Of a stretch of DNA of 64,000 bases, positions 1-64,000 are shown in pieces. The notes under the pieces are model-generated. The model saw only the letters and a program-made list of their open reading frames with translations, searched no databases and was not told where the DNA came from. Position 1 is the first letter of the stretch. Every line of letters begins with the position of its first letter. This DNA comes from Limnochordales bacterium (GTDB lineage Bacteria > Bacillota > Limnochordia > Limnochordales > DUMU01), in NCBI GenBank assembly GCA_014896315.1, contig JADBKP010000005.1, forward strand, positions 124,001 through 188,000. The letters are read 5' to 3'. The position numbers were made by a program, and so were the translations under genes.

Positions 1-177
1 GGAAGGAGGTGTACTCGGTTTGGCCGTGCGTGGGGCAGACGGTGAGTTCCGGAGTCCAAAGACCGGCCCGGTGGTGAATTCAAGGAAACAAGGACTACTT
101 GATTTCCCGCGGGAAGGTACAGGCCTCCGGATAGCTTGAAAACACATCCCCCAATACCAAACTGAGGAGGCGTAGAC
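1..177. other. Upstream region of the outer-membrane protein gene
   Basis: No gene is recognised here. It holds a perfect 12-bp palindrome, TTCCCGCGGGAA, at 104-115, and a strong ribosome binding site (GAGGAGG, about 163-169) correctly spaced before the ATG at 178. I could not place a convincing -35/-10 pair. The palindrome could be an operator, but nothing else in the window shares it. Confidence 0.4.
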
Positions 178-1524
178 ATGAAGCGACTCTCTTTTGTGTT
201 GGCGCTAGTGGCCGTCCTTGCCGTTGCCGGTACGGCTAGTGCCTCGCCGACTATTCACGGGACTGCCAAACTGACCCTTTCGGGCGACACGGCAACCCTC
301 AAGAATGGTCCGAACATCAGCTTTAGCCTTGGTTGGGACAACAGCCTGTCCGCCAGTGGCGAGGGGTGGTCCCTGAGTGGGAAGATGCAGATTCCTGACG
401 GCAACGCAACTACCCTGAACTTTTACGACTGGAAACTCAACGTAAAGGCGGGTCTCCTCGACGTTACTGCAGCTAACAACGTAGATATCGGGTCCATCTA
501 CGATGCAGCAGCGATCATTGACTGGCCTGGGGTCCCTGGGAATCCGTCCGGCAATCATCTGCGGGTAAAGCTGCCGGTAGGACCCCTGTCTGTTACCTAC
601 GACAAGGCTACTGCACAGTACGTACTGGTCGACATACCCAAGGGTGTGGCTGCGCCGCTGGCGTTTGGCGCTATAGCGCGGGTCGGGGTGAACAATCCCA
701 CCGCAGTAGTCCACACCACCTGGGAGATGGCAAACGGTATCGTGTTGAAAGCTTCGGCTGGGCAGACGAGCAATGCTGAGGATGGTCTCGCCTATGGTGC
801 GACGCTTACCATCCCGGTGACGTCGAACTTGGAGGCCTACCTTGTCGGAAAGCGGTGGGGTACTGGCTGGGCCGAGCCCGGTGCTCCTGGAAACACGCGG
901 ACACTCGCCCAGCTGACGTACAAGCAGTCGCAGTACAAGGCCGTTGCCTACTTCTGGCGTCAGGTCAAGACGGATGATGGAAGTCTGACCGGGTTGAAGA
1001 ACTACGGTTCTTTGAGCTTCGTGCAAGTCAGCGGGGACAATCTAGACTGGTTCAACCCGGACTACGACTACAGCTGGGATCCGTACGCCTCGCCGGGTTC
1101 AGCTGGCTACAAGAACCTGAAGGGTCTCGCATTCTACGCTCGGTACGGGCACGACAAGACCGACAAGCCCAACCCGGACGCGGATCCCAACCCCAACCCG
1201 ACCAAGCTGCACTTGGCGGTGGGTGCTCCCGTGGTGAAAGACAGAGCGTGGGCCAACGCCTATGCTGAACTCACTGGGCCGAGCCTCAAGGGGGCCGAGT
1301 ACTGGGGCCACCTGTACGTGAAGCTGAGCGACAAGCTCAACTCCACGACAAAGGTGAAGGTTGCCGACTACACCAACGCCCAGTCCGAGACGGTCAAGGG
1401 TGTTGCGGTCTGGAACAACCTGTCGTACTCCGTCTCCAGCACGGCCTCGGTTGCTCTTGACCTGACGAAAGAGCTCAACACGTCTAACGTGGGCTATACC
1501 CTTACCTTCAGCGTGAATTACTGA
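178..1524 (+). CDS. Secreted beta-rich protein, probable outer-membrane beta-barrel (porin-like)
   Basis: This 448-residue protein starts with a clear signal peptide (MKRLSFVLALVAVLAVAGTASA). The mature part is made of short alternating polar and hydrophobic stretches rich in Gly, Thr, Asn and aromatic residues, typical of transmembrane beta-strands. The last residues are YTLTFSVNY: a terminal Tyr with hydrophobic residues at positions 3, 5, 7 and 9 from the end, the beta-signal of outer-membrane barrels. A Pro/Asn/Asp-rich stretch around residues 330-340 may be a loop. It has a strong ribosome binding site and is followed by a terminator, so it is probably monocistronic and abundant. I do not recognise the exact family; an S-layer-associated protein is the main alternative. 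Confidence 0.7.
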   Translation: MKRLSFVLALVAVLAVAGTASASPTIHGTAKLTLSGDTATLKNGPNISFSLGWDNSLSASGEGWSLSGKMQIPDGNATTLNFYDWKLNVKAGLLDVTAANNVDIGSIYDAAAIIDWPGVPGNPSGNHLRVKLPVGPLSVTYDKATAQYVLVDIPKGVAAPLAFGAIARVGVNNPTAVVHTTWEMANGIVLKASAGQTSNAEDGLAYGATLTIPVTSNLEAYLVGKRWGTGWAEPGAPGNTRTLAQLTYKQSQYKAVAYFWRQVKTDDGSLTGLKNYGSLSFVQVSGDNLDWFNPDYDYSWDPYASPGSAGYKNLKGLAFYARYGHDKTDKPNPDADPNPNPTKLHLAVGAPVVKDRAWANAYAELTGPSLKGAEYWGHLYVKLSDKLNSTTKVKVADYTNAQSETVKGVAVWNNLSYSVSSTASVALDLTKELNTSNVGYTLTFSVNY

Positions 1525-1554
1525 TAGGAAGAGGAGCCTTCCTTGGACGCGCAG

Positions 1555-1583
1555 GGGCCCCCGGGTCGACCGGGGGCTCTTTC
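1555..1583 (+). terminator. Rho-independent terminator after the outer-membrane protein gene
   Basis: A perfect 8-bp stem (GCCCCCGG at 1557-1564 with CCGGGGGC at 1570-1577) closes a 5-nt loop and is followed by a short T-rich run (TCTTTC). It lies 30 bp after the stop codon. Confidence 0.75.
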
Positions 1584-1701
1584 GCGTACGCGCGGGCGTG
1601 GAGGATGCGTGGGCCGCGCTGCAAACGGCGGCACGAGGAGCCGCAGATCGGCTAGAATTGGGCTGGTGCCCAAAACGCGGTAGGAAGGGTCAGATCGAGG
1701 A

Positions 1702-3003
1702 ATGGCTTGTGATGCAACCGGCAACCGCCGGAGGGAGCACAATAACGCATGTCCAAACCTGGTGCTGATTTTCTGGGCAATTGCTGTTTGTGCGCTACCC
1801 ACCTATGTCCTGAGTGCGGTCCTGCCTGACATAGCGGAGACTTTGCGCGTGCCCTTGTCTCAGGGCGGTGCGGTCTATGCTGTCGGCCCGTTGCTTGGTT
1901 TTGCGCTGCTTGGGGCCACGGCCTTTGTCGTCGGCCAAACGGGCAAAGAACCGCTATTCGCCACCGGGCTTGCCATTCTCGCTGTGTCCATGGTCGGCCT
2001 CACCCTGGTGTCTTCCTTTCCCTGGTTTCTGGCCTGGGGAGCTTTGATGTGGGGTGCCGGTGTCATCACCCAGGTGATGAGCTACTCCCTCCTAGCCGAG
2101 CGCTACCCGAGAGAGGTAGTGCGCTACCAGAACGTGGCGGGTGTTTTCTGGAGTGCCGGCGCGGTCGTCGGGCCACTTCTTGCCGGATACTTGCTTGAGA
2201 CAAAGCTTGGCTGGCGCGGGGCTTTTGCCGTTGTGGCTGCTGTCGGTCTGGGGGCTATGGTATACCTCTTGCTCTTGATTGTACGGGCGAGGGGCGATGG
2301 TAGCGTCCCGGCGCGCGCCGAGCCGGCGGCAGCCCCCTCTCACGTTGCAGAGGCCATCATGAGCCTGCTCCGCGACCGGGACTTTGTACTACTGTCCCTG
2401 GGCCTGCTCTTCTACCTCGGATCAGAGATTACGGTGACCGGCTGGATCAGTTCCTTCCTGCAAGAGGTGCAGCACGCCTCATCCGTTGTCGCCGGCCTCG
2501 GCCTCTCGGTCTTCTGGCTGGGTATGGGAGCCGGACGTTTCCTCGTCGCCCGTTTCCTTGCGCAGCGGTGGTCGCCGCCCCGGATTCTGATACTGGCAAT
2601 GGGGGGCGGCGCGCTTGCCATACTTGCTGCTTGCTTCGTGCCGAACGCGCTCTTGTCGTTACTCCTCTTTGGCATCACGGGGCTTTTCCTGGCCGCAGGC
2701 TTTCCCACCCTTGCCGGGTTTCTGTCGACTCTCTTTCCGGACGCAAGCGGCCCGGCCTTGAGCCTCTACCTGGCCATCGGTGAGCTTGGCGCTGTGATCT
2801 TCCCGGCGCTGGCGGGCGTGGTCGCCGGCAGGTTCGGTTTTCGCTTCGGCCTCTCCCTGGCGGCACTGCTTGCCTTGGGCCTTGTGGCCGTTGCCTTCCG
2901 CTTCGAGCTGGTTCTCAGGCGAGGTCTCCGGGAAACTGCGGGTTCGAGCCACGCGGACAACGATGATCAACTCAGCCTTTCCGCGGCCAGTGATGGGGTG
3001 TAA
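1702..3003 (+). CDS. Major facilitator superfamily permease
   Basis: A 433-residue integral membrane protein with about 12 hydrophobic segments, split into two halves by a polar stretch near residues 200-220. This is the usual 12-helix MFS layout. The first half has features of drug/metabolite exporters: a short N-terminus, then helix 1 reading FWAIAVCALPTYVLSAVLPDI, close to the AraJ/YdhP-like group. Substrate cannot be told. The ATG at 1702 has only a weak GAGGA upstream; there is no better in-frame start before the first helix. It stands alone between a terminator and a 329-bp gap. Confidence 0.85.
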   Translation: MACDATGNRRREHNNACPNLVLIFWAIAVCALPTYVLSAVLPDIAETLRVPLSQGGAVYAVGPLLGFALLGATAFVVGQTGKEPLFATGLAILAVSMVGLTLVSSFPWFLAWGALMWGAGVITQVMSYSLLAERYPREVVRYQNVAGVFWSAGAVVGPLLAGYLLETKLGWRGAFAVVAAVGLGAMVYLLLLIVRARGDGSVPARAEPAAAPSHVAEAIMSLLRDRDFVLLSLGLLFYLGSEITVTGWISSFLQEVQHASSVVAGLGLSVFWLGMGAGRFLVARFLAQRWSPPRILILAMGGGALAILAACFVPNALLSLLLFGITGLFLAAGFPTLAGFLSTLFPDASGPALSLYLAIGELGAVIFPALAGVVAGRFGFRFGLSLAALLALGLVAVAFRFELVLRRGLRETAGSSHADNDDQLSLSAASDGV

Positions 3004-3332
3004 GCTCCCCAGGGTCTGGCGGGGATTCCGAGCTGCTGCCCGTCTGCGAGCTGCTTCTTACCAGCAAAGAAAAGTTGTGGTGCTTGCGGGCGCGGCAGCA
3101 GGAGTTTGCGGTGAACCGTCGAATAAGCCAAGCGCGGCAAAGATCGTCTGGATGGCGATTCGGCCGAGGTTTGGGCGCTTCTCCAGGCATTTTGACGCCG
3201 AGACGTCAATACAAGATTAATAGGGCATGGTTATGCTTCACGTCTAGGTTCCGACGCAATGACGGCAGCGGGTGCCGGGGCAGGCGCGGGGCGTTATGAG
3301 CGCCCAACAGTTTAGCGGGGGAGGTAGCAGTA
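3004..3332. other. Intergenic gap with a candidate promoter for the ABC ATPase gene
   Basis: No coding sequence is supported in this 329-bp stretch; the short open frames have no ribosome binding sites or family resemblance. A candidate promoter, TTGACG (3192-3197), an 18-bp spacer and ATTAAT (3216-3221), points toward the ATPase gene. A GACGTC palindrome sits in its spacer. Confidence 0.4.
3192..3221 (+). promoter_or_regulatory. Candidate sigma-A promoter for the sugar ABC ATPase gene
   Basis: TTGACG, 18 bp, ATTAAT. Five of six -35 bases and four of six -10 bases match consensus. It gives a leader of about 100 nt before the TTG start at 3333. Confidence 0.45.
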
Positions 3333-4442
3333 TTGGCTAGCGTAACCTTAGAGAATGTGACCAAGCGGTTCGGCAATGTGATCGCGGTCAACGGCGTGAC
3401 GCTGGAGATTAAGGACGAAGAGTTCATCGTCCTGGTCGGACCTTCCGGTTGCGGAAAGTCCACCACGCTCCGGATGATTGCCGGCCTGGAGGAAGTGACC
3501 GAAGGCAACATCTACATCGGCTCCACGCTGGTCAACGATGTTCCGCCCAAGGACCGGGACATCGCCATGGTGTTCCAGAACTACGCTTTGTATCCGCACA
3601 TGGACGTCTACAACAACATGGCCTTCGGTCTGAAGTTGCGCAAGTACCCGCGGGCCGAGATTGACCGGCGGGTGAAAGAAGCGGCTCAGATGCTGGGGAT
3701 CGAAAACCTCCTCGATCGCAAGCCCAAGCAGCTCTCCGGCGGTCAGCGCCAGCGGGTCGCTCTTGGTCGTGCCATTGTGCGTGAACCAAAGGTATTCCTG
3801 ATGGATGAGCCTCTCTCCAACCTGGACGCCAAGCTGCGCGTTCAGATGAGAGCCGAGCTCTCCAAGTTGCATCACCGTCTGCGCACTACGACGATCTACG
3901 TCACCCACGACCAGACGGAAGCCATGACCATGGGTGACCGTATCGTGGTGCTGCGGGACGGTATCGTCCAGCAAGTGGGTGAACCGTTGGAGATCTACGA
4001 GCATCCCAACAACGTGTTCGTTGCCGGCTTCATCGGCACGCCGCCGATGAACTTCCTAAACTGCGTCCTCCGGCGGGAAGACGGCAAGTACTACCTGGAT
4101 GGTGTTGCTTTCAAACTGCCGATTCCGGAGGAGAAGGCGGCACGCTTTAAGAACCTCGGACCGTATATCGACAAGGAGGTAACCGTAGGTATTCGGCCGG
4201 AGGACATTCATGACAAGAAGCTGACGGCCAACCCGCCGGAAGAGTGGTGCATCAAGGCGATGGTGGACGTCATCGAGCCGATGGGCGCCGAGACCTACCT
4301 GTACCTCAGCATCGGCGAGCACTTTATGACCGCTAAGGTCGATCCGCGGACCGACGCGGTTGACGGTGAGCCGTACGAGGTAATGCTGGATATGAACCGT
4401 ATCCACCTCTTCGACCGCGACACCGAAGAGCGGATTGAGTGA
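3333..4442 (+). CDS. ugpC: Sugar ABC transporter ATP-binding protein, UgpC/MsmX type
   Basis: 369 residues with the full ABC ATPase set: Walker A GPSGCGKST (about 37-45), Q-loop, signature LSGGQRQR (about 135), Walker B VFLMDEP, D-loop NLD and H-loop VTHD. A C-terminal regulatory part of about 130 residues (TOBE/MalK-like, with VGIRPEDI) follows. Proteins of this type energise carbohydrate importers from the cytoplasmic side and often serve several permeases. It has no permease or binding protein beside it, so it is probably a shared ATPase. The start is TTG, chosen because GGGGAGGT lies at the right distance and the protein begins at the usual family position. Confidence 0.93.
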   Translation: MASVTLENVTKRFGNVIAVNGVTLEIKDEEFIVLVGPSGCGKSTTLRMIAGLEEVTEGNIYIGSTLVNDVPPKDRDIAMVFQNYALYPHMDVYNNMAFGLKLRKYPRAEIDRRVKEAAQMLGIENLLDRKPKQLSGGQRQRVALGRAIVREPKVFLMDEPLSNLDAKLRVQMRAELSKLHHRLRTTTIYVTHDQTEAMTMGDRIVVLRDGIVQQVGEPLEIYEHPNNVFVAGFIGTPPMNFLNCVLRREDGKYYLDGVAFKLPIPEEKAARFKNLGPYIDKEVTVGIRPEDIHDKKLTANPPEEWCIKAMVDVIEPMGAETYLYLSIGEHFMTAKVDPRTDAVDGEPYEVMLDMNRIHLFDRDTEERIE

Positions 4443-4499
4443 GTTGAGGCGTCGGGCCTGCCTGAGTGAGGCTGGCCAGGCGTCAAATAAAGCGCGGGC

Positions 4500-4552
4500 G
4501 AGCGGCACGCGCAGGAGGAGAAGATGCCTGTGCTGTCGCTCGTTTCTCTTTT
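4500..4552 (+). terminator. Possible terminator between the ABC ATPase and ROK kinase genes
   Basis: An 8-bp stem containing one G-U pair (4500-4507 with 4534-4541), with an inner CAGG/CCTG stem, is followed by GTTTCTCTTTT. The hairpin also carries GGAGGAG and an ATG opening a 10-codon frame (4524-4556), so a leader-peptide role is an alternative. Confidence 0.4.
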
Positions 4553-4653
4553 ATAATCATTATTACTTGTTTGTGCAGGAACCACCGATCCTGATGGACC
4601 GGGCGACGTTCTTGTCGGTTGGTAGAGACTGCAGTTGGCATGGGGTGAACATT

Positions 4654-5700
4654 GTGGCAGGAGCAGAACCTTGGGTTATCGCAGTAGATGTTGGCGGAAC
4701 AAAGATTGCCACGGGCGCGGTGGATCGGGAGGGACGGGTGCTGGCCCGTACCGTAGTTCCCACCATGGCGGCCGCCGGGCCAGAGGCGATCCGCAGCAGG
4801 ATTGCTGAGAGTATCGCCACTGTGATCGAGGAGATGCACGCTGCTCATACCGGTGGCCGCACGAGCGCCGGCACCCGCGAGTGGAGGGAGAATCCGGAAG
4901 CCATAGGTATGGCTATCCCCGGACCTATGGATACTGAACGGGGAGTCGCCCTGGCCGCTTCCAACCTGGGCTGGTACGAGTTTCCTGTCGGCCCGGTGCT
5001 GGCCTCCCGTTTTGGCTGTCCTGTGTTTCTGGAAAACGACGCCAATGCAGCCGCGCTGGGCGAGTGGCTCTTTGGCGCGGGGCGGGGAGTGAATAACCTT
5101 CTCTACGTCACCATCAGCACCGGCATCGGATCGGGCCTGGTGGTGGGCGGCCGGTTGCACCGCGGGCGGCATTTCAACGCGGGCGAGGTGGGTCATATGG
5201 TACTGCTGGCCGATGGGCCCTTTTGCACCTGCGGGCAGCGCGGGTGCTGGGAGGCGCTGGCGTCGGGTACCGCCATCGCGCGAGATGCCCGGCAACTGGC
5301 ACTAGCTTATCCGGAAAGCGAGCTTTTCCGGTTGTGTGGCGGTGATGTGAGCAAGATCGATGTCCCGCTCGTGGGCCAGGCAGCACGGTCGGGTGATCCG
5401 GGAGCGCGGGAGATACTGGACCAGGCTGTGAAATACCTGGGTATCGGCTTCAGCAACCTCATCAACATCCTCGATCCCGATCTGGTAGTGGTGGGAGGAG
5501 GCGTGAGCAACCTGGATGACCTGCTCTTCCCGCGCCTTACCGAACATGTCCGCCGGTATACGCAGCGGCGGGTGAAGGAGCCGGTGGCGATCGTCCGGGC
5601 TCAGTTGAGGCAGGATTCCGGGCTTCTGGGCGCGGCCGCCGTGGCCTGGCAGGAGCTGGCACAAGGGGTCACACGAGAGGTAGCAGCGGCGGAAGCATGA
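4654..5700 (+). CDS. ROK family sugar kinase (glucokinase-like)
   Basis: About 348 residues from the GTG at 4654. It contains the phosphate-binding motif DVGGTKIATG at the N-terminus, the catalytic ENDANAA motif and the ROK zinc motif CTCGQRGC followed by WEALASG. It phosphorylates a sugar, probably glucose, with ATP. The start was chosen because GGGGTGA lies 5 nt upstream and the conserved kinase fold begins at once; the open frame extends upstream to 4435, but that part looks non-coding. Its stop overlaps the start of the mazF-like gene (ATGA), so the two are translationally coupled. A LacI-type repressor role is excluded by the lack of an N-terminal helix-turn-helix. Confidence 0.88.
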   Translation: MAGAEPWVIAVDVGGTKIATGAVDREGRVLARTVVPTMAAAGPEAIRSRIAESIATVIEEMHAAHTGGRTSAGTREWRENPEAIGMAIPGPMDTERGVALAASNLGWYEFPVGPVLASRFGCPVFLENDANAAALGEWLFGAGRGVNNLLYVTISTGIGSGLVVGGRLHRGRHFNAGEVGHMVLLADGPFCTCGQRGCWEALASGTAIARDARQLALAYPESELFRLCGGDVSKIDVPLVGQAARSGDPGAREILDQAVKYLGIGFSNLINILDPDLVVVGGGVSNLDDLLFPRLTEHVRRYTQRRVKEPVAIVRAQLRQDSGLLGAAAVAWQELAQGVTREVAAAEA

Positions 5701-6086
5701 GCAGAGGAGAGCAGCAGGGACATCCCGCCCGGGGCGACATCTTCCTTGCCAACCTCAACCCGACCGTCGGGTCGGAGCAGCGGGGAGTTCGGCCGGTGGT
5801 CGTGCTGCAAAACGACAGGGGGAATAGCAGGAGCAGCACGGTAATCGTCGCCCCGCTCACCTCCCGGCGGAAGCGTCCGGAGCTGCCCACCCACGTGTTA
5901 CTACCGGATGGTCTCATCCTGCTGGAACAGTTGCGTACCATCGATCGCAAGCGCTTGAAGGAGAAGATCGGGCGGCTCGACCGGGCGACCCTCGCCCGCG
6001 TCGATGCCGCCCTCCGTGCCAGTTTGGGGCTGACCACAGGCCGAGATAACAGCAATGAAGCGCCGCGGGAGGATGGTGAAGAGTGA
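5697..6086 (+). CDS. mazF: MazF/PemK-type endoribonuclease toxin, no antitoxin seen
   Basis: 129 residues with the MazF core: GDIFLANLNPTVGSEQRGVRPVVVLQND near the N-terminus, the TVIVAPLTS strand, and LLEQLRTIDRKRL in the second half. MazF proteins cleave single-stranded mRNA at short sequences and are normally paired with a small MazE just upstream. Here the preceding gene is a sugar kinase whose stop codon overlaps this start, and the next gene overlaps its stop (GTGA). No short antitoxin-like frame is present on either side. It may use a distant antitoxin or have been kept for regulation. Confidence 0.88.
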   Translation: MSRGEQQGHPARGDIFLANLNPTVGSEQRGVRPVVVLQNDRGNSRSSTVIVAPLTSRRKRPELPTHVLLPDGLILLEQLRTIDRKRLKEKIGRLDRATLARVDAALRASLGLTTGRDNSNEAPREDGEE

Positions 6087-6877
6087 CACCGTTCATCGGG
6101 CTCACTTGTGGGTGGCAGCGCAAGGATGAAACCAACCGCTACTATCTCAACAGCAATTACGTCAATGCCGTGGTGGCGGCCGGCGGGGTACCCGTGCTCC
6201 TGCCACCGCTTTCGAAAGCGTACGACCCCAAGAGACTAGGGCCTCTGCTGGATCTGTTGTCGGGGTTACTGCTTACCGGCGGGGTTGATCTTGATCCGGT
6301 TCACTATGGGGAAGAGCCGCTGCCGGCATTGGGTCAGATCGATCCCGACCGCGACCGGTGGGAGCTTGCCCTGGCCAAGTGGGCTCTGGTGCGGGGGATG
6401 CCGGTTTTGGGGATCTGCAGGGGTATTCAGGTTCTCAACGTAGCCGCCGGGGGCAGCCTCTATCAGGATGTCGCCAGCCAGGTACAACCGCCCTCTTCCG
6501 GGACGGCCGTGCTTCATTATCAACGGGCGCCGGAGTGGTATCCGACCCACGCAGTTCAGATATATGACGGGTCCAGACTTCGGGAGATCTTTGGTTGTGA
6601 TTGCTTGCGGGTGAATAGCTTCCACCATCAGGCTGTCAAGATGCCCGGCCGGGATATGGTGGTTACGGCCCGGGCGGCCGATGGGGTTATTGAGGCTATT
6701 GAAAGTGCCATCCACCCCTTTGCTGTCGGTGTGCAATGGCACCCTGAGTGCATGTGGGAAGCAGAGCCCATCTTTTTGCGGTTGTTCTCCCGGCTGGTAG
6801 AAGAGGCAAAAGCTTTCTCCGTCCGGCAGGCAAGGGGCGGTATGCCGGTGTCAGAGGCTTTGGCCCTTGGGGGTTGA
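6083..6877 (+). CDS. Class-I glutamine amidotransferase-like hydrolase (peptidase C26, PuuD-like)
   Basis: 264 residues with the C26 triad: nucleophile Cys in GICRGIQ (about residue 112), His and Glu in VQWHPE (about 220), and the conserved LLTGGVDLDP. Relatives hydrolyse gamma-glutamyl amide bonds, such as gamma-glutamyl-GABA. The start is GTG in a 4-nt overlap with the mazF-like stop. The next gene is a D-aminopeptidase, so a role in breaking gamma-D-glutamyl wall peptides is possible but unproven. Confidence 0.87.
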   Translation: MTPFIGLTCGWQRKDETNRYYLNSNYVNAVVAAGGVPVLLPPLSKAYDPKRLGPLLDLLSGLLLTGGVDLDPVHYGEEPLPALGQIDPDRDRWELALAKWALVRGMPVLGICRGIQVLNVAAGGSLYQDVASQVQPPSSGTAVLHYQRAPEWYPTHAVQIYDGSRLREIFGCDCLRVNSFHHQAVKMPGRDMVVTARAADGVIEAIESAIHPFAVGVQWHPECMWEAEPIFLRLFSRLVEEAKAFSVRQARGGMPVSEALALGG

Positions 6878-6918
6878 CTAGCGGTTCGAAACTGGACGCG
6901 GGACAAGGAGGCAGATTC

Positions 6919-7746
6919 ATGGGCGCTCTTACTATTTGGATCTCTGTCGACTTTGAGGGCTTGGCGTCGACGGTCAGCTGGCAGCAGGACCACGGCAGCC
7001 GGGAGAGCGAGTTTCGCCGGTTGATGACGGCGGAGGTGAATGCTGCCATCGCCGGGGCCAAGGAGGCGGGCGCAACCCGTATCATTGTAAACGACTCCCA
7101 CGACCAGATGCTCAACCTGTTACCCGAAGAGCTCGATCCAGATGCCGAGCTGATACTCGGTTCACCCAAACCCCTCAGTATGCTGGAAGGGGTAGATAGC
7201 GGCGTCGACGGAGCATTCTTCGTCGGCTACCATGCAGCCAGCGGCACCTGGCGCGGAACGATGGACCACACTTACTCCAACCGCGCGGTCCTCAATGTCT
7301 GGATAAACGGGACGAAGGTGGGGGAAACCGGTATTAATGCCGGTTTGTGCGGGGCGCTGGGCGTGCCGGTCCTGCTTGTGTCGGGCGACAGCGCGGCCAC
7401 CCGGGAGGCGCGGGAACTGCTGGGTCCGGAGGTGGTTACGGTTTCTGTCAAAGAAGCCGTCGGCAAGTTTGCCGCTCGCTGTCTGCATCCGGCCCGGGCC
7501 CGAGAATTGCTGCGGGAAGGGGCAGCCCGGGCCGTGCGGGAGCGGGACAGGATCAGGCCGTTTCGCTTTCAACCGCCCTATCGCTTTGAGGTGGAGCTGG
7601 CCCAAACGGTGATGGCGGATATGGCCGAGCTTGTACCCTTCACCCGGCGGGTCGACGGAAGGCGTCTGGTGTATGAGGACGAAGACTATATACGGGGCTT
7701 CCGGGCGCTCAGGGCTATGATTGCCCTGGCATACGGCGCCGTTTGA
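6919..7746 (+). CDS. dppA: D-aminopeptidase, M55 family (DppA-like)
   Basis: 275 residues. M55 hallmarks are visible: ISVDFEG at the N-terminus (metal-binding Asp and Glu), NDSHDQM, the HAASG segment and DHTYS. B. subtilis DppA is a zinc enzyme that releases D-Ala from D-Ala-containing peptides. The start is ATG 6919 because AAGGAGG sits at 6905-6911. It follows the C26 hydrolase by 41 bp. With ykfC and ykfB at 37-39 kb it suggests use of murein peptides. Confidence 0.9.
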   Translation: MGALTIWISVDFEGLASTVSWQQDHGSRESEFRRLMTAEVNAAIAGAKEAGATRIIVNDSHDQMLNLLPEELDPDAELILGSPKPLSMLEGVDSGVDGAFFVGYHAASGTWRGTMDHTYSNRAVLNVWINGTKVGETGINAGLCGALGVPVLLVSGDSAATREARELLGPEVVTVSVKEAVGKFAARCLHPARARELLREGAARAVRERDRIRPFRFQPPYRFEVELAQTVMADMAELVPFTRRVDGRRLVYEDEDYIRGFRALRAMIALAYGAV

Positions 7747-7779
7747 GCCTCAAGTGCTTGGGGAGAGGTCGAACCGGTA

Positions 7780-8301
7780 ATGACGGAGCGGCTGGCCGAT
7801 CCGGGTGAGGAACCCGCGCCGGTGGTTTTACCGGTCGAAAGTGAGGCCGAAATGGAGCAACTGGGGGAGGAATTGGGCAGACGCCTGTGGCCGGGAGCGG
7901 TGCTGGCTTTGAATGGTCCTTTGGGCGCGGGCAAGACCACTCTGACGCGGGGCATCGCCCGCGGTCTTGGGGGCCGGCCGGATCAGGTGCGCAGCCCGAC
8001 CTTTACTCTGATCCACCAGTACCCGGGTAGGCTTCCCCTGTACCATCTCGATGCCTACCGGTTGCAGAAGGCGGCCGAATGGGAAAACCTGGGGCCAGAG
8101 GAGTACCTGGAAGGTGACGGTGTGACTGTAATCGAATGGGCGGAGAAGGTAATCACCTGCCTGCCCGCCGAGCTTCTCGAGATAGAGATTGCCGGAGTCG
8201 GCCTCGCCACAAGGCGGCTTGTTACGTTGCGTCCCCGGGGTGACGATTACCGGCGGTTGGTGTCAGAGGTGGCCCGGGTCTGGAGGGGGCAGAAGGGGTG
8301 A
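7780..8301 (+). CDS. tsaE: tRNA t6A modification ATPase TsaE
   Basis: 173 residues with a P-loop (GPLGAGKTTL), the TsaE switch region SPTFTLIHQY, and the LYHLDAYRL and VIEWAEK segments. TsaE works with TsaB and TsaD to attach threonylcarbamoyl to A37 of tRNAs reading ANN codons. Residues 1-35 form a short acidic extension. Its stop overlaps the tsaB start (GTGA, 8298-8301), so the genes form an operon. Confidence 0.95.
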   Translation: MTERLADPGEEPAPVVLPVESEAEMEQLGEELGRRLWPGAVLALNGPLGAGKTTLTRGIARGLGGRPDQVRSPTFTLIHQYPGRLPLYHLDAYRLQKAAEWENLGPEEYLEGDGVTVIEWAEKVITCLPAELLEIEIAGVGLATRRLVTLRPRGDDYRRLVSEVARVWRGQKG

Positions 8302-9182
8302 GGATGGTCGCGCTCGATACCAGCCTCCGCTCCACCGGGGTGGCCCTGGTAGCGGCCGGTCAGGTGGTGGCCGAAACCTGGATCGGATCCGGCCACAGCA
8401 GTGCTGCTTGCCTTCTTCCCGCCCTGGAGGGCCTCCTGAAAGCGACTGGGTGGAGCAGGGAGATGGTCGAGGCGATTGCCGTGGTCACCGGGCCTGGTTC
8501 ATTCACCGGGCTGCGGATTGGGGTGACAACGGCGAAGGGCCTGGCCTATGCCTGGAGAGTACCGGTCGTGGGCGTGACCAGCCTGGAGGTCCTTGCTGCC
8601 GAGGCTGCTCCGCTGGCGGTTGCCTGGCAGAGAGCCCGGCCGGCACTGGCCGGGCGGGCGGGCCACCCTCACTTGCGGCCGGCGCCTTTGATCGTCCCGG
8701 TTGTCCCGTCCCGGCGTGGTGAGTGTTACCTGCAGGTCTTCACTCCTCCAACGCCAATCCCGCCCTTGTCCGCTGTTGAACCGGAGGTGTCACTTGCGCC
8801 GGCACAGCAGTTGCCTGAGCCGCTGGGTAAGCCACAAGTGGTCTCTTTTTCTGAATGGGCTTCCGGCTGGTGGTTGCCGGAGTTGCCGGAGGTGGAAGAG
8901 TCTGTACCCGTTATCCTGGTTGGGCCGGGCTCGCTCACCGGCGAACTCATACGGCTTTGGGAGAGATCTTCACTGTGGTTTTATACCGCGGAACTGGCCA
9001 TTCACCCGGGTATCGTGGGCAGGGTTGCGTCGGTGCGGATCAGCCGCTGGTCCGCACAAAAGGACGCGGGGGAGTCGCCGTTTCGGGATGCCATGGAGAT
9101 TATGCCTCTCTACCTGGGGAGACGAGAGGGGGAACCGGGATGGCCGCTGAGCCAACACCCGACGTTACCGCCGAGTCGATAA
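8298..9182 (+). CDS. tsaB: tRNA t6A modification scaffold TsaB
   Basis: 294 residues (292 if ATG 8304 is used). The N-terminal half has MVALDTSLRSTGVAL and the signature GPGSFTGLRIGVTTAKGLA, typical of the ASKHA-fold TsaB. The C-terminal half is longer than in E. coli and Pro-rich (about residues 145-185). TsaB pairs with TsaD; here tsaD is on the opposite strand 0.4 kb away. Its 3' end overlaps the start of rimI by 43 bp in another frame. Confidence 0.93.
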   Translation: MRMVALDTSLRSTGVALVAAGQVVAETWIGSGHSSAACLLPALEGLLKATGWSREMVEAIAVVTGPGSFTGLRIGVTTAKGLAYAWRVPVVGVTSLEVLAAEAAPLAVAWQRARPALAGRAGHPHLRPAPLIVPVVPSRRGECYLQVFTPPTPIPPLSAVEPEVSLAPAQQLPEPLGKPQVVSFSEWASGWWLPELPEVEESVPVILVGPGSLTGELIRLWERSSLWFYTAELAIHPGIVGRVASVRISRWSAQKDAGESPFRDAMEIMPLYLGRREGEPGWPLSQHPTLPPSR

Positions 9183-9616
9183 CCATTGAGCCGATGCGCT
9201 TGCGGGACCTGGATCAAGTGCTCCGGATAGAAAGGCTCTCTTTTTCCTCCCCCTGGTCGCGAGCGGCATTCCTATCCGAACTGCTGGAAAACGATCGGGC
9301 CCGCTACATTGTGGCCCGTATCGGTGACCAGGTGGTGGGATACACGGGCATGTGGATCGTCATCGACGAGGGGCATATTACCAATGTGGCAGTGCACCCG
9401 CACTGGCGCAACCGGGGTATCGCCACTCAGCTGTTAGGCGCCCTGGAAGAGATAGCACGGGCCAATGGGGTGCGGCGCATGACTCTCGAGGTTCGCAAAA
9501 GCAACGTTGTCGCGCACACGCTCTACGAGAAGCTCGGTTTCCGCGATGCTGGGATTCGCCGGGCTTACTACCGTGACAACAACGAGGACGCCATCATCAT
9601 GTGGAAGGAACTGTAG
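9140..9616 (+). CDS. rimI: Ribosomal protein S18 alanine N-acetyltransferase RimI
   Basis: 158 residues of the GNAT fold: RLRDLDQVLRIERLSFSSPWS at the N-terminus, the acetyl-CoA loop HPHWRNRGIATQLL and the NxxAHTLYEKLGFR motif. Family members acetylate the N-terminus of S18. The ATG at 9140 was chosen because GAGGGGGAA precedes it and the family normally begins shortly before this domain. Its 3' end overlaps the tail of convergent tsaD by 20 bp. Confidence 0.92.
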   Translation: MAAEPTPDVTAESITIEPMRLRDLDQVLRIERLSFSSPWSRAAFLSELLENDRARYIVARIGDQVVGYTGMWIVIDEGHITNVAVHPHWRNRGIATQLLGALEEIARANGVRRMTLEVRKSNVVAHTLYEKLGFRDAGIRRAYYRDNNEDAIIMWKEL

Positions 9617-10691
9617 TTTGGTAAAGTGGCAGGTTAGGATCCGCGTCCAGGTCCCAACCGTCATACTCCCCCAGGGCGAGGCGAAAGCGGCCGGCTGCGG
9701 CAATCATCGCCGCGTTATCAGTACACAGCGAAAGGGGTGGGGCGTACAACTCCACGCCCTGCTGGCGGCAGGCGGAGGCCAGTTCTTCCCGCAGCTTGCG
9801 GTTGGCGGCTACGCCTCCGGCCAGAAGCAGCCGGTTCACACCCGTGATCTCCACGGCACGCATGGCTTTGGCAACACAGACGTCGACCACCGCCTGTTGA
9901 AAGCTGGCGGCAAAATCGGCGGGGTCAGGTTTCTCCGCTGACTGCAGCGCATTGAGCGCGGCAGTTTTCAGCCCGCTGAAACTGAAGTCGAGTCCGCCCT
10001 CGGCCCCCATCATAGCTCGGGGCAGGGGCACGGCTTGCGGGTCGCCGGACTTTGCCAGCTCCTCCAGGGCCGGGCCGCCCGGGTACGGGAGGCCGAGTAC
10101 CCTGGCAATCTTGTCGAAGGCTTCTCCGGCTGCGTCGTCGCGGGTGCGGCCAAGCAGGCGGAACCTGGCGTGGGCTTCCAGGAGCACCAGCTCCGTATGG
10201 CCTCCCGACACGATCAGGCAGAGTACCGGCGGGGAGAGTTCGGGGTGGGCGAGGAAGTTGGCGTAGACGTGTCCTGCGAGGTGGTGAACTCCCACGAGCG
10301 GCAGATTGGCGCCGAAGGCGATGGCCTTGGCGGCCGCCAGGCCTACGAGCAGAGCACCGATCAGGCCCGGACCGTTGGTTACGGCGATGCCGGCAAGCTC
10401 GCTCAGGGAGACTTGAGCCTGTGTCAGGGCCTCGTCAATGACGGGCAAGATCAACTCCAGATGATGACGGCTGGCGATCTCCGGCACCACCCCTCCGTAG
10501 AGGCGGTGGATTGATACCTGCGAGGAGACCACGTTGGCTCGGATACCATCGGCATCGACGACCGCCGCAGCAGTCTCATCGCAGGAGGTCTCGATCCCGA
10601 GCACGGGTCCCAGCTCCCGGACCCTGGCTGCCACGTCGGCCTCCCGGGCGGCGCCGCTCCTGGCCATCGGCGGAGTACCTGCTACCTGCAT
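9597..10691 (-). CDS. tsaD: tRNA N6-threonylcarbamoyladenosine transferase TsaD
   Basis: 364 residues. It shows the Kae1/TsaD signatures VLGIETSCDETAAA, NGPGLIGALLVGL, the metal-binding HHLAGH, SGGHTELVL and LAGGVAANRKLR. It transfers threonylcarbamoyl from its AMP donor to A37 of tRNA. The ATG at 10691 has AAAGGA just upstream; the frame stays open further but without a ribosome binding site. It converges on rimI with overlapping 3' ends, unlike the usual same-strand order. Confidence 0.95.
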   Translation of the reverse strand: MQVAGTPPMARSGAAREADVAARVRELGPVLGIETSCDETAAAVVDADGIRANVVSSQVSIHRLYGGVVPEIASRHHLELILPVIDEALTQAQVSLSELAGIAVTNGPGLIGALLVGLAAAKAIAFGANLPLVGVHHLAGHVYANFLAHPELSPPVLCLIVSGGHTELVLLEAHARFRLLGRTRDDAAGEAFDKIARVLGLPYPGGPALEELAKSGDPQAVPLPRAMMGAEGGLDFSFSGLKTAALNALQSAEKPDPADFAASFQQAVVDVCVAKAMRAVEITGVNRLLLAGGVAANRKLREELASACRQQGVELYAPPLSLCTDNAAMIAAAGRFRLALGEYDGWDLDADPNLPLYQTTVPST

Positions 10692-10787
10692 ATTTCCTTT
10701 ACCCAAGTTTGAAAACCTTCCCTTTCTGGCGGAACGAGGATAGTATAGCCATAGAGGCACGGGTTAACAAGAAAGGGGGCTCAGCCC

Positions 10788-11438
10788 ATGCAGATTTACG
10801 TCGACACCGCCAACGTCAACGAGATCCGGGAAGCCGCCTCCTGGGGTGTACTGGCCGGAGTTACGACCAACCCGTCGCTCGTAGCCAAAGAGGGACGCAG
10901 CTTCCGCCAGGTTATCGAAGAGATCGCCCAGATCGTCTCCGGGCCGATCAGCGCCGAGGTGGTCAGCACCGACGCTGACGGCATGGTGCGAGAGGGCATC
11001 GAATACGCTTCCTGGTCTCCCAATGTTGTGATCAAGATACCGCTTACTGCGGAAGGTTTGAAAGCTACTCATCGCCTGGCTGAGAAGGGTATCCGTACCA
11101 ACGTGACCCTGGTATTCAGTGCCCCGCAAGGACTTTTGGCTGCCCGGGCGGGCGCCACATACGTCAGCCCCTTCATTGGCAGGATCGACGATGTAGGCAT
11201 GGACGGCATGAGCGTTGTTCGCGAGCTGGCGCAGATCTTTAAGCTGCACGGGATCTCCACCCAGATCATTGCGGCCAGCATTCGCCATCCCAGACACGTG
11301 GTGGAAGCCGCTCTTGCCGGTGCTCATATAGCCACCATTCCGTTTAAAGTGCTGGAACAGATGCTTCACCACCCGCTCACCGATGTCGGGCTCGAACGTT
11401 TCCTCAGCGACTGGCAGAAGGTGGCGGGACTCAAGTAG
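10788..11438 (+). CDS. fsa: Fructose-6-phosphate aldolase / small transaldolase (TalC type)
   Basis: 216 residues, the length of the short transaldolase group. [11 protein letters not shown] at the N-terminus, GVTTNPSL, and the Schiff-base lysine in [11 protein letters not shown] are all present. These enzymes transfer dihydroxyacetone units in the non-oxidative pentose phosphate pathway, or cleave fructose 6-phosphate. GAAAGGGGG precedes the ATG. It is the first gene of a same-strand run that reaches the histidine genes. Confidence 0.92.
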
Positions 11439-11473
11439 TCCTTGATCCTACGTGAGCAGACGAAGGAGGGATC

Positions 11474-12469
11474 TTGTTGAGACAGTCTTTCTGCCCGGTT
11501 CGGAATGACGGTTCCTGGCAGCGTTACTTCCGTCTCGGCGTCGTTCACTTCATGCTCTATCCGGAGACTGCTGCCGGTGAAGGCCCGGTTTTGGAAAGCC
11601 TTACCGAACTGGCCCGGGATGCCGACCTGGAGATAATGGAGATCACGCACATAGCTGATGCGGGAGTCCGCCGCAAGGTGCGCGCTTTGATTGAGGCCGC
11701 AGGCTGGACCGTAGCATTCGGTTCACAACCTGTCTTCCTGCGACGCAAGCTCGACCTGAACGCCGCCGATGCGACGGCGCGAGCCGCGGCTGTGGCTGCT
11801 GCCCGGGAGTGTGTGGACGAGGCGGCCGAGCTGGGAGCAAAATCCATCGCCTTTCTCAGCGGTCCCGACCCGGTGGTGGCCATGGGAGAGGCGGCAAAAG
11901 GAATTGATCCGTCCCGGGCCGAAGCACTGCGGGCCGAGGCCCGCCAGCGTCTGATCGATTCGCTCCTTGAGATCTGTGCTTACGCTGCCAAGGCAGGGTT
12001 GCGCGTAGTGTTGGAGACTTTCGACCGCGCCGTAGAGAAGCGATGCCTGATCGGCCCAAGCAGCGACGCGGTCAAGGTAGCCCAGGCGGTTCGCCGTGAG
12101 TTTCCCGATTTCGGGTTGATGCTTGATCTGAGCCATTTGCCGCTGTTGCAGGAGACCCCCGAGTACGCCTTGCGTTGTGCCGGTCCGTACCTTACGCACG
12201 TACACCTGGGCAACGCAGTCACCACCCCTGGCAGCCCTCTATACGGGGATGCGCACCCGCGGTTCGGCATTCCGGAGGGTGCCAATGGGCGCGACGAGCT
12301 GACTCGGTTCCTGCGCGGTCTCTTCTCCTGCGGCTACCTGCGGGAGGAGAATGCGGCGACTGAACGTCCGGTGGTCAGCTTTGAGATCAAGCCATACCAG
12401 GACGAACGACCGGAAGTGATTCTTGCTGCAGCCAAGCGGCTGCTGACCGCCGCCTGGTACGCTCTGTAA
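11474..12469 (+). CDS. Sugar phosphate isomerase/epimerase-like TIM-barrel protein
   Basis: 331 residues. The AP-endonuclease-2/xylose-isomerase-like fold is indicated by the order of metal-ligand motifs: LETFD, MLDLSHLPL, HVHLGN and a late SFEIKP. The substrate is unknown. The start is TTG at 11474, preceded by GAAGGAGGG at good spacing. It follows fsa by 35 bp and precedes a hydroxyacid dehydrogenase, which suggests sugar-acid metabolism. Confidence 0.82.
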   Translation: MLRQSFCPVRNDGSWQRYFRLGVVHFMLYPETAAGEGPVLESLTELARDADLEIMEITHIADAGVRRKVRALIEAAGWTVAFGSQPVFLRRKLDLNAADATARAAAVAAARECVDEAAELGAKSIAFLSGPDPVVAMGEAAKGIDPSRAEALRAEARQRLIDSLLEICAYAAKAGLRVVLETFDRAVEKRCLIGPSSDAVKVAQAVRREFPDFGLMLDLSHLPLLQETPEYALRCAGPYLTHVHLGNAVTTPGSPLYGDAHPRFGIPEGANGRDELTRFLRGLFSCGYLREENAATERPVVSFEIKPYQDERPEVILAAAKRLLTAAWYAL

Positions 12470-12515
12470 TCACTCAACTACTGGCTGGAGCTAGGCTAGG
12501 CTGAAAGGAGAGTTG

Positions 12516-13508
12516 ATGGTGAGTAAACCCAAAGTGCTGTGTACCCGGGTGCTTCCCGGACCGGCGATGGACCGTCTGCGGACCGAGACCGAGCTTACCC
12601 TGAACGAGGAAAACCGGCCCCTGACCCCAGAAGAGCTGCTGGAGCTGGTCCGAGGGAAGGACGGCATTCTTACACTTCTCACTGAGAACGTCACCAGGAC
12701 GGTGCTTGAGGCCGGGCGGCCAACTCTAAAGGTGGTGAGCAACTACGCGGTAGGATACAACAACATCGACGTTCAGGCCGCTACCGAGCTGGGGATACTG
12801 GTTTGTAACACTCCGGGTGTACTGACTGAGGCCACCGCCGACCTGGCCTGGGCCTTGCTTATGGCCATCGCCCGCCGGGTGGTGGAAGGCGACCGCTTCA
12901 TGCGGGCAGGCCGTTTCAAGGGCTGGGAGCCGGGACTCCTGCTCGGAGCGGATGTTTTCGGCAAGACCCTGGGTATTGTAGGACTTGGCCGTATTGGCGA
13001 AGCAGTCGCCCGCCGTGCCCGCGGCTTCTCGATGCGCATCCTCTACTACGACGCTCGTCGCCTTGAGCCTGATCAGGAGAAGATACTGGGGGTGACGTAC
13101 GTACCGTTGCCGCAGCTTCTCTCCGAGTCCGATTACATATCGATCCATACGCCTCTCACCCCCGAGACGCACCACCTGATCGGAGAGAAAGAGCTGCGGA
13201 TGATGAAGCCGACCGCATACCTGATCAACACGAGCCGCGGCCCGGTGATTGACGAAGCCGCTCTGGTCCGAGCCCTGCGGGAGAGGTGGATCGCGGGCGC
13301 AGGGCTGGATGTATATGAGAATGAGCCGGCCATGGCTCCGGGGTTGGCGGAGCTGGAGAATGTAGTCCTGCTGCCTCACCTCGGCAGTGCCACCCGGGAG
13401 ACCCGGGAGCGCATGGCGCACATGGCCGTTGACAATCTGCTGGCCGGTGTACGCGGGGAGCGGCCGCGCTACCTGGTCAATCCGGAGGTGTACTCCCGTC
13501 ATGCATGA
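12516..13508 (+). CDS. D-2-hydroxyacid dehydrogenase (glyoxylate/hydroxypyruvate reductase type)
   Basis: 330 residues. The Rossmann motif is GLGRIGEAVARR, with catalytic Arg in NTSRGPVIDE, Glu in YENEPA and His in LPHLGSAT. The overall sequence resembles GyaR-type D-glycerate dehydrogenases using NAD(P)H. ATG 12516 and TTG 12513 both suit the AAGGAGAG upstream. The 3' end overlaps the hpt start by 8 bp. Confidence 0.88.
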   Translation: MVSKPKVLCTRVLPGPAMDRLRTETELTLNEENRPLTPEELLELVRGKDGILTLLTENVTRTVLEAGRPTLKVVSNYAVGYNNIDVQAATELGILVCNTPGVLTEATADLAWALLMAIARRVVEGDRFMRAGRFKGWEPGLLLGADVFGKTLGIVGLGRIGEAVARRARGFSMRILYYDARRLEPDQEKILGVTYVPLPQLLSESDYISIHTPLTPETHHLIGEKELRMMKPTAYLINTSRGPVIDEAALVRALRERWIAGAGLDVYENEPAMAPGLAELENVVLLPHLGSATRETRERMAHMAVDNLLAGVRGERPRYLVNPEVYSRHA

Positions 13509-14061
13509 GGATGTGGCAGAGGTTCTGCTCTCCGCCTCTGCCATCCAGGCGAAAGTAGGAGAGCTAGGGCAACAAATCACTCGCGACTACCAGGGTAAAG
13601 ACCTGGGATTGATCTGTATTCTCAAGGGAGCCCTCATTTTTATGGCGGATCTGATCCGCCATATTGAACTGCCCGTTACCGTAGACTTCATGGCGATCTC
13701 CAGCTACGGAGCGGGAACGAAGAGCTCGGGAGTGGTCCGGATCCTCAAGGATCTGGACCATCCCATCGAGGGCAGGCACATCCTGATCGTGGAGGACATA
13801 ATCGATAGCGGTCTTACGTTGCGGTATCTCATCGAAAACCTACGTTCCCGTCGTCCCGCGAGCCTGCGCGTCTGCACATTGCTGGACAAGCCGGCCCGCC
13901 GGGTGGTCGAGTGCAACATCGACTACAACGGTTTCCAGATTCCCGACCGGTTCGTGGTGGGTTACGGTCTGGATTACAACGAAAGGTACCGCAACCTGCC
14001 CTACATCGGTGTGCTGAAGCCGGAGGTATACCAGCGTGAATTGCAGGTGGGGCAGAGGTGA
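13501..14061 (+). CDS. hpt: Hypoxanthine phosphoribosyltransferase
   Basis: 186 residues. The PRPP-binding loop [14 protein letters not shown], the [13 protein letters not shown] segment and the C-terminal [14 protein letters not shown] are classic for HPRT. It salvages hypoxanthine and guanine to nucleotides. The start was set by GGAGGTG at 13484-13490. The stop and the guaA ATG overlap as TGATG, so the two are coupled. Confidence 0.94.
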
Positions 14062-15653
14062 TGGGGGGCGCCAGCATGCGTCAGCTTCCCGTTCTCATAC
14101 TCGATTTTGGCGGGCAATACACGCAGTTGATTGCTCGGCGTGTACGGGAGGCGCACGTCTACTGTGAAATCGCCCCCTGTGACGTGCCCTGGTCGGAACT
14201 CTCTTTGCAGAGGCCGCAAGCGATAATCCTGTCCGGCGGCCCCGCCAGTGTCTATCAGGAAGGAGCTCCTCGCTGCGACCCGGCCATCTTCCAGGCAGGC
14301 GTGCCGGTCCTGGGGATCTGCTACGGCATGCAATTGATGGCCCGGGAGCTCGGCGCAGATGTAAGGGCCTCGGAGGAAGGTGAGTACGGACCGGCAGATC
14401 TGGTTCTGCGAGAGGCAAGCCCTCTCTTTGCCGGTATCCTCTCACCGACGCCGGTCTGGATGTCCCATGGCGATCAGGTGGTGACCCCCCCGCCCGGCTT
14501 TCGCGTGCTGGCTTCCACGGCGGTCACACCGGTAGCTGCCATCGGCGATGAGCAGCGGAAATTGTATGGGGTGCAGTTCCACCCGGAAGTGGCTCATACG
14601 AGGGAAGGGAAGGCCCTGCTCAAAAACTTCCTGTTTCGCATAGCCGGGCTTGAACCTTCGTGGACGCTTTCGGCTTTTCGGGAGGAGACGATCGCTCGTA
14701 TCCGGGCGGAAGTCGGTTCACGAAAGGCAGTTTGCGGCCTGAGCGGTGGGGTGGATTCCGCTACTGCAGCGGTCCTCGTTCACCAGGCTATTGGCGACCA
14801 GCTCACCTGTATTTTCGTCGATCACGGGCTGCTGCGGGCGGGGGAGGCGGAAGAAGTAGTCCGGACCTTTCGCGACCGGTTGCGGATACCGCTCATTCAC
14901 GTCCGGGCGGAAGATAGGTTCCTCAACAGATTAAAAGGTGTTGTCGACCCTGAGGCGAAGCGGCGCATAATCGGCGAGGAGTTTATCCGGGTGTTTGAAG
15001 AGGAAGCCTCCCGTCTTGGGGATGTGACCTATCTGGTGCAGGGCACCCTCTACCCCGACGTGATCGAGAGCGGCGGCGCGCCCGGTTACGGCAACGGGAC
15101 CTCCGGCAACGGGGGACAACGGGGACGGGCGGCGGTTATCAAATCCCACCACAACGTGGGCGGTCTGCCGGAACGGATGAACCTCAAGCTCCTGGAACCA
15201 CTGCGGCTCCTCTTCAAGGACGAGGTGCGCGTGCTCGCCGGCGAGCTGGGCCTGCCGGAGGAGATAGTCTGGCGCCAGCCCTTTCCCGGTCCGGGCCTGG
15301 CCGTTCGCATCATTGGGGAAGTGACGCGTGAGCGGCTCGAACTCCTGCGGGCGGCCGACCGGATCGTCACCGACGAGATCAGGAAGGCGGGCCTTGAGAG
15401 GTCCATCTGGCAGGCGTTTGCCGTACTGCCCGGCGTGCGGACGGTCGGAGTGAAGGGTGACGGGCGATCCTATGCGGAACTGGTGGCGATCCGGGCGGTC
15501 ACCAGTGAAGACGGCATGACTGCCGACTGGGCGCGTCTGCCTTACGACCTTCTGGGTCGCATCTCCACCCGGATTATGAACGAACTGCCCTCCGTCAACC
15601 GGGTCGTCTACGACATCTCTCCCAAGCCGCCCGCTACCATAGAGTGGGAGTAG
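14061..15653 (+). CDS. guaA: GMP synthase (glutamine-hydrolysing)
   Basis: About 530 residues in three parts: a class-I amidotransferase (GICYGMQ nucleophile; FHPEVAHT), an ATP pyrophosphatase ([12 protein letters not shown]) and the C-terminal dimerisation domain ending KPPATIEWE. It converts XMP to GMP. Between VIESGG and [11 protein letters not shown] there is a Gly/Asn-rich insert (about residues 337-352) roughly ten residues longer than in E. coli GuaA. ATG 14061 couples to hpt; ATG 14076 with GGGGGG upstream is an alternative. Confidence 0.96.
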
Positions 15654-15679
15654 TTCTGATCAGAGGAGCGCAGGGCAGC

Positions 15680-16819
15680 ATGCTGGAACTAGACCCGGCC
15701 GCATCTTACCTGCGATGGCAGACCGCCCCGGGCGTGCGTGATGTGTTGCCGGAAGAGGCGACTGTGCGCCGGCAGCTGGAGGCGATCATCCGGGAGACCC
15801 TGGCTGCCGCCGGCTATCAGGAAGTGGAGACCCCCATTTTCGAATATGAGGAAGTGATTCGCGCCGGCGGCTGGCTGCAGGACGAGACGGGGGAGTGCGG
15901 CGGAGTGGTGTTGACCGGCGCCGGCTCTCCCGAGGTCTACCGCTTTTTCGACCGCGAAGGCCACACCCTGGTGTTGCGGCCGGACATGACGACCCCCATC
16001 GCCCGGCTGGCCGCCACCCGGCTGGCCAGCGCGCCACGGCCTCTGCGCCTCGCCTACATAGCTGATGTTTTTCGCTACGAAGAGGTGCATGCGGGGCGGC
16101 TGCGTCAGTTCCGCCAGGCAGGCGTTGAGCGGATAGGCGGCGCCCGGGAGATCGATGCCGACATGGAGATTCTTTCTCTGGCAAGTCGCCTGCTTGCCCG
16201 GCTCGGCCTTTTCCGGTTCCGCATCGATATAGGGCATGCGGAGCTGGTGCGGGGGCTGATAGCCGCCGGCCGCTTCGGAGGGCGGGAGGCCCGACTGATC
16301 CGGCAGGCTTTGCGCCGACGTGATTATGTGCTCTTGCGGGAGCTGGTCGAGCAGCGGGGGGAGCAGGTCGGACCACAGGATCGGCAGGTCAGCGCGGCCC
16401 GCCGGCTATTGCTTGAGCTTCCTCGCTGGCGGGGGGGATTTGCGATGCTGGAGGCGGCTCGCAAGCAACTGGCTTTCCTGCTGGGTGACTTCCCCCAGCT
16501 CGCAGCCGCCCTGGACGATCTTCATGCCCTGTTGACCCGGGCTAAGGAGGAGGGGCTCGGGATCTACGAGCGAGAGAGCAGTGGCGGAGGACCAACCCAG
16601 GTTATCGCCCTCGACCTTGGTCTTGTGCGTGATCTCGGCTACTACACCGGCCCCGTGCTCGAAGGCTTTGTTCCCGAGGTCGGTTTCACGCTGTTGACCG
16701 GCGGACGTTATGATCGGCTGCTAGAACAGTTTGGCAGCCGGCCCGAGCCGGCTACAGGGTTTGCTATTGGCCTGGAACGGGTAATCCTTGCCCGGGAGCG
16801 GGCCGGCCGGCTGCGTTGA
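15680..16819 (+). CDS. hisZ: ATP phosphoribosyltransferase regulatory subunit HisZ
   Basis: 379 residues resembling histidyl-tRNA synthetase catalytic cores (RPDMTTPIARLAATRL; VFRYEEVHAGRLRQFRQAG; LTGGRYDRLLEQFG) but without the anticodon-binding domain. HisZ is needed by short-form HisG, which follows. The start at ATG 15680 is preferred because AGAGGA lies upstream. First gene of the his block; 26 bp after guaA. Confidence 0.92.
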   Translation: MLELDPAASYLRWQTAPGVRDVLPEEATVRRQLEAIIRETLAAAGYQEVETPIFEYEEVIRAGGWLQDETGECGGVVLTGAGSPEVYRFFDREGHTLVLRPDMTTPIARLAATRLASAPRPLRLAYIADVFRYEEVHAGRLRQFRQAGVERIGGAREIDADMEILSLASRLLARLGLFRFRIDIGHAELVRGLIAAGRFGGREARLIRQALRRRDYVLLRELVEQRGEQVGPQDRQVSAARRLLLELPRWRGGFAMLEAARKQLAFLLGDFPQLAAALDDLHALLTRAKEEGLGIYERESSGGGPTQVIALDLGLVRDLGYYTGPVLEGFVPEVGFTLLTGGRYDRLLEQFGSRPEPATGFAIGLERVILARERAGRLR

Positions 16820-16844
16820 CAGCCTCTGCGGCTTGTGTTACCAT
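16816..16844 (+). promoter_or_regulatory. Internal promoter candidate before hisG
   Basis: A perfect TTGACA (16816-16821) overlaps the hisZ stop codon. A 17-bp spacer leads to TACCAT (16839-16844), four of six bases of the -10 consensus. It would start transcription about 55 nt before the hisG ATG and let hisG onward be expressed apart from hisZ. Confidence 0.6.
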
Positions 16845-16905
16845 GCCGGCATCGTCAGAAGGTGGGGGTAGAACGATATGGTACCGGGAGGCCCGGAGCC
16901 CGACC

Positions 16906-17571
16906 ATGTTAACCATAGCTGTGCCTAAAGGGCGTGTGCTTACGGCGGCGGTGGAGCTCTTCCGGGAAGCCGGGTTGACGGCTTTACCCGGAGAGGAGTT
17001 GGAGGAATCCCGTCGCCTGGTGATTGAAGATGAGGAGGCGGGTCTCCGGCTGCTTCTGGCCAAACCCTGGGATGTGCCTACCTACGTTGAATACGGCGCC
17101 GCCGACCTGGGGCTGGCGGGAAAGGATGTCTTGCTGGAACGGGGCAAGGCGGTAGCCGAATTGCTGGATCTTGGTATCGGGCGGTGTCGCATGATCTGCG
17201 CGGTGCCCGCCGATTCGAATATCACCAACCTTGCTGACGCAAGACTTCTTTTTCCCTTTCGTGTGGCGACCAAATACCCGCAAATTGCCGCCACTTTCCT
17301 GGAACGCCAGGGTATCGCGGCCGAAATCATCAACCTGCACGGGTCGGTGGAGCTGGCGCCCCTTGTCGGACTGGCGGATGGGATCATCGATCTGACCGAG
17401 ACCGGGCGCACTCTGCAAGAGAACGGTCTGCGCATTGTCGCCGACATCCTGTCCGTGACCACGCGCCTTGTGGCCAATGCCGTCTTGCACAAAGTCAAGC
17501 AAGACGAGATAGATCAATTGGTGAACAGGTTGGAGAAGGCTGTTGCGGCCCGGGTGGCAACGCAAAGCTAG
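16906..17571 (+). CDS. hisG: ATP phosphoribosyltransferase, short form
   Basis: 221 residues, the length of HisG-S enzymes that lack the C-terminal regulatory domain and need HisZ. It begins LTIAVPKGRV, has AADLGLAGKDVLLE, and the PRPP-binding loop GSVELAPLVGLADGIIDLTETGRTL. It starts histidine synthesis by joining ATP and PRPP. CGGAG 7-8 nt before ATG 16906 sets the start; the frame is open upstream without support. Confidence 0.95.
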   Translation: MLTIAVPKGRVLTAAVELFREAGLTALPGEELEESRRLVIEDEEAGLRLLLAKPWDVPTYVEYGAADLGLAGKDVLLERGKAVAELLDLGIGRCRMICAVPADSNITNLADARLLFPFRVATKYPQIAATFLERQGIAAEIINLHGSVELAPLVGLADGIIDLTETGRTLQENGLRIVADILSVTTRLVANAVLHKVKQDEIDQLVNRLEKAVAARVATQS

Positions 17572-17590
17572 AGGAAGGTGGCTTGCGACC

Positions 17591-19045
17591 ATGATCACTC
17601 TCATCCGCAGCGAAGAGCTGGGCGAGCACCTCGAACGGGAGGTGCGCCGGCGTCTTGGGCGCCGTTTCGATCTGGCAGGGCAAGAGGCAGCCCCGGAAGT
17701 GATGGCGCGGACAGCCGCGATCTTTGGTGAACCGCTGACGCCAGCTCAGGCGGTGGAGCGGATAGTTCAGGACGTTGCTGAACGGGGCGACGCCGCCGTG
17801 CTGGAGTGGACGCGCCGCATCGATGGGGTCGTTTTGGAGCCGGAAGATCTGTGGCTGGGGCCGGCCGATTTTGAAAAAGCGTTTGCCTCCCTGGACGTGG
17901 CGACCCGTGACGATCTTGAGATAGCGGCCGAGCGTATCCGGCGTTTCCATCGGGCAGCCCTGCCCCGCCCCTTCTTCTTGCAGGACGAAGCCGGCAATCT
18001 CATGGGGCAGAGGCTGGTGCCGCTGGAGAGTGTGGGGGCGTATGTGCCGGCTGGGCGTGCTCCTCTGGTATCCACGGTATTGATGACCGTGATCCCGGCT
18101 CGGGTGGCCGGGGTGGACCAGGTGGTGGTGGCCACTCCGCCCGGTCCGGGTGGTGTCGTCCATCCGGCGGTGCTGGCGGCGGCCCGGCTGGCGGGGGCAA
18201 GCCGCGTGTTGCGGGTGGGGGGAGCGCAGGCGATCGCAGCCCTGGCGTACGGGACGGAGTCGATCCCGCCGGTCGACAAGATCGTCGGGCCGGGCAACCT
18301 CTTTGTCACACTGGCCAAACGGATGGTTTTTGGCGTGGTGGGCATTGACATGCTGGCGGGCCCGAGTGAGGTGGCGGTGGTGGCCGATGGTTCCAGCGCC
18401 GCGGCCGATCCGCCGCTTCTGGCTGCCGACCTGCTCTCCCAGGCCGAACACGATCCCGAGGCGGCCTGCATCTTCATCACCACCGATGCGGAGCTGGCCG
18501 AGCGGGTGCGGGCCGAAGTCGAGCTGCAGGTGGAGAGCCTGCCGCGGGGTGAGGTGGCGCGACAGGCGTTGCAGCGGCACGGGTTCATCTTCGTGGTAAG
18601 GAATCTGGAGGAGGCTGCCAGGGTGGTCAATGCCATTGCGCCTGAGCATCTGGAATTGCAGCTCTCCGATCCCTGGGCTTTCCTCACCCAGGTCCGCCAT
18701 GCCGGCGCCATCTTCCTCGGTCGGAACGCCTGCGAACCGTTAGGTGACTACCTGGCCGGACCCAACCACGTGTTACCAACGGGCGGCGCGGCCCGTTACG
18801 CTTCGATGCTGGGGGTTGAGGATTTTCTGCGGCGCAGCTCGGTGCTGCAGATAAGCGGCGAAGGTCTGCTGGAGATCGGGGGGGCGGCCGTGCGGCTGGC
18901 AAGGCTGGAAGGGCTGGAGGCGCACGCCCGTTCAGTTGCCTGGCGGCTCAAGGAAGCGGATGGAGCTTCCGGTCTCTTCAACGACAGGGGCGCCGGCGCG
19001 GCGGAGACGGACAGGGCGGGCAGCGCAGGGATCGCAGGTAGGTAG
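17591..19045 (+). CDS. hisD: Histidinol dehydrogenase
   Basis: 484 residues, somewhat long at both ends (usual about 430). GAYVPAGRAPLVSTVLM, GGAQAIAALAYG, VDKIVGPGN, the zinc and catalytic region IAPEHLELQ, and GPNHVLPTGGAARYAS are all present. It oxidises histidinol to histidine with two NAD. GAGGAAGGTGG precedes ATG 17591. A Gly/Ala-rich tail of about 30 residues follows the conserved domain. Confidence 0.95.
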   Translation: MITLIRSEELGEHLEREVRRRLGRRFDLAGQEAAPEVMARTAAIFGEPLTPAQAVERIVQDVAERGDAAVLEWTRRIDGVVLEPEDLWLGPADFEKAFASLDVATRDDLEIAAERIRRFHRAALPRPFFLQDEAGNLMGQRLVPLESVGAYVPAGRAPLVSTVLMTVIPARVAGVDQVVVATPPGPGGVVHPAVLAAARLAGASRVLRVGGAQAIAALAYGTESIPPVDKIVGPGNLFVTLAKRMVFGVVGIDMLAGPSEVAVVADGSSAAADPPLLAADLLSQAEHDPEAACIFITTDAELAERVRAEVELQVESLPRGEVARQALQRHGFIFVVRNLEEAARVVNAIAPEHLELQLSDPWAFLTQVRHAGAIFLGRNACEPLGDYLAGPNHVLPTGGAARYASMLGVEDFLRRSSVLQISGEGLLEIGGAAVRLARLEGLEAHARSVAWRLKEADGASGLFNDRGAGAAETDRAGSAGIAGR

Positions 19046-19083
19046 GCGGCTCAGGGGAGCAACGAAGGGAAGTGAACCACTGC

Positions 19084-19755
19084 ATGAGTGACGGAGGGCA
19101 GGCCGGCAAGGAACAGGAAGAGGCGCGCAAGGCTACGGTTGCCCGTGAGAGTGCGGAGACGAGGATCAAGGTCGAGCTTGACCTGGACGGCCGGGGCAGC
19201 AGTCGGATTCAGACCGGAATCGGTTTTTTTGACCACATGTTGTCGGCGCTGGCCCGCCATGGCTTCTTCGATCTGACGGTGACAGCCCAGGGCGATCTGT
19301 ACGTGGACGGCCACCACACGGTGGAGGATGTCGGCATTTGCCTGGGAAAGGCGCTGGACCGGGCTCTGGGGACGAGGGCGGGGATCGCGCGATTTGGCTG
19401 GGCGGCAGTTCCCATGGATGACGCCTTGGTGCTGGCGGCGGTCGATTTAAGCGGCCGGCCTTTCTTGGGGGTTGAGCTCCCCTTGAGCACTCCCCGGGTG
19501 GGAGAGTTCGAGACGCAGCTCGTGGTGGAGTTTTTCCGGGCTTTCACCTGGACGGGGGGCTTCAACCTGCATCTGCGGAAGCTATCCGGCAGCAACGACC
19601 ACCACGTGATCGAGGCTGCGTTTAAGGCGGTGGGCCGTGCTCTGGCGATGGCGGTTAGGGTTGAGCCACGGCTAGGCGGCGAGGTGCCATCGACCAAGGG
19701 GCGGCTGGGTGTAGAGTCCGAGCCACCAGGTGAAGTGGCCGGGCCGACGGAGTGA
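19084..19755 (+). CDS. hisB: Imidazoleglycerol-phosphate dehydratase
   Basis: 223 residues. GIGFFDHMLSALARHG, VDGHHTVEDVGI, and the second metal motif GSNDHHVIEAAFKA show the manganese-binding dehydratase fold. It is the monofunctional form, without a phosphatase domain. ATG 19084 is preferred over GTG 19072 because AAGGGA ends only one base before the GTG. The C-terminus runs about 15 residues past the usual STKGRL end. Confidence 0.94.
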   Translation: MSDGGQAGKEQEEARKATVARESAETRIKVELDLDGRGSSRIQTGIGFFDHMLSALARHGFFDLTVTAQGDLYVDGHHTVEDVGICLGKALDRALGTRAGIARFGWAAVPMDDALVLAAVDLSGRPFLGVELPLSTPRVGEFETQLVVEFFRAFTWTGGFNLHLRKLSGSNDHHVIEAAFKAVGRALAMAVRVEPRLGGEVPSTKGRLGVESEPPGEVAGPTE

Positions 19756-19761
19756 CGGCAA

Positions 19762-21252
19762 GTGGCGGAGCTTTTGCTGGCGATCCTGGATTACGGGATG
19801 GGTAACTTGCGCAGCGTGAGCAAGGCCCTGGAGGTGGCGGCCCGCGCCCATCCGGCGGTGAAGGTCGCGGTCACAAGTGATCCGGTCGAGGCCGGTCGGG
19901 CGGCGGGTGTGATTCTTCCCGGGGTCGGGGCGTTTGGGGCAGCCATGGCCAACCTGGAAAAAAGCGGGTTGGACCGGGTGGTGCGGGAGGTCATTGCTGA
20001 CGGCCGGCCCTTTCTGGGCATCTGCCTCGGGCTGCAACTCCTCTTTGACGAGAGCGAGGAACATTTCGCAGATGATACCCTGCCCCGGGGGCTTGGTATT
20101 CTGCCTGGCCGGGTGCGGCGCTTTCCAGTGGGGCTGAAAGTGCCCCAGATCGGGTGGAACCAGCTCAACCTGCGGTTTCGTGAACCTCATCAGAATCCGC
20201 TGTGGCGCGGCGTCCCGCAGGGGGCGTACGCGTACTTTGTTCACTCGTACTATGTCGATCCTCAGGATCCCGGAGTCATCGCCGCCACATCCGGCTACGG
20301 GATTGAGTTTACGGCGGCAGTCTGGCAGGAGAACCTCTTTGCCGTCCAGTTCCACCCGGAAAAGAGCAGCCAGGTGGGTCTTGAGATGCTGCGCAACTTT
20401 GCCTGTGCGGTGGGACGGGCCGCCGGTGCGACCGACTTCTTCCTGCCCGCCATCGACCTGCGGCATGGGCGCTGTGTGCGCTTGGTCCAGGGTGATCCGG
20501 GCCGGGAGACCAGGTATGCGGAGGACCCGGTGGAAGTGGCCAGAGAGCTGGTCCGGCAGGGGGCACGGCGGCTGCACGTGGTTGACCTCGATGGCGCGTT
20601 TGCCGGCGAGCCGCGCCAGCTGGAGTTGGTCGCCGGCATCTGCCGGGCCGTGCCAGAGGCCCGTGTTGAGCTGGGGGGCGGGCTGCGGACACTGGAGCAG
20701 ATCGAGGCCGCCTTTGCCGCCGGGGTGAAGGATGTGATTGTTGGCAGCGCCCTTTTGAGCAATGAGGCGCTGGTTGCCGAGGCCTGCCGCCGCCACCCGG
20801 GGCAGGTGACCGCCGGCATTGACGTGCGGGGCGGCCGGGTGGCGGTGGGCGGGTGGCAGGAGGAGAGCAGTGTGACGGCGCAGGAGGCGGTGCGGCGGGC
20901 GGCCGCCCTGGGGGTGCGGCGGTTCATCGTCACCGACATAAGCCAGGACGGGACGTTGCAGGGGCCGAACTTCAAGCTTATCTGGGAGATAGCGGCGGCC
21001 GGGCCCGGCCTTGAGTTTGTGGTCTCGGGCGGGGTGCGCGGGGCGGAGGATGTCCGGGCCGCAGCCGCTGTGGGCTGGCCGGTCACCGGCGTGGTCGTCG
21101 GCCGGGCATTGTACGATCGCCGGCTGACGGTGGCTGAGGCCCTGGCGGCGGCCCGCCGCGGCCTGATCCTGCGGCCCGAGCCCGAATCCCCGGCAGCTGG
21201 GCCTGAACCCGACCCAGCAGCTGCCGCCGCTGCGCCTGACGACGTGACGTAG
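19762..21252 (+). CDS. hisHA: HisH-HisA fusion: glutamine amidotransferase joined to ProFAR isomerase
   Basis: One uninterrupted 496-residue frame. Residues 1-216 are HisH: ILDYGMGN, nucleophile Cys88 in GICLGLQ, and His198/Glu200 in QFHPEKSS. After a linker of about ten residues, residues 227-468 are HisA: AIDLRHGRCVRL with Asp232, GIDVRGG with Asp354, TDISQDGTLQGPN and FVVSGGVRGAEDV. Residues 471-496 form a Pro/Ala-rich tail. HisH feeds ammonia to HisF, which is a separate gene just downstream; HisA makes the HisF substrate. The well-known fusion in eukaryotes is HisH-HisF, so this pairing is unusual. GTG start 6 bp after hisB. Confidence 0.95.
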   Translation: MAELLLAILDYGMGNLRSVSKALEVAARAHPAVKVAVTSDPVEAGRAAGVILPGVGAFGAAMANLEKSGLDRVVREVIADGRPFLGICLGLQLLFDESEEHFADDTLPRGLGILPGRVRRFPVGLKVPQIGWNQLNLRFREPHQNPLWRGVPQGAYAYFVHSYYVDPQDPGVIAATSGYGIEFTAAVWQENLFAVQFHPEKSSQVGLEMLRNFACAVGRAAGATDFFLPAIDLRHGRCVRLVQGDPGRETRYAEDPVEVARELVRQGARRLHVVDLDGAFAGEPRQLELVAGICRAVPEARVELGGGLRTLEQIEAAFAAGVKDVIVGSALLSNEALVAEACRRHPGQVTAGIDVRGGRVAVGGWQEESSVTAQEAVRRAAALGVRRFIVTDISQDGTLQGPNFKLIWEIAAAGPGLEFVVSGGVRGAEDVRAAAAVGWPVTGVVVGRALYDRRLTVAEALAAARRGLILRPEPESPAAGPEPDPAAAAAAPDDVT

Positions 21253-21357
21253 CTCCGGCAGCCCGGGCAGCCACTGAGCCGGAGCTTGCGCCCGAAGGCC
21301 GGGCACGGACCGGAGCAGCATCCACCAGTTCAAACTACGAGTAAGGAGCCACCAACC

Positions 21358-22125
21358 ATGCTTGCCAAACGGATCATCCCCTGCCTGGACGTGAAGGACG
21401 GGCGGGTGGTCAAGGGTACGAACTTCGTCTCGCTGCGGGATGCTGGTGATCCCGTCGAGCTGGGCGCCTACTACGACCGCGAGGGAGCAGATGAGCTGGT
21501 TTTCCTGGACATCACCGCCTCTGCCGAACGCCGCCGGACCATTGTTGACCTGGCCCGGCGGGTGGCGGAGCAGGTTTTCATCCCGTTCACCGTTGGCGGC
21601 GGGATCTCATCAGTGGAAGAGATCCGGGAGATCTTGCTGGCAGGGGCGGATAAGGTGTCGATCAACACGGCGGCAGTTGAGCGGCCGGAGTTGATCACCG
21701 AGGGTGCGGAGCGTTTCGGCAGCCAGTGCATAGTGGTGGCCATCGATGCCCGCCGGCGTCCGGGCGAAGCCGGCCCCCGTTTCGAAGTGGTAATCCACGG
21801 TGGCCGCACCCCCACGGGCATCGACGCTATCGAGTGGGCCAGGGAAGCAGAGCGGCGGGGGGCGGGCGAGATCCTGCTCACTAGTATGGACACGGACGGC
21901 GTCCAGGGCGGCTATGACCTGGAGCTTACCCGGGCGGTGGCCGAGGCCGTCTCGATCCCGGTGATCGCCTCGGGGGGAGCAGGGAGCCTCGCCGATCTGC
22001 GGGATGCCATTCAGGTCGGCAAGGCCGATGCCGTGTTGGCCGCCTCCATCTTTCACTTCCGCCGCTACACCATTCGCGAGGCCAAGGAGTATCTGCGGGA
22101 CGCCGGCATTCCGGTCCGGCTCTAG
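21358..22125 (+). CDS. hisF: Imidazole glycerol phosphate synthase cyclase subunit
   Basis: 255 residues, full length. [16 protein letters not shown] with the catalytic Asp, VVAIDARR with the second Asp, [13 protein letters not shown] and the phosphate loop VIASGGAGS identify HisF. It is a (beta/alpha)8 barrel that takes ammonia from the HisH domain of the preceding protein. AAGGAG (21343-21348) fixes ATG 21358, leaving a 105-bp gap after the fusion gene. Confidence 0.96.
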
Positions 22126-22162
22126 CGAGTCCTCCGCGACTTGAAAGAGGAGAGCTGTGGCA

Positions 22163-22828
22163 ATGCAAACGGCAGACGGGAAACCGCTGTGCTTTCAGAA
22201 CGGCTTGATTCCGGCCATTGTCCAGGACGCCCGTACCGGGCAGGTGCTGATGCTGGCTTACATGAACGAGGAAGCGTTGCAGCGCACCCTCACCGACCGG
22301 CGCACCTGGTTTTGGAGCCGTTCCCGTCAGGAGCTTTGGCCCAAGGGAGAGACGAGCGGTAACTTCCAGGAGGTTATCTCCGTCACGGCGGACTGTGACG
22401 GTGATGCGCTGCTCGTCCGGGTGAATCAGCATGGTACGGGCGCCTGCCACGAAGGGGACTTCTCCTGTTTCCACCACCCACTTGCCACTTTTGCCGAACC
22501 ACCGGATGCCGCGGAAACCGGCGGGGGCGATCCGTGGGCGGACTTTGCGGTTCTGCAGGAGCTATGGGAAGTGATCCGGGACCGCCAGCGCAATCCCCGG
22601 CCGGGCTCGTACACCGCCTCCCTCCTCCAGGAGGGGCCGGCGCGGGCCGCGCAGAAGGTGGGCGAAGAGGCGGTGGAGACAGTTATCGAGGCTGTCCGGC
22701 AAAACCGTGAGGCTTTCATATACGAAGCGGCCGATCTTCTTTACCATCTTCTCGTCTTGTTGGCCGCCACGGGAGTCACGCCGGCAGAGCTTTTCGCCGA
22801 ACTCCGTTCACGCAGACATGCAGGGTGA
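22163..22828 (+). CDS. hisIE: Bifunctional phosphoribosyl-AMP cyclohydrolase / phosphoribosyl-ATP pyrophosphatase
   Basis: 221 residues. The N-terminal HisI part has [10 protein letters not shown], the metal Asp/Cys segment [11 protein letters not shown] and the zinc cysteines of [11 protein letters not shown]. The C-terminal HisE part has PGSYTASLL and [13 protein letters not shown] with the MazG-like acidic helices. It does steps 2 and 3 of the pathway and ends the his run. GTG 22157 is an alternative start. hisC and a histidinol phosphatase are not in the window. Confidence 0.95.
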
Positions 22829-22954
22829 CCGCCAACTCTAATAGGATTTTCTTGTCTTCCTCAAGCAGGGCAGGGGTGGCTCCTTATTGAATACTCGCTC
22901 TCAGCAAACTGAGGCGGTTCACAGGTGTTGGCTGCCCGCGGAGGAGGACAGCAG

Positions 22955-23851
22955 GTGAACGGAGACCATGGGTTTGCGACGGGCGCAGGCGTCAAGCTTA
23001 GTGCTGCTTTCGTCCCGGCACGTTCGAGCCGGCAGCTCTGGCTTCTGTTGATGGCGGTAGTGCTGCTGGTTGCCGGGTGTTCGGGAGGAGTGCCCGTTCC
23101 CAGTGAGCCTTATAGTGTCTCCGGCCGGGTGACCGAGTTGTCGACCGGCCGGGGGCTTGCTAATGTTACCCTCTACTTCTCCGGCGGTTTTGGGACGACG
23201 AAGACCGGGGAAGATGGCACGTGGGCTGTTACGCAGCTTCGAGGAAGCGTGACGATAACGCCCGTCCTGCCGGGGTACGTCTTCCAGCCGGCAAGTCGCG
23301 TCGTGAGCGGGCCGTCCAGCAAGGTCGACTTCATTGCTACCACCGATACCTCAGGCAAAGAACCGATTGCGGGTGCGGCCGTCATTACGCTGGCTGAAGC
23401 ACAGGCCTGGGCCCGCCGCCGGGGCGCCCGCCAGATCTTTATCGACGTGGCCGCATACTACTGGCAGCTTGCCCCCCGCTACGGCATCCGGCCGGAAGTA
23501 GCGTATGCCCAGAGTGCCAAGGAGACCGGCTTTGGCGCGTTCACGGGTGCGGTATCACCCGACTTCCACAACTGGTGTGGCCTTAAGACCCGGTACGCCA
23601 ACGGCGATGATCCCGATGATCACGCCCGTTTCCCTGACGATGAGACAGGAGTCCGCGCACATTTCCAGCATCTGGCAGCCTACGCCGGGCTGCCACTTCC
23701 TCCCGGTGAATCCATCGTTGATCCCAGGTACGAGCTGGTGAGCAAGGGCAGCGCTCGTTACGTTGAGGATCTGGGGGGAAGGTGGGCGCCCAACCCCGAC
23801 TACGGCCGTAGCATTGTCCGGGACTACCTCAACGACATGCTGGGGCGGTGA
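22955..23851 (+). CDS. Lipoprotein with Ig-like and glucosaminidase-type domains
   Basis: 298 residues. The hydrophobic stretch LLLMAVVLLVAGCSGG ends in a lipobox Cys. Residues about 50-120 look like a carboxypeptidase-regulatory/Ig-like fold (SVSGRVTELSTGRGLANVTLYF). Residues about 150-298 resemble the mannosyl-glycoprotein endo-beta-N-acetylglucosaminidase/Flg-type domain, with AQSAKETGFGAFTGAV (likely catalytic Glu) and NWCGLK. It is probably an anchored peptidoglycan hydrolase. GTG 22955 has GGAGGAGGA at ideal spacing. Confidence 0.82.
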   Translation: MNGDHGFATGAGVKLSAAFVPARSSRQLWLLLMAVVLLVAGCSGGVPVPSEPYSVSGRVTELSTGRGLANVTLYFSGGFGTTKTGEDGTWAVTQLRGSVTITPVLPGYVFQPASRVVSGPSSKVDFIATTDTSGKEPIAGAAVITLAEAQAWARRRGARQIFIDVAAYYWQLAPRYGIRPEVAYAQSAKETGFGAFTGAVSPDFHNWCGLKTRYANGDDPDDHARFPDDETGVRAHFQHLAAYAGLPLPPGESIVDPRYELVSKGSARYVEDLGGRWAPNPDYGRSIVRDYLNDMLGR

Positions 23852-23969
23852 CACCCATCTCCGGAGATTGTTCGGAGTTGGCCGGCGGTGGGGGCAGCCT
23901 TTGCGGCTCAGGTTGATCCAGACCTGGATGGTCAGATCCGGCGCTTCTGATTGAACTGGTTTCTGCGGC

Positions 23970-24255
23970 TTTCCATGCCCTGTAGAATGAGACCAAGGCG
24001 GCTGCTATCGCGAACGGCAGGATGCCCGCAACCGCTCCTGCCGCTGGGTGCACGCTCGGCATTGTCCCGCATCTGGTGGCAAGTACCCTTGTCTGGCAGA
24101 TGTGGAAGGAGACAGGTGAGATTGCAATTGGGCGCAGTTCGGCGAAGCCTGGCTTTGTTAAGGTTGCTTTGAAGGGGATGGCACTGAACATCTTAAACTC
24201 CAAGCGGACGATTTTCTTTCTTGCCTTCCTCCCGCAGTTAGATAGATTGTGCTAG
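23970..24255 (+). pseudogene. Degraded LysE/RhtB family exporter
   Basis: Reading one frame gives AAAIANGR...GCTLGIVPHLVAS, close to helix 1-2 of LysE/RhtB proteins, and then VWQMWKETGEIAIG...VALKGMALNILNSKRTIFFLAFLPQ, which matches the middle of the same family. The part that should join them is missing, as are both ends. The remnant of about 77 codons from 24022 has no ribosome binding site. An internal deletion and truncations explain it best. Confidence 0.75.
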
Positions 24256-24307
24256 GGCCGTTGGTCGTTGCTGGGCTCTACGAGTATGAGGAGGCTCAGG
24301 AGACGCC

Positions 24308-24697
24308 ATGACTCAGGAACGAACGGTCGTGTTCGACAACGGACGTTACAACGGGCGGACCCTAATCGAATGGTTGCCCGACATAGTTGCACGTATCGTG
24401 GAGCGGTTCGCCCCATTACAGGTGATCGTGTTCGGTTCGTTGGCGAAGGGCCAGGAAGGGCCGGACAGTGATATTGACCTTCTGGTGGTACTGCCGCGCG
24501 TAGAAGACAAACGCCAGGCTGCGATCGAGATCGGGGTGGCTACTGCTGATTTCCCGGTCCCAATGGACATTATCGTCACCGATCCTGAAGAGATCTCGTC
24601 TCGTGGGAGCGAGCCGGGATCGGTTCTGAAAGCTGCACTTACTGAGGGGCGTGTAGTTTATGACCATACAGAACGACGACGGCCGGCAAAAGAGTAG
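24308..24697 (+). CDS. MNT-type nucleotidyltransferase domain protein (HEPN partner)
   Basis: 129 residues with the minimal nucleotidyltransferase motif GSLAKGQEGPDSDIDLLVVL (about 50-69) and a third acidic position in PMDIIV. MNT proteins act as antitoxins of HEPN toxins, in some cases by AMP-adding activity. ATG 24308 follows GAGGCTCAGGAG. Its 3' end overlaps the HEPN gene by 38 bp. Confidence 0.87.
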   Translation: MTQERTVVFDNGRYNGRTLIEWLPDIVARIVERFAPLQVIVFGSLAKGQEGPDSDIDLLVVLPRVEDKRQAAIEIGVATADFPVPMDIIVTDPEEISSRGSEPGSVLKAALTEGRVVYDHTERRRPAKE

Positions 24698-24977
24698 GTG
24701 GATAGACCGGGCAAAAGAATGGATCCGTTATGCCCAAAGTGACCTGCGGGCGGCAGAGCGATTGTTAGCTGACGATCTTGTCCTGGCCGGAATATCATGT
24801 TTCCACGCTCAACAGGCAGCCGAGAAGGCGCTCAAAGCAGTTCTGGTTCTTTACGGCATCGACTTTCCCAGGACGCATGATCTCGTGCTTCTTTCTCGAT
24901 TGCTACCCCGTGGCGTGGCTGGTATGCCCGATGAGATGATGGAGGTTGAGCTGGTCTGTAGGGACTATGCTGGCTAA
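24660..24977 (+). CDS. HEPN domain protein, C-terminus probably lost by frameshift
   Basis: 105 residues. WIDRAKEWIRYAQSDLRAAERLL and the core GISCFHAQQAAEKALKAVL followed by GIDFPRTHDLVLL are typical HEPN helices. The frame stops at 24977 while relatives run about 25 residues more. A second frame (24969-25061) reads APELLARVYAGARYEDG, resembling the conserved YAxxxRYPD end of the family, so a one-base shift near 24960-24980 is likely. It pairs with the MNT gene as a toxin-antitoxin-like module. Confidence 0.78.
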   Translation: MTIQNDDGRQKSRWIDRAKEWIRYAQSDLRAAERLLADDLVLAGISCFHAQQAAEKALKAVLVLYGIDFPRTHDLVLLSRLLPRGVAGMPDEMMEVELVCRDYAG

Positions 24978-25334
24978 TGCGCCAGAACTTCTGGCAAGAG
25001 TGTACGCAGGGGCACGGTACGAAGACGGCATTGAGGTCGCGTGGGAGGGGACTGCCGCCTGATGCGCATTTACACACCTATTGACGAAACCTCGGGGACT
25101 GCCGCCTGATGCACATTTACACACCTATTGGCGAAACCTCGGACACGGACACCTCAATTCATTCCGGAGTTGCACGGGGGCAGGAGACGAAGAGCTACCG
25201 GCGAAGTGCTTGAGGCAGAGCGACAGGCGACCGGCTGCCTGGCGTCTCTCTGGACTCGTTTTCGGGACAACTCCCGGAATCCGGACTAGATCCGGGAAAC
25301 TCCAGGCTACATGGCTCCAGTGGGGGAGTATGAG
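24978..25334. other. Gap after the HEPN gene
   Basis: Holds the displaced C-terminal HEPN frame (to about 25061), the 47-bp tandem repeat (25047-25140), and a short inverted repeat, TCCCGGA...TCCGGGA, near 25270-25296. I see no convincing promoter, although the efflux operon downstream needs one. Confidence 0.5.
25047..25140. repeat. Tandem direct repeat, two copies of 47 bp
   Basis: Copies 25047-25093 and 25094-25140 are adjacent and differ at only two positions (G/A in GATGCG/GATGCA and A/G in TTGACG/TTGGCG). The first copy overlaps the displaced end of the HEPN frame, so the duplication may have arisen as that gene decayed. Confidence 0.9.
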
Positions 25335-26810
25335 ATGCCGGAGTCAGGAATCCAGGGCAATCCCTCTGCCGGACGGCAAGAAGGGTATCGACCTTACCGG
25401 CGTTCGATCTTTGGCGGACGAAGGCAGGAGGAGGTAGAAACAGGCGGGCGCGAGGGCGAAGCGCTGCCGGCACACTCCCCGGTCCGACCGGGCGAGGAGC
25501 TTCCCTACGGCCAGCTGCGGCCGCGACGGCGGCTGAGCCTCCAGGCTCGGCTGGTTATCTTTACCCTTATTACGCTGGCCATTCTCGTAATTGTCCCGGT
25601 CTACTTTCTTCTGCCCCGCGAAAAGCCGTATATCCTCGACACCTATCAGTACGCGATAGTGGGCACGAGGGATTTTCGCCAGATAGTTACGGCCACCGGT
25701 ACGGTAGAGCCTCTGGAGGTCATCTCGGTCAAGAGTCCGGCTGCTGGACTGGTTGCTGAGGTGTTGGTCGAGCCGGGGACGGATGTCGCCTCCGGACAGG
25801 TACTGATGCGGCTGAGCTCAGGAGAGGTGGCGGACAAGCGCGCCCAGGCGGAAAGGGCTTTGGCCAAGGCGACGCGGGAGCTGGAAAAGGCCCGGCTCGA
25901 TCAGGAGACGGAGCTGGCCAGGCTCGCCGTCGCCCTGGAAGAGGCGCGTGCTGCTCTGGCGCGGGCGCGTGACCAAGTTCCTGTTCTCGAAGAACTCTAC
26001 CGCCTGGGCGGCATATCCAGGCACGAACTTGAGCAGGCACAGCAGTTGGTCACCCAGCGGGAGCAGGAGGTGGGCAAGGCCCAGGCCGACCTGGAGTCAG
26101 CCCGACGGCGTCTTGCACTTGCCGTGGCCACGGCCCAGGATGCGGTTGACCAGGCCCGCAAGGACCTGCAGATTGCGGAGGATATGTACGCTGCATTGAT
26201 CGTGCGGGCCCCGCTCTCCGGCAAGGTTTTAGAGGTGCGTGCCCGGAAGGGTGAACCGGTCCAGGCCGGTGCCGAGCTACTGCGGATGGCTGATATCCAG
26301 CAGATGCAGGTGCGCGGCAGCGTGGCGGCCGATCAAGCCGGTGCCCTTCGGGTTGGCCAGCCGTCCACGGTCTGGGCGGCGGGGATCGCGTTGCCAGCCC
26401 GGGTGGCTTACGTAGCGCCTCAGGCTACTGCTGCCTCCGGGCAGCAACCGTCTACCGTGGAGGTGATTTTCCAGTTCACGGGGGAGACGACACCTGCCTC
26501 CTTGGGCGTGCGTCCCTACACTGAAGCGACCTGTGAGGTAGAGGTGGGACGGCTGCGGGATCAGCCCTTTCTGCCCAGGGGGCCGTATCTTACCAGCGGT
26601 GAGGGCGGCTTCGTATACGTCATCGATGAAAAGGCACGGGTTGCCCGCCGCCAGGAGGTTGTGTACGGGCTGGTCGATGGCACTGCCATTGCCATCCGGG
26701 AGGGCCTGCGGCCCGGGGACAAGGTCATATACAGCTCCTATGACGCGTTCAGAGACCGGCGGGAGGTGCGCCTTTCAGCCGAGGGTGGCCGGTTAGTACC
26801 GTCAGAGTAG
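25335..26810 (+). CDS. HlyD/MacA-type periplasmic adaptor of a tripartite efflux system
   Basis: About 491 residues. A basic cytoplasmic segment of about 70 residues precedes one membrane helix (LVIFTLITLAILVIVPVYFLL). Next come a lipoyl-like half (TGTVEPLEVISVKSPAAGLV), a long alpha-helical hairpin (about 165-285, rich in Ala, Glu and Arg), the second lipoyl half (VRAPLSGKVLEVRARKGEPV) and beta-barrel domains. It links inner-membrane permease to TolC. GGGGGAG before ATG 25335 sets the start. Confidence 0.9.
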   Translation: MPESGIQGNPSAGRQEGYRPYRRSIFGGRRQEEVETGGREGEALPAHSPVRPGEELPYGQLRPRRRLSLQARLVIFTLITLAILVIVPVYFLLPREKPYILDTYQYAIVGTRDFRQIVTATGTVEPLEVISVKSPAAGLVAEVLVEPGTDVASGQVLMRLSSGEVADKRAQAERALAKATRELEKARLDQETELARLAVALEEARAALARARDQVPVLEELYRLGGISRHELEQAQQLVTQREQEVGKAQADLESARRRLALAVATAQDAVDQARKDLQIAEDMYAALIVRAPLSGKVLEVRARKGEPVQAGAELLRMADIQQMQVRGSVAADQAGALRVGQPSTVWAAGIALPARVAYVAPQATAASGQQPSTVEVIFQFTGETTPASLGVRPYTEATCEVEVGRLRDQPFLPRGPYLTSGEGGFVYVIDEKARVARRQEVVYGLVDGTAIAIREGLRPGDKVIYSSYDAFRDRREVRLSAEGGRLVPSE

Positions 26811-26873
26811 GGAAGGGCAGGGAATGCCGATGAGGGATGCACTCGGGACACCGGAAGCAGGGGGCGCGTCTTA

Positions 26874-28499
26874 ATGATGGTTATCATGGGCGCGCTCGGC
26901 CAAGCCTGTCGCGGACTGCCGGCGCCGGCGTGCACGGCGACACGGCGGCCGCTGGCGGCCCTCCTTCTCACGTCTGCTACTGTCGCCTTGCTGGCGTGGA
27001 TGGGTGCGGCAGATAGGGTGCAGGCAGGCACGGACTCCACGGTTGTCGAGCAAGAAGAGCTCTCCCTCGCGGCGGCATTGAACGAAGCCCGTGAGCGAGG
27101 GCCGGCATTTGCCGCCCTCCGGCGGGAGGAGGAGAAGGCTGCCCTGGCCGCGCGCCGGCAGGTCGCTTCCGACCTGCCCCGTATAGCCTTCTCCACTTCG
27201 ACCGGGGTGGGATCGGGTCCGGTCACGGCTTTGCCTGGCTTCCCACCTCGCCCCTCGGCTCGTCTGCAGCTGGACTGGACGGTGCTTGAGGAGTGGCGGC
27301 TGCAGGCAGCGATCGAGGCGCAAAAGACCGGTGAGGGGAGTCGGGGAGGGATCTCATTCGGCGTCAGCCGGCAGTGGCCCGGAGTGGAGGGAGAGGGAGA
27401 GAGCAGCACTTCGAACGCAACCTCTCAAGCAGCGGATACCGGAAGCGACACGACGGGCGGTTTGATAGCCAGTGAGCTTGCTGCCCGGGAACGGCGAAAC
27501 CATGCACTCCTGGGCGTAGTCGAGGCGTGGTACGCAGCCCGTTATGCGGAGGCGGAGTTGGCGGTACGCCGGGAGTTGCTGGCGGTGGCGGAGTGGGAGT
27601 ATCAGGCGGCTTTGAGGCGGCGAGACGATGGGGGTGGTTCCCTCCGTGAACTGCTTACCGCCGAAGACGCTCTCCGCCAGGCCCGGGAGGAGGAGCGCAG
27701 CGCCTTTGCCCAGTACTTGGCGGCATGGCAAAAGCTCGCAATGAGTCTTGGGCGTGAGCCGGAGCCGATGCACCCGGTTCGCTGGGTTGACGACCTCGAC
27801 TGGGCGGCAGTTACCGTCGCGGTCCGGGCCGAGCTGGGGGTACAGGTTTTTCCGGGTGAAGTTATCCCGACAGTGACGCTTCTGCCCGGGGATCTGGGAG
27901 AGCGGTTGCTGGCCCGTCGCAGCAGCGGGCTGCAGGCGCAGGAAGTACTGCGCGAAGCGGAAAAGAGGCTGTCAGCCGCCAGATCGGCCAGGGGCTGGCA
28001 GGTGAGCATCTCTGCTTCTCTCGGCCTGGACGTGCAGGAGCGACAGGCGCCTTCGGAGTCGTGGCAGGTGATGGTTACACTGGCCCACCCGCTTTATGAC
28101 CCGCTCCTTGTGCTCGAAGAGGAAGCTGCCCGTCTGCGTTTCGAGGAGGCGCGCCAGGCGGTGGAAGCAAGGCGGGACGAGCTGCTCTCGCAGGTGGTGA
28201 GCTCCTGGCAGCGGGCACAGAATGCCTTCCGGGCGATGGAGGACGCCAGGCTGGCCGCAGAACGAAGCTCTGCCACGAGGGAGGTGGCCCGGGCCCGGTA
28301 TGACGCCGGACTGGTGGCCTGGAATGATCTCCGCCGGGCGGAGATAGCTGTCGTTCAGGCCGCAAACCGCCTGCAGGCCGCCGAAAGCGAGTACCGGCTG
28401 GCGTTGCTGCAGCTTGCCGATGCGCTGGGCCTTGACGCCGGTCAGGTGCTGGGTCGGGAGCAGTCCGGGGCTGAGCCCGCAGACAGCCCAAGGACGTGA
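26874..28499 (+). CDS. TolC-family outer-membrane efflux protein (with barrel segments)
   Basis: 541 residues. A signal peptide near residues 24-50 ends in RVQA. Two TolC repeats follow. Each has long helices and a stretch that can form barrel strands: LPRIAFSTSTG, ARLQLDW and GGISFGVSRQW in the first, GWQVSISASLGLDV and WQVMVTLAHPLYDP in the second. TolC proteins are the outer-membrane exit duct, so the cell is expected to have an outer membrane. It lies 63 bp after the adaptor gene. Confidence 0.85.
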   Translation: MMVIMGALGQACRGLPAPACTATRRPLAALLLTSATVALLAWMGAADRVQAGTDSTVVEQEELSLAAALNEARERGPAFAALRREEEKAALAARRQVASDLPRIAFSTSTGVGSGPVTALPGFPPRPSARLQLDWTVLEEWRLQAAIEAQKTGEGSRGGISFGVSRQWPGVEGEGESSTSNATSQAADTGSDTTGGLIASELAARERRNHALLGVVEAWYAARYAEAELAVRRELLAVAEWEYQAALRRRDDGGGSLRELLTAEDALRQAREEERSAFAQYLAAWQKLAMSLGREPEPMHPVRWVDDLDWAAVTVAVRAELGVQVFPGEVIPTVTLLPGDLGERLLARRSSGLQAQEVLREAEKRLSAARSARGWQVSISASLGLDVQERQAPSESWQVMVTLAHPLYDPLLVLEEEAARLRFEEARQAVEARRDELLSQVVSSWQRAQNAFRAMEDARLAAERSSATREVARARYDAGLVAWNDLRRAEIAVVQAANRLQAAESEYRLALLQLADALGLDAGQVLGREQSGAEPADSPRT

Positions 28500-28532
28500 G
28501 TCGGTAGTCCGGTAGTAAGGAGGGAAGCGAGC

Positions 28533-29939
28533 TTGCATGGCTGGGCGATACTCCGCCTTACGCGCCGGTGGTGGAACCTGCTGGCCGTCCTGCAGGTGGC
28601 AGCAGGGGTAGCGGCCATCACCGCGATCGGATCTAACGTTCTGCCGGTGATATGGCAGGGCACCGGCCAGCCACAGATACTTTCCGTAAGGTATGATCGG
28701 GAGCTGAATGAGCCCGGCGAGGGGATAGTCGCCATCAGCACGCCGATTTTCCGGGACGAGGACCTGGCGCTGGTGCGGTCGGAGTTGTCTCACATGGTGG
28801 CTGCCGCCGACGCGCCGGAGAACGCCTTTGGGGTGGAGATCGAGGCGGACGGACGCCGGTATATAGTTGAGAGGGCGGCCAGAATAGGCCCTGATTACCT
28901 CAAACTTTTGGGTGTCTCGCTGGTCGAGGGAAGCTTCTTTACGGACGATGACTTCAGGCAGGCCGCGGATCTCCCGGACCGCAACGTCAAGGTCGCCGTG
29001 ATCAGTCGGGAGCTAGCTCGCATCCTTTTTGGAACCGGGCAAGCCGTGGGGAAGACCATAACCGTCCTCCCCGAGAACACCCCGGGAGTATCGAGTGCCC
29101 GGGGCAGCGCTCGTGTAATCGGGGTTGTGGAGATGCCTCCGCTGCGGGATCGGCTGGGGTTGTTTCAGGTTTACGCTGATCTGCTCTTTCCGGCCCCGGG
29201 GGCGGTCGGCAGTGCGGGGGCCAACAAGGAGACGGAGACGCCGGCGCCTGTCAGGGCGTCGGTAGTGCCAGAACAGGTCAACCGGTTGCGTCCCCAGCTT
29301 CGGACCTTCACCGAGTTCTACGTGCGGACGACGACTGGTGATATCGAAAGGGTGCGCCGGGAGATAATCGCACTGCTAACTCCCTTGATCCGGCAGCGGG
29401 AAGCCGAAGAGGGGGCGGGAAGGCCTACGCCCGGTCTACCGCCGGAGCTCGGCCCGGGAGAGATCCGTGTAGAAGTTATGCAAGGCTGGGTAGTAGAAGC
29501 AGCGAAGAGTGCCGGCTTCTACCTCGGTACCATGGCACTGATAGCTCTGGTGGTAGCCGGTATCGCGCTCTTTACCGTGACTTTGGTCAACCTGGCGGAG
29601 CGGCGTCATTCCATCGGCTTGCGGCGGGCGCTGGGGGCGAGTCGCTGGTCGATTCTCCGTGAGACCGTCGATGAGGCCCTCGTGGTGGCAGGAGCGGGTG
29701 GGTTGCTCGGGGTGGCCTTGAGTGAACCGGTAGGCCGCTTCCTCTTGCAGCCACTCTTGTGGACGGCACGGTCCTCTGTGGCGGGCAGTTCACCCTGGCA
29801 GATATCGCCGTACCTTGACGTACGGGTAGCTGTGCTCGCCCTCGTGCTTACTCTTGCCGTGGGGGCGATAGCCGTGCTTTATCCGGCATGGGAGTCGTCC
29901 CGCCTGCAGCCGATGGAAGCGTACAGAGATGGGATGTGA
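28533..29939 (+). CDS. MacB/FtsX-type ABC transporter permease 1
   Basis: 468 residues with one N-terminal helix (LLAVLQVAAGVAAITAIGSNVLPVI), a large extracytoplasmic domain (about 40-320) and three C-terminal helices (AGFYLGTMALIALVVAGIALF; EALVVAGAGGLLGVAL; VAVLALVLTLAVGAIAVLY). The cytoplasmic loop ERRHSIGLRRALGASRW is the MacB/FtsX coupling motif. The ATPase is encoded separately downstream. The start is TTG 28533 with TAAGGAGGG 8 nt upstream. Confidence 0.9.
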   Translation: MHGWAILRLTRRWWNLLAVLQVAAGVAAITAIGSNVLPVIWQGTGQPQILSVRYDRELNEPGEGIVAISTPIFRDEDLALVRSELSHMVAAADAPENAFGVEIEADGRRYIVERAARIGPDYLKLLGVSLVEGSFFTDDDFRQAADLPDRNVKVAVISRELARILFGTGQAVGKTITVLPENTPGVSSARGSARVIGVVEMPPLRDRLGLFQVYADLLFPAPGAVGSAGANKETETPAPVRASVVPEQVNRLRPQLRTFTEFYVRTTTGDIERVRREIIALLTPLIRQREAEEGAGRPTPGLPPELGPGEIRVEVMQGWVVEAAKSAGFYLGTMALIALVVAGIALFTVTLVNLAERRHSIGLRRALGASRWSILRETVDEALVVAGAGGLLGVALSEPVGRFLLQPLLWTARSSVAGSSPWQISPYLDVRVAVLALVLTLAVGAIAVLYPAWESSRLQPMEAYRDGM

Positions 29940-29995
29940 GTCACGGGAAACGTGGCGGAAGTAGTCGAGAGGAGGTTCGAGGGGAGGTGGCCAGA

Positions 29996-30853
29996 GTGGA
30001 CGAGGCGATGATGCCGGCAACGCCGGCAACGCCCGCAGCCCCACGGGAGCAGGCCAATGAGGCCCCCCTCATCTGGCTGCGAGGGGTAACCAAGGTTTAC
30101 TACACGACCAGAACCCCGGTACCTGCGCTGAACGGCATCGACCTTAAGATCCAGCCCGGTGAGTTTGTCAGCGTGATGGGGCCGTCAGGCTCGGGCAAGT
30201 CTACATTGCTGCATATCCTGGGAGCGCTCGATCTGCCCACAAGTGGCGAGTATCTGCTCGAAGGAGTGAGGATAACGGGGCTGCCCGACCGGAAGCTCTC
30301 TCGCATTCGCAACCGGCATTTCGGGTTTGTGTTCCAGAACTACAATCTCTTTCCCGAACTGACCGCGGTGGAGAACGTAGAGGTACCCATGCTCTACGCG
30401 GGGGTCAGGGCGGCGGAGCGGCGACGCCGTGCCGAGATGCTGCTAGAACGGTTTGGCCTCGGCCACCGGATGAACCACCGGCCCTCCGAACTCTCCGGCG
30501 GGGAACAGCAGCGGGTGGCCATTGCCCGGGCCCTGGCCAACGGCCCGACCCTGCTCCTGGCCGACGAGCCGACGGGGAACCTGCCGACCGCCCACGGCGA
30601 GGAGATCATGTCCCTTCTCCAGGAGCTCAACGACGAGGGTATGACCATCGTCGTGGTCACCCACGACTGGCGGATTGCATCGTACGGTAAGCGCCTGGTG
30701 GAGCTGCAGGACGGGCGGATTGTGGGCGATCGCCTGCTTGCCCCCGCGGAGCGCCGGTTGCGACCGAGCGCGGGGGTTTCGACCCAGGCTGAAGGCCAGG
30801 CCCGGGCCCCGGCCGGGCCGGGTGCCGGGTTTGAGGCCGCTTCCGGGGCATAG
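29996..30853 (+). CDS. MacB/LolD-type ABC transporter ATPase
   Basis: 285 residues from GTG 29996 (GGGAGGTGG upstream). Walker A GPSGSGKST, Q-loop FQNYNLFPELT, signature LSGGEQQR, Walker B LLLADEPTG and the H-loop VVVTHD are intact. The D-loop reads NLPTAHGEE where this group normally has NLD, so the conserved Asp is Pro. It should energise the two permeases around it. A tail of about 45 residues is rich in Ala, Gly and Pro. Confidence 0.92.
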   Translation: MDEAMMPATPATPAAPREQANEAPLIWLRGVTKVYYTTRTPVPALNGIDLKIQPGEFVSVMGPSGSGKSTLLHILGALDLPTSGEYLLEGVRITGLPDRKLSRIRNRHFGFVFQNYNLFPELTAVENVEVPMLYAGVRAAERRRRAEMLLERFGLGHRMNHRPSELSGGEQQRVAIARALANGPTLLLADEPTGNLPTAHGEEIMSLLQELNDEGMTIVVVTHDWRIASYGKRLVELQDGRIVGDRLLAPAERRLRPSAGVSTQAEGQARAPAGPGAGFEAASGA

Positions 30854-30923
30854 TCGCAGGATGGCCGGAGTATAGTCGGAGTGCAGTCTGGCATCAATAC
30901 ACGCCAGAACGGGAGGAATGAGC

Positions 30924-32054
30924 ATGAAGCGAGCCCTGGTCACTGCCGTGGTTGCTCTGGTTGGCACTCTCTTGTTTGTAACGCCGGCAGTTGCGGCAAG
31001 CAGCACCGGTGACCCGCAACCTGGGGCTGCCGGGACCGGCGCCAATGGCGAGGCGACCGAGCCTCTCGTTCTCACGTTGCAGCAGGCAATCGCCAGGGCG
31101 CTCGAGGTCGCCCCCGAGCTGCGGCTGGCCGAACTCGATGTGGCGGAGAAGGAGATCGCCCTCAAAGAGGCGGAGATCGGCCAGCTGGAAGGTCGTCCCG
31201 CATCGGAACTGGTTGCCGCCCAGTATGAACTGGAGAAAGCCAAGCAGGCAGTGCTGGATGCCCGGGAAAGTGTGGCTCTCAAGGTAGAGCAGCAGTATTA
31301 CGAGGTGCTCCGTTCCACGGAACTCCTTGACATTCAGCAGCAGAGCCTTGAGCGGGCAAAGCGGCAGTTCCAGGTGACAGAAGCTCGCTACCAGGCCGGG
31401 CTGATCAGCCGGCACGAGTACCTTGCCGCCCAGGACCAGCTGGTCGTGCAGGAACACAGCTTCCGCCAGGCGCAGGCGAGCCTGGAGCTTGCGAAGCTCC
31501 AGTTTAAGTTGCTGCTCGGGCTTCCGCAGGAGTCGGAGATCGTGCTGCAGGATCGCTTCCCCTTTGCTCCCCTCGATGTGGACCTGGCGGAGAGCTTGCG
31601 CCAGGCCCTTGCGCGGCGTTCGGACCTGCTCGCTGCCCGCCAGGCCGTGGCCAGCGCCGAGAGGCAGGTGGCCCTCTCTGACAACGACTACACCCCGCCG
31701 GTTCAGCTGCAGAGAGCGAGGATGGCCCTGGAGCGGGCGCAGATAGCAGCAGCCCAGGCTGAGACCCGTGTCGCTCTGGAGGTCCGGCAGAAGTATCTCG
31801 CCCTGGAGCAGGCGAGGGTAGCGGTAGAAGAGAGCGAGCGAGCCCGGGAGCGGGCCCGGGATGCCCTGCGCATTGCCGAGGCCCGTTACAACAACGGCCT
31901 GAGCCCCCTTCTTGAGCTCCTCAACGCCCAGGCCGCCCTGGCCCGGGCTGAACTGGACGCTGTTGAGGCGGTCTGGGACTACAACCTCGCCAAAGCCGCC
32001 TTCCTCCAGGCCATTGGGGAGCGGCTGCTGCCTGCCGAGGGGAGTAGCTCATGA
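30924..32054 (+). CDS. TolC-like secreted helical protein lacking barrel segments
   Basis: 376 residues with a signal peptide (ALVTAVVALVGTLLFVTPAVAA). Two TolC repeats are clear: LTLQQAIARALEVAPELRLAE, RYQAGLISRHEYLAAQ and RYNNGLSPLLELLNAQAALA. At the two places where TolC has barrel strands there are only short linkers (GQLEGRPASELVAAQ; NDYTPPVQLQRARM). The protein should therefore be almost wholly helical and may not insert in the membrane. ATG 30924 with GGGAGGA 6 nt upstream; ATG 30918 is too close. Its stop overlaps the next start (ATGA). Confidence 0.82.
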   Translation: MKRALVTAVVALVGTLLFVTPAVAASSTGDPQPGAAGTGANGEATEPLVLTLQQAIARALEVAPELRLAELDVAEKEIALKEAEIGQLEGRPASELVAAQYELEKAKQAVLDARESVALKVEQQYYEVLRSTELLDIQQQSLERAKRQFQVTEARYQAGLISRHEYLAAQDQLVVQEHSFRQAQASLELAKLQFKLLLGLPQESEIVLQDRFPFAPLDVDLAESLRQALARRSDLLAARQAVASAERQVALSDNDYTPPVQLQRARMALERAQIAAAQAETRVALEVRQKYLALEQARVAVEESERARERARDALRIAEARYNNGLSPLLELLNAQAALARAELDAVEAVWDYNLAKAAFLQAIGERLLPAEGSSS

Positions 32055-33409
32055 ACGGAAGTCATATCTGGTGGGCGCAACGCCGCCTTCGTTACCAGTG
32101 GCTGCAAAGCCTCTTCATCGTAATCGGCCTGGGGTTGGGGGTGGCCGTCTTCATAACGGTCGCCACCCAGCTGGTAAACAGCATGCGAGAGTCGGAGAGG
32201 CTGACAGAAAGTGATCCTTTCTTCAAACAGGTCCTGGTGATCCCGCGGCAACAGATCACTGAGGCTGTCGGGGCGGAGACTCCCGTCGCCAGGCTGGTTA
32301 CGGATCGTCCGGAGCAGCGTGCCTCGTTGACGCTGGCCGACTTTTTGGACGTGCGGGAGGATGTGCCCGGGGTTCGCTACGCTCTCCTCCCCGGAAGTAT
32401 GACCGGGATGGCGGCGATGGCCAGGGACAATGAATCGCTGGCAGATACGCACGTGCTCTTCCAGGGCGTTACCCCCGACCAGTTTCACGTGGACCGGGCC
32501 AGGTTGCTGGCCGGCACGTTCTTTACCTGGGACGATTTCCTAGCGGCTCGCCCATTGCTGGTGGTCGACGAGTCCTGGGTGAAAGGCTATTTTCCCGAGC
32601 TCTCTTCTCCTGCCGAGGCGATTGGCCGCACGATCATGACTACTTCTCCAGTAACGGGATCCGCAGGCCGGAGGTGGACTATTGCGGGGGTGGTGGCTGA
32701 TCCGGAGGAGAGCGGGCAGAACTCCCGAGCAGGCCGCCTGAGCGCCTTAGGGTTGGGAGCCCGTTTCCGAGGCCAACCGGTACGCGGTAACGCGTACGCG
32801 CCCGAGACTGTTCTTGCGGAGGGTCGGGAGGTGGACCACGCGATGTGGATGTTCCAGCCCGAGCCGGACGTTCCCCCGGCGACCCTGGCCGCCCGCATCC
32901 AGGCTTATCTTGACGCCAAGCTCGGCCCGGGCCGGGTTGAAGCCTACTCGCCGTCCCAGCGGATGGCCGAAGCCAGGCGCGAGGCGAGGCGAAACTACGC
33001 CTCGCTGCTCGGCCTCGCATCCCTTGCTCTCTTCATCGGCGCCGTCAGCGTGCTCAATCTCAACCTGGCCCATGTGCTGCAGCGCCAGCGGTTTATCGGT
33101 TTACTAGCCGCCATCGGTGCCTCCCGGCGGCAGCTGATCGGCCAGTCCCTGGTTGAGGCCCTTTTCCTCGGGGTCAGCGGTGGCCTGCTTGGGGCTCTCC
33201 TTGCCTATCCCGGGCTACGGCTGCTCTTCCTGGTCCAGACTGGGAACATCCCCGAAGCAGCCCGGGCTCAGATGGCCCTGCAGTATCAGGTCGACCCCTG
33301 GGTGCTCCTGGCCGGCGTTGCTCTGGGTGGACTCCTCAGCCTGCTCTTTGGCATCATCCCCGCCTGGCTGGTGAGCAGGATCTCTCCAGCAGAAGTCCTG
33401 CGGGAGTAG
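32051..33409 (+). CDS. MacB/FtsX-type ABC transporter permease 2
   Basis: 452 residues. An N-terminal helix (LFIVIGLGLGVAVFITVATQL), an extracytoplasmic domain of about 270 residues and three C-terminal helices are present. The loop QRQRFIGLLAAIGASRRQLI is the coupling motif. It differs clearly from permease 1, so the two may form a heterodimer over one shared ATPase. ATGA overlap with the TolC-like gene. Last gene of the operon. Confidence 0.9.
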   Translation: MNGSHIWWAQRRLRYQWLQSLFIVIGLGLGVAVFITVATQLVNSMRESERLTESDPFFKQVLVIPRQQITEAVGAETPVARLVTDRPEQRASLTLADFLDVREDVPGVRYALLPGSMTGMAAMARDNESLADTHVLFQGVTPDQFHVDRARLLAGTFFTWDDFLAARPLLVVDESWVKGYFPELSSPAEAIGRTIMTTSPVTGSAGRRWTIAGVVADPEESGQNSRAGRLSALGLGARFRGQPVRGNAYAPETVLAEGREVDHAMWMFQPEPDVPPATLAARIQAYLDAKLGPGRVEAYSPSQRMAEARREARRNYASLLGLASLALFIGAVSVLNLNLAHVLQRQRFIGLLAAIGASRRQLIGQSLVEALFLGVSGGLLGALLAYPGLRLLFLVQTGNIPEAARAQMALQYQVDPWVLLAGVALGGLLSLLFGIIPAWLVSRISPAEVLRE

Positions 33410-33471
33410 CGGCAGGGAGCGTCTTTTCGGTCCCCCCCGTTCCCGTAGCGTGTACGAAGATGCGCCTGTTG

Positions 33472-34134
33472 CTAATCTCCCGGTTCCTTTACCGTCACCC
33501 CCAGCGCTTGCAGGATGGTGATAGCAAGGAGCATATGTCCGGCCAGGGTCGGGTGGACGCCGTCCGTGGTCAGGTGGAAGCTGGCATCTGCGGTCCGGCC
33601 CGCCTGCAGCGCCGCCCAGAAGCGGGCGTTCATATCGATGACGGGCAGGCTGAACTCCTCTCCCAGTTCCTTGACGGCCCGCACGTACCCCGCCAGCCTC
33701 TGGTTTTCCGGGGTATGCGGCTCCTCGCCGATGAAGGTCGGCGTCAACAGGATGACTCGTGTAGCCGGCAGCTCCGCCTGCAGTTTCCGGAGCAGCTGCC
33801 TGTATACACTGACGTATTCGTTCAGAGGGAGACCATGATGATCTGCGGAGAGAAAATCATGCCAGACATCGTTCACGCCGATCATAATGGTCATCCAATC
33901 GGGCCGGGCGGCAATCACGTCCCGGTCAAGCCGCGCCAGGAGATCGGTCACCTTGTTGCCGCTGATCCCGGCGTTGATCACCCTGATCTGCCGTTCCGGA
34001 AAAAGAGCCTGGAAAGCCGCGTCTAACAAGCTTACGTATCCGGGCCGGGCTTCGGTGATGCTGTCGCCCAGGCAGAGGAACTTTTGCCCGGCACCTACAG
34101 GAAACTCAGGGAAAAGAGCTGGTTGCGGTTGCAT
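33472..34134 (-). CDS. SGNH/GDSL hydrolase
   Basis: 220 residues. Block I FLCLGDSITE (nucleophile Ser), block II NAGISGNKV, block III IGVNDVWHD and block V DGVHPTLAGH complete the SGNH set. There is no signal peptide, so it is a cytoplasmic esterase, possibly for sugar esters or lipids. ATG 34134 was chosen because AAGGAGGCAGG lies upstream; the longer open frame has no support. Confidence 0.9.
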   Translation of the reverse strand: MQPQPALFPEFPVGAGQKFLCLGDSITEARPGYVSLLDAAFQALFPERQIRVINAGISGNKVTDLLARLDRDVIAARPDWMTIMIGVNDVWHDFLSADHHGLPLNEYVSVYRQLLRKLQAELPATRVILLTPTFIGEEPHTPENQRLAGYVRAVKELGEEFSLPVIDMNARFWAALQAGRTADASFHLTTDGVHPTLAGHMLLAITILQALGVTVKEPGD

Positions 34135-34411
34135 GGTTGATTGCCTGCCTCCTTGTGCTTCTAGCGGATCTCTGTGCAGAGGGGAGCTGCAGAGCTTCCT
34201 GGCCAGGAAGTAACTCGCGTGACCGGTCTTACGGTAACCATCCAAGCCCCTCATCACGACCAACCGTCCCGATGCCAACCACAAAACTTCTTGTTATTAC
34301 CCGAAATACCCTGCTGCAGAGGAGCAGGTGGTGCGCCGGCCAGAGTGTAGAAGAGAACCTAGAGGCCACGACAAGGTATAGATGGGCAATAGCAGAAAGG
34401 GTGTGAGAGTC
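34135..34411. other. Divergent intergenic region between SGNH hydrolase and SDR genes
   Basis: 277 bp containing start signals for both neighbours. I see no clear operator, terminator or RNA. Confidence 0.4.
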
Positions 34412-35194
34412 ATGGATCTGGGGCTTAAGGACAAAGTGGTCTTGATCACCGGTTCATCCCGGGGCATCGGGCGGGCTACCGCGGCCGCCTTCCTGGCCGA
34501 AGGAGCTGAGGTGATCCTGACAGGACGGTCGCAGGAGAGATTGGCACAGGTGGTATTGGAGCTGCAGCGCCTGTCGCCCACCGCCGCCCGGGCGCACTGC
34601 TTCAGCGGTGACCTGACGCAGCCGTCCGTTCGCCAAGAGCTTTTTGAATGGATCGAATCCACCCTGGGCGGGCGACTGGACGTGCTGGTCAACAACCTGG
34701 GTGGTTCAGCGGGGGGCGGCATTGACCAGACCACGGACGAGGAATGGGAGCGAACCTTCCAGCTCAACTTCTGGTCTGCCCTGGATCTTACACGGCGTGC
34801 CCTGCCGCTCCTGCGTCGCCGGGGAGGCGGGGCGATCATCTTCATCGCCTCTATCTGGGGACGGGAGAGCGGTGGAAAGCTGGCCTACAATGCGGCCAAG
34901 GCGGCAACGATCAGCCTGAGCAAGAACCTGGCCCGGGAGCTCGCCGCCGAAAACATACGGGTCAATTGCGTTGCCCCCGGCTCGATCCTCTTTCCGGGCG
35001 GCAGCTGGGATGAACGGCGACGCCAAGATCCGGAAGGGATCGAGCGCTTTGTCCGCAGCGAGATTCCCTCCGGGCGCTTCGGGCGGCCGGAAGAGGTGGC
35101 CGACTGTGTGGTCTTTCTCGCTTCGGAGCGGGCGAGCTGGGTGCGGGGGGCGTGCCTGCCGGTGGACGGTGCCCAGGGGCGCTCCAATATCTGA
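34412..35194 (+). CDS. Short-chain dehydrogenase/reductase (SDR) family oxidoreductase
   Basis: 260 residues: TGSSRGIG nucleotide motif, NNLGGSAGG, the catalytic Ser in IFIASIWG, YNAAK (Tyr and Lys) and PGSILFPGG. It resembles 3-oxoacyl-ACP reductase-like SDRs; the substrate is unknown. The NNxGG variant replaces the usual NNAG. It begins at ATG 34412 after AAAGGGTG. Confidence 0.9.
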   Translation: MDLGLKDKVVLITGSSRGIGRATAAAFLAEGAEVILTGRSQERLAQVVLELQRLSPTAARAHCFSGDLTQPSVRQELFEWIESTLGGRLDVLVNNLGGSAGGGIDQTTDEEWERTFQLNFWSALDLTRRALPLLRRRGGGAIIFIASIWGRESGGKLAYNAAKAATISLSKNLARELAAENIRVNCVAPGSILFPGGSWDERRRQDPEGIERFVRSEIPSGRFGRPEEVADCVVFLASERASWVRGACLPVDGAQGRSNI

Positions 35195-35255
35195 GGCAGA
35201 TTGCCGGTTGGAGGTCCTTTGCCGATTCCGCCAATCCGGCTGTGTCGACTGGAGC

Positions 35256-35308
35256 TTGCCCTCCGGATCGGTGCAGATTATGATCGTTTTGAACGTGGGT
35301 GTGCACAC
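35256..35308 (+). promoter_or_regulatory. Promoter and operator candidate for the class-III aminotransferase
   Basis: TTGCCC (35256-35261), a 17-bp spacer and TATGAT (35279-35284) form a good promoter. A perfect 10-bp palindrome GTGTGCACAC (35299-35308) falls just past the expected start point, a normal place for a repressor site. Confidence 0.55.
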
Positions 35309-35332
35309 TAATGTGCAAAAGGAGAGCACGGA

Positions 35333-36751
35333 ATGGGCAACGAAACGAAGAGCTCGCGGCCGCCCGGTTTTCAGACGCTGGATGACGCGCTGGTGCTCAC
35401 GCGGGCGGAGATGATCGAAAACCACCGCAAGTTTGGCAACCCCGGCCTGGTACAGCTCCTGGGACTGGCTGGGTACGATCAGCTTTTCGTGCGGGCGAGC
35501 GGGGTGGAGGTCTGGGACGCCGACGGTAACCGGTATCTCGATTTCCTCGGGGGCTACGGCGCGCTCAACGTCGGCCACAACCATCCCCGGGTGGTGGCCG
35601 CGCTGGACAAGGTAAAGGAGTATCCCAACCTGCTGCAGGCGGGGATCAGCCCCATAGTCTCCTCGCTTTTGCGCGACCTCGCCCTGCTTACCCCGGGAGA
35701 ATTGCAGCATACTTTCCTCTGCAACAGTGGCGCCGAAGCCGTGGAAGGGGCGCTCAAACTGGCCCGGGCCGCTACCGGGCGTACCCGCATCATCTACTGC
35801 CAGGGCGGCTTCCACGGCAAAACCCTTGGCGCTCTTTCGGTTACCGGCCGCCCCCAGTACCAGAAGCCGTTCGAACCGCTTCTTCCCGGTTGCGAGGCCG
35901 TGCCCTTCGGCGATCTGGCGGCGCTGGAGCAGGCTTTCGGCCGCGGTGAGAAGCCGGCCGCCTTCATTGTTGAACCGATTCAGGGCGAGGGCGGGGTGAT
36001 CATCCCGCCGGACGGGTACCTGCGGGGGGTACGGGAGCTTTGTAGCCGGCATGGCGTGGTCATGATTGTCGACGAAGTCCAGACCGGCTTTGGCCGCACC
36101 GGTACTCTCTTTGCCTGCCAGGCTGAGGATGTTGTCCCGGATGTGATGTGCCTCTCCAAGTCGCTGGGCGGGGGAGTAATGCCGATCGGCGCCTTCATCA
36201 CCACCCCTGCGCTCTGGCAGAAGGCGTTTGGCGGGGTGGAGAAGTCGAGGCTCCACACGTCCACCTTTGGCGGCAACACCCGGGCGGCGGCCGCAGCGCT
36301 GGCGGCCCTGGAAGTCATCGTGGACGAGGATCTACCATCGCAGGCCCGGGAAAAGGGCGAGTACTTCCTCGGACGGCTCAGGCTGCTGCAACAGGAGTTC
36401 CCGCTCATCAAAGAGGTGCGGGGACGGGGGTTGCTCATTGGTATCGAGTTCCACAGTGAAACGGGGTTGCTGGGCAAGGTGACGGCCGGGGTGGCGGACA
36501 GGCTGGCCCAGGAGTACCTGGCCTCGCTGGTTTCGGCCCAGCTTTTCCGGCAGTATCGGGTGATCTGCGCCTACACCCTCAACAACCCGAATGTGATCCG
36601 GCTCGAACCGCCTTTAGTGGTGACGTACGAGCAGATCGATTACGTGGTAGACTCCTTGCGAGAGGCACTCTCCACTTACCGGAACGCAGCCGGATTTGCC
36701 CTGGGAACGGCCAGGCAGGTGGTGAGCGGCTGGCTGAAGCGGGGGAAGTGA
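35333..36751 (+). CDS. Class-III pyridoxal-phosphate aminotransferase (putrescine/ornithine type)
   Basis: 472 residues. VWDADGNRYLDFLGGYGALNVGHNHP, the cofactor loop NSGAEAVEGALKLAR, VDEVQTGFGRTG and the PLP lysine in CLSKSLGGGVMPIGA are typical of class III transaminases. The N-terminal part (TRAEMIENHRKFGNPGLVQLLGL) is like putrescine aminotransferases. The substrate is not certain. AAAGGAG precedes the ATG. The next gene overlaps its stop (GTGA). Confidence 0.9.
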   Translation: MGNETKSSRPPGFQTLDDALVLTRAEMIENHRKFGNPGLVQLLGLAGYDQLFVRASGVEVWDADGNRYLDFLGGYGALNVGHNHPRVVAALDKVKEYPNLLQAGISPIVSSLLRDLALLTPGELQHTFLCNSGAEAVEGALKLARAATGRTRIIYCQGGFHGKTLGALSVTGRPQYQKPFEPLLPGCEAVPFGDLAALEQAFGRGEKPAAFIVEPIQGEGGVIIPPDGYLRGVRELCSRHGVVMIVDEVQTGFGRTGTLFACQAEDVVPDVMCLSKSLGGGVMPIGAFITTPALWQKAFGGVEKSRLHTSTFGGNTRAAAAALAALEVIVDEDLPSQAREKGEYFLGRLRLLQQEFPLIKEVRGRGLLIGIEFHSETGLLGKVTAGVADRLAQEYLASLVSAQLFRQYRVICAYTLNNPNVIRLEPPLVVTYEQIDYVVDSLREALSTYRNAAGFALGTARQVVSGWLKRGK

Positions 36752-37401
36752 CCGGTGTGGGAGCAGACAGAAGAGATCCGGGCGGGATCAGGATCCGCCG
36801 GGCGACAACTGCCGATATCCCGGCCTTGAACTTCCTCGACATGACCGTCTTCTCGCCCGACTCCCTGGCGCTCGATTTCCGCAGCAATCAGACGGGACCG
36901 TCGGAGGTAGGGGGCTTTTGCCGCTGGTTTCGCGCGCGCAGCGGCCCTCCCTACCAGCGCCGCTATATCGACTGGGATTGGGGCGAGCTCGAGGATTTTC
37001 GTCGCCATCTGGATCAGGGCCTGGTCTGGGTGGCGCAGGCGATCGCTGCAGAGGAAGAGCCGCCGACTCCTCTGCCGCTGCTAGGCGTGGTGGAAGCAGC
37101 CGAACCTGTGGAGCGCACCTGGGGGCATGAGCCGGATGGATCGGTCCTCGAACTGGTCAGCCTCTTTGTCGATCGCGGCCACCGGCGGCAGGGCGTGGGC
37201 CGGGCCCTGGTTGAGCAGGTGATCGCCGAAGCTCGCCGCCGCCGCAAAGAGCTCGTCATCACCCAAGCGGAAAGCGGGAATCTCGCCGCCATTCGTTTCT
37301 ACCTCTCGCTTGGCTTTGTCTTGCAGGGGCTGGCCTTTCTCCGCCCCGAGGAGGGCAACCAGGGCGAAGCGGTTCTGCTTCTTGTCTATCACTTGAAGTA
37401 G
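36748..37401 (+). CDS. GNAT family N-acetyltransferase
   Basis: 217 residues. IRIRRATTADIPAL begins the fold, the acetyl-CoA loop is RGHRRQGVGRALVEQ, and NLAAIRFYLSLGF closes it. The middle part (about 60-120) is unlike common GNATs. GTG start in a 4-nt overlap with the aminotransferase, so both enzymes may act on one amine substrate. Confidence 0.87.
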   Translation: MTGVGADRRDPGGIRIRRATTADIPALNFLDMTVFSPDSLALDFRSNQTGPSEVGGFCRWFRARSGPPYQRRYIDWDWGELEDFRRHLDQGLVWVAQAIAAEEEPPTPLPLLGVVEAAEPVERTWGHEPDGSVLELVSLFVDRGHRRQGVGRALVEQVIAEARRRRKELVITQAESGNLAAIRFYLSLGFVLQGLAFLRPEEGNQGEAVLLLVYHLK

Positions 37402-37442
37402 TGTGGACCGCAAAGCGTCGGACGGGGAGTGGAGGCGGCACG

Positions 37443-38381
37443 TCACAGCAAGTAGCGCCGGATGTCGCAGCACTCCCCGCTATAGTACGGATCATCAATC
37501 CGGCTGATCTGGACAACCGGGCTGCCCCGTGCCGTGGCGTGGATGAACTCAAAGTGGGAAATCGCCATTCCCACATGACCATAGTCGCTGAAGAAGATCA
37601 GATCCCCGGGAACGAGGTCGGCTCGGGTGACGGGTCGGGTTTTTTCATACCGTCCCTGGTCACGGGCGTCCCGGGGCAGGAAGAGGCCGTGGAGGCGGTA
37701 GAGGAGCTGGACCAGACCGGAGCAGTCGATGCCAAACGGTGAGGTCCCGCCCCAGCGGTAGGGTATACCGACAAAACGGCGGGCGGTGCGTACCAGGCTG
37801 GCCCGCAGTTCAGCCACGGTCGACCAGGCCCATTCCCGGCCGTTCTCACTCAAATCTCCCATATGCATGAAACCCTGCCGGCCGTCGGGCAGAGTGACGG
37901 CCCACCACTCTCCAACCTGACCCGCTGGCTCGGAATGCAGGTACACTTTGACTCCGATGGGTAACGTCACGAGCAGCCGGCTTTTGATAGTCGGCGCCGC
38001 GTACACATTGCCGAAGAGATTGCTCACGACGGCATACGGAGTCTGATTGTCGGGGAGACCGGCTCCGCCCTGTCCATCCCCCTCGTCCGATGCCGGCTCG
38101 ACCAGCCGCCCGGCGCCGGCCGGGATGTATCCGGGATAGCCATCGTAGTCGAGGGTTATGCGCCACCATCCCGCCGCCTCCGAGACCAGGCGGAAGGTTT
38201 CGCCCATCCGGGCCTGGGTGACCACTTCCGAATCCTCGGATGGCTCAGCATGGAGCGATACGATGTTGGCTATGATGTAACCCTGCTTTCCCGCTTGATC
38301 CTGGCTCACGGTCCACTCCTCCGTCGCCCCGTCCACTTCGGGTTGACTCATTTGTTCCGATACCCGGCCGGCTTTCTGCAT
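37443..38381 (-). CDS. ykfC: SH3-NlpC/P60 endopeptidase, YkfC-like
   Basis: 312 residues. Two bacterial SH3 domains (about 35-95 and 110-180) precede an NlpC/P60 domain. The catalytic Cys is in GIDCSGLVQLLYR, and His residues are in GHVGMAI and FIHAT. There is no signal peptide, which fits the cytosolic gamma-D-glutamyl-diamino acid peptidase YkfC that acts on murein peptides. Its ATG overlaps the stop of ykfB (TGATG), so the two are coupled. Confidence 0.9.
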   Translation of the reverse strand: MQKAGRVSEQMSQPEVDGATEEWTVSQDQAGKQGYIIANIVSLHAEPSEDSEVVTQARMGETFRLVSEAAGWWRITLDYDGYPGYIPAGAGRLVEPASDEGDGQGGAGLPDNQTPYAVVSNLFGNVYAAPTIKSRLLVTLPIGVKVYLHSEPAGQVGEWWAVTLPDGRQGFMHMGDLSENGREWAWSTVAELRASLVRTARRFVGIPYRWGGTSPFGIDCSGLVQLLYRLHGLFLPRDARDQGRYEKTRPVTRADLVPGDLIFFSDYGHVGMAISHFEFIHATARGSPVVQISRIDDPYYSGECCDIRRYLL

Positions 38382-39505
38382 CAGGCAGACGCTCCCAGCT
38401 CCGAATCGAGGTACTGCTTCAACTTCTCTTCATCCACTTTGAGACCGAGACCCGCCCCGGGGGCAAGGTACTGCCGCCCCGCTTCCAACTGAGCGCCCGT
38501 AGAGGGGGTGACGATGTCGTCGGCCAGATCGAAGTAGCCGTCCAGGTCAATGTAGTCAACGTTGGCCAGCCCCAAAGCCACGCTCAGCCCGGCGGTGATG
38601 CCAACCCGGCTCTCGATCATACAGCCGATCATCGCTTTCATCCCTGCTGCTTCGGCCATGCGGACCAGAAAAGCGGCCTGAGTTGGCCCGCCGCATTTCA
38701 TCAGCTTGATATTGACCATGTGGGCCGCCTGCCGCCGGACGATCTCAAGCAGGTCGGCCGGGTCCTTGACCGCCTCGTCGGCAGCAATCAGAATCGGGCT
38801 GTGGCGCGTCACTTCCGCCAGTCCCTCCAGATTGGCGGCCGCGACGGGCTGTTCAAGGAACTCCACGGATACGTCAGCGTCGGCCAGCGCCTGCGTCAGG
38901 CGGATCGCCTCCTCAGGCGTATAGCCCTGGTTAGCATCGAGATAGAGCCTCCACCCGCAGCCAAGCTCCTGGCGTAAGGCTTTGATCCTTTGTATATCTG
39001 CCGCCGGGTCAAGCCCGATCTTGACCTTTATGTCTGTAAAGCCCCGGCGGAGGAGGCCGGCCGCTTCCGCCACCGTTTCCGGGGTACTCTTGATGCCGAT
39101 ACTGGCGCTGGCCTGGTGGTAGCTGCGGGCCGCACCGAGGAGCTCCCGGACCGAGAGTCCCAGGGCTCGCCCCCGCAGGTCCCATAAGGCGGAGTCCACG
39201 GCGCAGCGGGCGGAAGGGAGGGGCTTGAGCTCCCGCTCGAGGAGAAGCCGCAGGTCTTCCTGGTCAAAGGGGTCGCGACCCGTCAGGTTGGCCGGTAGCC
39301 AGGAGGTAAGTTTGCGGAAGACTTCGGCTCGATTCTCGCCTGTAACCTCCGCAACCGGCACCGCTTCTCCCCAGCCTTCGTGGCCATCGTCGGTTACAAG
39401 CCGTACCAGGATGGCAAGACAGGCGGTGCGGGTGGCGTAGGTGACCTGAAAAGGAGCCTTTTTGGGAATCTTGATGGGGTATACCGCAGTGCTGACTATC
39501 CGCAC
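38381..39505 (-). CDS. ykfB: L-Ala-D/L-Glu dipeptide epimerase (enolase superfamily)
   Basis: 374 residues. The muconate-lactonising subgroup motifs are visible: KVKIGLDP with KxK acid/base Lys, metal ligands in YLDANQGY, EQPV and AADEAV, and the second Lys in VNIKLMKCGG. It interconverts L-Ala-D-Glu and L-Ala-L-Glu from cell wall turnover. The pairing with ykfC supports this over other epimerases. The start is GTG at 39505 with a weak GGCGGTGA upstream. Confidence 0.88.
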   Translation of the reverse strand: MRIVSTAVYPIKIPKKAPFQVTYATRTACLAILVRLVTDDGHEGWGEAVPVAEVTGENRAEVFRKLTSWLPANLTGRDPFDQEDLRLLLERELKPLPSARCAVDSALWDLRGRALGLSVRELLGAARSYHQASASIGIKSTPETVAEAAGLLRRGFTDIKVKIGLDPAADIQRIKALRQELGCGWRLYLDANQGYTPEEAIRLTQALADADVSVEFLEQPVAAANLEGLAEVTRHSPILIAADEAVKDPADLLEIVRRQAAHMVNIKLMKCGGPTQAAFLVRMAEAAGMKAMIGCMIESRVGITAGLSVALGLANVDYIDLDGYFDLADDIVTPSTGAQLEAGRQYLAPGAGLGLKVDEEKLKQYLDSELGASA

Positions 39506-39885
39506 TCACACATCACCGCCGTCCGCCGGGAGTGCCGCGGTGCATCACCGCCTGCCGTTCACAAGCACCACGAGGAAGTTCTACCGGACTTGTCAGGTAT
39601 CCTGCCGGGCAAATACGGCCCGCCCGGTGGCCCGATACGGGTTACCTGCCGCGAGGTGCGCTGCGGAGCGGTGCAGAAAGGAAAGGCTGCCGGGATGAAG
39701 AATATATAGCGCAAGGTAGAGAAAATGCCGGTCAGGCCGGGTCTTCCGGGGCTTCCGGGTCCGGCCGGACCTCTTGTATTGCAGCGGCATAACCGTTAAC
39801 CTGGAACGGAGCCTGCAGGAAAGTAAAACCGGTATACACGGAGATGACTTCGCTTGCTGGTAGAGTCAACCAGGAGGGATTCGGA
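39506..39885. other. Divergent 380-bp region before ykfB and the aldolase-like gene
   Basis: No gene is supported here. A perfect 14-bp palindrome GGTCCGGCCGGACC lies at 39758-39771, next to short TTCCGGG direct repeats (39744-39760). It may be an operator or a hairpin. TATACA at 39833-39838 could be a -10 box for the aldolase-like gene, but no good -35 partner is seen. Confidence 0.45.
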
Positions 39886-41031
39886 TTGAATTTTTGTTTC
39901 GTAGGTGAGATGGCTTCCGACGCGATGCAGCGCTTTGCTGCCGGATTGCGGGAAGTGATGCTCCGCCACGGCCACTCGTTCGTGCCGCAGCCGACCGACG
40001 ACATTCAGCTGGTCTTTAACTTCACCGATGCCAGAAGACCCCGTCCCTTCCGCCGCCGGGCGAAAGCCACGTTCGTCATCTCCGTGACGGAGGCTTCCGA
40101 TAGGCAGGAGGTCGATGTCGCAAAGTCCTGGGCGCCGGGCGCGGGCGGTGCCGGCCCGGATATTCTGAAGCAGGCCTACCCCATCCTGATCCGGGCGGTA
40201 TCTAACCTGCTGCTTTATCGTGTGTGGGAGCCGGGGGGGAGCTGCTGGCAAACCTACTTCGTCACCCTCGAGCAGGGGGCATTCCCCGTTCCGGCCGAGC
40301 TGCAGGAGGGGACGGAGGAGTTCTTTGAGTACGTGTACCGGCGGATCGAACCGTTGGCCACCTCGCAGCTGATCATTGACAATGAGTTCATTCCTGACCT
40401 CGAGCCGGAGCTGTGGGAAGGGGATGAACACACCGAGGAGATCTACTGGGCCGGCCAGCGCCTGGCCGCCATGGATCTTCTGCCGGCGCCCTTCCCGATC
40501 CAGGAGCTGCTCTCACCGACCGAGTACCGGCATGTGCAGCACCTCTACAACCTGGGCGGCTTGAGCTACGGCAACATGAGCGTTCGGCACGACGAGAAGC
40601 GTTTCTGGATGAGCGCGAGCGGCGTGGACAAGTCTAACATGCGCAAAGTGGGCGAGGAGATCCTGATGGTCAAGGACTTCGACTCCGCCCGGGGGGTGAT
40701 TCTGCTCAGCGTTCCCCCGCTTGTGGAAAAGCCGCGCCGCGTCTCCGTCGACGCCATCGAACACTGGATGATCTACCACGAGCATCCGAGCGTGGGAGCG
40801 ATCCTGCACATCCATGCCTGGATTCCCGGGATTGAGGCGACCGAGTTTAATTTCCCCTGCGGCACGCGCCAGCTCGCTATGGCCGTGGCTGAAAAGGTGC
40901 GCCAGGCGCCCGACCCCAGCCGTGCCATCGTTGGCCTCAAGAACCATGGAATGACCATAACCGGCCACAGCCTCCGGGAGATCTTCGAGCGGATCGAAGG
41001 CAAAGTGGTGCGGCAGGTGCCGATGTCTTAA
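39886..41031 (+). CDS. Class II aldolase/adducin-domain protein with unrecognised N-terminal half
   Basis: 381 residues. The C-terminal half (about 195-375) is a class II aldolase: GNMSVRHDEKRFWMSASGV, zinc ligands HIHAW and the late KNHGMTITG. I do not recognise the first ~190 residues, which begin NFCFVGEMASDAMQRFAAGL and are mixed alpha/beta with no signal peptide. TTG 39886 is preferred because AGGAGGG lies 7 nt upstream; ATG 39844 lacks a site. The stop TAA overlaps the ATG of the dehydrogenase, so they are coupled. Confidence 0.8.
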   Translation: MNFCFVGEMASDAMQRFAAGLREVMLRHGHSFVPQPTDDIQLVFNFTDARRPRPFRRRAKATFVISVTEASDRQEVDVAKSWAPGAGGAGPDILKQAYPILIRAVSNLLLYRVWEPGGSCWQTYFVTLEQGAFPVPAELQEGTEEFFEYVYRRIEPLATSQLIIDNEFIPDLEPELWEGDEHTEEIYWAGQRLAAMDLLPAPFPIQELLSPTEYRHVQHLYNLGGLSYGNMSVRHDEKRFWMSASGVDKSNMRKVGEEILMVKDFDSARGVILLSVPPLVEKPRRVSVDAIEHWMIYHEHPSVGAILHIHAWIPGIEATEFNFPCGTRQLAMAVAEKVRQAPDPSRAIVGLKNHGMTITGHSLREIFERIEGKVVRQVPMS

Positions 41032-42422
41032 TGCGGGCCGTTCGCTACCACCTCTCGCTGCTCCGGTACGGGCTGCAGCTGCTGCTCGGGCGCCGCTTTC
41101 CCGGCGTCTACTATCGCGCCCCCTTTGCTTGCGTTCGGGCGGAGGATATCCCGGCGCCGGCCTTGCCCGGGCCGGGGTGGGTGAGGATCAGGCCAATTCT
41201 GGCGGGGATCTGCGGCTCGGACATGGGCACCGTCATGGGCAAGAACAGCCCTGCCCTCAGTCCTTTTGTCTCCTTTCCGGCGGTGCTGGGGCATGAGCTC
41301 GTCGGCCGCATCACCGAGATCGCCGGGGAGGAGGCGGTCGGAGTGGCGGACCGTTTGCCGGTCGCGCCTGTCCGGGCGGCCTTGGGGGCCAACGGGGAGT
41401 TGCGGCCGGGCGACCGGGTGGTGGTCGATCCCGCCCTGGGTTGTGTGGCCCGGGGGCTTGCGCCATGCCCGGCCTGCCAGCGGGGCGAGGCGTATCTTTG
41501 CGAAAGAAACACCGAAGGGTCTTTTGCCCCCGGCTTGATCCTCGGTTTCTGCCGTGACCTGCCGGGTAGCTGGGCGGAGGAGATGGTCGCCCCCGCTGCC
41601 CAGGTCTTTCGTGTTCCCGACGAGGTATCGGATGAGAAAGCTGTTCTGATTGAACCGTTTGCTGTCGCGCTTCGTGCCGTGCTGCGGGGCCTGCCCCGGT
41701 TTGATGGGCAAGCGGGCGAGAAAATTCTGATAATTGGCGGCGGCACGATCGGGCTTGCCACGCTGGCGGCGCTCCGGCTGCTTGAGCTGGAGATGAGGGT
41801 TTCTGCCGCGCCGGTTGCCGACATTACCGTCGTCGCCCGCCATCAGTTCCAGCAGCAGGTGGCGCTGCAGCTGGGAGCGAGCCGGGTCGTGCGCGGAGAT
41901 AGCGACCTGGTGCGGGTAGCAGAGGAGCTGGGAGGTGCACGGGCTTATCGGCCGGTGATCGGCCCTCCCGTTTACACGGGCGGGTTCGACCTGGTCTACG
42001 ACTGCATCGGTTCACACCGGACCATAGATCAGTCGCTCCGGCTGACCCGCGGCGGCGGCCGCATCGTGCTGGTAGGCGCCGCCGGACAGCTACCCGGATT
42101 GGACTGGAGTTTCGTCTGGTCGCGGGAGCTTACTATCATCGGCAGTGCCGGTTACGGGCGGGAGCACCGGCTGCCCCCGGCCCTGGCGACTCTGGCGGCG
42201 GCTGCCGCCCCGGACCAGGGTGCCGGCCCTGCCCAAGGCGTGGCCCCGGCGCCCCACACCTTCGCCCTTGCCCTGGAACTACTGCGCCGGCACCCGTCCT
42301 ACCCCCTGGAGCGGCTCATTACCCACCGCTTCCCGCTCTCGGCCTGGCGGGAGGCCCTGGCGGTAAACGTCCGCCACGGCCCCCACCGTGCCATCAAGTC
42401 CGTCTTCACCTTCGACCGCTGA
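41031..42422 (+). CDS. Zinc-dependent medium-chain alcohol dehydrogenase
   Basis: 463 residues, longer than the usual 340-380. Catalytic zinc ligands are in GICGSDM and GHELVG, with Glu in EPFAVA. Structural-zinc cysteines are in GCVARGLAPCPACQRGEAYLC, where the first Cys is spaced further away than normal. The Rossmann motif is IIGGGTIGLATL. Insertions near residues 265-310 account for the extra length. The substrate is probably a sugar alcohol or an aldol product of the gene before it. Confidence 0.88.
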   Translation: MRAVRYHLSLLRYGLQLLLGRRFPGVYYRAPFACVRAEDIPAPALPGPGWVRIRPILAGICGSDMGTVMGKNSPALSPFVSFPAVLGHELVGRITEIAGEEAVGVADRLPVAPVRAALGANGELRPGDRVVVDPALGCVARGLAPCPACQRGEAYLCERNTEGSFAPGLILGFCRDLPGSWAEEMVAPAAQVFRVPDEVSDEKAVLIEPFAVALRAVLRGLPRFDGQAGEKILIIGGGTIGLATLAALRLLELEMRVSAAPVADITVVARHQFQQQVALQLGASRVVRGDSDLVRVAEELGGARAYRPVIGPPVYTGGFDLVYDCIGSHRTIDQSLRLTRGGGRIVLVGAAGQLPGLDWSFVWSRELTIIGSAGYGREHRLPPALATLAAAAAPDQGAGPAQGVAPAPHTFALALELLRRHPSYPLERLITHRFPLSAWREALAVNVRHGPHRAIKSVFTFDR

Positions 42423-42457
42423 CCGGACCGTAGCTGGCGTAACCGGAGCACTTCACC

Positions 42458-44251
42458 TCAGTTCATCCCCGGCAGCTTGATCGGTACGTACGTTCCCTTG
42501 ATGAACTGGTAAACGAAATCGTAGTACAGCCGACGGGTCCCTATGTCCGAATGGGACGCCTCACCGAAATCCTTGTAGTTCTGGTAATACCCGATCACTG
42601 CCTCCTGCATGTAACGCTGCTCGACACCGGCGGCCAGGTAGTCGATCCACTTTTGCAGTTCATTCCAACCGCCGAGCCAGTGCTTCTCCATTTCAATCCC
42701 CATTCCGAGCGTACGAGCGATCCTGGCCGCAAGCTCAAGCCTCTCGCGCCCCACATCGGCGAACATGTAGTTGGGTTGCAGGATGGCGGCGTCGAACCCG
42801 TACTCCCACCAGTCGTAGGAGCCGGCCGCACCGTAGTAGGGAATCCAGATAAACTTGTATCCGGCCTGGTGTACCAGATCGGCCACCTGGCGCACCAGCT
42901 CGTCGTCGTTCGGGCTGTTCTGGAAGAGGATGGATTCCCGATGCCACCAGAAGCCAACCAGCTCCAGGTCGGGGTATTGCTTCTCCTGCCACCGGCGCAG
43001 GTATTCGTCAAGGAGCCACTTAACCGCCGCCACCCGGTTTTCCAGGGCCTTTTCCGGCCCGACTTTAGGATCGGACCAGGCGAAGCTTTCCGGAACCCCG
43101 TCACCGTCCAGGTCACCGAAAGCATTCTGGAAGGGTGAGGGGTAAACAAGGGTGAGGAAGACTTTGACCTTGTAGTCCGGATCGCCCAGAGCCTGTTTGG
43201 CCTGGTGCGCTGCCTCCTGGAGCGCATCCAGCTGATGGCCGGGCATGAACGTCTCATCAAGCAGCCACTGCCAGTCTTCCATATTAGCTGCTGCCCCCGG
43301 CTTGTCGCCCACCAGCCCGCGTCCTGAGGGGGTGCTGCCTTGCGGAGCGAGCAGGATCGAGTCGAACATCCAGTCCTGCGGCTTCCCGTCCTCGGAAAGG
43401 TAGGCGACGTAGGGCAGGTAGTCCCTGGCAGTCCAGCGACCCAGGGTCTCGTTGGGGGGATAAGCGTAGGTGGCCAGGACGATGTGGCGCGCTCCGGCTG
43501 CGGCCGGGCTGCCAGCAGCGGCATACCCCGCCGGATGCTCCGGGCTCACCTCTTCCCGGGGCATGGGCACTGCCATCGGCACGTTGGCCACGGCACCGGC
43601 AGGGACGTAGGCCGCTTTCTCCTCCTCGCTCAGCGGAACGCCGAAGACTTCCAGTTCATCCATAAACACCATCACGTCGACAGGAAACTCGATGGCCACA
43701 TACCGGGCGGTGCTGGCCGCACGAGAGGCAGGTTCGGCATCGAGTCCACGGAAGGAGAACTCCTCTACCTGCACCCGGGGATTCCACGGGCCGACCTGCG
43801 TGGCCTGCTCACCAGCGTGAACCCATTTCTGACCGTCCGCGGAGGTGTAGAGCGTGACCCGCCGTGGAACATACACCCCCACCGAACGGCTCTGCAGAAA
43901 GCGAGCCCTGACCTCTTTGATCACTGCCAGCTTTCCCAGGTCGACCTGGATGCGCCGGCCCGCCTGGCGCGTGAACACCTGCCAGCCGGGGTCGGAGTAC
44001 TGTACGGATGCTTTCTTGCCGTCGGTCAGCTCTTTGCCTTCCGTATCCGGATATGCCTTCTGCATCTCGGTGAAGAGCGGGTCGGGCCAGTAAGCGCTGA
44101 TCGTGTACGGCCGTCCCAGAGCCAGGTTGGTAGCGGTGGTCGCCACGGCATCTTTGGCCCGGGTACCAACTCCCATCGCCAACACGACAATCGCCGTGAA
44201 AACGGCTGCCGGGACTACAGCTCCGGCTGCCGGCAGCGGGAAACTCCGCAA
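42458..44251 (-). CDS. Secreted discoidin-like and DUF4855-type protein
   Basis: 597 residues from a TTG start at 44251, chosen because GGGAGGT (44259-44265) is 7 nt upstream and a signal peptide begins at once (GAVVPAAVFTAIVVLAMG). Residues about 35-190 look like an F5/8 type C galactose-binding domain (NLALGRPYTISAYWPD; RVTLYTSADGQKW). Residues about 230-590 resemble DUF4855, a putative glycosidase-like barrel (FWWHRESILFQNSPNDDE; WIPYYGAAGSYDWW). An Asp-rich loop (FGDLDGDGVPESF) may bind calcium. Function is likely carbohydrate-related; this is inference. Confidence 0.75.
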   Translation of the reverse strand: MRSFPLPAAGAVVPAAVFTAIVVLAMGVGTRAKDAVATTATNLALGRPYTISAYWPDPLFTEMQKAYPDTEGKELTDGKKASVQYSDPGWQVFTRQAGRRIQVDLGKLAVIKEVRARFLQSRSVGVYVPRRVTLYTSADGQKWVHAGEQATQVGPWNPRVQVEEFSFRGLDAEPASRAASTARYVAIEFPVDVMVFMDELEVFGVPLSEEEKAAYVPAGAVANVPMAVPMPREEVSPEHPAGYAAAGSPAAAGARHIVLATYAYPPNETLGRWTARDYLPYVAYLSEDGKPQDWMFDSILLAPQGSTPSGRGLVGDKPGAAANMEDWQWLLDETFMPGHQLDALQEAAHQAKQALGDPDYKVKVFLTLVYPSPFQNAFGDLDGDGVPESFAWSDPKVGPEKALENRVAAVKWLLDEYLRRWQEKQYPDLELVGFWWHRESILFQNSPNDDELVRQVADLVHQAGYKFIWIPYYGAAGSYDWWEYGFDAAILQPNYMFADVGRERLELAARIARTLGMGIEMEKHWLGGWNELQKWIDYLAAGVEQRYMQEAVIGYYQNYKDFGEASHSDIGTRRLYYDFVYQFIKGTYVPIKLPGMN

Positions 44252-44349
44252 AGCGGACACCTCCCGGAATGGACATAAGTTCTCAGACCTCTTCGGTTTG
44301 CTGGAGAGTTTCTCCTGCCGGCCGGCATTGAAAAAACGCACGCGTGTTG

Positions 44350-44378
44350 TTGACTCCTGGCCGGCTGGATGATAAGGT
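44350..44378 (+). promoter_or_regulatory. Promoter candidate for T-box leader 1
   Basis: TTGACT, 17 bp, TAAGGT. The predicted start near 44385 falls just before the T-box leader, which supports it despite a weak -10. Confidence 0.5.
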
Positions 44379-44384
44379 AAAGTC

Positions 44385-44797
44385 ACAACTGAAGAGCGCA
44401 CGATGAAGGGGACAAAAGGCTGACACGCCACGGATAGAGAGGGAGCGGCTGGTGGAAAGCTCCCCGTGGCCCAGCTGATAGCCGCCCCGGAGTGATCCCG
44501 TTGAACCCGGTCCCTGTCGCGAGGGGCGCAGGGGGCGTCTTTGGGCGGTCCACTGCCAGTGCCAGGGCAACCGGAAGTAGGCGGTGACGGCGCCGGCCGT
44601 TATCCTGGCACCGGTTGACTAGACGTCCCGAGGATTTGTCCGCTCGGCGGAAAAGGGCCGCCGGTCGACCGGGGTGAGTGATCGGCAGCGGCAGATAACC
44701 TAGTGCGCTGTTGCTGCCGGTAAGCAGAGTGGTACCACGGGGCAGAAAGACGTTCGCGCCTCGCCTCTGCGGGTGTATCCGCAGGCGGGGCGTTTTT
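44385..44797 (+). promoter_or_regulatory. T-box leader RNA before the aminotransferase gene
   Basis: The leader contains the stem I segment AGAGAGGGAGCGGCTGGTGG, the T-box sequence AGAGTGGTACCACGG (44726-44740) that pairs with the tRNA acceptor end, and a terminator (44757-44797). T-boxes sense uncharged tRNA and prevent termination. I could not fix the specifier codon, so the amino acid is unknown. Confidence 0.9.
44757..44797 (+). terminator. Regulated terminator of T-box leader 1
   Basis: A GC-rich stem, CGCCTCGCCTCTGCGG paired with CCGCAGGCGGGGCG (one bulge), is followed by TTTTT. Confidence 0.88.
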
Positions 44798-44886
44798 ATT
44801 TCGGCAAACAGGCTCGTGGTTGTTGTGAACGCCAGGCAGCAGGCAACGGAGAGCCAAGGCACGGGAAGTAATGGGAGGAGATGGCA

Positions 44887-46161
44887 ATGTCGGTTACTAT
44901 TACTACAAGACCGGCGATCCCGGGCGGCGATGCTCATCAGAGCAGCCAGTACGAGGGCTTCTTCTCATTGGCAGCCAGATCGATGCGCAGTTCCGACATT
45001 CGCGACATGTTCGCCCTGACAGAGGCCGGGGATATCATCTCCTTTGCCGGGGGATTTCCCACGCCCGATGTCTTCCCCGCCGAGAAGGCAGCTGCATTGA
45101 TGGCAAAGGTCGCTGCCACCAGACCGCAGGCCGCCCTCCAGTACGGGCCGACCGAAGGGATTGGTGAACTCCGTGCTGCCGTCGCCGATCTGATGGGTCA
45201 GCGGGGCGTGCCCGCAACCCCGGGGGAGATTCTGCTGACAGCCGGCTCGCAGCAGGCACTCGACCTTGTTGCCCGCACCTTTGCCGATCCTCTGGCGCCG
45301 GTGCTGGTCGAGCTACCCGGCTACGTCGGGGGGCTGAATGCTATTGCCGCCAACCGGGGCCGTCTGATCGGCTGTCCCACCGATCAGGACGGCATCATTC
45401 CCGCCGGTGTCTCCGAGATCATCGAACGCCTGCGCTCCCAGGGTGAACAACCGCGCTTTCTCTACGTGATCCCCAACTTCAACAACCCGGCCGGAACGCT
45501 GCTGCCGCAGGAACGCAGGGAGGCGCTGGTGGAGATCGCCCGCCGGTACAATCTGTTGATCGTTGAGGACGATGCCTACGGGGAGCTGTACTACGACCGG
45601 CGTCCGCCTCTGCCGCTCAGGGCGCTGGCGCCGGAGCGGGTGATCTACCTTGGCTCGTTCTCCAAAGTCTTCTTCCCGGGTCTGCGGGTGGGCTGGATCA
45701 ACGGACCCGAACCCCTCCTGCGCAAGCTCGCAGTGGCCAAACAGGCGGCCGATCTCTGTTCATCCACATTCGGGCAGTATGTGGTCCTCGAATGGCTGCG
45801 GGAGGGCAACTGGCAGCAGCATACCAGCTGGCTCCGGGGGATATACCGCCACCGCCGGGATCTGATGTGGGAGGCGTTGCGCCACTTCTTTCCTGCGGAT
45901 GCCCGCTACTCCGTGCCGGCAGGCGGGTTCTTCTTCTGGGTGACCGTGCCAGATTTGCCCTGCTCGACCCGGGAGTTGCTCCCGCAGGCGCTCGCCCACG
46001 GCGTTGCCTACGTGGCGGGTACGGGCTTCTGCGTCGACGGGGGCGGCCAGCAGTCGCTGCGTCTCTCCTTCAGCCAGGTGGAAGAGGCAAAGATCACAGA
46101 GGGTATCCGACGCCTCGGCGAGTTCCTGGCAGGAGTGCGAGAGCGCCCGCCGAAAGGGTAA
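44887..46161 (+). CDS. PLP-dependent aminotransferase, MocR/LysN-like fold type I
   Basis: 424 residues. ISFAGGFPTPDVFP, LQYGPTEGIGELR, the IPNFNNPAGTLL loop, EDDAYGELYYD and the PLP lysine in YLGSFSKVFFPGLRVGW place it with 2-aminoadipate/aromatic/branched-chain aminotransferases. There is no DNA-binding domain. It is controlled by the T-box, so it probably belongs to synthesis of one amino acid. GGGAGGAG favours ATG 44887 over 44881. Confidence 0.88.
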   Translation: MSVTITTRPAIPGGDAHQSSQYEGFFSLAARSMRSSDIRDMFALTEAGDIISFAGGFPTPDVFPAEKAAALMAKVAATRPQAALQYGPTEGIGELRAAVADLMGQRGVPATPGEILLTAGSQQALDLVARTFADPLAPVLVELPGYVGGLNAIAANRGRLIGCPTDQDGIIPAGVSEIIERLRSQGEQPRFLYVIPNFNNPAGTLLPQERREALVEIARRYNLLIVEDDAYGELYYDRRPPLPLRALAPERVIYLGSFSKVFFPGLRVGWINGPEPLLRKLAVAKQAADLCSSTFGQYVVLEWLREGNWQQHTSWLRGIYRHRRDLMWEALRHFFPADARYSVPAGGFFFWVTVPDLPCSTRELLPQALAHGVAYVAGTGFCVDGGGQQSLRLSFSQVEEAKITEGIRRLGEFLAGVRERPPKG

Positions 46162-46237
46162 ACGAAGGAGTGTGGACGGCCCCGGAGGCGGTGGGCAGCA
46201 CCGGCCGGGCCCGAGCAGAGCGAAGGCGGGAGTGGGC

Positions 46238-46657
46238 GTGACCGGATCGAAGGCTTTGGTGATCTACAGCAGTGAGGGGAACCTCGCTCCGTTGGTCGAG
46301 GGGATCAAGCGGGGACTGGAGAAGGGCGGCTGGAATGTGGAGGTTGTGGCTGCCAGCCGTTCTGACGCGCGCCCGATCCCGGGAGGATATGACCTCGTCT
46401 GCGTCGGGAGCCCCAGCTACGGGTTCTGGCGGGGTCGGGCGGCGGAAGATATCGAACCGACACTCAAACGCTGCCGCAGGCTGGAGGGCGTGTCGGCCGC
46501 AGCCTTCGTCACCCCCCGCGCTTTTGCGAGCCAAATGGCGTTGCGGCAGGTCATGGCCATGCTCGAGCGCGAAGGCGCTTTTGTCCGGGATTTTGCTACC
46601 ATTGCCAACGTCAAGCAGGCCGAAGAGTTTGGCAACCGGCTGGCCAGCCTCCGTTAA
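46238..46657 (+). CDS. Small flavodoxin-like protein
   Basis: 139 residues. KALVIYSSEGNLAPLVEGI resembles the FMN-binding loop and DLVCVGSPSYGFWRGRA the second flavin loop of flavodoxin domains. It is close in size to flavodoxin but unusual in the last 50 residues. GTG 46238 is preferred after AAGGCGGGAG; GTG 46232 also fits. The gene lies 76 bp after the aminotransferase and is probably co-transcribed. Confidence 0.72.
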   Translation: MTGSKALVIYSSEGNLAPLVEGIKRGLEKGGWNVEVVAASRSDARPIPGGYDLVCVGSPSYGFWRGRAAEDIEPTLKRCRRLEGVSAAAFVTPRAFASQMALRQVMAMLEREGAFVRDFATIANVKQAEEFGNRLASLR

Positions 46658-46677
46658 TCTTTCCGTTCGCCGACGGG

Positions 46678-46706
46678 TTGACAGAGCGGCGCCCCCCGTT
46701 TATAGT
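46678..46706 (+). promoter_or_regulatory. Strong promoter for T-box leader 2 and the ilv-leu cluster
   Basis: Perfect TTGACA (46678-46683), 17-bp spacer, TATAGT (46701-46706). This is the best sigma-A promoter in the window. Transcription would start near 46713. Confidence 0.85.
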
Positions 46707-46712
46707 ATTTCT

Positions 46713-47159
46713 CAACATCAACAGCAGCATCTGATACCACTGGAAAACTTGCCGAGTCATTACCAGCAAGACCAGAGAAGAAAGGCGACGACGGGGAGTA
46801 GTAGCCCGGGAAGGGGTGCAAGAGAGCCGGTGGGTGGTGCAAACCGGTACTCCCGACCGTGGTGAACTCACCCCTGAGCCTCCAGCTGAAAGCAGCCTGG
46901 TGGTGGGTTGCAAGTAGGTGCGGACGGGACTCCGGCAGGCGGGCCGGAGAATGCGCACCCGTTACAGTGCGGCGGTTTCGGTTTCGGTGACAGAGAGGTC
47001 CGGTTCGGGCCGTTTGTGGTTTTCCCGGCCGTCGGTACTCTTTGACGCCAACCGGAAGCGAGAGCGGTCGCTGCTTGAAAAGAAAAGGGCAGCGGCAAGC
47101 GGGGTGGTACCACGCGGGTTTTCCCTTCGTCCCCGATCCGGGGGCGAAGGTATTTTTTT
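46713..47159 (+). promoter_or_regulatory. T-box leader RNA of the branched-chain amino acid cluster
   Basis: The leader has the stem I segment AGAGAGCCGGTGGGTGGTGC (from 46821), GTGAACTCACCCC, the T-box GGGGTGGTACCACGCGGG (47101-47118) and a terminator. It controls ilvB and the genes behind it by uncharged tRNA. The likely tRNA is Leu, Ile or Val; I could not assign the specifier. Confidence 0.92.
47124..47159 (+). terminator. Regulated terminator of T-box leader 2
   Basis: CCTTCGTCCCC pairs with GGGGGCGAAGG (one T-G pair) around a GATCC loop, followed by TATTTTTTT. Confidence 0.93.
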
Positions 47160-47201
47160 AACCATTCTAAGTCATTTCGGGCTGCGAGGAGGTTTCTCGA
47201 G

Positions 47202-48962
47202 ATGCGGATGAAGGGTGCACAGGCCGTTGTGGCGGCGCTGGAACGCGAAGGGGTCGAAGTGGTCTTCGGGTATCCGGGAGGGGCGATCCTGGGTGTCTAC
47301 GACTACCTGTACGATTCGAAGGTTCGCCACATCCTCGTCCGTCATGAACAGGCTGCAGCCCACATGGCAGACGGTTACGCCCGGGCCACGGGCAAGCCCG
47401 GCGTCTGTATTGCTACTTCCGGTCCGGGAGCTACCAACCTGGTCACGGGTCTGGCCACTGCCCATATGGATTCTATTCCCATTATCGCCATCACTGGGCA
47501 GGTGGCGCGGGCGGCCATCGGCCGGGATGCTTTCCAGGAAGCGGACATTACCGGCATAACGTTGCCCATCACCAAGCACAACTACCTGGTTAAGGATCCG
47601 GCGGACCTGCCCCGGATCATCCGAGAGGCCTTTCATATTGCTACCACCGGCCGTCCTGGTCCGGTCCTGATCGACCTGCCCCGGGACGTTGCCATGGCGG
47701 AGATCGACTTTGAGTATCCGGTCGAGGTGGATCTACCCGGGTACAAGCCAACCTACCACGGGCATCCGCGCCAGATCATGGAGGCGGCCCGGGCGATTGC
47801 CGAGGCGAAGCGCCCCGTTCTCTACGTGGGCGGTGGCGTAATCGCTTCGGGAGCGGCCCGTGAGGTTCGCGAACTGGCGGAACGTTGTAACATACCGACC
47901 ACCACCACTTTGATGGGGCTGGGAGCTTTTCCCGGTCGGCACCCGCTCTTCCTCGGTATGCCCGGCATGCACGGAACGGTGGCGGCTAATTTTGCCCTCA
48001 ACGAGTGCGACCTGCTGATTGCCGTCGGTGTCCGGTTCGATGACCGGGTGACCGGCGATGTGCGTACCTTCTCGCCCAAATCCATCAAGATTCACATCGA
48101 CATCGATCCGGCCGAAATCGGCAAGAACGTAAAGGTGCATATCCCCATCGTGGGCGACGCCCGATTGGTGCTGCGGGCGCTGCTTGACCAGGTCGAACCG
48201 GCCCTGCACAGCGAATGGCTGGCGCAGATCCAGGCCTGGAAAGAAGAGTACCCGCTCGGCTATGTGGAAAAGGAGGGGGCACTGATGCCCCAGTTCGTAG
48301 TGGAGAAGATCTACGAGGTGACCGGAGGCAACGCCATCGTCACTACGGACGTGGGCCAGCATCAGATGTGGGCCGCCCAGTACTACCTGTTCGACCAGCC
48401 CAGGCAATTCATCAGCTCGGGCGGCCTCGGTACGATGGGGTTTGGTTTTCCTGCTGCCCTCGGTGCGCAGGTGGGTCGGCCGGATGCAGTGGTCTTCTGT
48501 ATCAGCGGGGATGGCGGCTTCCAGATGAATATGCAGGAGCTGGCCACCGCCGTGGAAAACCATCTGCCGGTAAAGGTCTGTGTCCTCAACAACTTCTTCC
48601 TCGGCATGGTTCGTCAATGGCAGCAGCTTTTCTATCGCCAGCGTTACAGCGCCAGCCGGATGGTCAACCCGGATTTTGCCCGGCTGGCGGAGGCGTTTGG
48701 GGCTACCGGTATGGTGGTACGCAAGGCGGAAGATGTTGTTCCCGCCTTGAAGCGGGCAATGGAGGTTGAGGGGCCGGTGGTCATCGACTTCCAGGTCGCT
48801 CCCGAAGAGAACGTCTGGCCGTTTATCCCGGCAGGACAGAGCGTGGCGCAGATGATGGGGCTTGAGGAGCTGAAGAAAGCCAAAGAGAAGCGGGCGGCGC
48901 GAGCTGGGCGGGAAGCTGTTACCCTGGCCGAAACCGCTCCGGGAAGGGAGGGACGGGCATGA
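47202..48962 (+). CDS. ilvB: Acetolactate synthase, large subunit
   Basis: 586 residues. [15 protein letters not shown], the catalytic Glu in [15 protein letters not shown], the [10 protein letters not shown] motif and the thiamine-diphosphate motif [22 protein letters not shown] are all present. It makes acetolactate and acetohydroxybutyrate. GAGGAGG precedes ATG 47202. The stop overlaps the ilvN start (ATGA). Confidence 0.97.
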
Positions 48963-49456
48963 AACACACCCTGGCGGTGCTGGTGCAGAACAAGGCAGGG
49001 GTTCTGGCACGGGTGGCCGGGCTTTTCAGCCGCCGCGGGTTCAATATTGAAAGTATTTCGGTGGGGCCGAGCGAGCTGCCCGGGGTCGCTCGCATGACGC
49101 TGGTGGCGCAGGCGGACCATGACGAACTGGAACAGTTGACCAAACAGCTTCACAAGCTCATAGATGTGCTCAAAATCAGCGACGTCACCAATGATCCGGT
49201 GGTTGACCGAGAACTGGCCCTGATAAAGGTGAACGCCGACGCCAGTTCACGGGCGGAGATCCTGCAGGTGGTTGACATCTTCCGCGGCAAGGTCGTGGAT
49301 GTGAGTGAACGGTCGGTGATCGTGGAGATCACGGGTGATACCGACAAGGTAGAGGCCATGATCCAGCTTTTGCGTCCCTATGGCATCAGGGAGCTGGTGC
49401 GTACCGGCAAGGTCACCATGGTGCGGGGGACAAGGACGGTGCAAGCGTCAGGTTGA
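48959..49456 (+). CDS. ilvN: Acetolactate synthase, small regulatory subunit
   Basis: 165 residues, the usual length. An N-terminal ACT domain ([28 protein letters not shown]) binds valine for feedback control, and the second domain has [17 protein letters not shown] and [14 protein letters not shown]. Start overlaps the ilvB stop. Confidence 0.96.
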
Positions 49457-49460
49457 AGTC

Positions 49461-49486
49461 GGGGCCACCCGGTGGCCTGGCTTTTT
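49461..49486 (+). terminator. Hairpin with T-run between ilvN and ilvC
   Basis: GGCCACC (49463-49469) and GGTGGCC (49471-49477) form a hairpin followed by TGGCTTTTTGG. As ilvC continues on the same strand, partial termination or RNA processing is more likely than a full stop. Confidence 0.55.
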
Positions 49487-49566
49487 GGGTTGCCGGGCCG
49501 GTAGAGTCCGAACCAAACGTGATCAACGCCGCAAACGGCGAAAAAACTGCTTTGCCAAGGGAGTGA

Positions 49567-50628
<1,062 letters not shown>

Positions 50629-50707
50629 GGGCAGTCCAGATGTGAGGCAAGAACCTGATCGAAGCAATCCATTCGATTTCGATAAGGAAAGAAGAGGGAA
50701 GCAGAAG

Positions 50708-52339
50708 ATGGAGTTGGCAGTGTTGGTCAGCGATCCCCTGTCGGAGGAAGGGTTGGCCGTATTGCGCCGTGATCCGCGCATACGTGTCGACGTGAGGACG
50801 GGGCTCTCGCCGGAGCAGCTGCTCCAGGTGATCGGCGAGTATGACGGCCTGATCGTCCGCAGCCAGACCAGGGTGACGGAAGAGGTTCTGGAAGCCGGCA
50901 AGCGGCTCAAGATCGTGGGCCGGGCGGGTGTGGGGGTTGACAACATCGACGTGCCCGCAGCCACCCGCCGGGGGATCCTGGTGGTCAACGCTCCCGAGGG
51001 CAACACCATTGCGGCGGCCGAGCTGACTTTTGCCCTGCTCCTCGCCGTGGCCCGCCATGTGCCCCAGGCCTACGTTAGCCTGGTCAAGGAGAAGAAGTGG
51101 GACCGTCACTCTTTCATGGGCGTTCAGCTGCAGGGCAAAGTCCTGGGAATCCTGGGCCTGGGCCGGATAGGAACTGCTGTGGCCAGGAGGGCGCAGGCCT
51201 TTGAGATGAGGGTGCTGGCCTACGATCCGTTTGTGTCGGCCGAACGGGCAAGTGAGCTCGGCATTGATCTTGTTGATGTCGATACCATCTGTCGTGAGGC
51301 GGACTTCATTACGGTTCATACGCCCCTTACCCCCCAGACGCGGGGGCTGATCAACCGGGAACGCATCCAGATGATGAAACCGACCGTGCGGCTCATCAAC
51401 TGTGCCCGGGGCGGCATCATCGACGAAGAGGCGCTGGCAGAGGCGCTCGCCTCCGGACGGATCGCCGGAGCCGCGCTGGACGTCTTTAGCAAAGAGCCGG
51501 CCACCGACAATCCGCTGCTGGATCTGCCCAATGTGGTGGCCACCCCGCACCTTGGAGCTTCTACCCGGGAAGCCCAGGTCAATGTGGCCATTGATGTGGC
51601 CGAAGACTTCCTTCGCTTTGTCAAGGGCGAACCGGTTCGCAACCCGGTCAACGCCCCGGCCCTCCGACCCGAGGTGGCGGCGGTCCTTGAACCCTATCGC
51701 CAGCTGGCGCAGCGGCTGGGGCGGCTTTATGCCACTGTCGTGGGCAAGGCATACCCGGGCATCCAGGTGGTCTACCGCGGCCCGATCACCCGCTACGACC
51801 TGCGGCCGCTGACGTGTGCCGTGCTGGCCGGCATGCTTGAACCCTTCCTGCATGAGGAGGTAAACCTGGTCAACGCGCCGGTCCTGGCTGAGGAACGGGG
51901 GATCAGGCTGGCTGAGGTACGGGAAGGAGATGGGCGAATCGCCGGTGCTGCCGAGGGCGGAGAGAACGGTTCGACCATAACCATCCGGGTGCAGGTCGAC
52001 GGTCAGGTGCGCAGTGTTGGCGGGACGGTGACGACGGCCGTTCCGTCCGGTAATCCGGTTCCCCGACTCATCGAGATCGACGGTTACCGGGTCGATATCG
52101 TCTCTTCCGGTTATCTCTTGCTCTCCTACCACATCGACCAGCCCGGCATCATCGGTCAGGTCGGCACGATCCTGGGCCGGCACAACATCAACATCGCCTA
52201 CATGCAGGTGGGGCGGAAGGCGAGCCGGGGTGGCCGGGCGGTGATGGCGATGGGGATCGACGATCCCGTGCCGCCGGAAGTGCTGCAGGAGATCAGCCGT
52301 GTACCGGGATTGGAGGCGACCTATCTGACCGAGTGGTAG
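50708..52339 (+). CDS. serA: D-3-phosphoglycerate dehydrogenase, long form with ACT domain
   Basis: 543 residues. The NAD domain has GLGRIGTAVARRA; catalytic Arg is in NCARGGIIDE, Glu in SKEPATDNP and His in TPHLGAST. The substrate-binding-like intervening domain (about 320-465) and a C-terminal ACT domain (LLSYHIDQPGIIGQVGTILG) make it the long form. It starts serine synthesis. ATG 50708 follows AGAGGGA; the frame is open upstream to 50642. Confidence 0.96.
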   Translation: MELAVLVSDPLSEEGLAVLRRDPRIRVDVRTGLSPEQLLQVIGEYDGLIVRSQTRVTEEVLEAGKRLKIVGRAGVGVDNIDVPAATRRGILVVNAPEGNTIAAAELTFALLLAVARHVPQAYVSLVKEKKWDRHSFMGVQLQGKVLGILGLGRIGTAVARRAQAFEMRVLAYDPFVSAERASELGIDLVDVDTICREADFITVHTPLTPQTRGLINRERIQMMKPTVRLINCARGGIIDEEALAEALASGRIAGAALDVFSKEPATDNPLLDLPNVVATPHLGASTREAQVNVAIDVAEDFLRFVKGEPVRNPVNAPALRPEVAAVLEPYRQLAQRLGRLYATVVGKAYPGIQVVYRGPITRYDLRPLTCAVLAGMLEPFLHEEVNLVNAPVLAEERGIRLAEVREGDGRIAGAAEGGENGSTITIRVQVDGQVRSVGGTVTTAVPSGNPVPRLIEIDGYRVDIVSSGYLLLSYHIDQPGIIGQVGTILGRHNINIAYMQVGRKASRGGRAVMAMGIDDPVPPEVLQEISRVPGLEATYLTEW

Positions 52340-52394
52340 GCAGTAGGGTCGATGCAGTACGGTCGGTACGGTCGTGCACTGCCCCGGTGTGGGG

Positions 52395-52412
52395 CGTGGC
52401 AGATCTGCCACG
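52395..52412. promoter_or_regulatory. 18-bp perfect palindrome before leuA
   Basis: CGTGGCAGATCTGCCACG is fully symmetric and ends 8 bp before the leuA ribosome binding site. It has no T-run, so it is not a terminator. It may be an operator or an mRNA hairpin that hides the start. Confidence 0.55.
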
Positions 52413-52431
52413 GCGGGAATGAGGAGTGGTG

Positions 52432-54036
52432 ATGATGGCACGACGAATTGAGATATTCGATACGACGCTGCGGGATGGTGAACAGTCTCCGGGTGTCTCT
52501 CTCAACGTGCAGGAGAAGCTGGAGATTGCGCGGCAGCTGGCTCGTCTTGGGGTAGACGTGATCGAAGCGGGCTTCCCGGTCGCCTCTCCCGGCGATTTCG
52601 CCGCAGTGGAGGCTATTGCGAAAGAGGTACGGGGGCCGGTGATCGCTGCTCTCGCCCGGGCGGTCCCCGGGGATATCGAGAAGGCGGCAGCCGCTTTACG
52701 TCCGGCCGCCCGACCCCGCATCCATACTTTTATTGCCACCTCTCCCATTCACATGCAGTTCAAACTGCGTAAAAGCCCGGAAGAGGTGCTGGAGCTGGCC
52801 GCTGCTGCCGTCCGGCTCGCCCGTCAGTATGTGGATGACGTCGAGTTCTCGGCGGAGGACGCTACCCGCAGCGATCCGGAGTTCCTTGCTCGCGTCTTTG
52901 CCGCAGCGATCGAGGCGGGAGCGACGGTTCTCAACGTGCCTGATACCGTTGGTTACACCACCCCGGGCGAATTTGCCCGCCTCATCCGCTACCTGCGGGA
53001 GAACGTGCCGGGGATCGAGCGGGTGAAGCTGAGTGTTCACTGTCACGACGACCTCGGGTTGGCAGTGGCCAATAGCCTCGCCGGGATTGAAGCGGGGGTC
53101 ACGCAGGTCGAATGCACCATAAACGGTATCGGTGAACGGGCCGGCAATGCCGCTCTTGAGGAGATCGTGATGGCGCTGCGCACCCGGGCAGACGTATACG
53201 GGTGCGAGACGGGGATCGTTACGCAGGAGATCTACCGGACGAGCCGCCTGGTCTCCAGTTTGACCGGCATGCTGGTGCAGCCGAATAAGGCGATAGTTGG
53301 TGAAAATGCGTTTGCCCATGAGGCGGGCATCCATGCCGACGGCGTTCTGAAGGAACGGTCCACTTACGAGATCATGACGCCCGAATCGATCGGGTTGAAA
53401 CAGAGCCGGCTGGTGCTGGGCAAGCATTCGGGCCGGCATGCCTTCCGCGCCCGCTTGCGGGAGTTGGGTTACGAGCTGAGCGATCAGGAGCTGCAACAGG
53501 CCTACGAGCGCTTCATTGAACTGGCCGATCGCAAGAAGACCGTCACCGACAGGGATATTGAGGCGCTGGTGGCCGGGGCGGAAAGCCGGGCCAACATTCC
53601 GGAAGAGTATGCCCTCGAGTACCTGTCGGTGGTTTCGGGTACGGGCGGCCTCGCCACCGCTACGGTGCGGCTGCGCCGGGGCGGCGAGGTGTTTACGGAG
53701 GCCGCCTGCGGTGACGGGCCGGTAGATGCCTGTTACCGGGCGATCGACCGCATCACCGGTATCCACGTGGAGCTTGACAGCTACCAGCTGCAGGCGGTGA
53801 CGGGCGGTAAGGACGCAGCCGGGGAGGTAACGGTCCGGCTCAAGGATGACGGCCACGTCTTCATCGGCCGGGGGTTGAGCACGGATGTGATCGAAGCCAG
53901 CGCCCGGGCGTACCTGCATGCGTTCAACAAAATGCTGGCAGCACGCCGGGACGCGGCCGGTACCTCTGCAGCTTCTGCCACCGGAACAGGTGCTGCTGGT
54001 GGTGCTGCTGCACCGGCTGCCGGGGTTGATGGTTGA
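52432..54036 (+). CDS. leuA: 2-isopropylmalate synthase
   Basis: About 534 residues. [13 protein letters not shown] begins the HMGL barrel, the metal HxH is in [12 protein letters not shown], and the C-terminal allosteric LeuA dimer domain starts near residue 390. It condenses 2-oxoisovalerate with acetyl-CoA. GAGGAG allows ATG 52432 or 52435. The tail after residue 500 is Ala/Gly-rich. Confidence 0.95.
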
Positions 54037-54095
54037 GGCTTGATGGTTGCGGCTTGAGGCTTGGGGCCTGAGCCTGAGGCCTGAGGCTTTCAGGT
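54031..54095. repeat. Degenerate tandem octamer repeats between leuA and leuB
   Basis: TTGAGGCT and CTGAGGCC-like units recur several times in a row, starting in the leuA stop and reaching the leuB leader. They are imperfect and can fold into alternative hairpins. Confidence 0.65.
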
Positions 54096-54124
54096 CGAAG
54101 TGCGAGGAAGGGAAACGAGCGCTG

Positions 54125-55246
54125 ATGGAGAGACCAAACGAGAAACCTCACAGAATCCTTCTCCTTCCGGGCGATGGCATCGGGCCGGAGGTGATCCGTG
54201 AGGCCCGGAAGGTGATGGAGGCAGCTGCGGGCCGATTCGGGCTTGAGCTGCAGTTTGAAGAAGGTCTGATCGGCGGTGCGGCCCTGGATGCGACCGGCAC
54301 TCCTTTGCCTGACGAAGTACTGGAGTCAGCGTTAGCCGCGGACGCGGTGCTTATGGGTGCGGTGGGGGGTCCCAGGTGGGATAACCTTCCACCCAACCTG
54401 CGGCCGGAAACGGGGCTTTTGCGGATTCGCAAGGAGATGCAGGTTTATGCCAATCTCCGTCCGGTGCGGGTCTTCCCCGCTCTGGCCACCGCCTCGTCTC
54501 TGCGACCTGAAGTGGTAGCCGGGGTAGACATCCTGATCCTGCGGGAGTTGACCGGCGGCTTATACTTCGGGCAGCCGAAGGGGCGCTTTGCGGCCGGTGA
54601 GGAGGAGGGCGGCGAACGAGCCGTCGATACGCTGGCCTACTCCCGCCGCGAGGTGGAACGGATCGTCCGGATGGGTTTCGAATTCGCCCGCCGGCGGCGT
54701 CGCAAGCTCACATCGGTCGATAAGGCCAATATCCTGGCTACGTCACAGATGTGGCGGGACGTGGTGAACGAGGTGGCCAGCGAGTATCCTGACGTGGAAC
54801 TGAATCACCTCTACGTGGACAACTGCGCGATGCAACTGATTCGCAACCCGCGCCAGTTTGACGTGTTGGTGACTGAGAACATGTTCGGCGACATCTTAAG
54901 CGACGAGGCGGCTGAGCTCTCGGGCTCGCTTGGCATGCTGCCCTCAGCATCTTTAGGCGACCCGGGTCGCCCCGGGCTGTATGAACCGGTACACGGGTCG
55001 GCGCCGGACATCGCCGGGCAGGGCAAGGCCAACCCGCTGGCCGCGATCCTGACAGCGGCCCTGCTTTTCCGCTATAGCCTCCACGCGGAGGAGGCCGGAG
55101 CGGCGGTGGAACGGGCGGTGGAACGGGTGCTCGCGGCCGGAGCAAGGACGGCGGACCTGGCCCGCGAGGGAGAACCGGTGCTGACCACGGCCGAGATGGG
55201 AGACAGGGTGATGGAAGCGCTGCTCGCAGAGGAGGGCAACGCGTGA
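54125..55246 (+). CDS. leuB: 3-isopropylmalate dehydrogenase
   Basis: 373 residues. [15 protein letters not shown], the substrate Arg cluster in [55 protein letters not shown] and [18 protein letters not shown] are all typical. It is the NAD enzyme of leucine synthesis and also serves the citramalate route. leuC and leuD do not lie between leuA and leuB. GAGGAAGGGA before ATG 54125. Confidence 0.96.
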
Positions 55247-56967
55247 GCGGGAAGGAGACGGTTCACATGTGTCAGCCGAAGCCCGGTGCGCAAGGGCCAG
55301 AGGTTGTGCACCCGTCCATCGAGATCTACGATACGACCCTCCGCGATGGCGCGCAGCGGGAAGGAATCTCATTCTCAGTCGAAGATAAGCGACGGATCCT
55401 GCTGCGGCTGGACGAACTGGGGATTGCTTTTGTCGAGGGCGGCTGGCCCGGTTCAAATCCCAAAGACGTGGAGTTCTTTGCGCTGGCCCGCAAGTTGACG
55501 CTCAAGCAGACTCGTCTTGCGGCCTTCGGCAGCACCCGCCGGCCCCAGACACGGGCGGAAAACGACCGCAACCTCCAGTTGCTGCTCGAGGCAGAGACAC
55601 CGGTGGTGACCATCTTCGGCAAGTCGTGGGACCTGCATGTGACCGAAGCGCTCCGCACGACGCTGGATGAGAACCTGCGAATGATCGAGGAGTCGGTTGC
55701 TTTCCTCGCCGGCAGAGGGCGCGAGGTCATCTACGATGCGGAGCACTTCTTCGACGGTTTCCGCAAGAACCCCGAGTATGCCCTCAAGACCCTGCAGGCG
55801 GCGGTACGGGGCGGGGCAAGCCGGATCGTACTTTGTGATACCAACGGCGGTTCACTGCCGGAGCAGATACGGGAGGCGGTGCTGGCGGTTCGCCGGGCGC
55901 TGGGTGATGGCATCCCCCTCGGTATCCACTGCCACAACGACGGGGGGTTGGGAGTGGCCAACTCGCTGGCAGCGGTGGCCGCCGGGTGTACGCACGTCCA
56001 GGGCACTATCAACGGGTTGGGTGAGCGATGCGGCAACGCCGACCTCTGCCAGGTGATTCCTAACCTCCAGTTGAAGCTCGGCTACCGCTGCCTGCCGGAG
56101 GAGGCGATCCGGACCCTCACTGAGGTCTCCCGGTTTGTCGACGAGATTGCCAACCTCAATCCCGATCCGCACCGGCCTTTCGTAGGTGCCAGCGCCTTTG
56201 CTCACAAGGGAGGCATCCACGTCAGCGCGGTGCTGCGCGATCCATCCACCTATGAACACATTTCGCCCGAACAGGTGGGCAACCGCCGCAAGGTCCTGGT
56301 GTCGGAGCTGGCCGGCAAGAGCAACGTGCTGTACAAGGCCCGGGAGCTAGGGGTGATCGGGGCCAAAGCGGGCACTGGGGCCAGGTCCGAGACTGAACCG
56401 GAGGCAGAGATCGATCCGGCCCGGTTGCAGCAGGTGTTGTCCCAGATCAAAGAGCTGGAGTATGCCGGTTACCAGTTTGAGGGCGCAGAGGGTTCGTTTG
56501 AGTTGTTGTTGCACCGGGCACTGGGAAACTATCGTCCCTTCTTCGAGCTGATCGGATTCCGGCTGGTGATCGAAAAGCGTTCACCGATGGAGGAACCGCT
56601 GTCGGAAGCCACCATCAAGGTGCGAGTCGGCGACAGGGTGCTGCACACGGCTGCCGACGGTGACGGTCCGGTCAACGCCCTGGATAACGCTTTGCGCAAG
56701 GCGCTGGAGGAGGTCTACCCGGAGCTTGCCCGTTTCAAGCTGACCGACTACAAGGTACGGGTCCTGGACGAGAAGAAGGGTACAGCGGCGACGGTGCGGG
56801 TGTTGATCGAATCGGCCGACAACGGCCGTCGCTGGGGCACTGTTGGTGTCTCCAGCAATATCATCGAGGCGAGCTGGCAGGCGCTGGTCGACAGCATAGA
56901 GTACGGTTTGCTTAAGAGCACCACCGCCGAGCCGCGACAGGAGGCGGATCGGCAGCGGCCGAGTTAA
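55243..56967 (+). CDS. cimA: Citramalate synthase
   Basis: 574 residues. [33 protein letters not shown] and a C-terminal LeuA-like regulatory domain match the CimA group ([17 protein letters not shown] is characteristic). It joins pyruvate and acetyl-CoA to give citramalate, the threonine-independent route to isoleucine. GTG start overlaps the leuB stop (GTGA), with AGGAGGG upstream. Last gene of the cluster, followed directly by IS remnants. Confidence 0.94.
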
Positions 56968-56974
56968 CCGGCGG

Positions 56975-57390
56975 CTACGGCAAACGCGCAGCGCTCTTTG
57001 CGCTTTAGTTGTCTCCACGGTGCAATAGATGATCGCGCTTGAGCAGGCGGCGCGAGGAATGTTGGCGAATAGCCAGTTGTTGCGTCCGATGACATACGGC
57101 TTGATTGACCGTTCGCTGCGGTTGTTGTCCAGTTCCGACTAGCGGTGACCGCTGCTTAACCCACCCGGTGACCCGGGCTGCCAGTCATGGTCAGTAACAG
57201 GCCCCGAACGCCTTGGGCTTAAGTTCCGCCTCCGCCAGGGTCGAGGCAGAGACGATCTAGCGGCGTTTGACCTCGGCGACCCCGCGCTAGCGGCCCGGCA
57301 GTTACTCCAGTGCATCGAGCAGGTTGTGATTCTAACAAAGCTGTCATGTGTCCGCTAGCGTTTCCTTGGCGGAGGTTTTCTCGAATTTCA
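56975..57390 (-). pseudogene. IS66 family transposase remnant
   Basis: On the minus strand, 57135 to 56985 reads SELDNNRSERSIKPYVIGRN, then NWLFANIPRAACSSAIIYCTVETTKAQ, the C-terminal end of IS66 transposases. A stop codon lies just before SELDNN, and the stretch to 57390 is too decayed to read through. It begins within about 10 bp of the cimA stop. Confidence 0.85.
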
Positions 57391-57451
57391 TGGCCGCCTA
57401 GACGTGGAGGCCGCAGGCTGCCGCCGCCCCCGCGGGTCAAGTCCTGGATCC

Positions 57452-58645
57452 GGTGTAAAAGCGACCTCCGGTAGAGTCTGGGCGGTCATGCTGCCTCCTG
57501 CTGCTTTGTTGCGGTCCTCTTCGGGGCTGTCTCCGATTGGGCCTTCCATCGCGAATACTCCGACATGTCGAAGTACCGGTGCCCCGTCGTCCACATCTTC
57601 GAATCCGGATTCGAGGATTTCTACAGCCCGTGGAGCCCGCTCAGCATAATCCCGCACCAGCTCCTCCTTCAGCCGACGCGCGGTCTCCCAGTCGGGCGCA
57701 TCGAATACCAGCCGTAGGCGTTGGTGAAGCTCCCGTTCCAGTGATTTAGGGCAGGCATCGAGAATGTTGCGGATAAAGTGTGTCTGACACCGCTGCCACG
57801 TTGCCCCCTGAAAGCACGTCTCGATCGCTTTGACAAGGCCTTTATGCTCATCAGATACCACCAGGTCAACCCCTGTCAGTCCACGGTCCTTGAGGCGGTT
57901 GAAGAACTCTTTCCAGCTGTTCTCCGATTCGCTGTCTCCAATCATAAGTCCCAGAATCTCCCGGTACCCCTCCTGGTTGACGCCCGTGGCAATCAACACG
58001 CTGCAAAGCCGAACCCTGCCGCCCTTGCGTACCCTGATCACTATGGCATCTACCAGCAAGAACGGATATCGCCCCCCGCTCAGGTCACGGTCGTTCCACT
58101 CCTGGACAATCGCATCGAGCCCCTTGCACAGCTCAGACACGGTCGACCGGGAAAACTCCGTCCCGCACAACTCCTCCACAATCGCCCGAACCTTCCGGGT
58201 CGAAACCCCGTTGACCACCATCTCCACCATGGCCAGCAGCAGCGCCTGCTCACTGCGCTGGTAGCGTTCGAAAAGGTCGGTCGAGAAACTACCCCTGCGC
58301 ACCCTGGGAACTTGCAGGTTCAGCTCGCCCACCCGGGTCTTGAGCAGCCTGGGTCGATGTCCGTTCCGATACCCCTGGCGCTCTTCGGTACGCTCGTAGC
58401 GCTCGGCCTTTAGTTGCTCAGTAACCTGCGCTTCCAGGATCTGATTAATCACCTGCTCCACAAGCCGCGCCAAGCCGTCATCCCGAACGAACAACTGCTG
58501 CAAGATCTCGCCGTCTATGGTAACCTGGTACTGGGCCATCCTTGTCCCTCCTGGTGATGTGGAGTAAGTCACCCATTCATCTACCAGAGGCGGGGTGGCC
58601 CTTCCTGCTTCGAGGGGCCCCCGGGACCCTCTCCACTTTTACACC
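57452..58645 (-). mobile_element. IS256 family insertion sequence, internally deleted
   Basis: The ends form inverted repeats: GGTGTAAAAGCG at 57452-57463 and, in reverse complement, GGTGTAAAAGTG ending at 58645. The 1194-bp size is about 180 bp shorter than a normal element, matching the deletion in its transposase. No 8-9 bp target duplication is visible. Confidence 0.82.
57486..58539 (-). pseudogene. IS256 family (Mutator-type) transposase, deleted and frameshifted
   Basis: From ATG 58539 (AGGAGGG upstream) the frame gives a good IS256 transposase: catalytic Asp in LLVDAIVIRVRKGG and in VVSDEHKGLVKAI, and CQTHFIRNIL. After ILESGFED it should continue with the TTNPLERLNREIRR part holding the catalytic Glu, but jumps in another frame to TTGHRYFDMSEYSRWKAQ, the normal C-terminus, ending at 57486. 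About 60 residues are missing, so it cannot be active. Confidence 0.88.
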
Positions 58646-58813
58646 AGCATACCGGACACTACTCCCCCTGGTGGAGGCCACAGCGGCCCATCAGGTACCC
58701 TTCAAGCACCTACCATCCACTACCACCCACAAATCTTTTACTCACAGGACAGGTACGATAACCGACGGGGCACTGCACAACACGGTATGCGATGTAGCCC
58801 TCACCGCCGCCGG

Positions 58814-58842
58814 TTGACAGGCAGGCGCCGACCGGGCATACT
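58814..58842 (+). promoter_or_regulatory. Promoter of the LacI-family regulator
   Basis: Perfect TTGACA (58814-58819), 17 bp, CATACT (58837-58842). Confidence 0.7.
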
Positions 58843-58855
58843 GAAATCGATATCA
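58842..58855. promoter_or_regulatory. LacI-type operator candidate 1
   Basis: TGAAATCGATATCA, a pseudo-palindrome with a central CG as in many LacI-family operators. It overlaps the expected start point, so it fits self-repression. The same motif recurs at 60021-60034. Confidence 0.65.
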
Positions 58856-58919
58856 GAAGAGAAAAGCGAACACAAGGCCAGGATGACCAATGGCTTGACC
58901 CCGGTCGGAGGGTTAAAGG

Positions 58920-59957
58920 ATGACGGTGCGCGAAAGCGGGAGAGTGACTATTCACACTGTTGCTAAAGTGGCTGGTGTCTCGTCGGCCACGGTCTCACGC
59001 GTGCTCAACCAGAGCGATCTGGTTGCTTCCGCCACCCGGGAGCGCGTGTTGCAGGCACTCGAAGCGTGCGGGTTCCGTCAACCCAGCCGCCTGGCACGAG
59101 CCTTACGGACCAATCGTACCGGGATCCTGGGTCTACTGGTCGAGAACGTGGCCAACCCGTACTTTGCCACCGTGGCCCGTTCAGTGGATGACGCCGCCCA
59201 ACAAGCGGGGCTGGCAGTAGTCCTCGCCAACGACGATGGGTCGGCGCCGGGGGGAGTGGAACGTTTGGAGCTCTTTGAGACCCTGAACGTGGACGGCGTT
59301 ATCTTGGCTCCCTGGGCGGGAGACGACCGGCGACGACAGGTGGCCCGCCGCTTGGCTTCCCGAGGAGCGGCCATCGTGGTGGTTGGTGATTATCTGGACG
59401 AAAAGGAGTTCGACCTGGTCGGTGTCGACCTGCGCCGGGCAGCCGTCGAGGTAGTACAGTGCTTGATCGAACGGGGCCATAGAAGGATCGGATACGTGGG
59501 ACCTGCTGCCACCACCGATCGGTTCGCCGGCTACCAGGAGGCGGTCCGGGACGCGGGCTTGCCTACGTTCGCCCTTTTCCTTCCGGGGGCGCCCACCACC
59601 GCCAATCTGGCTTCCCTCATGGAACAGGAACTTCCCGGCTTCATATCCGGACAGAGGCTGACGGCAGTAGTAGCCCACAGCGACTTCTACTCCTTCGAGA
59701 TACTAAGGGTGGCGACGGCCAGGGGAATAAAGATCCCGGGTGAACTTTCTGTTATCGGTTTCGACAACACCCGCGTGGCCGAACTGACGGCACCACCGCT
59801 CGCGTCGGTGGAAATACCCAAGGTCGAAATGGGCCAAATGGCGGTAGAGTTGATCCGGCAGAGACTGGACGGGAAGGTAACTGGCGGGCCGGTCAGGCAC
59901 ATTCTTCCTACTCGAGTCATCTTGCGAGAGTCGGTGGCGGGAGCACCGCCCACCTGA
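58920..59957 (+). CDS. LacI-family transcriptional regulator
   Basis: 345 residues. The N-terminal helix-turn-helix and hinge (TIHTVAKVAGVSSATVSRVL; FRQPSRLARALRTNRTG) are followed by the periplasmic-binding-like domain (ILGLLVENVANPYFATVARSVDDAA; VIGFDN; SVEIPKVEMGQMAVELI). It should sense a sugar and control the secreted-protein and transporter genes downstream. GGAGGG before ATG 58920. Confidence 0.93.
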   Translation: MTVRESGRVTIHTVAKVAGVSSATVSRVLNQSDLVASATRERVLQALEACGFRQPSRLARALRTNRTGILGLLVENVANPYFATVARSVDDAAQQAGLAVVLANDDGSAPGGVERLELFETLNVDGVILAPWAGDDRRRQVARRLASRGAAIVVVGDYLDEKEFDLVGVDLRRAAVEVVQCLIERGHRRIGYVGPAATTDRFAGYQEAVRDAGLPTFALFLPGAPTTANLASLMEQELPGFISGQRLTAVVAHSDFYSFEILRVATARGIKIPGELSVIGFDNTRVAELTAPPLASVEIPKVEMGQMAVELIRQRLDGKVTGGPVRHILPTRVILRESVAGAPPT

Positions 59958-59981
59958 TAAACCCTGATAAACCCTGATAAC
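59952..59981. repeat. Three 10-bp direct repeats at the end of the LacI gene
   Basis: ACCTGATAAA is followed by CCCTGATAAA and CCCTGATAAC. The first copy holds the LacI gene stop codon; each copy contains TGATAA. Confidence 0.8.
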
Positions 59982-60020
59982 GCTAGAAGGAGTTTTCGTC
60001 GAAGCGGAGAATAGGGGCTA

Positions 60021-60034
60021 TGTAATCGATATCA
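60021..60034. promoter_or_regulatory. LacI-type operator candidate 2
   Basis: TGTAATCGATATCA matches operator 1 at 13 of 14 positions and lies 56 bp before the next gene. Its first six bases, TGTAAT, could also serve as the -10 box, so binding would block RNA polymerase. Confidence 0.65.
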
Positions 60035-60089
60035 ACGCCACTGTTAAGAGACCCCGGCATCACCCGGCAGCCAGAGGGGGCAGGCAGGC

Positions 60090-62900
60090 ATGTCCCGGAG
60101 AGGTTATTGGCTTGCACCCGGTTTCAAGCAGCCACGATTTCCGAAGGCTCGCCTCGAGATCCGGCCCCTACTGCTGGCCGTTTGGCTGGGGTGCCTCGCG
60201 GTCGCCCCGAATGCCCTTTCCGGCCTGTCGGCCGCCCCTGACATGCAAGCTGTCGGTGCTAACCTAAGAGACAATGCAGTAGATCGGGGGGAGTCCGGGC
60301 CCAGCGCCACTGCAGCCGTACCCTGGACAGTAGTGGCAGTATTCGAGCCCCCTCCCGCCCAATTGGAAGCCGCCAGCATCTTCCCCCTGCTTACGCTCCA
60401 GGCCCGAGAGGGCCGTGAGGACCTGCGAGTTGTATTTGCGTGGGTCCGGCATTCTGCCGGCTGGATAGGCGACGTCTGGTCACTGGTGATGGCTGCCAGC
60501 CCCCAACTGCTTCCCCCGGGGGCGGTAAACTCTGGCGGCGACGCGGACCATTCCCATGCCTTCCTGGCTGACCTCGTATGCCGGGACATCGGCTATGCTT
60601 CCCCGGACACGGCCCACAGCTATCAGGCTTCTGCCGGTTATCTACCTTCCGCCGGGGTCCTGGGCTTTGCTCTTCATGATCTGACGGCCGGACGCCTGGT
60701 GGCCAAGGCTTGGGTGGCACTGGCTCGCCAGGGCGTACGCTTGACTCCGCAGGTTCAACTCTACGGATCACCTCAAAATTCGTTGACCTCTTCCCCACCT
60801 TGGCAAGTTTATCCCGGCTTTGTCCCGTTCGGCTTGAAATGGGGTCTTGCGCCGAACGGGGTTGTGCCCGGAGAAGAGAGGAGGCTCTCCGGCTCGCTTG
60901 ATCGCAGTTTGAAAAGCATGCTTTGGTGGAGCGGGCTCCCAGAAGGAGCCCCGGTCTGCGGCAAGCTACGCCTGTCCGTAGTCCAAGGCGGTCTTGTCCG
61001 AACGCTGGCCACGGCTCCTTATTCCGGCGGAGATCAAACCATGCCGGTAGATTCGAAGTGGCTTCCTGCAGGGGTTTTTGAGTTGCAGCTCTGGTTCGAA
61101 GACGTTAACCACCACCTGTGGCTGCTGGACGAAGGGCAATATGTCGCCGGGAAGGTGACGGCAGAAGCGCGGATCAGCAGCTTCCACCCATCTAAAGAGC
61201 GCATGACCATCCAGGGTGACCTCGTCATCACAAGTGACGGCCCGGTCAACGTGCAACGTGTGAACCTCAAACTTCAGCTGAACAACGGGGAGTGGTTGGA
61301 TTCGCCGATCGTATCAGATCCTATCACAGTCGACGGGAAATACACCATGCCGTTCACCGCCAGTTGCCCATGGACGAACCCCTCAGTGGAGCCAGGCAAC
61401 GGCGGCACAAACATCATGCAGTTGACAGTATCCCCGGCAATATCCCTACCGGCAGGAGTGGTTGCAGAGATGCGGCAGCAATCCGTCTACCTCGTTGCTT
61501 CACCTGAACCAATGTATTCGGTAACCGAGGACGGTTACGTCGTAGTCCATCCCATCGAATACCCCCGGGCTTTTCGGAATCCTTTGAAAGGAATCCGTAG
61601 TCTTGGTCTCGAGGTGCCGGAGCCGCTCTCCCCTCTAGATGTCGTCCGAACCCCAATGAACCCCTTATCCTCCCTGACCAAAGTCTATATTCCCTGGAAC
61701 GCGCTGGAAGAGCGAGCCAGTGATGGAGTTGACAAGATCAGGGCATTTAGTGAGAAGCTCTGGGGATCGCTTCCTCACGACATCAAGGTGATTCCCAGGG
61801 TTATCCTGCAATGGGGACCGCAAGGCGAAGAGAAATACTGGCCTTCTGATCTCGAGCCCGGCGACTACGGCAGCGCGGAATTCAAACAACGTCTGGTGAA
61901 GCTGATCCAGAAACTGGGCGCAGCTTGGGATCAAGATCCTCATGTAGCCTACGTGGAAATGGGTTTGATTGGATGGTGGGGCGAACACCACCACCCGGCA
62001 ATCTCACCCGAGCTACAGCGCCTGATCGGAGACACATTCCTGCGGAGCTTTCCCCACAAGCTGGTGATGTATCGCAACCCGGCCAATTTCGAGGGATACC
62101 CGTTCGGCGTTCACTGGGACTCCTTCGCCCACCCCGACGAAATCGGCAGCCACGTGCCCCTCATCGAAATGCAAGGCGATCTCTGGAAGCGTGCGCCCCG
62201 GGGCGGTGAACTCACTTGCGACTGGGGAAGACCTATGGCTGCCAGTGTGACCGACGCGATCCTTAACCACACTGATGAAATCGTCTACTGGATCCGACGA
62301 CTCCACTGGAATCACCTGGGTTTCTGGCCGGACATGTACGACTGGACCAATGATGCTCTGGAACGTAACGCAGAAGAGATACACAAGGCGCTGGGTTATC
62401 GGTTCGTAATTCGTGAGGCCCGTTACCCCGCTCGAATAGCCCCCGGGTCTACCTTGACGCTGTCATTATCTGTACTGAACACAGGGTCTTCCCCCTTCTA
62501 CTACAATTGGCCGGTGATGGTCTACCTCCTCGATCTTGAGACCGGCAAGGTGGTCTGGAGCCAACCTTGGGAAGGAGTTGACATACGACAGTGGCTTCCC
62601 GGTGGTGGTTTCCCGAAGGTTGAACCAGCAGTTTATAACATAAGCGGGCAATGGGCGTTACCGGCCACCCTGGATCCAGGAGTTTACATATTGGCCATTG
62701 GAATCCTGGATCCGGGTTGGAATGAGCCTCAGCTCCGGTTCGCAGTAGTGAACCATTTATCAAACAACCTTTGCCCGCTAGGTAAGATTGGAATCGATGC
62801 CAACATCGACGATCCTGCTTTGGACAGATTTGTCGATTTAAGAACCGGCGACCCGCTTTACGTCACGCTGTCCGATCCATCAGAGAAGGGAGGTGCTTAG
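60090..62900 (+). CDS. Large secreted protein with glycosidase-like barrel, DUF4832-type
   Basis: 936 residues with an N-terminal signal/anchor (LLLAVWLGCLAVAPNALSGL). Residues 50-470 are beta-rich and not recognised. Residues about 490-760 resemble the barrel found with DUF4832: YPRAFRNPLKGIRS, HVAYVEMGLIGWWGEHHH with likely catalytic Glu, and PLIEMQGDLW. Residues about 770-920 form a beta-sandwich (LTLSLSVLNTGSSPFYYNWPV). It is probably a polysaccharide-acting protein under LacI control. The start is ATG 60090 after AGGGGGCAGG. Confidence 0.75.
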   Translation: MSRRGYWLAPGFKQPRFPKARLEIRPLLLAVWLGCLAVAPNALSGLSAAPDMQAVGANLRDNAVDRGESGPSATAAVPWTVVAVFEPPPAQLEAASIFPLLTLQAREGREDLRVVFAWVRHSAGWIGDVWSLVMAASPQLLPPGAVNSGGDADHSHAFLADLVCRDIGYASPDTAHSYQASAGYLPSAGVLGFALHDLTAGRLVAKAWVALARQGVRLTPQVQLYGSPQNSLTSSPPWQVYPGFVPFGLKWGLAPNGVVPGEERRLSGSLDRSLKSMLWWSGLPEGAPVCGKLRLSVVQGGLVRTLATAPYSGGDQTMPVDSKWLPAGVFELQLWFEDVNHHLWLLDEGQYVAGKVTAEARISSFHPSKERMTIQGDLVITSDGPVNVQRVNLKLQLNNGEWLDSPIVSDPITVDGKYTMPFTASCPWTNPSVEPGNGGTNIMQLTVSPAISLPAGVVAEMRQQSVYLVASPEPMYSVTEDGYVVVHPIEYPRAFRNPLKGIRSLGLEVPEPLSPLDVVRTPMNPLSSLTKVYIPWNALEERASDGVDKIRAFSEKLWGSLPHDIKVIPRVILQWGPQGEEKYWPSDLEPGDYGSAEFKQRLVKLIQKLGAAWDQDPHVAYVEMGLIGWWGEHHHPAISPELQRLIGDTFLRSFPHKLVMYRNPANFEGYPFGVHWDSFAHPDEIGSHVPLIEMQGDLWKRAPRGGELTCDWGRPMAASVTDAILNHTDEIVYWIRRLHWNHLGFWPDMYDWTNDALERNAEEIHKALGYRFVIREARYPARIAPGSTLTLSLSVLNTGSSPFYYNWPVMVYLLDLETGKVVWSQPWEGVDIRQWLPGGGFPKVEPAVYNISGQWALPATLDPGVYILAIGILDPGWNEPQLRFAVVNHLSNNLCPLGKIGIDANIDDPALDRFVDLRTGDPLYVTLSDPSEKGGA

Positions 62901-62979
62901 AAAGACCGGCGATAACGGGCGCGTATCATCGAGTAAAGCGTCATGAGAGACACAAAAAGGAAAGGGAGGTATTATCGCC

Positions 62980-63600
62980 ATGAAGACCCGTCTTATGCCA
63001 GTCATCCTCACTGGGTTGACAGCCTTCTTCATGCTCGTTCTGACCGGCTCTGCTGCTCTAGCCGCAGAGACTCCCGCTCTCTCGACGGAGGCTGCCAGAA
63101 TGGGGGAGAATCCTGTCATTCTCATCGGTTTCGAGCCCGATGAGCCCATCTTTCTTGCCGGTGTCAACGGTGGCGAAGTAAAGGACTATGTGGTCGTATC
63201 CGATGATCGTCAGCAAGGCGAAGGCGCGGGCATGATTACCTTCGACGTTTCCGACCCTACCCAGTCCTGGAGCGGGGCGCGGGTCGGCCGGGCATTCTCA
63301 CCGGCACTCAGTATCCCGGGATATCGCAAGCTAGGTCTTTGGATCAAAGGCGATGGCCTGAAGCATTCAGTGATCGTCGGTTTTCACGATGGAGTTTATG
63401 ATGGCTCCGTCTGGTTTGATTTTGAACATGCCGGCTGGCAACACTTCGTCGTTGACTTTGGCAGTTTTGCCAACCAATGGCAACTCGACCGGCTCGACTG
63501 GTCGCATATAACCCGGGTGTTCATCGAGTTTGCCGATGGGGCTGGTACCTTGAAGAACAAGGGAACCGTGGTGCTGGACGAGCTCGTGTTAGCAAAATGA
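62980..63600 (+). CDS. Secreted carbohydrate-binding-like protein
   Basis: 206 residues: signal peptide (FFMLVLTGSAALAAE), then one jelly-roll domain with LGLWIKGDG, GSVWFDFEHAGWQHFVVDFG and a terminal GTVVLDELVLAK, features of CBM11/galactose-binding-like folds. There is no enzyme domain. AAGGGAGG precedes the ATG. It lies between the large secreted protein and a sugar-binding protein. Confidence 0.78.
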   Translation: MKTRLMPVILTGLTAFFMLVLTGSAALAAETPALSTEAARMGENPVILIGFEPDEPIFLAGVNGGEVKDYVVVSDDRQQGEGAGMITFDVSDPTQSWSGARVGRAFSPALSIPGYRKLGLWIKGDGLKHSVIVGFHDGVYDGSVWFDFEHAGWQHFVVDFGSFANQWQLDRLDWSHITRVFIEFADGAGTLKNKGTVVLDELVLAK

Positions 63601-63666
63601 CCCTGCGGCTACCTCCGGTACCTGCGCGTGCGATCATTCGAGTAACTTTCGAAAGGGGTAGTCAGC

Positions 63667-64000
63667 ATGCGGTGGCAGAGGGTGCTAATGTCAACAAAAA
63701 TAATGGCGTTCTTGATGCTTGCCCTTCTCAGCGGGACCGTAATGGCGGCCGAGCTGCGAGAATCCGTCACCATCACCTGGCTGTGCTGGGGCGGCCCGGA
63801 AGTGATCGATAGAAACCAGCGAATTGTGGAAGCATTCTACCGCCGCTATCCGGACCTGGGGGTTAAGGTCAAGAGTACCGTCTTAGGCTGGGACGACTAC
63901 GTAAGGAAACTGCCGGTGATGATCGCCAGCGGAGCCGAACTCGACGTCATTGCCGTGGAAGGAACATACATGTTCCCGTCCTTGGCCGCCGGCGGGGCTC
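63667..64000 (+). CDS. Sugar ABC transporter substrate-binding protein (partial, runs off the window)
   Basis: 111 codons are visible and the frame is open to the end of the window. A signal peptide (IMAFLMLALLSGTVMA) is followed by SVTITWLCWGGPEV, VEAFYRRYPDLGVKVK, WDDYVRKLPVMIASGAELDVI, the start of family 1 extracellular solute-binding proteins. AAAGGGG precedes ATG 63667. It may use the lone MsmX-type ATPase at 3333. Confidence 0.88.
   Translation, partial: MRWQRVLMSTKIMAFLMLALLSGTVMAAELRESVTITWLCWGGPEVIDRNQRIVEAFYRRYPDLGVKVKSTVLGWDDYVRKLPVMIASGAELDVIAVEGTYMFPSLAAGGA

Follow-up and report, generated by a model that had tools for sequence, protein, structure and literature searches.

A HisH-HisA fusion conserved in a bacterial family of the Limnochordales and arisen a second time in archaea may tether ProFAR isomerase to IGP synthase

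HisA makes PRFAR and the HisH-HisF pair consumes it, so the question raised by the present locus is whether a single polypeptide carrying HisH and HisA brings the producer and the consumer of this intermediate into one complex. The gene lies in the window (the whole stretch of 64,000 nucleotides that was analyzed, from a Limnochordales genome of 2.59 Mb in 20 contigs), inside a cluster of the order guaA-hisZ-hisG-hisD-hisB-(hisH-hisA)-hisF-hisIE, of which the coordinates are given in Table 1. An initial annotation had described one unbroken frame with a complete glutaminase and a complete HisA barrel, had set it apart from the familiar HisH-HisF fusion, and had suggested a HisA-HisH-HisF complex.

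The description of the gene was borne out. The frame is a single one and runs on the forward strand from a GTG start to a TAG stop (21250-21252), with 496 codons and zero internal stops. By comparison with equivalog profiles, full-length matches above the cut-off were obtained for both TIGR01855 (HisH: residues 7-214, 206.6 bits, cut-off 105.4) and TIGR00007 (HisA: residues 228-459, 236.9 bits, cut-off 228.95), and the Pfam domain assignment concurs with this HisH and HisA split. The hisF profile TIGR00735, on the other hand, scored just 52.5 bits against the fusion (cut-off 294.6), showing that the C-terminal barrel is not HisF, for which a separate gene is present. On these profile matches the gene is confirmed as HisH-HisA, i.e. 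two complete domains in one protein. The C-terminal tail of the window protein is absent in G001, a genome of the same genus, and different in G002, a genome of another genus of the family.

Table 1. Coordinates of the hisH-hisA fusion gene, its parts and the neighboring genes in the window.
Feature	Position	Strand	Remarks
guaA, GMP synthase	14058..15653	+	heads the cluster
hisZ-like regulatory subunit	15644..16819	+	259 bits against a 272-bit cut-off; hisS scores 213
hisG, short form (hisZ present)	16816..17571	+	
hisD	17543..19045	+	
hisB	19072..19755	+	directly upstream of the fusion
hisH-hisA fusion gene	19762..21252	+	496 aa; GTG start with GGAG ~10 bases upstream; TAG stop
HisH domain, residues 1-217	19762..20412	+	class I glutaminase; C88/H198/E200; HisF-coupling PGVG 53-56, Y158, K201
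Junction, about residues 213-226	20398..20439	+	without ATG at the usual hisA start
HisA (ProFAR isomerase) barrel, about residues 225-470	20434..21171	+	D232, D354
Pro/Ala-rich C-terminal tail, 471-496	21172..21249	+	low model confidence
hisF, separate gene	21358..22125	+	own AAGGAG site; 384 bits to TIGR00735; expected synthase partner of the HisH half
hisIE	22157..22828	+	

The fusion was found in all three examined genomes of the window family (G000, G001 and G002), with the junction in the same frame. At the protein level the window fusion shares 71% identity with that of G001 and 62% with that of G002. The distance from the F of FHPEKS to the P of PA[IV]D was exactly 32 residues in each of the three; the sequence of the junction was poorly conserved among them, whereas its length was constant, and an ATG at the normal HisA start was observed in none of the three. 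Within the HisH part, G002 carries an insertion of ~30 residues after the first helix, and G001 one of 43 residues that is rich in Gln, Gly and Pro.

The initial annotation had named a sequencing error that hides a stop or a frameshift at the junction as grounds for refutation, and an error of sequencing or assembly at a normal hisH stop was weighed as an explanation of the unbroken frame. Such artefacts do exist: a candidate in G065 (L156, C12:27000-32000) was rejected as a fusion, because its HisH C-terminus is frameshifted and its hisA retains its own ATG. In the window family, however, the same junction at the same length recurs in three divergent genomes, and the HisH C-terminal helix is read correctly in each of them. 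Since three orthologues at 62-71% identity share the junction, we regard a sequencing error as practically inconceivable.

Fourteen genomes of the window order were examined. In seven genomes outside the family whose his genes were inspected (G003, G004, G005, G007, G008, G010 and G013), the hisA frame was without hisH, and in two more (G009 and G011) hisA was located on a different contig from the detected hisH; no match was obtained in G006 and G012. Because hisA lies outside the hisH frame in these nine other genomes, the fusion is peculiar to the window family within its order.

Both halves of the protein appear competent. Comparison of residue conservation over 26 fused or in-frame neighboring HisH/HisA pairs showed that C88, H198, E200, D232 and D354, the residues named in the initial annotation, are not only present in the window protein but invariant, as are Y158 and K201 of HisH and the glycine pairs G306/G307 and G423/G424 of the two phosphate-binding sites of HisA. 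D232 and D354 are the catalytic aspartates on strands 1 and 5 of the HisA half, and the HisH half possesses the Cys-His-Glu triad along with the oxyanion PGVG strand (P53-G56). In the alignment to Thermotoga maritima HisH (1gpw), as counted by residue, C88/H198/E200 correspond to C84/H178/E180, and Y158/K201 to Y138/K181; according to the title of PDB entry 2wjz, K181A Y138A is a constitutive HisH mutant. The separately encoded HisF of the window retains R5, E46, D98 and K99 (numbering as in T. maritima HisF), which are gate and contact residues. At the level of sequence, nothing in the HisH half suggests a lost need for HisF or a lost grip on it. A role of the HisA half as a PriA-type HisA-TrpF dual isomerase was considered and rejected, as TIGR01919 scored 166.8 bits against it (cut-off 306.5) and trpF is present elsewhere in the genome (PRAI family match, 109.5 bits), so that no TrpF function is required of the HisA half.

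The initial annotation had also proposed a search for the same domain order in related genomes, which returned the three family members described above and, beyond them, two archaeal genomes. For this screen, a profile built from the three family fusions was run with strict thresholds, under which diverged fusions may be missed, over even samples of whole genomes from the fusion's own phylum (398 genomes), an actinobacterial phylum (396), a proteobacterial phylum (398) and an archaeal phylum (295), and a fifth sample of 291 genomes from the phylum of an Armatimonadota genome was screened with profile A3. About 90 matches from the five phylum samples cover both domains in-frame yet contain stop codons, i.e. 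they are neighboring genes, and some of them may be HisH-HisF rather than HisH-HisA: the matches in G011 and G030 proved to be HisH-stop-HisF neighbors and were rejected, as were the long frames in G226 and G1712, where hisA lies in another ORF. Since ~90 in-frame neighbors retain their stops, the HisH-HisA fusion is rare and not broadly favored.

Inspection left two unbroken HisH-HisA frames outside the window family, one of 457 aa in G1502 and one of 452 aa, counted from its likely start, in G1375; both genomes are archaeal, and the two proteins are 73% identical to each other. Their junction landmarks are separated by 28 residues, compared to 32 in the bacterial family. In G1492 and G1533, which belong to the same archaeal family and are the nearest relatives of the fused pair, hisH and hisA are separate, overlapping genes. 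In a tree of concatenated HisH and HisA, the bacterial and the archaeal fusions were placed apart, with unfused relatives beside each, and a single fused clade was rejected by the AU test (log-likelihood difference 234.6, p about 3e-44). From this separation and rejection it follows that the fusion arose at least twice, the archaeal HisH-HisA fusion being an independent second origin.

Fusions of other his genes were also observed in the window order. G013 (C369; L184:2518-4128:-, also L020), from another family of the order, has hisA and hisF joined in a single frame of 537 aa; its operon lacks hisH, which was not detected elsewhere in this 91%-complete genome either, and in its HisF the position of D98, a HisH-contact residue, is occupied by Ala. 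In both examined genomes of another genus, hisF, hisI and hisE form one open frame, of 557 aa in G004 (L186:2821-4491:-; a single-contig genome of 3.8 Mb) and of 526 aa in G007 (L185:5239-6816:+), the latter being without hisH between hisB and hisA. The order therefore holds three different his fusions, hisH-hisA, hisA-hisF and hisF-hisIE, and this variety suggests a tendency toward packing or stop loss.

The arrangement of the two domains was modelled from a paired alignment of natural in-frame hisH-stop-hisA pairs, in which the stop was read through solely for the alignment rows; an earlier prediction from only three sequences had been poor (pLDDT 70.5). The resulting model of all 496 residues had a pLDDT of 93.2 and a pTM of 0.90, and such a pTM for a two-domain protein suggests that the relative placement of the predicted domains can be read with some confidence. 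The junction was modelled as the HisH C-terminal helix (203-220), a turn, a short helix (223-226) and HisA strand 1 (227-234), with block-mean pLDDT values of 96-98 across it, i.e. the predicted connector is short and mostly helical. Each modelled domain superposes on known structures at 1.4-2.2 Å (HisA alone on solved HisA/PriA: 1.4-1.5 Å, HisH alone on solved HisH: 1.6-1.7 Å), whereas the full-length model and yeast HIS7 gave a TM of 0.38 with an rmsd of about 20 Å over 554 columns. A HIS7-like seating of the barrel on the glutaminase (1jvn/1ox4) is unsupported by this model: the predicted place of the HisA barrel is not the one that HisF takes in yeast HIS7, and the HisF face of HisH would be free unless HisA obstructs it.

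On balance, we consider it probable that the protein is a bifunctional HisH-HisA and that pairing in trans of its HisH half with HisF tethers ProFAR isomerase to IGP synthase. The C-terminal HisA barrel would isomerise ProFAR to PRFAR, while the N-terminal HisH glutaminase would bind HisF, the product of a separate gene, in trans and supply it with ammonia for the conversion of PRFAR to IGP and AICAR. As HisH is covalently attached to HisA, its pairing with HisF would make ProFAR isomerase part of the IGP synthase complex, placing the producer of PRFAR beside its consumer, and the fourth and fifth steps of histidine synthesis would be kept together in a fixed stoichiometry. We infer that translation yields chiefly the 496-aa polypeptide, that it binds HisF and that flux or assembly benefits from the proximity. 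The HisA-HisH-HisF complex suggested in the initial annotation is consistent with the findings, in that the HisF-coupling residues are kept, HisF is intact and HisA stands outside the HIS7 seat of HisF in the model. Tethering is favored by the single frame with both equivalog domains and by the equal length of the junction despite insertions of up to ~43 residues elsewhere; the rarity of the fusion, the description of HisA as a monomer outside HisH/HisF, the other fusions of the order and a possible internal start speak against it. The stronger proposition, that HisH-HisA and HisF form a stable assembly of three enzymes with preferential delivery of PRFAR from HisA to HisF, and that this assembly was covalently fixed at least twice, we regard as rather doubtful.

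The main competing account accepts the fusion as real and confines its benefit, if there is any, to linked 1:1 synthesis, or takes it for a near-neutral stop loss; HisH and HisA would then function just as unlinked proteins do, with neither channelling nor a functional trimer. We think this unlikely, but worth serious weight. The operon is tightly packed and GC-rich, the loss of one or a few stops would fuse the ~90 in-frame neighbors, and the sequence of the junction is poorly conserved; the hisA-hisF (G013) and hisF-hisIE (G004 and G007) frames of the same order, which look as if the cluster were fusion-prone, lend this account further weight. However, the fusion has outlasted divergence to 62% identity in the bacterial family and to 73% in the archaeal pair, the same consecutive enzyme pair was joined in two origins, and the length of the junction is constant within each lineage.

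That translation of hisA begins anew at a codon within the C-terminal helix of HisH, so that the gene gives partly or mainly two products, is improbable. An ATG at codon 209 of the window gene follows GGTGGG (duplex energy −7.0) and could yield free HisA, and the ATG at codon 261 of G001 follows the same motif (−6.2); but G002 lacks a corresponding ATG, the GGTGGG stems from conserved HisH codons (V-G), GTG 217 of the window has no ribosome site, the usual hisA start is without ATG in every family fusion, and the full-length product is expected regardless. It is still far less credible that HisA occupies the seat of HisF on HisH, so that glutaminase and barrel would pair within one molecule, in competition with HisF or in its place. 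The barrels of HisA and HisF are homologous, and HIS7, a HisH-HisF fusion, has the same domain order, yet the modelled arrangement is unlike that of HIS7, and a complete hisF with the HisH-contact residues retained is found in the same operon.

Among known systems, HIS7/HisHF (eukaryotes, some deltaproteobacteria and Archaeoglobales; 1jvn, 1ox4) likewise consists of an N-terminal HisH and a C-terminal barrel of the HisA/HisF type, but its barrel is HisF, whereas in the window fusion the barrel is HisA, HisF is separate, the connector is short and the predicted arrangement is another one. The HisH and HisF heterodimer (T. maritima, T. thermophilus; 1gpw, 7ac8, 1ka9) is alike in the triad, the coupling residues and the gate and contact residues of HisF, and differs in that the window HisH bears HisA at its C-terminus. 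With the HisA/PriA ProFAR isomerases (2y88, 5a5w) the HisA half shares the barrel fold and the catalytic aspartates, but the known HisA proteins are characterized as monomers that stand alone, outside the HisH/HisF complex, although the gene order hisH-hisA-hisF would suggest HisH/HisA contacts (PMC6941341). Histidine operon neighbors are also joined in the hisNB, hisIE and HIS4 fusions, none of which includes hisA; these were listed together with HIS7/hisHF in a gene-fusion survey of 2007 (PMC1963479). A survey of archaea reported HisHF and HisA/F-HisIE fusions, the latter again combining a HisA/HisF-type barrel with a histidine enzyme, though with a partner other than HisH (PMC11237513), and a review of 2023 named seven his genes in fusions, hisA being absent, and called the hisBHAF metabolon unconfirmed (PMC10138114).

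In the open-licence literature on histidine-pathway fusions we found no description of a hisH-hisA fusion, which bears on the earlier concern that it might already be well described; the fusion is real and conserved, has evolved twice and is apparently undescribed. As a gene fusion it is of moderate interest, and of greater interest if the three-enzyme complex is true, in which case the assembly would supply the hisBHAF metabolon, long suspected, with its first physical evidence. The twice-arisen fusion is a natural covalent link of ProFAR isomerase to IGP synthase, and the metabolon idea thereby becomes testable with one purified protein and HisF.

Some further features were observed around the cluster. 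No Rfam elements were found in the window between 12500 and 24000. A phosphoribosyltransferase gene and guaA (13387-15653) run directly into the his cluster, and guaA adjoins the his cluster in most inspected genomes of the window order, a possible purine-histidine link via AICAR. Directly 3' of hisIE, at 22925-23851, lies a gene for a glucosaminidase-domain protein with a lipoprotein-like N-terminus. Farther downstream of the his cluster, overlapping genes for an MNT-like nucleotidyltransferase and a HEPN protein (24308-24697 and 24660-24977) probably represent a toxin-antitoxin pair.
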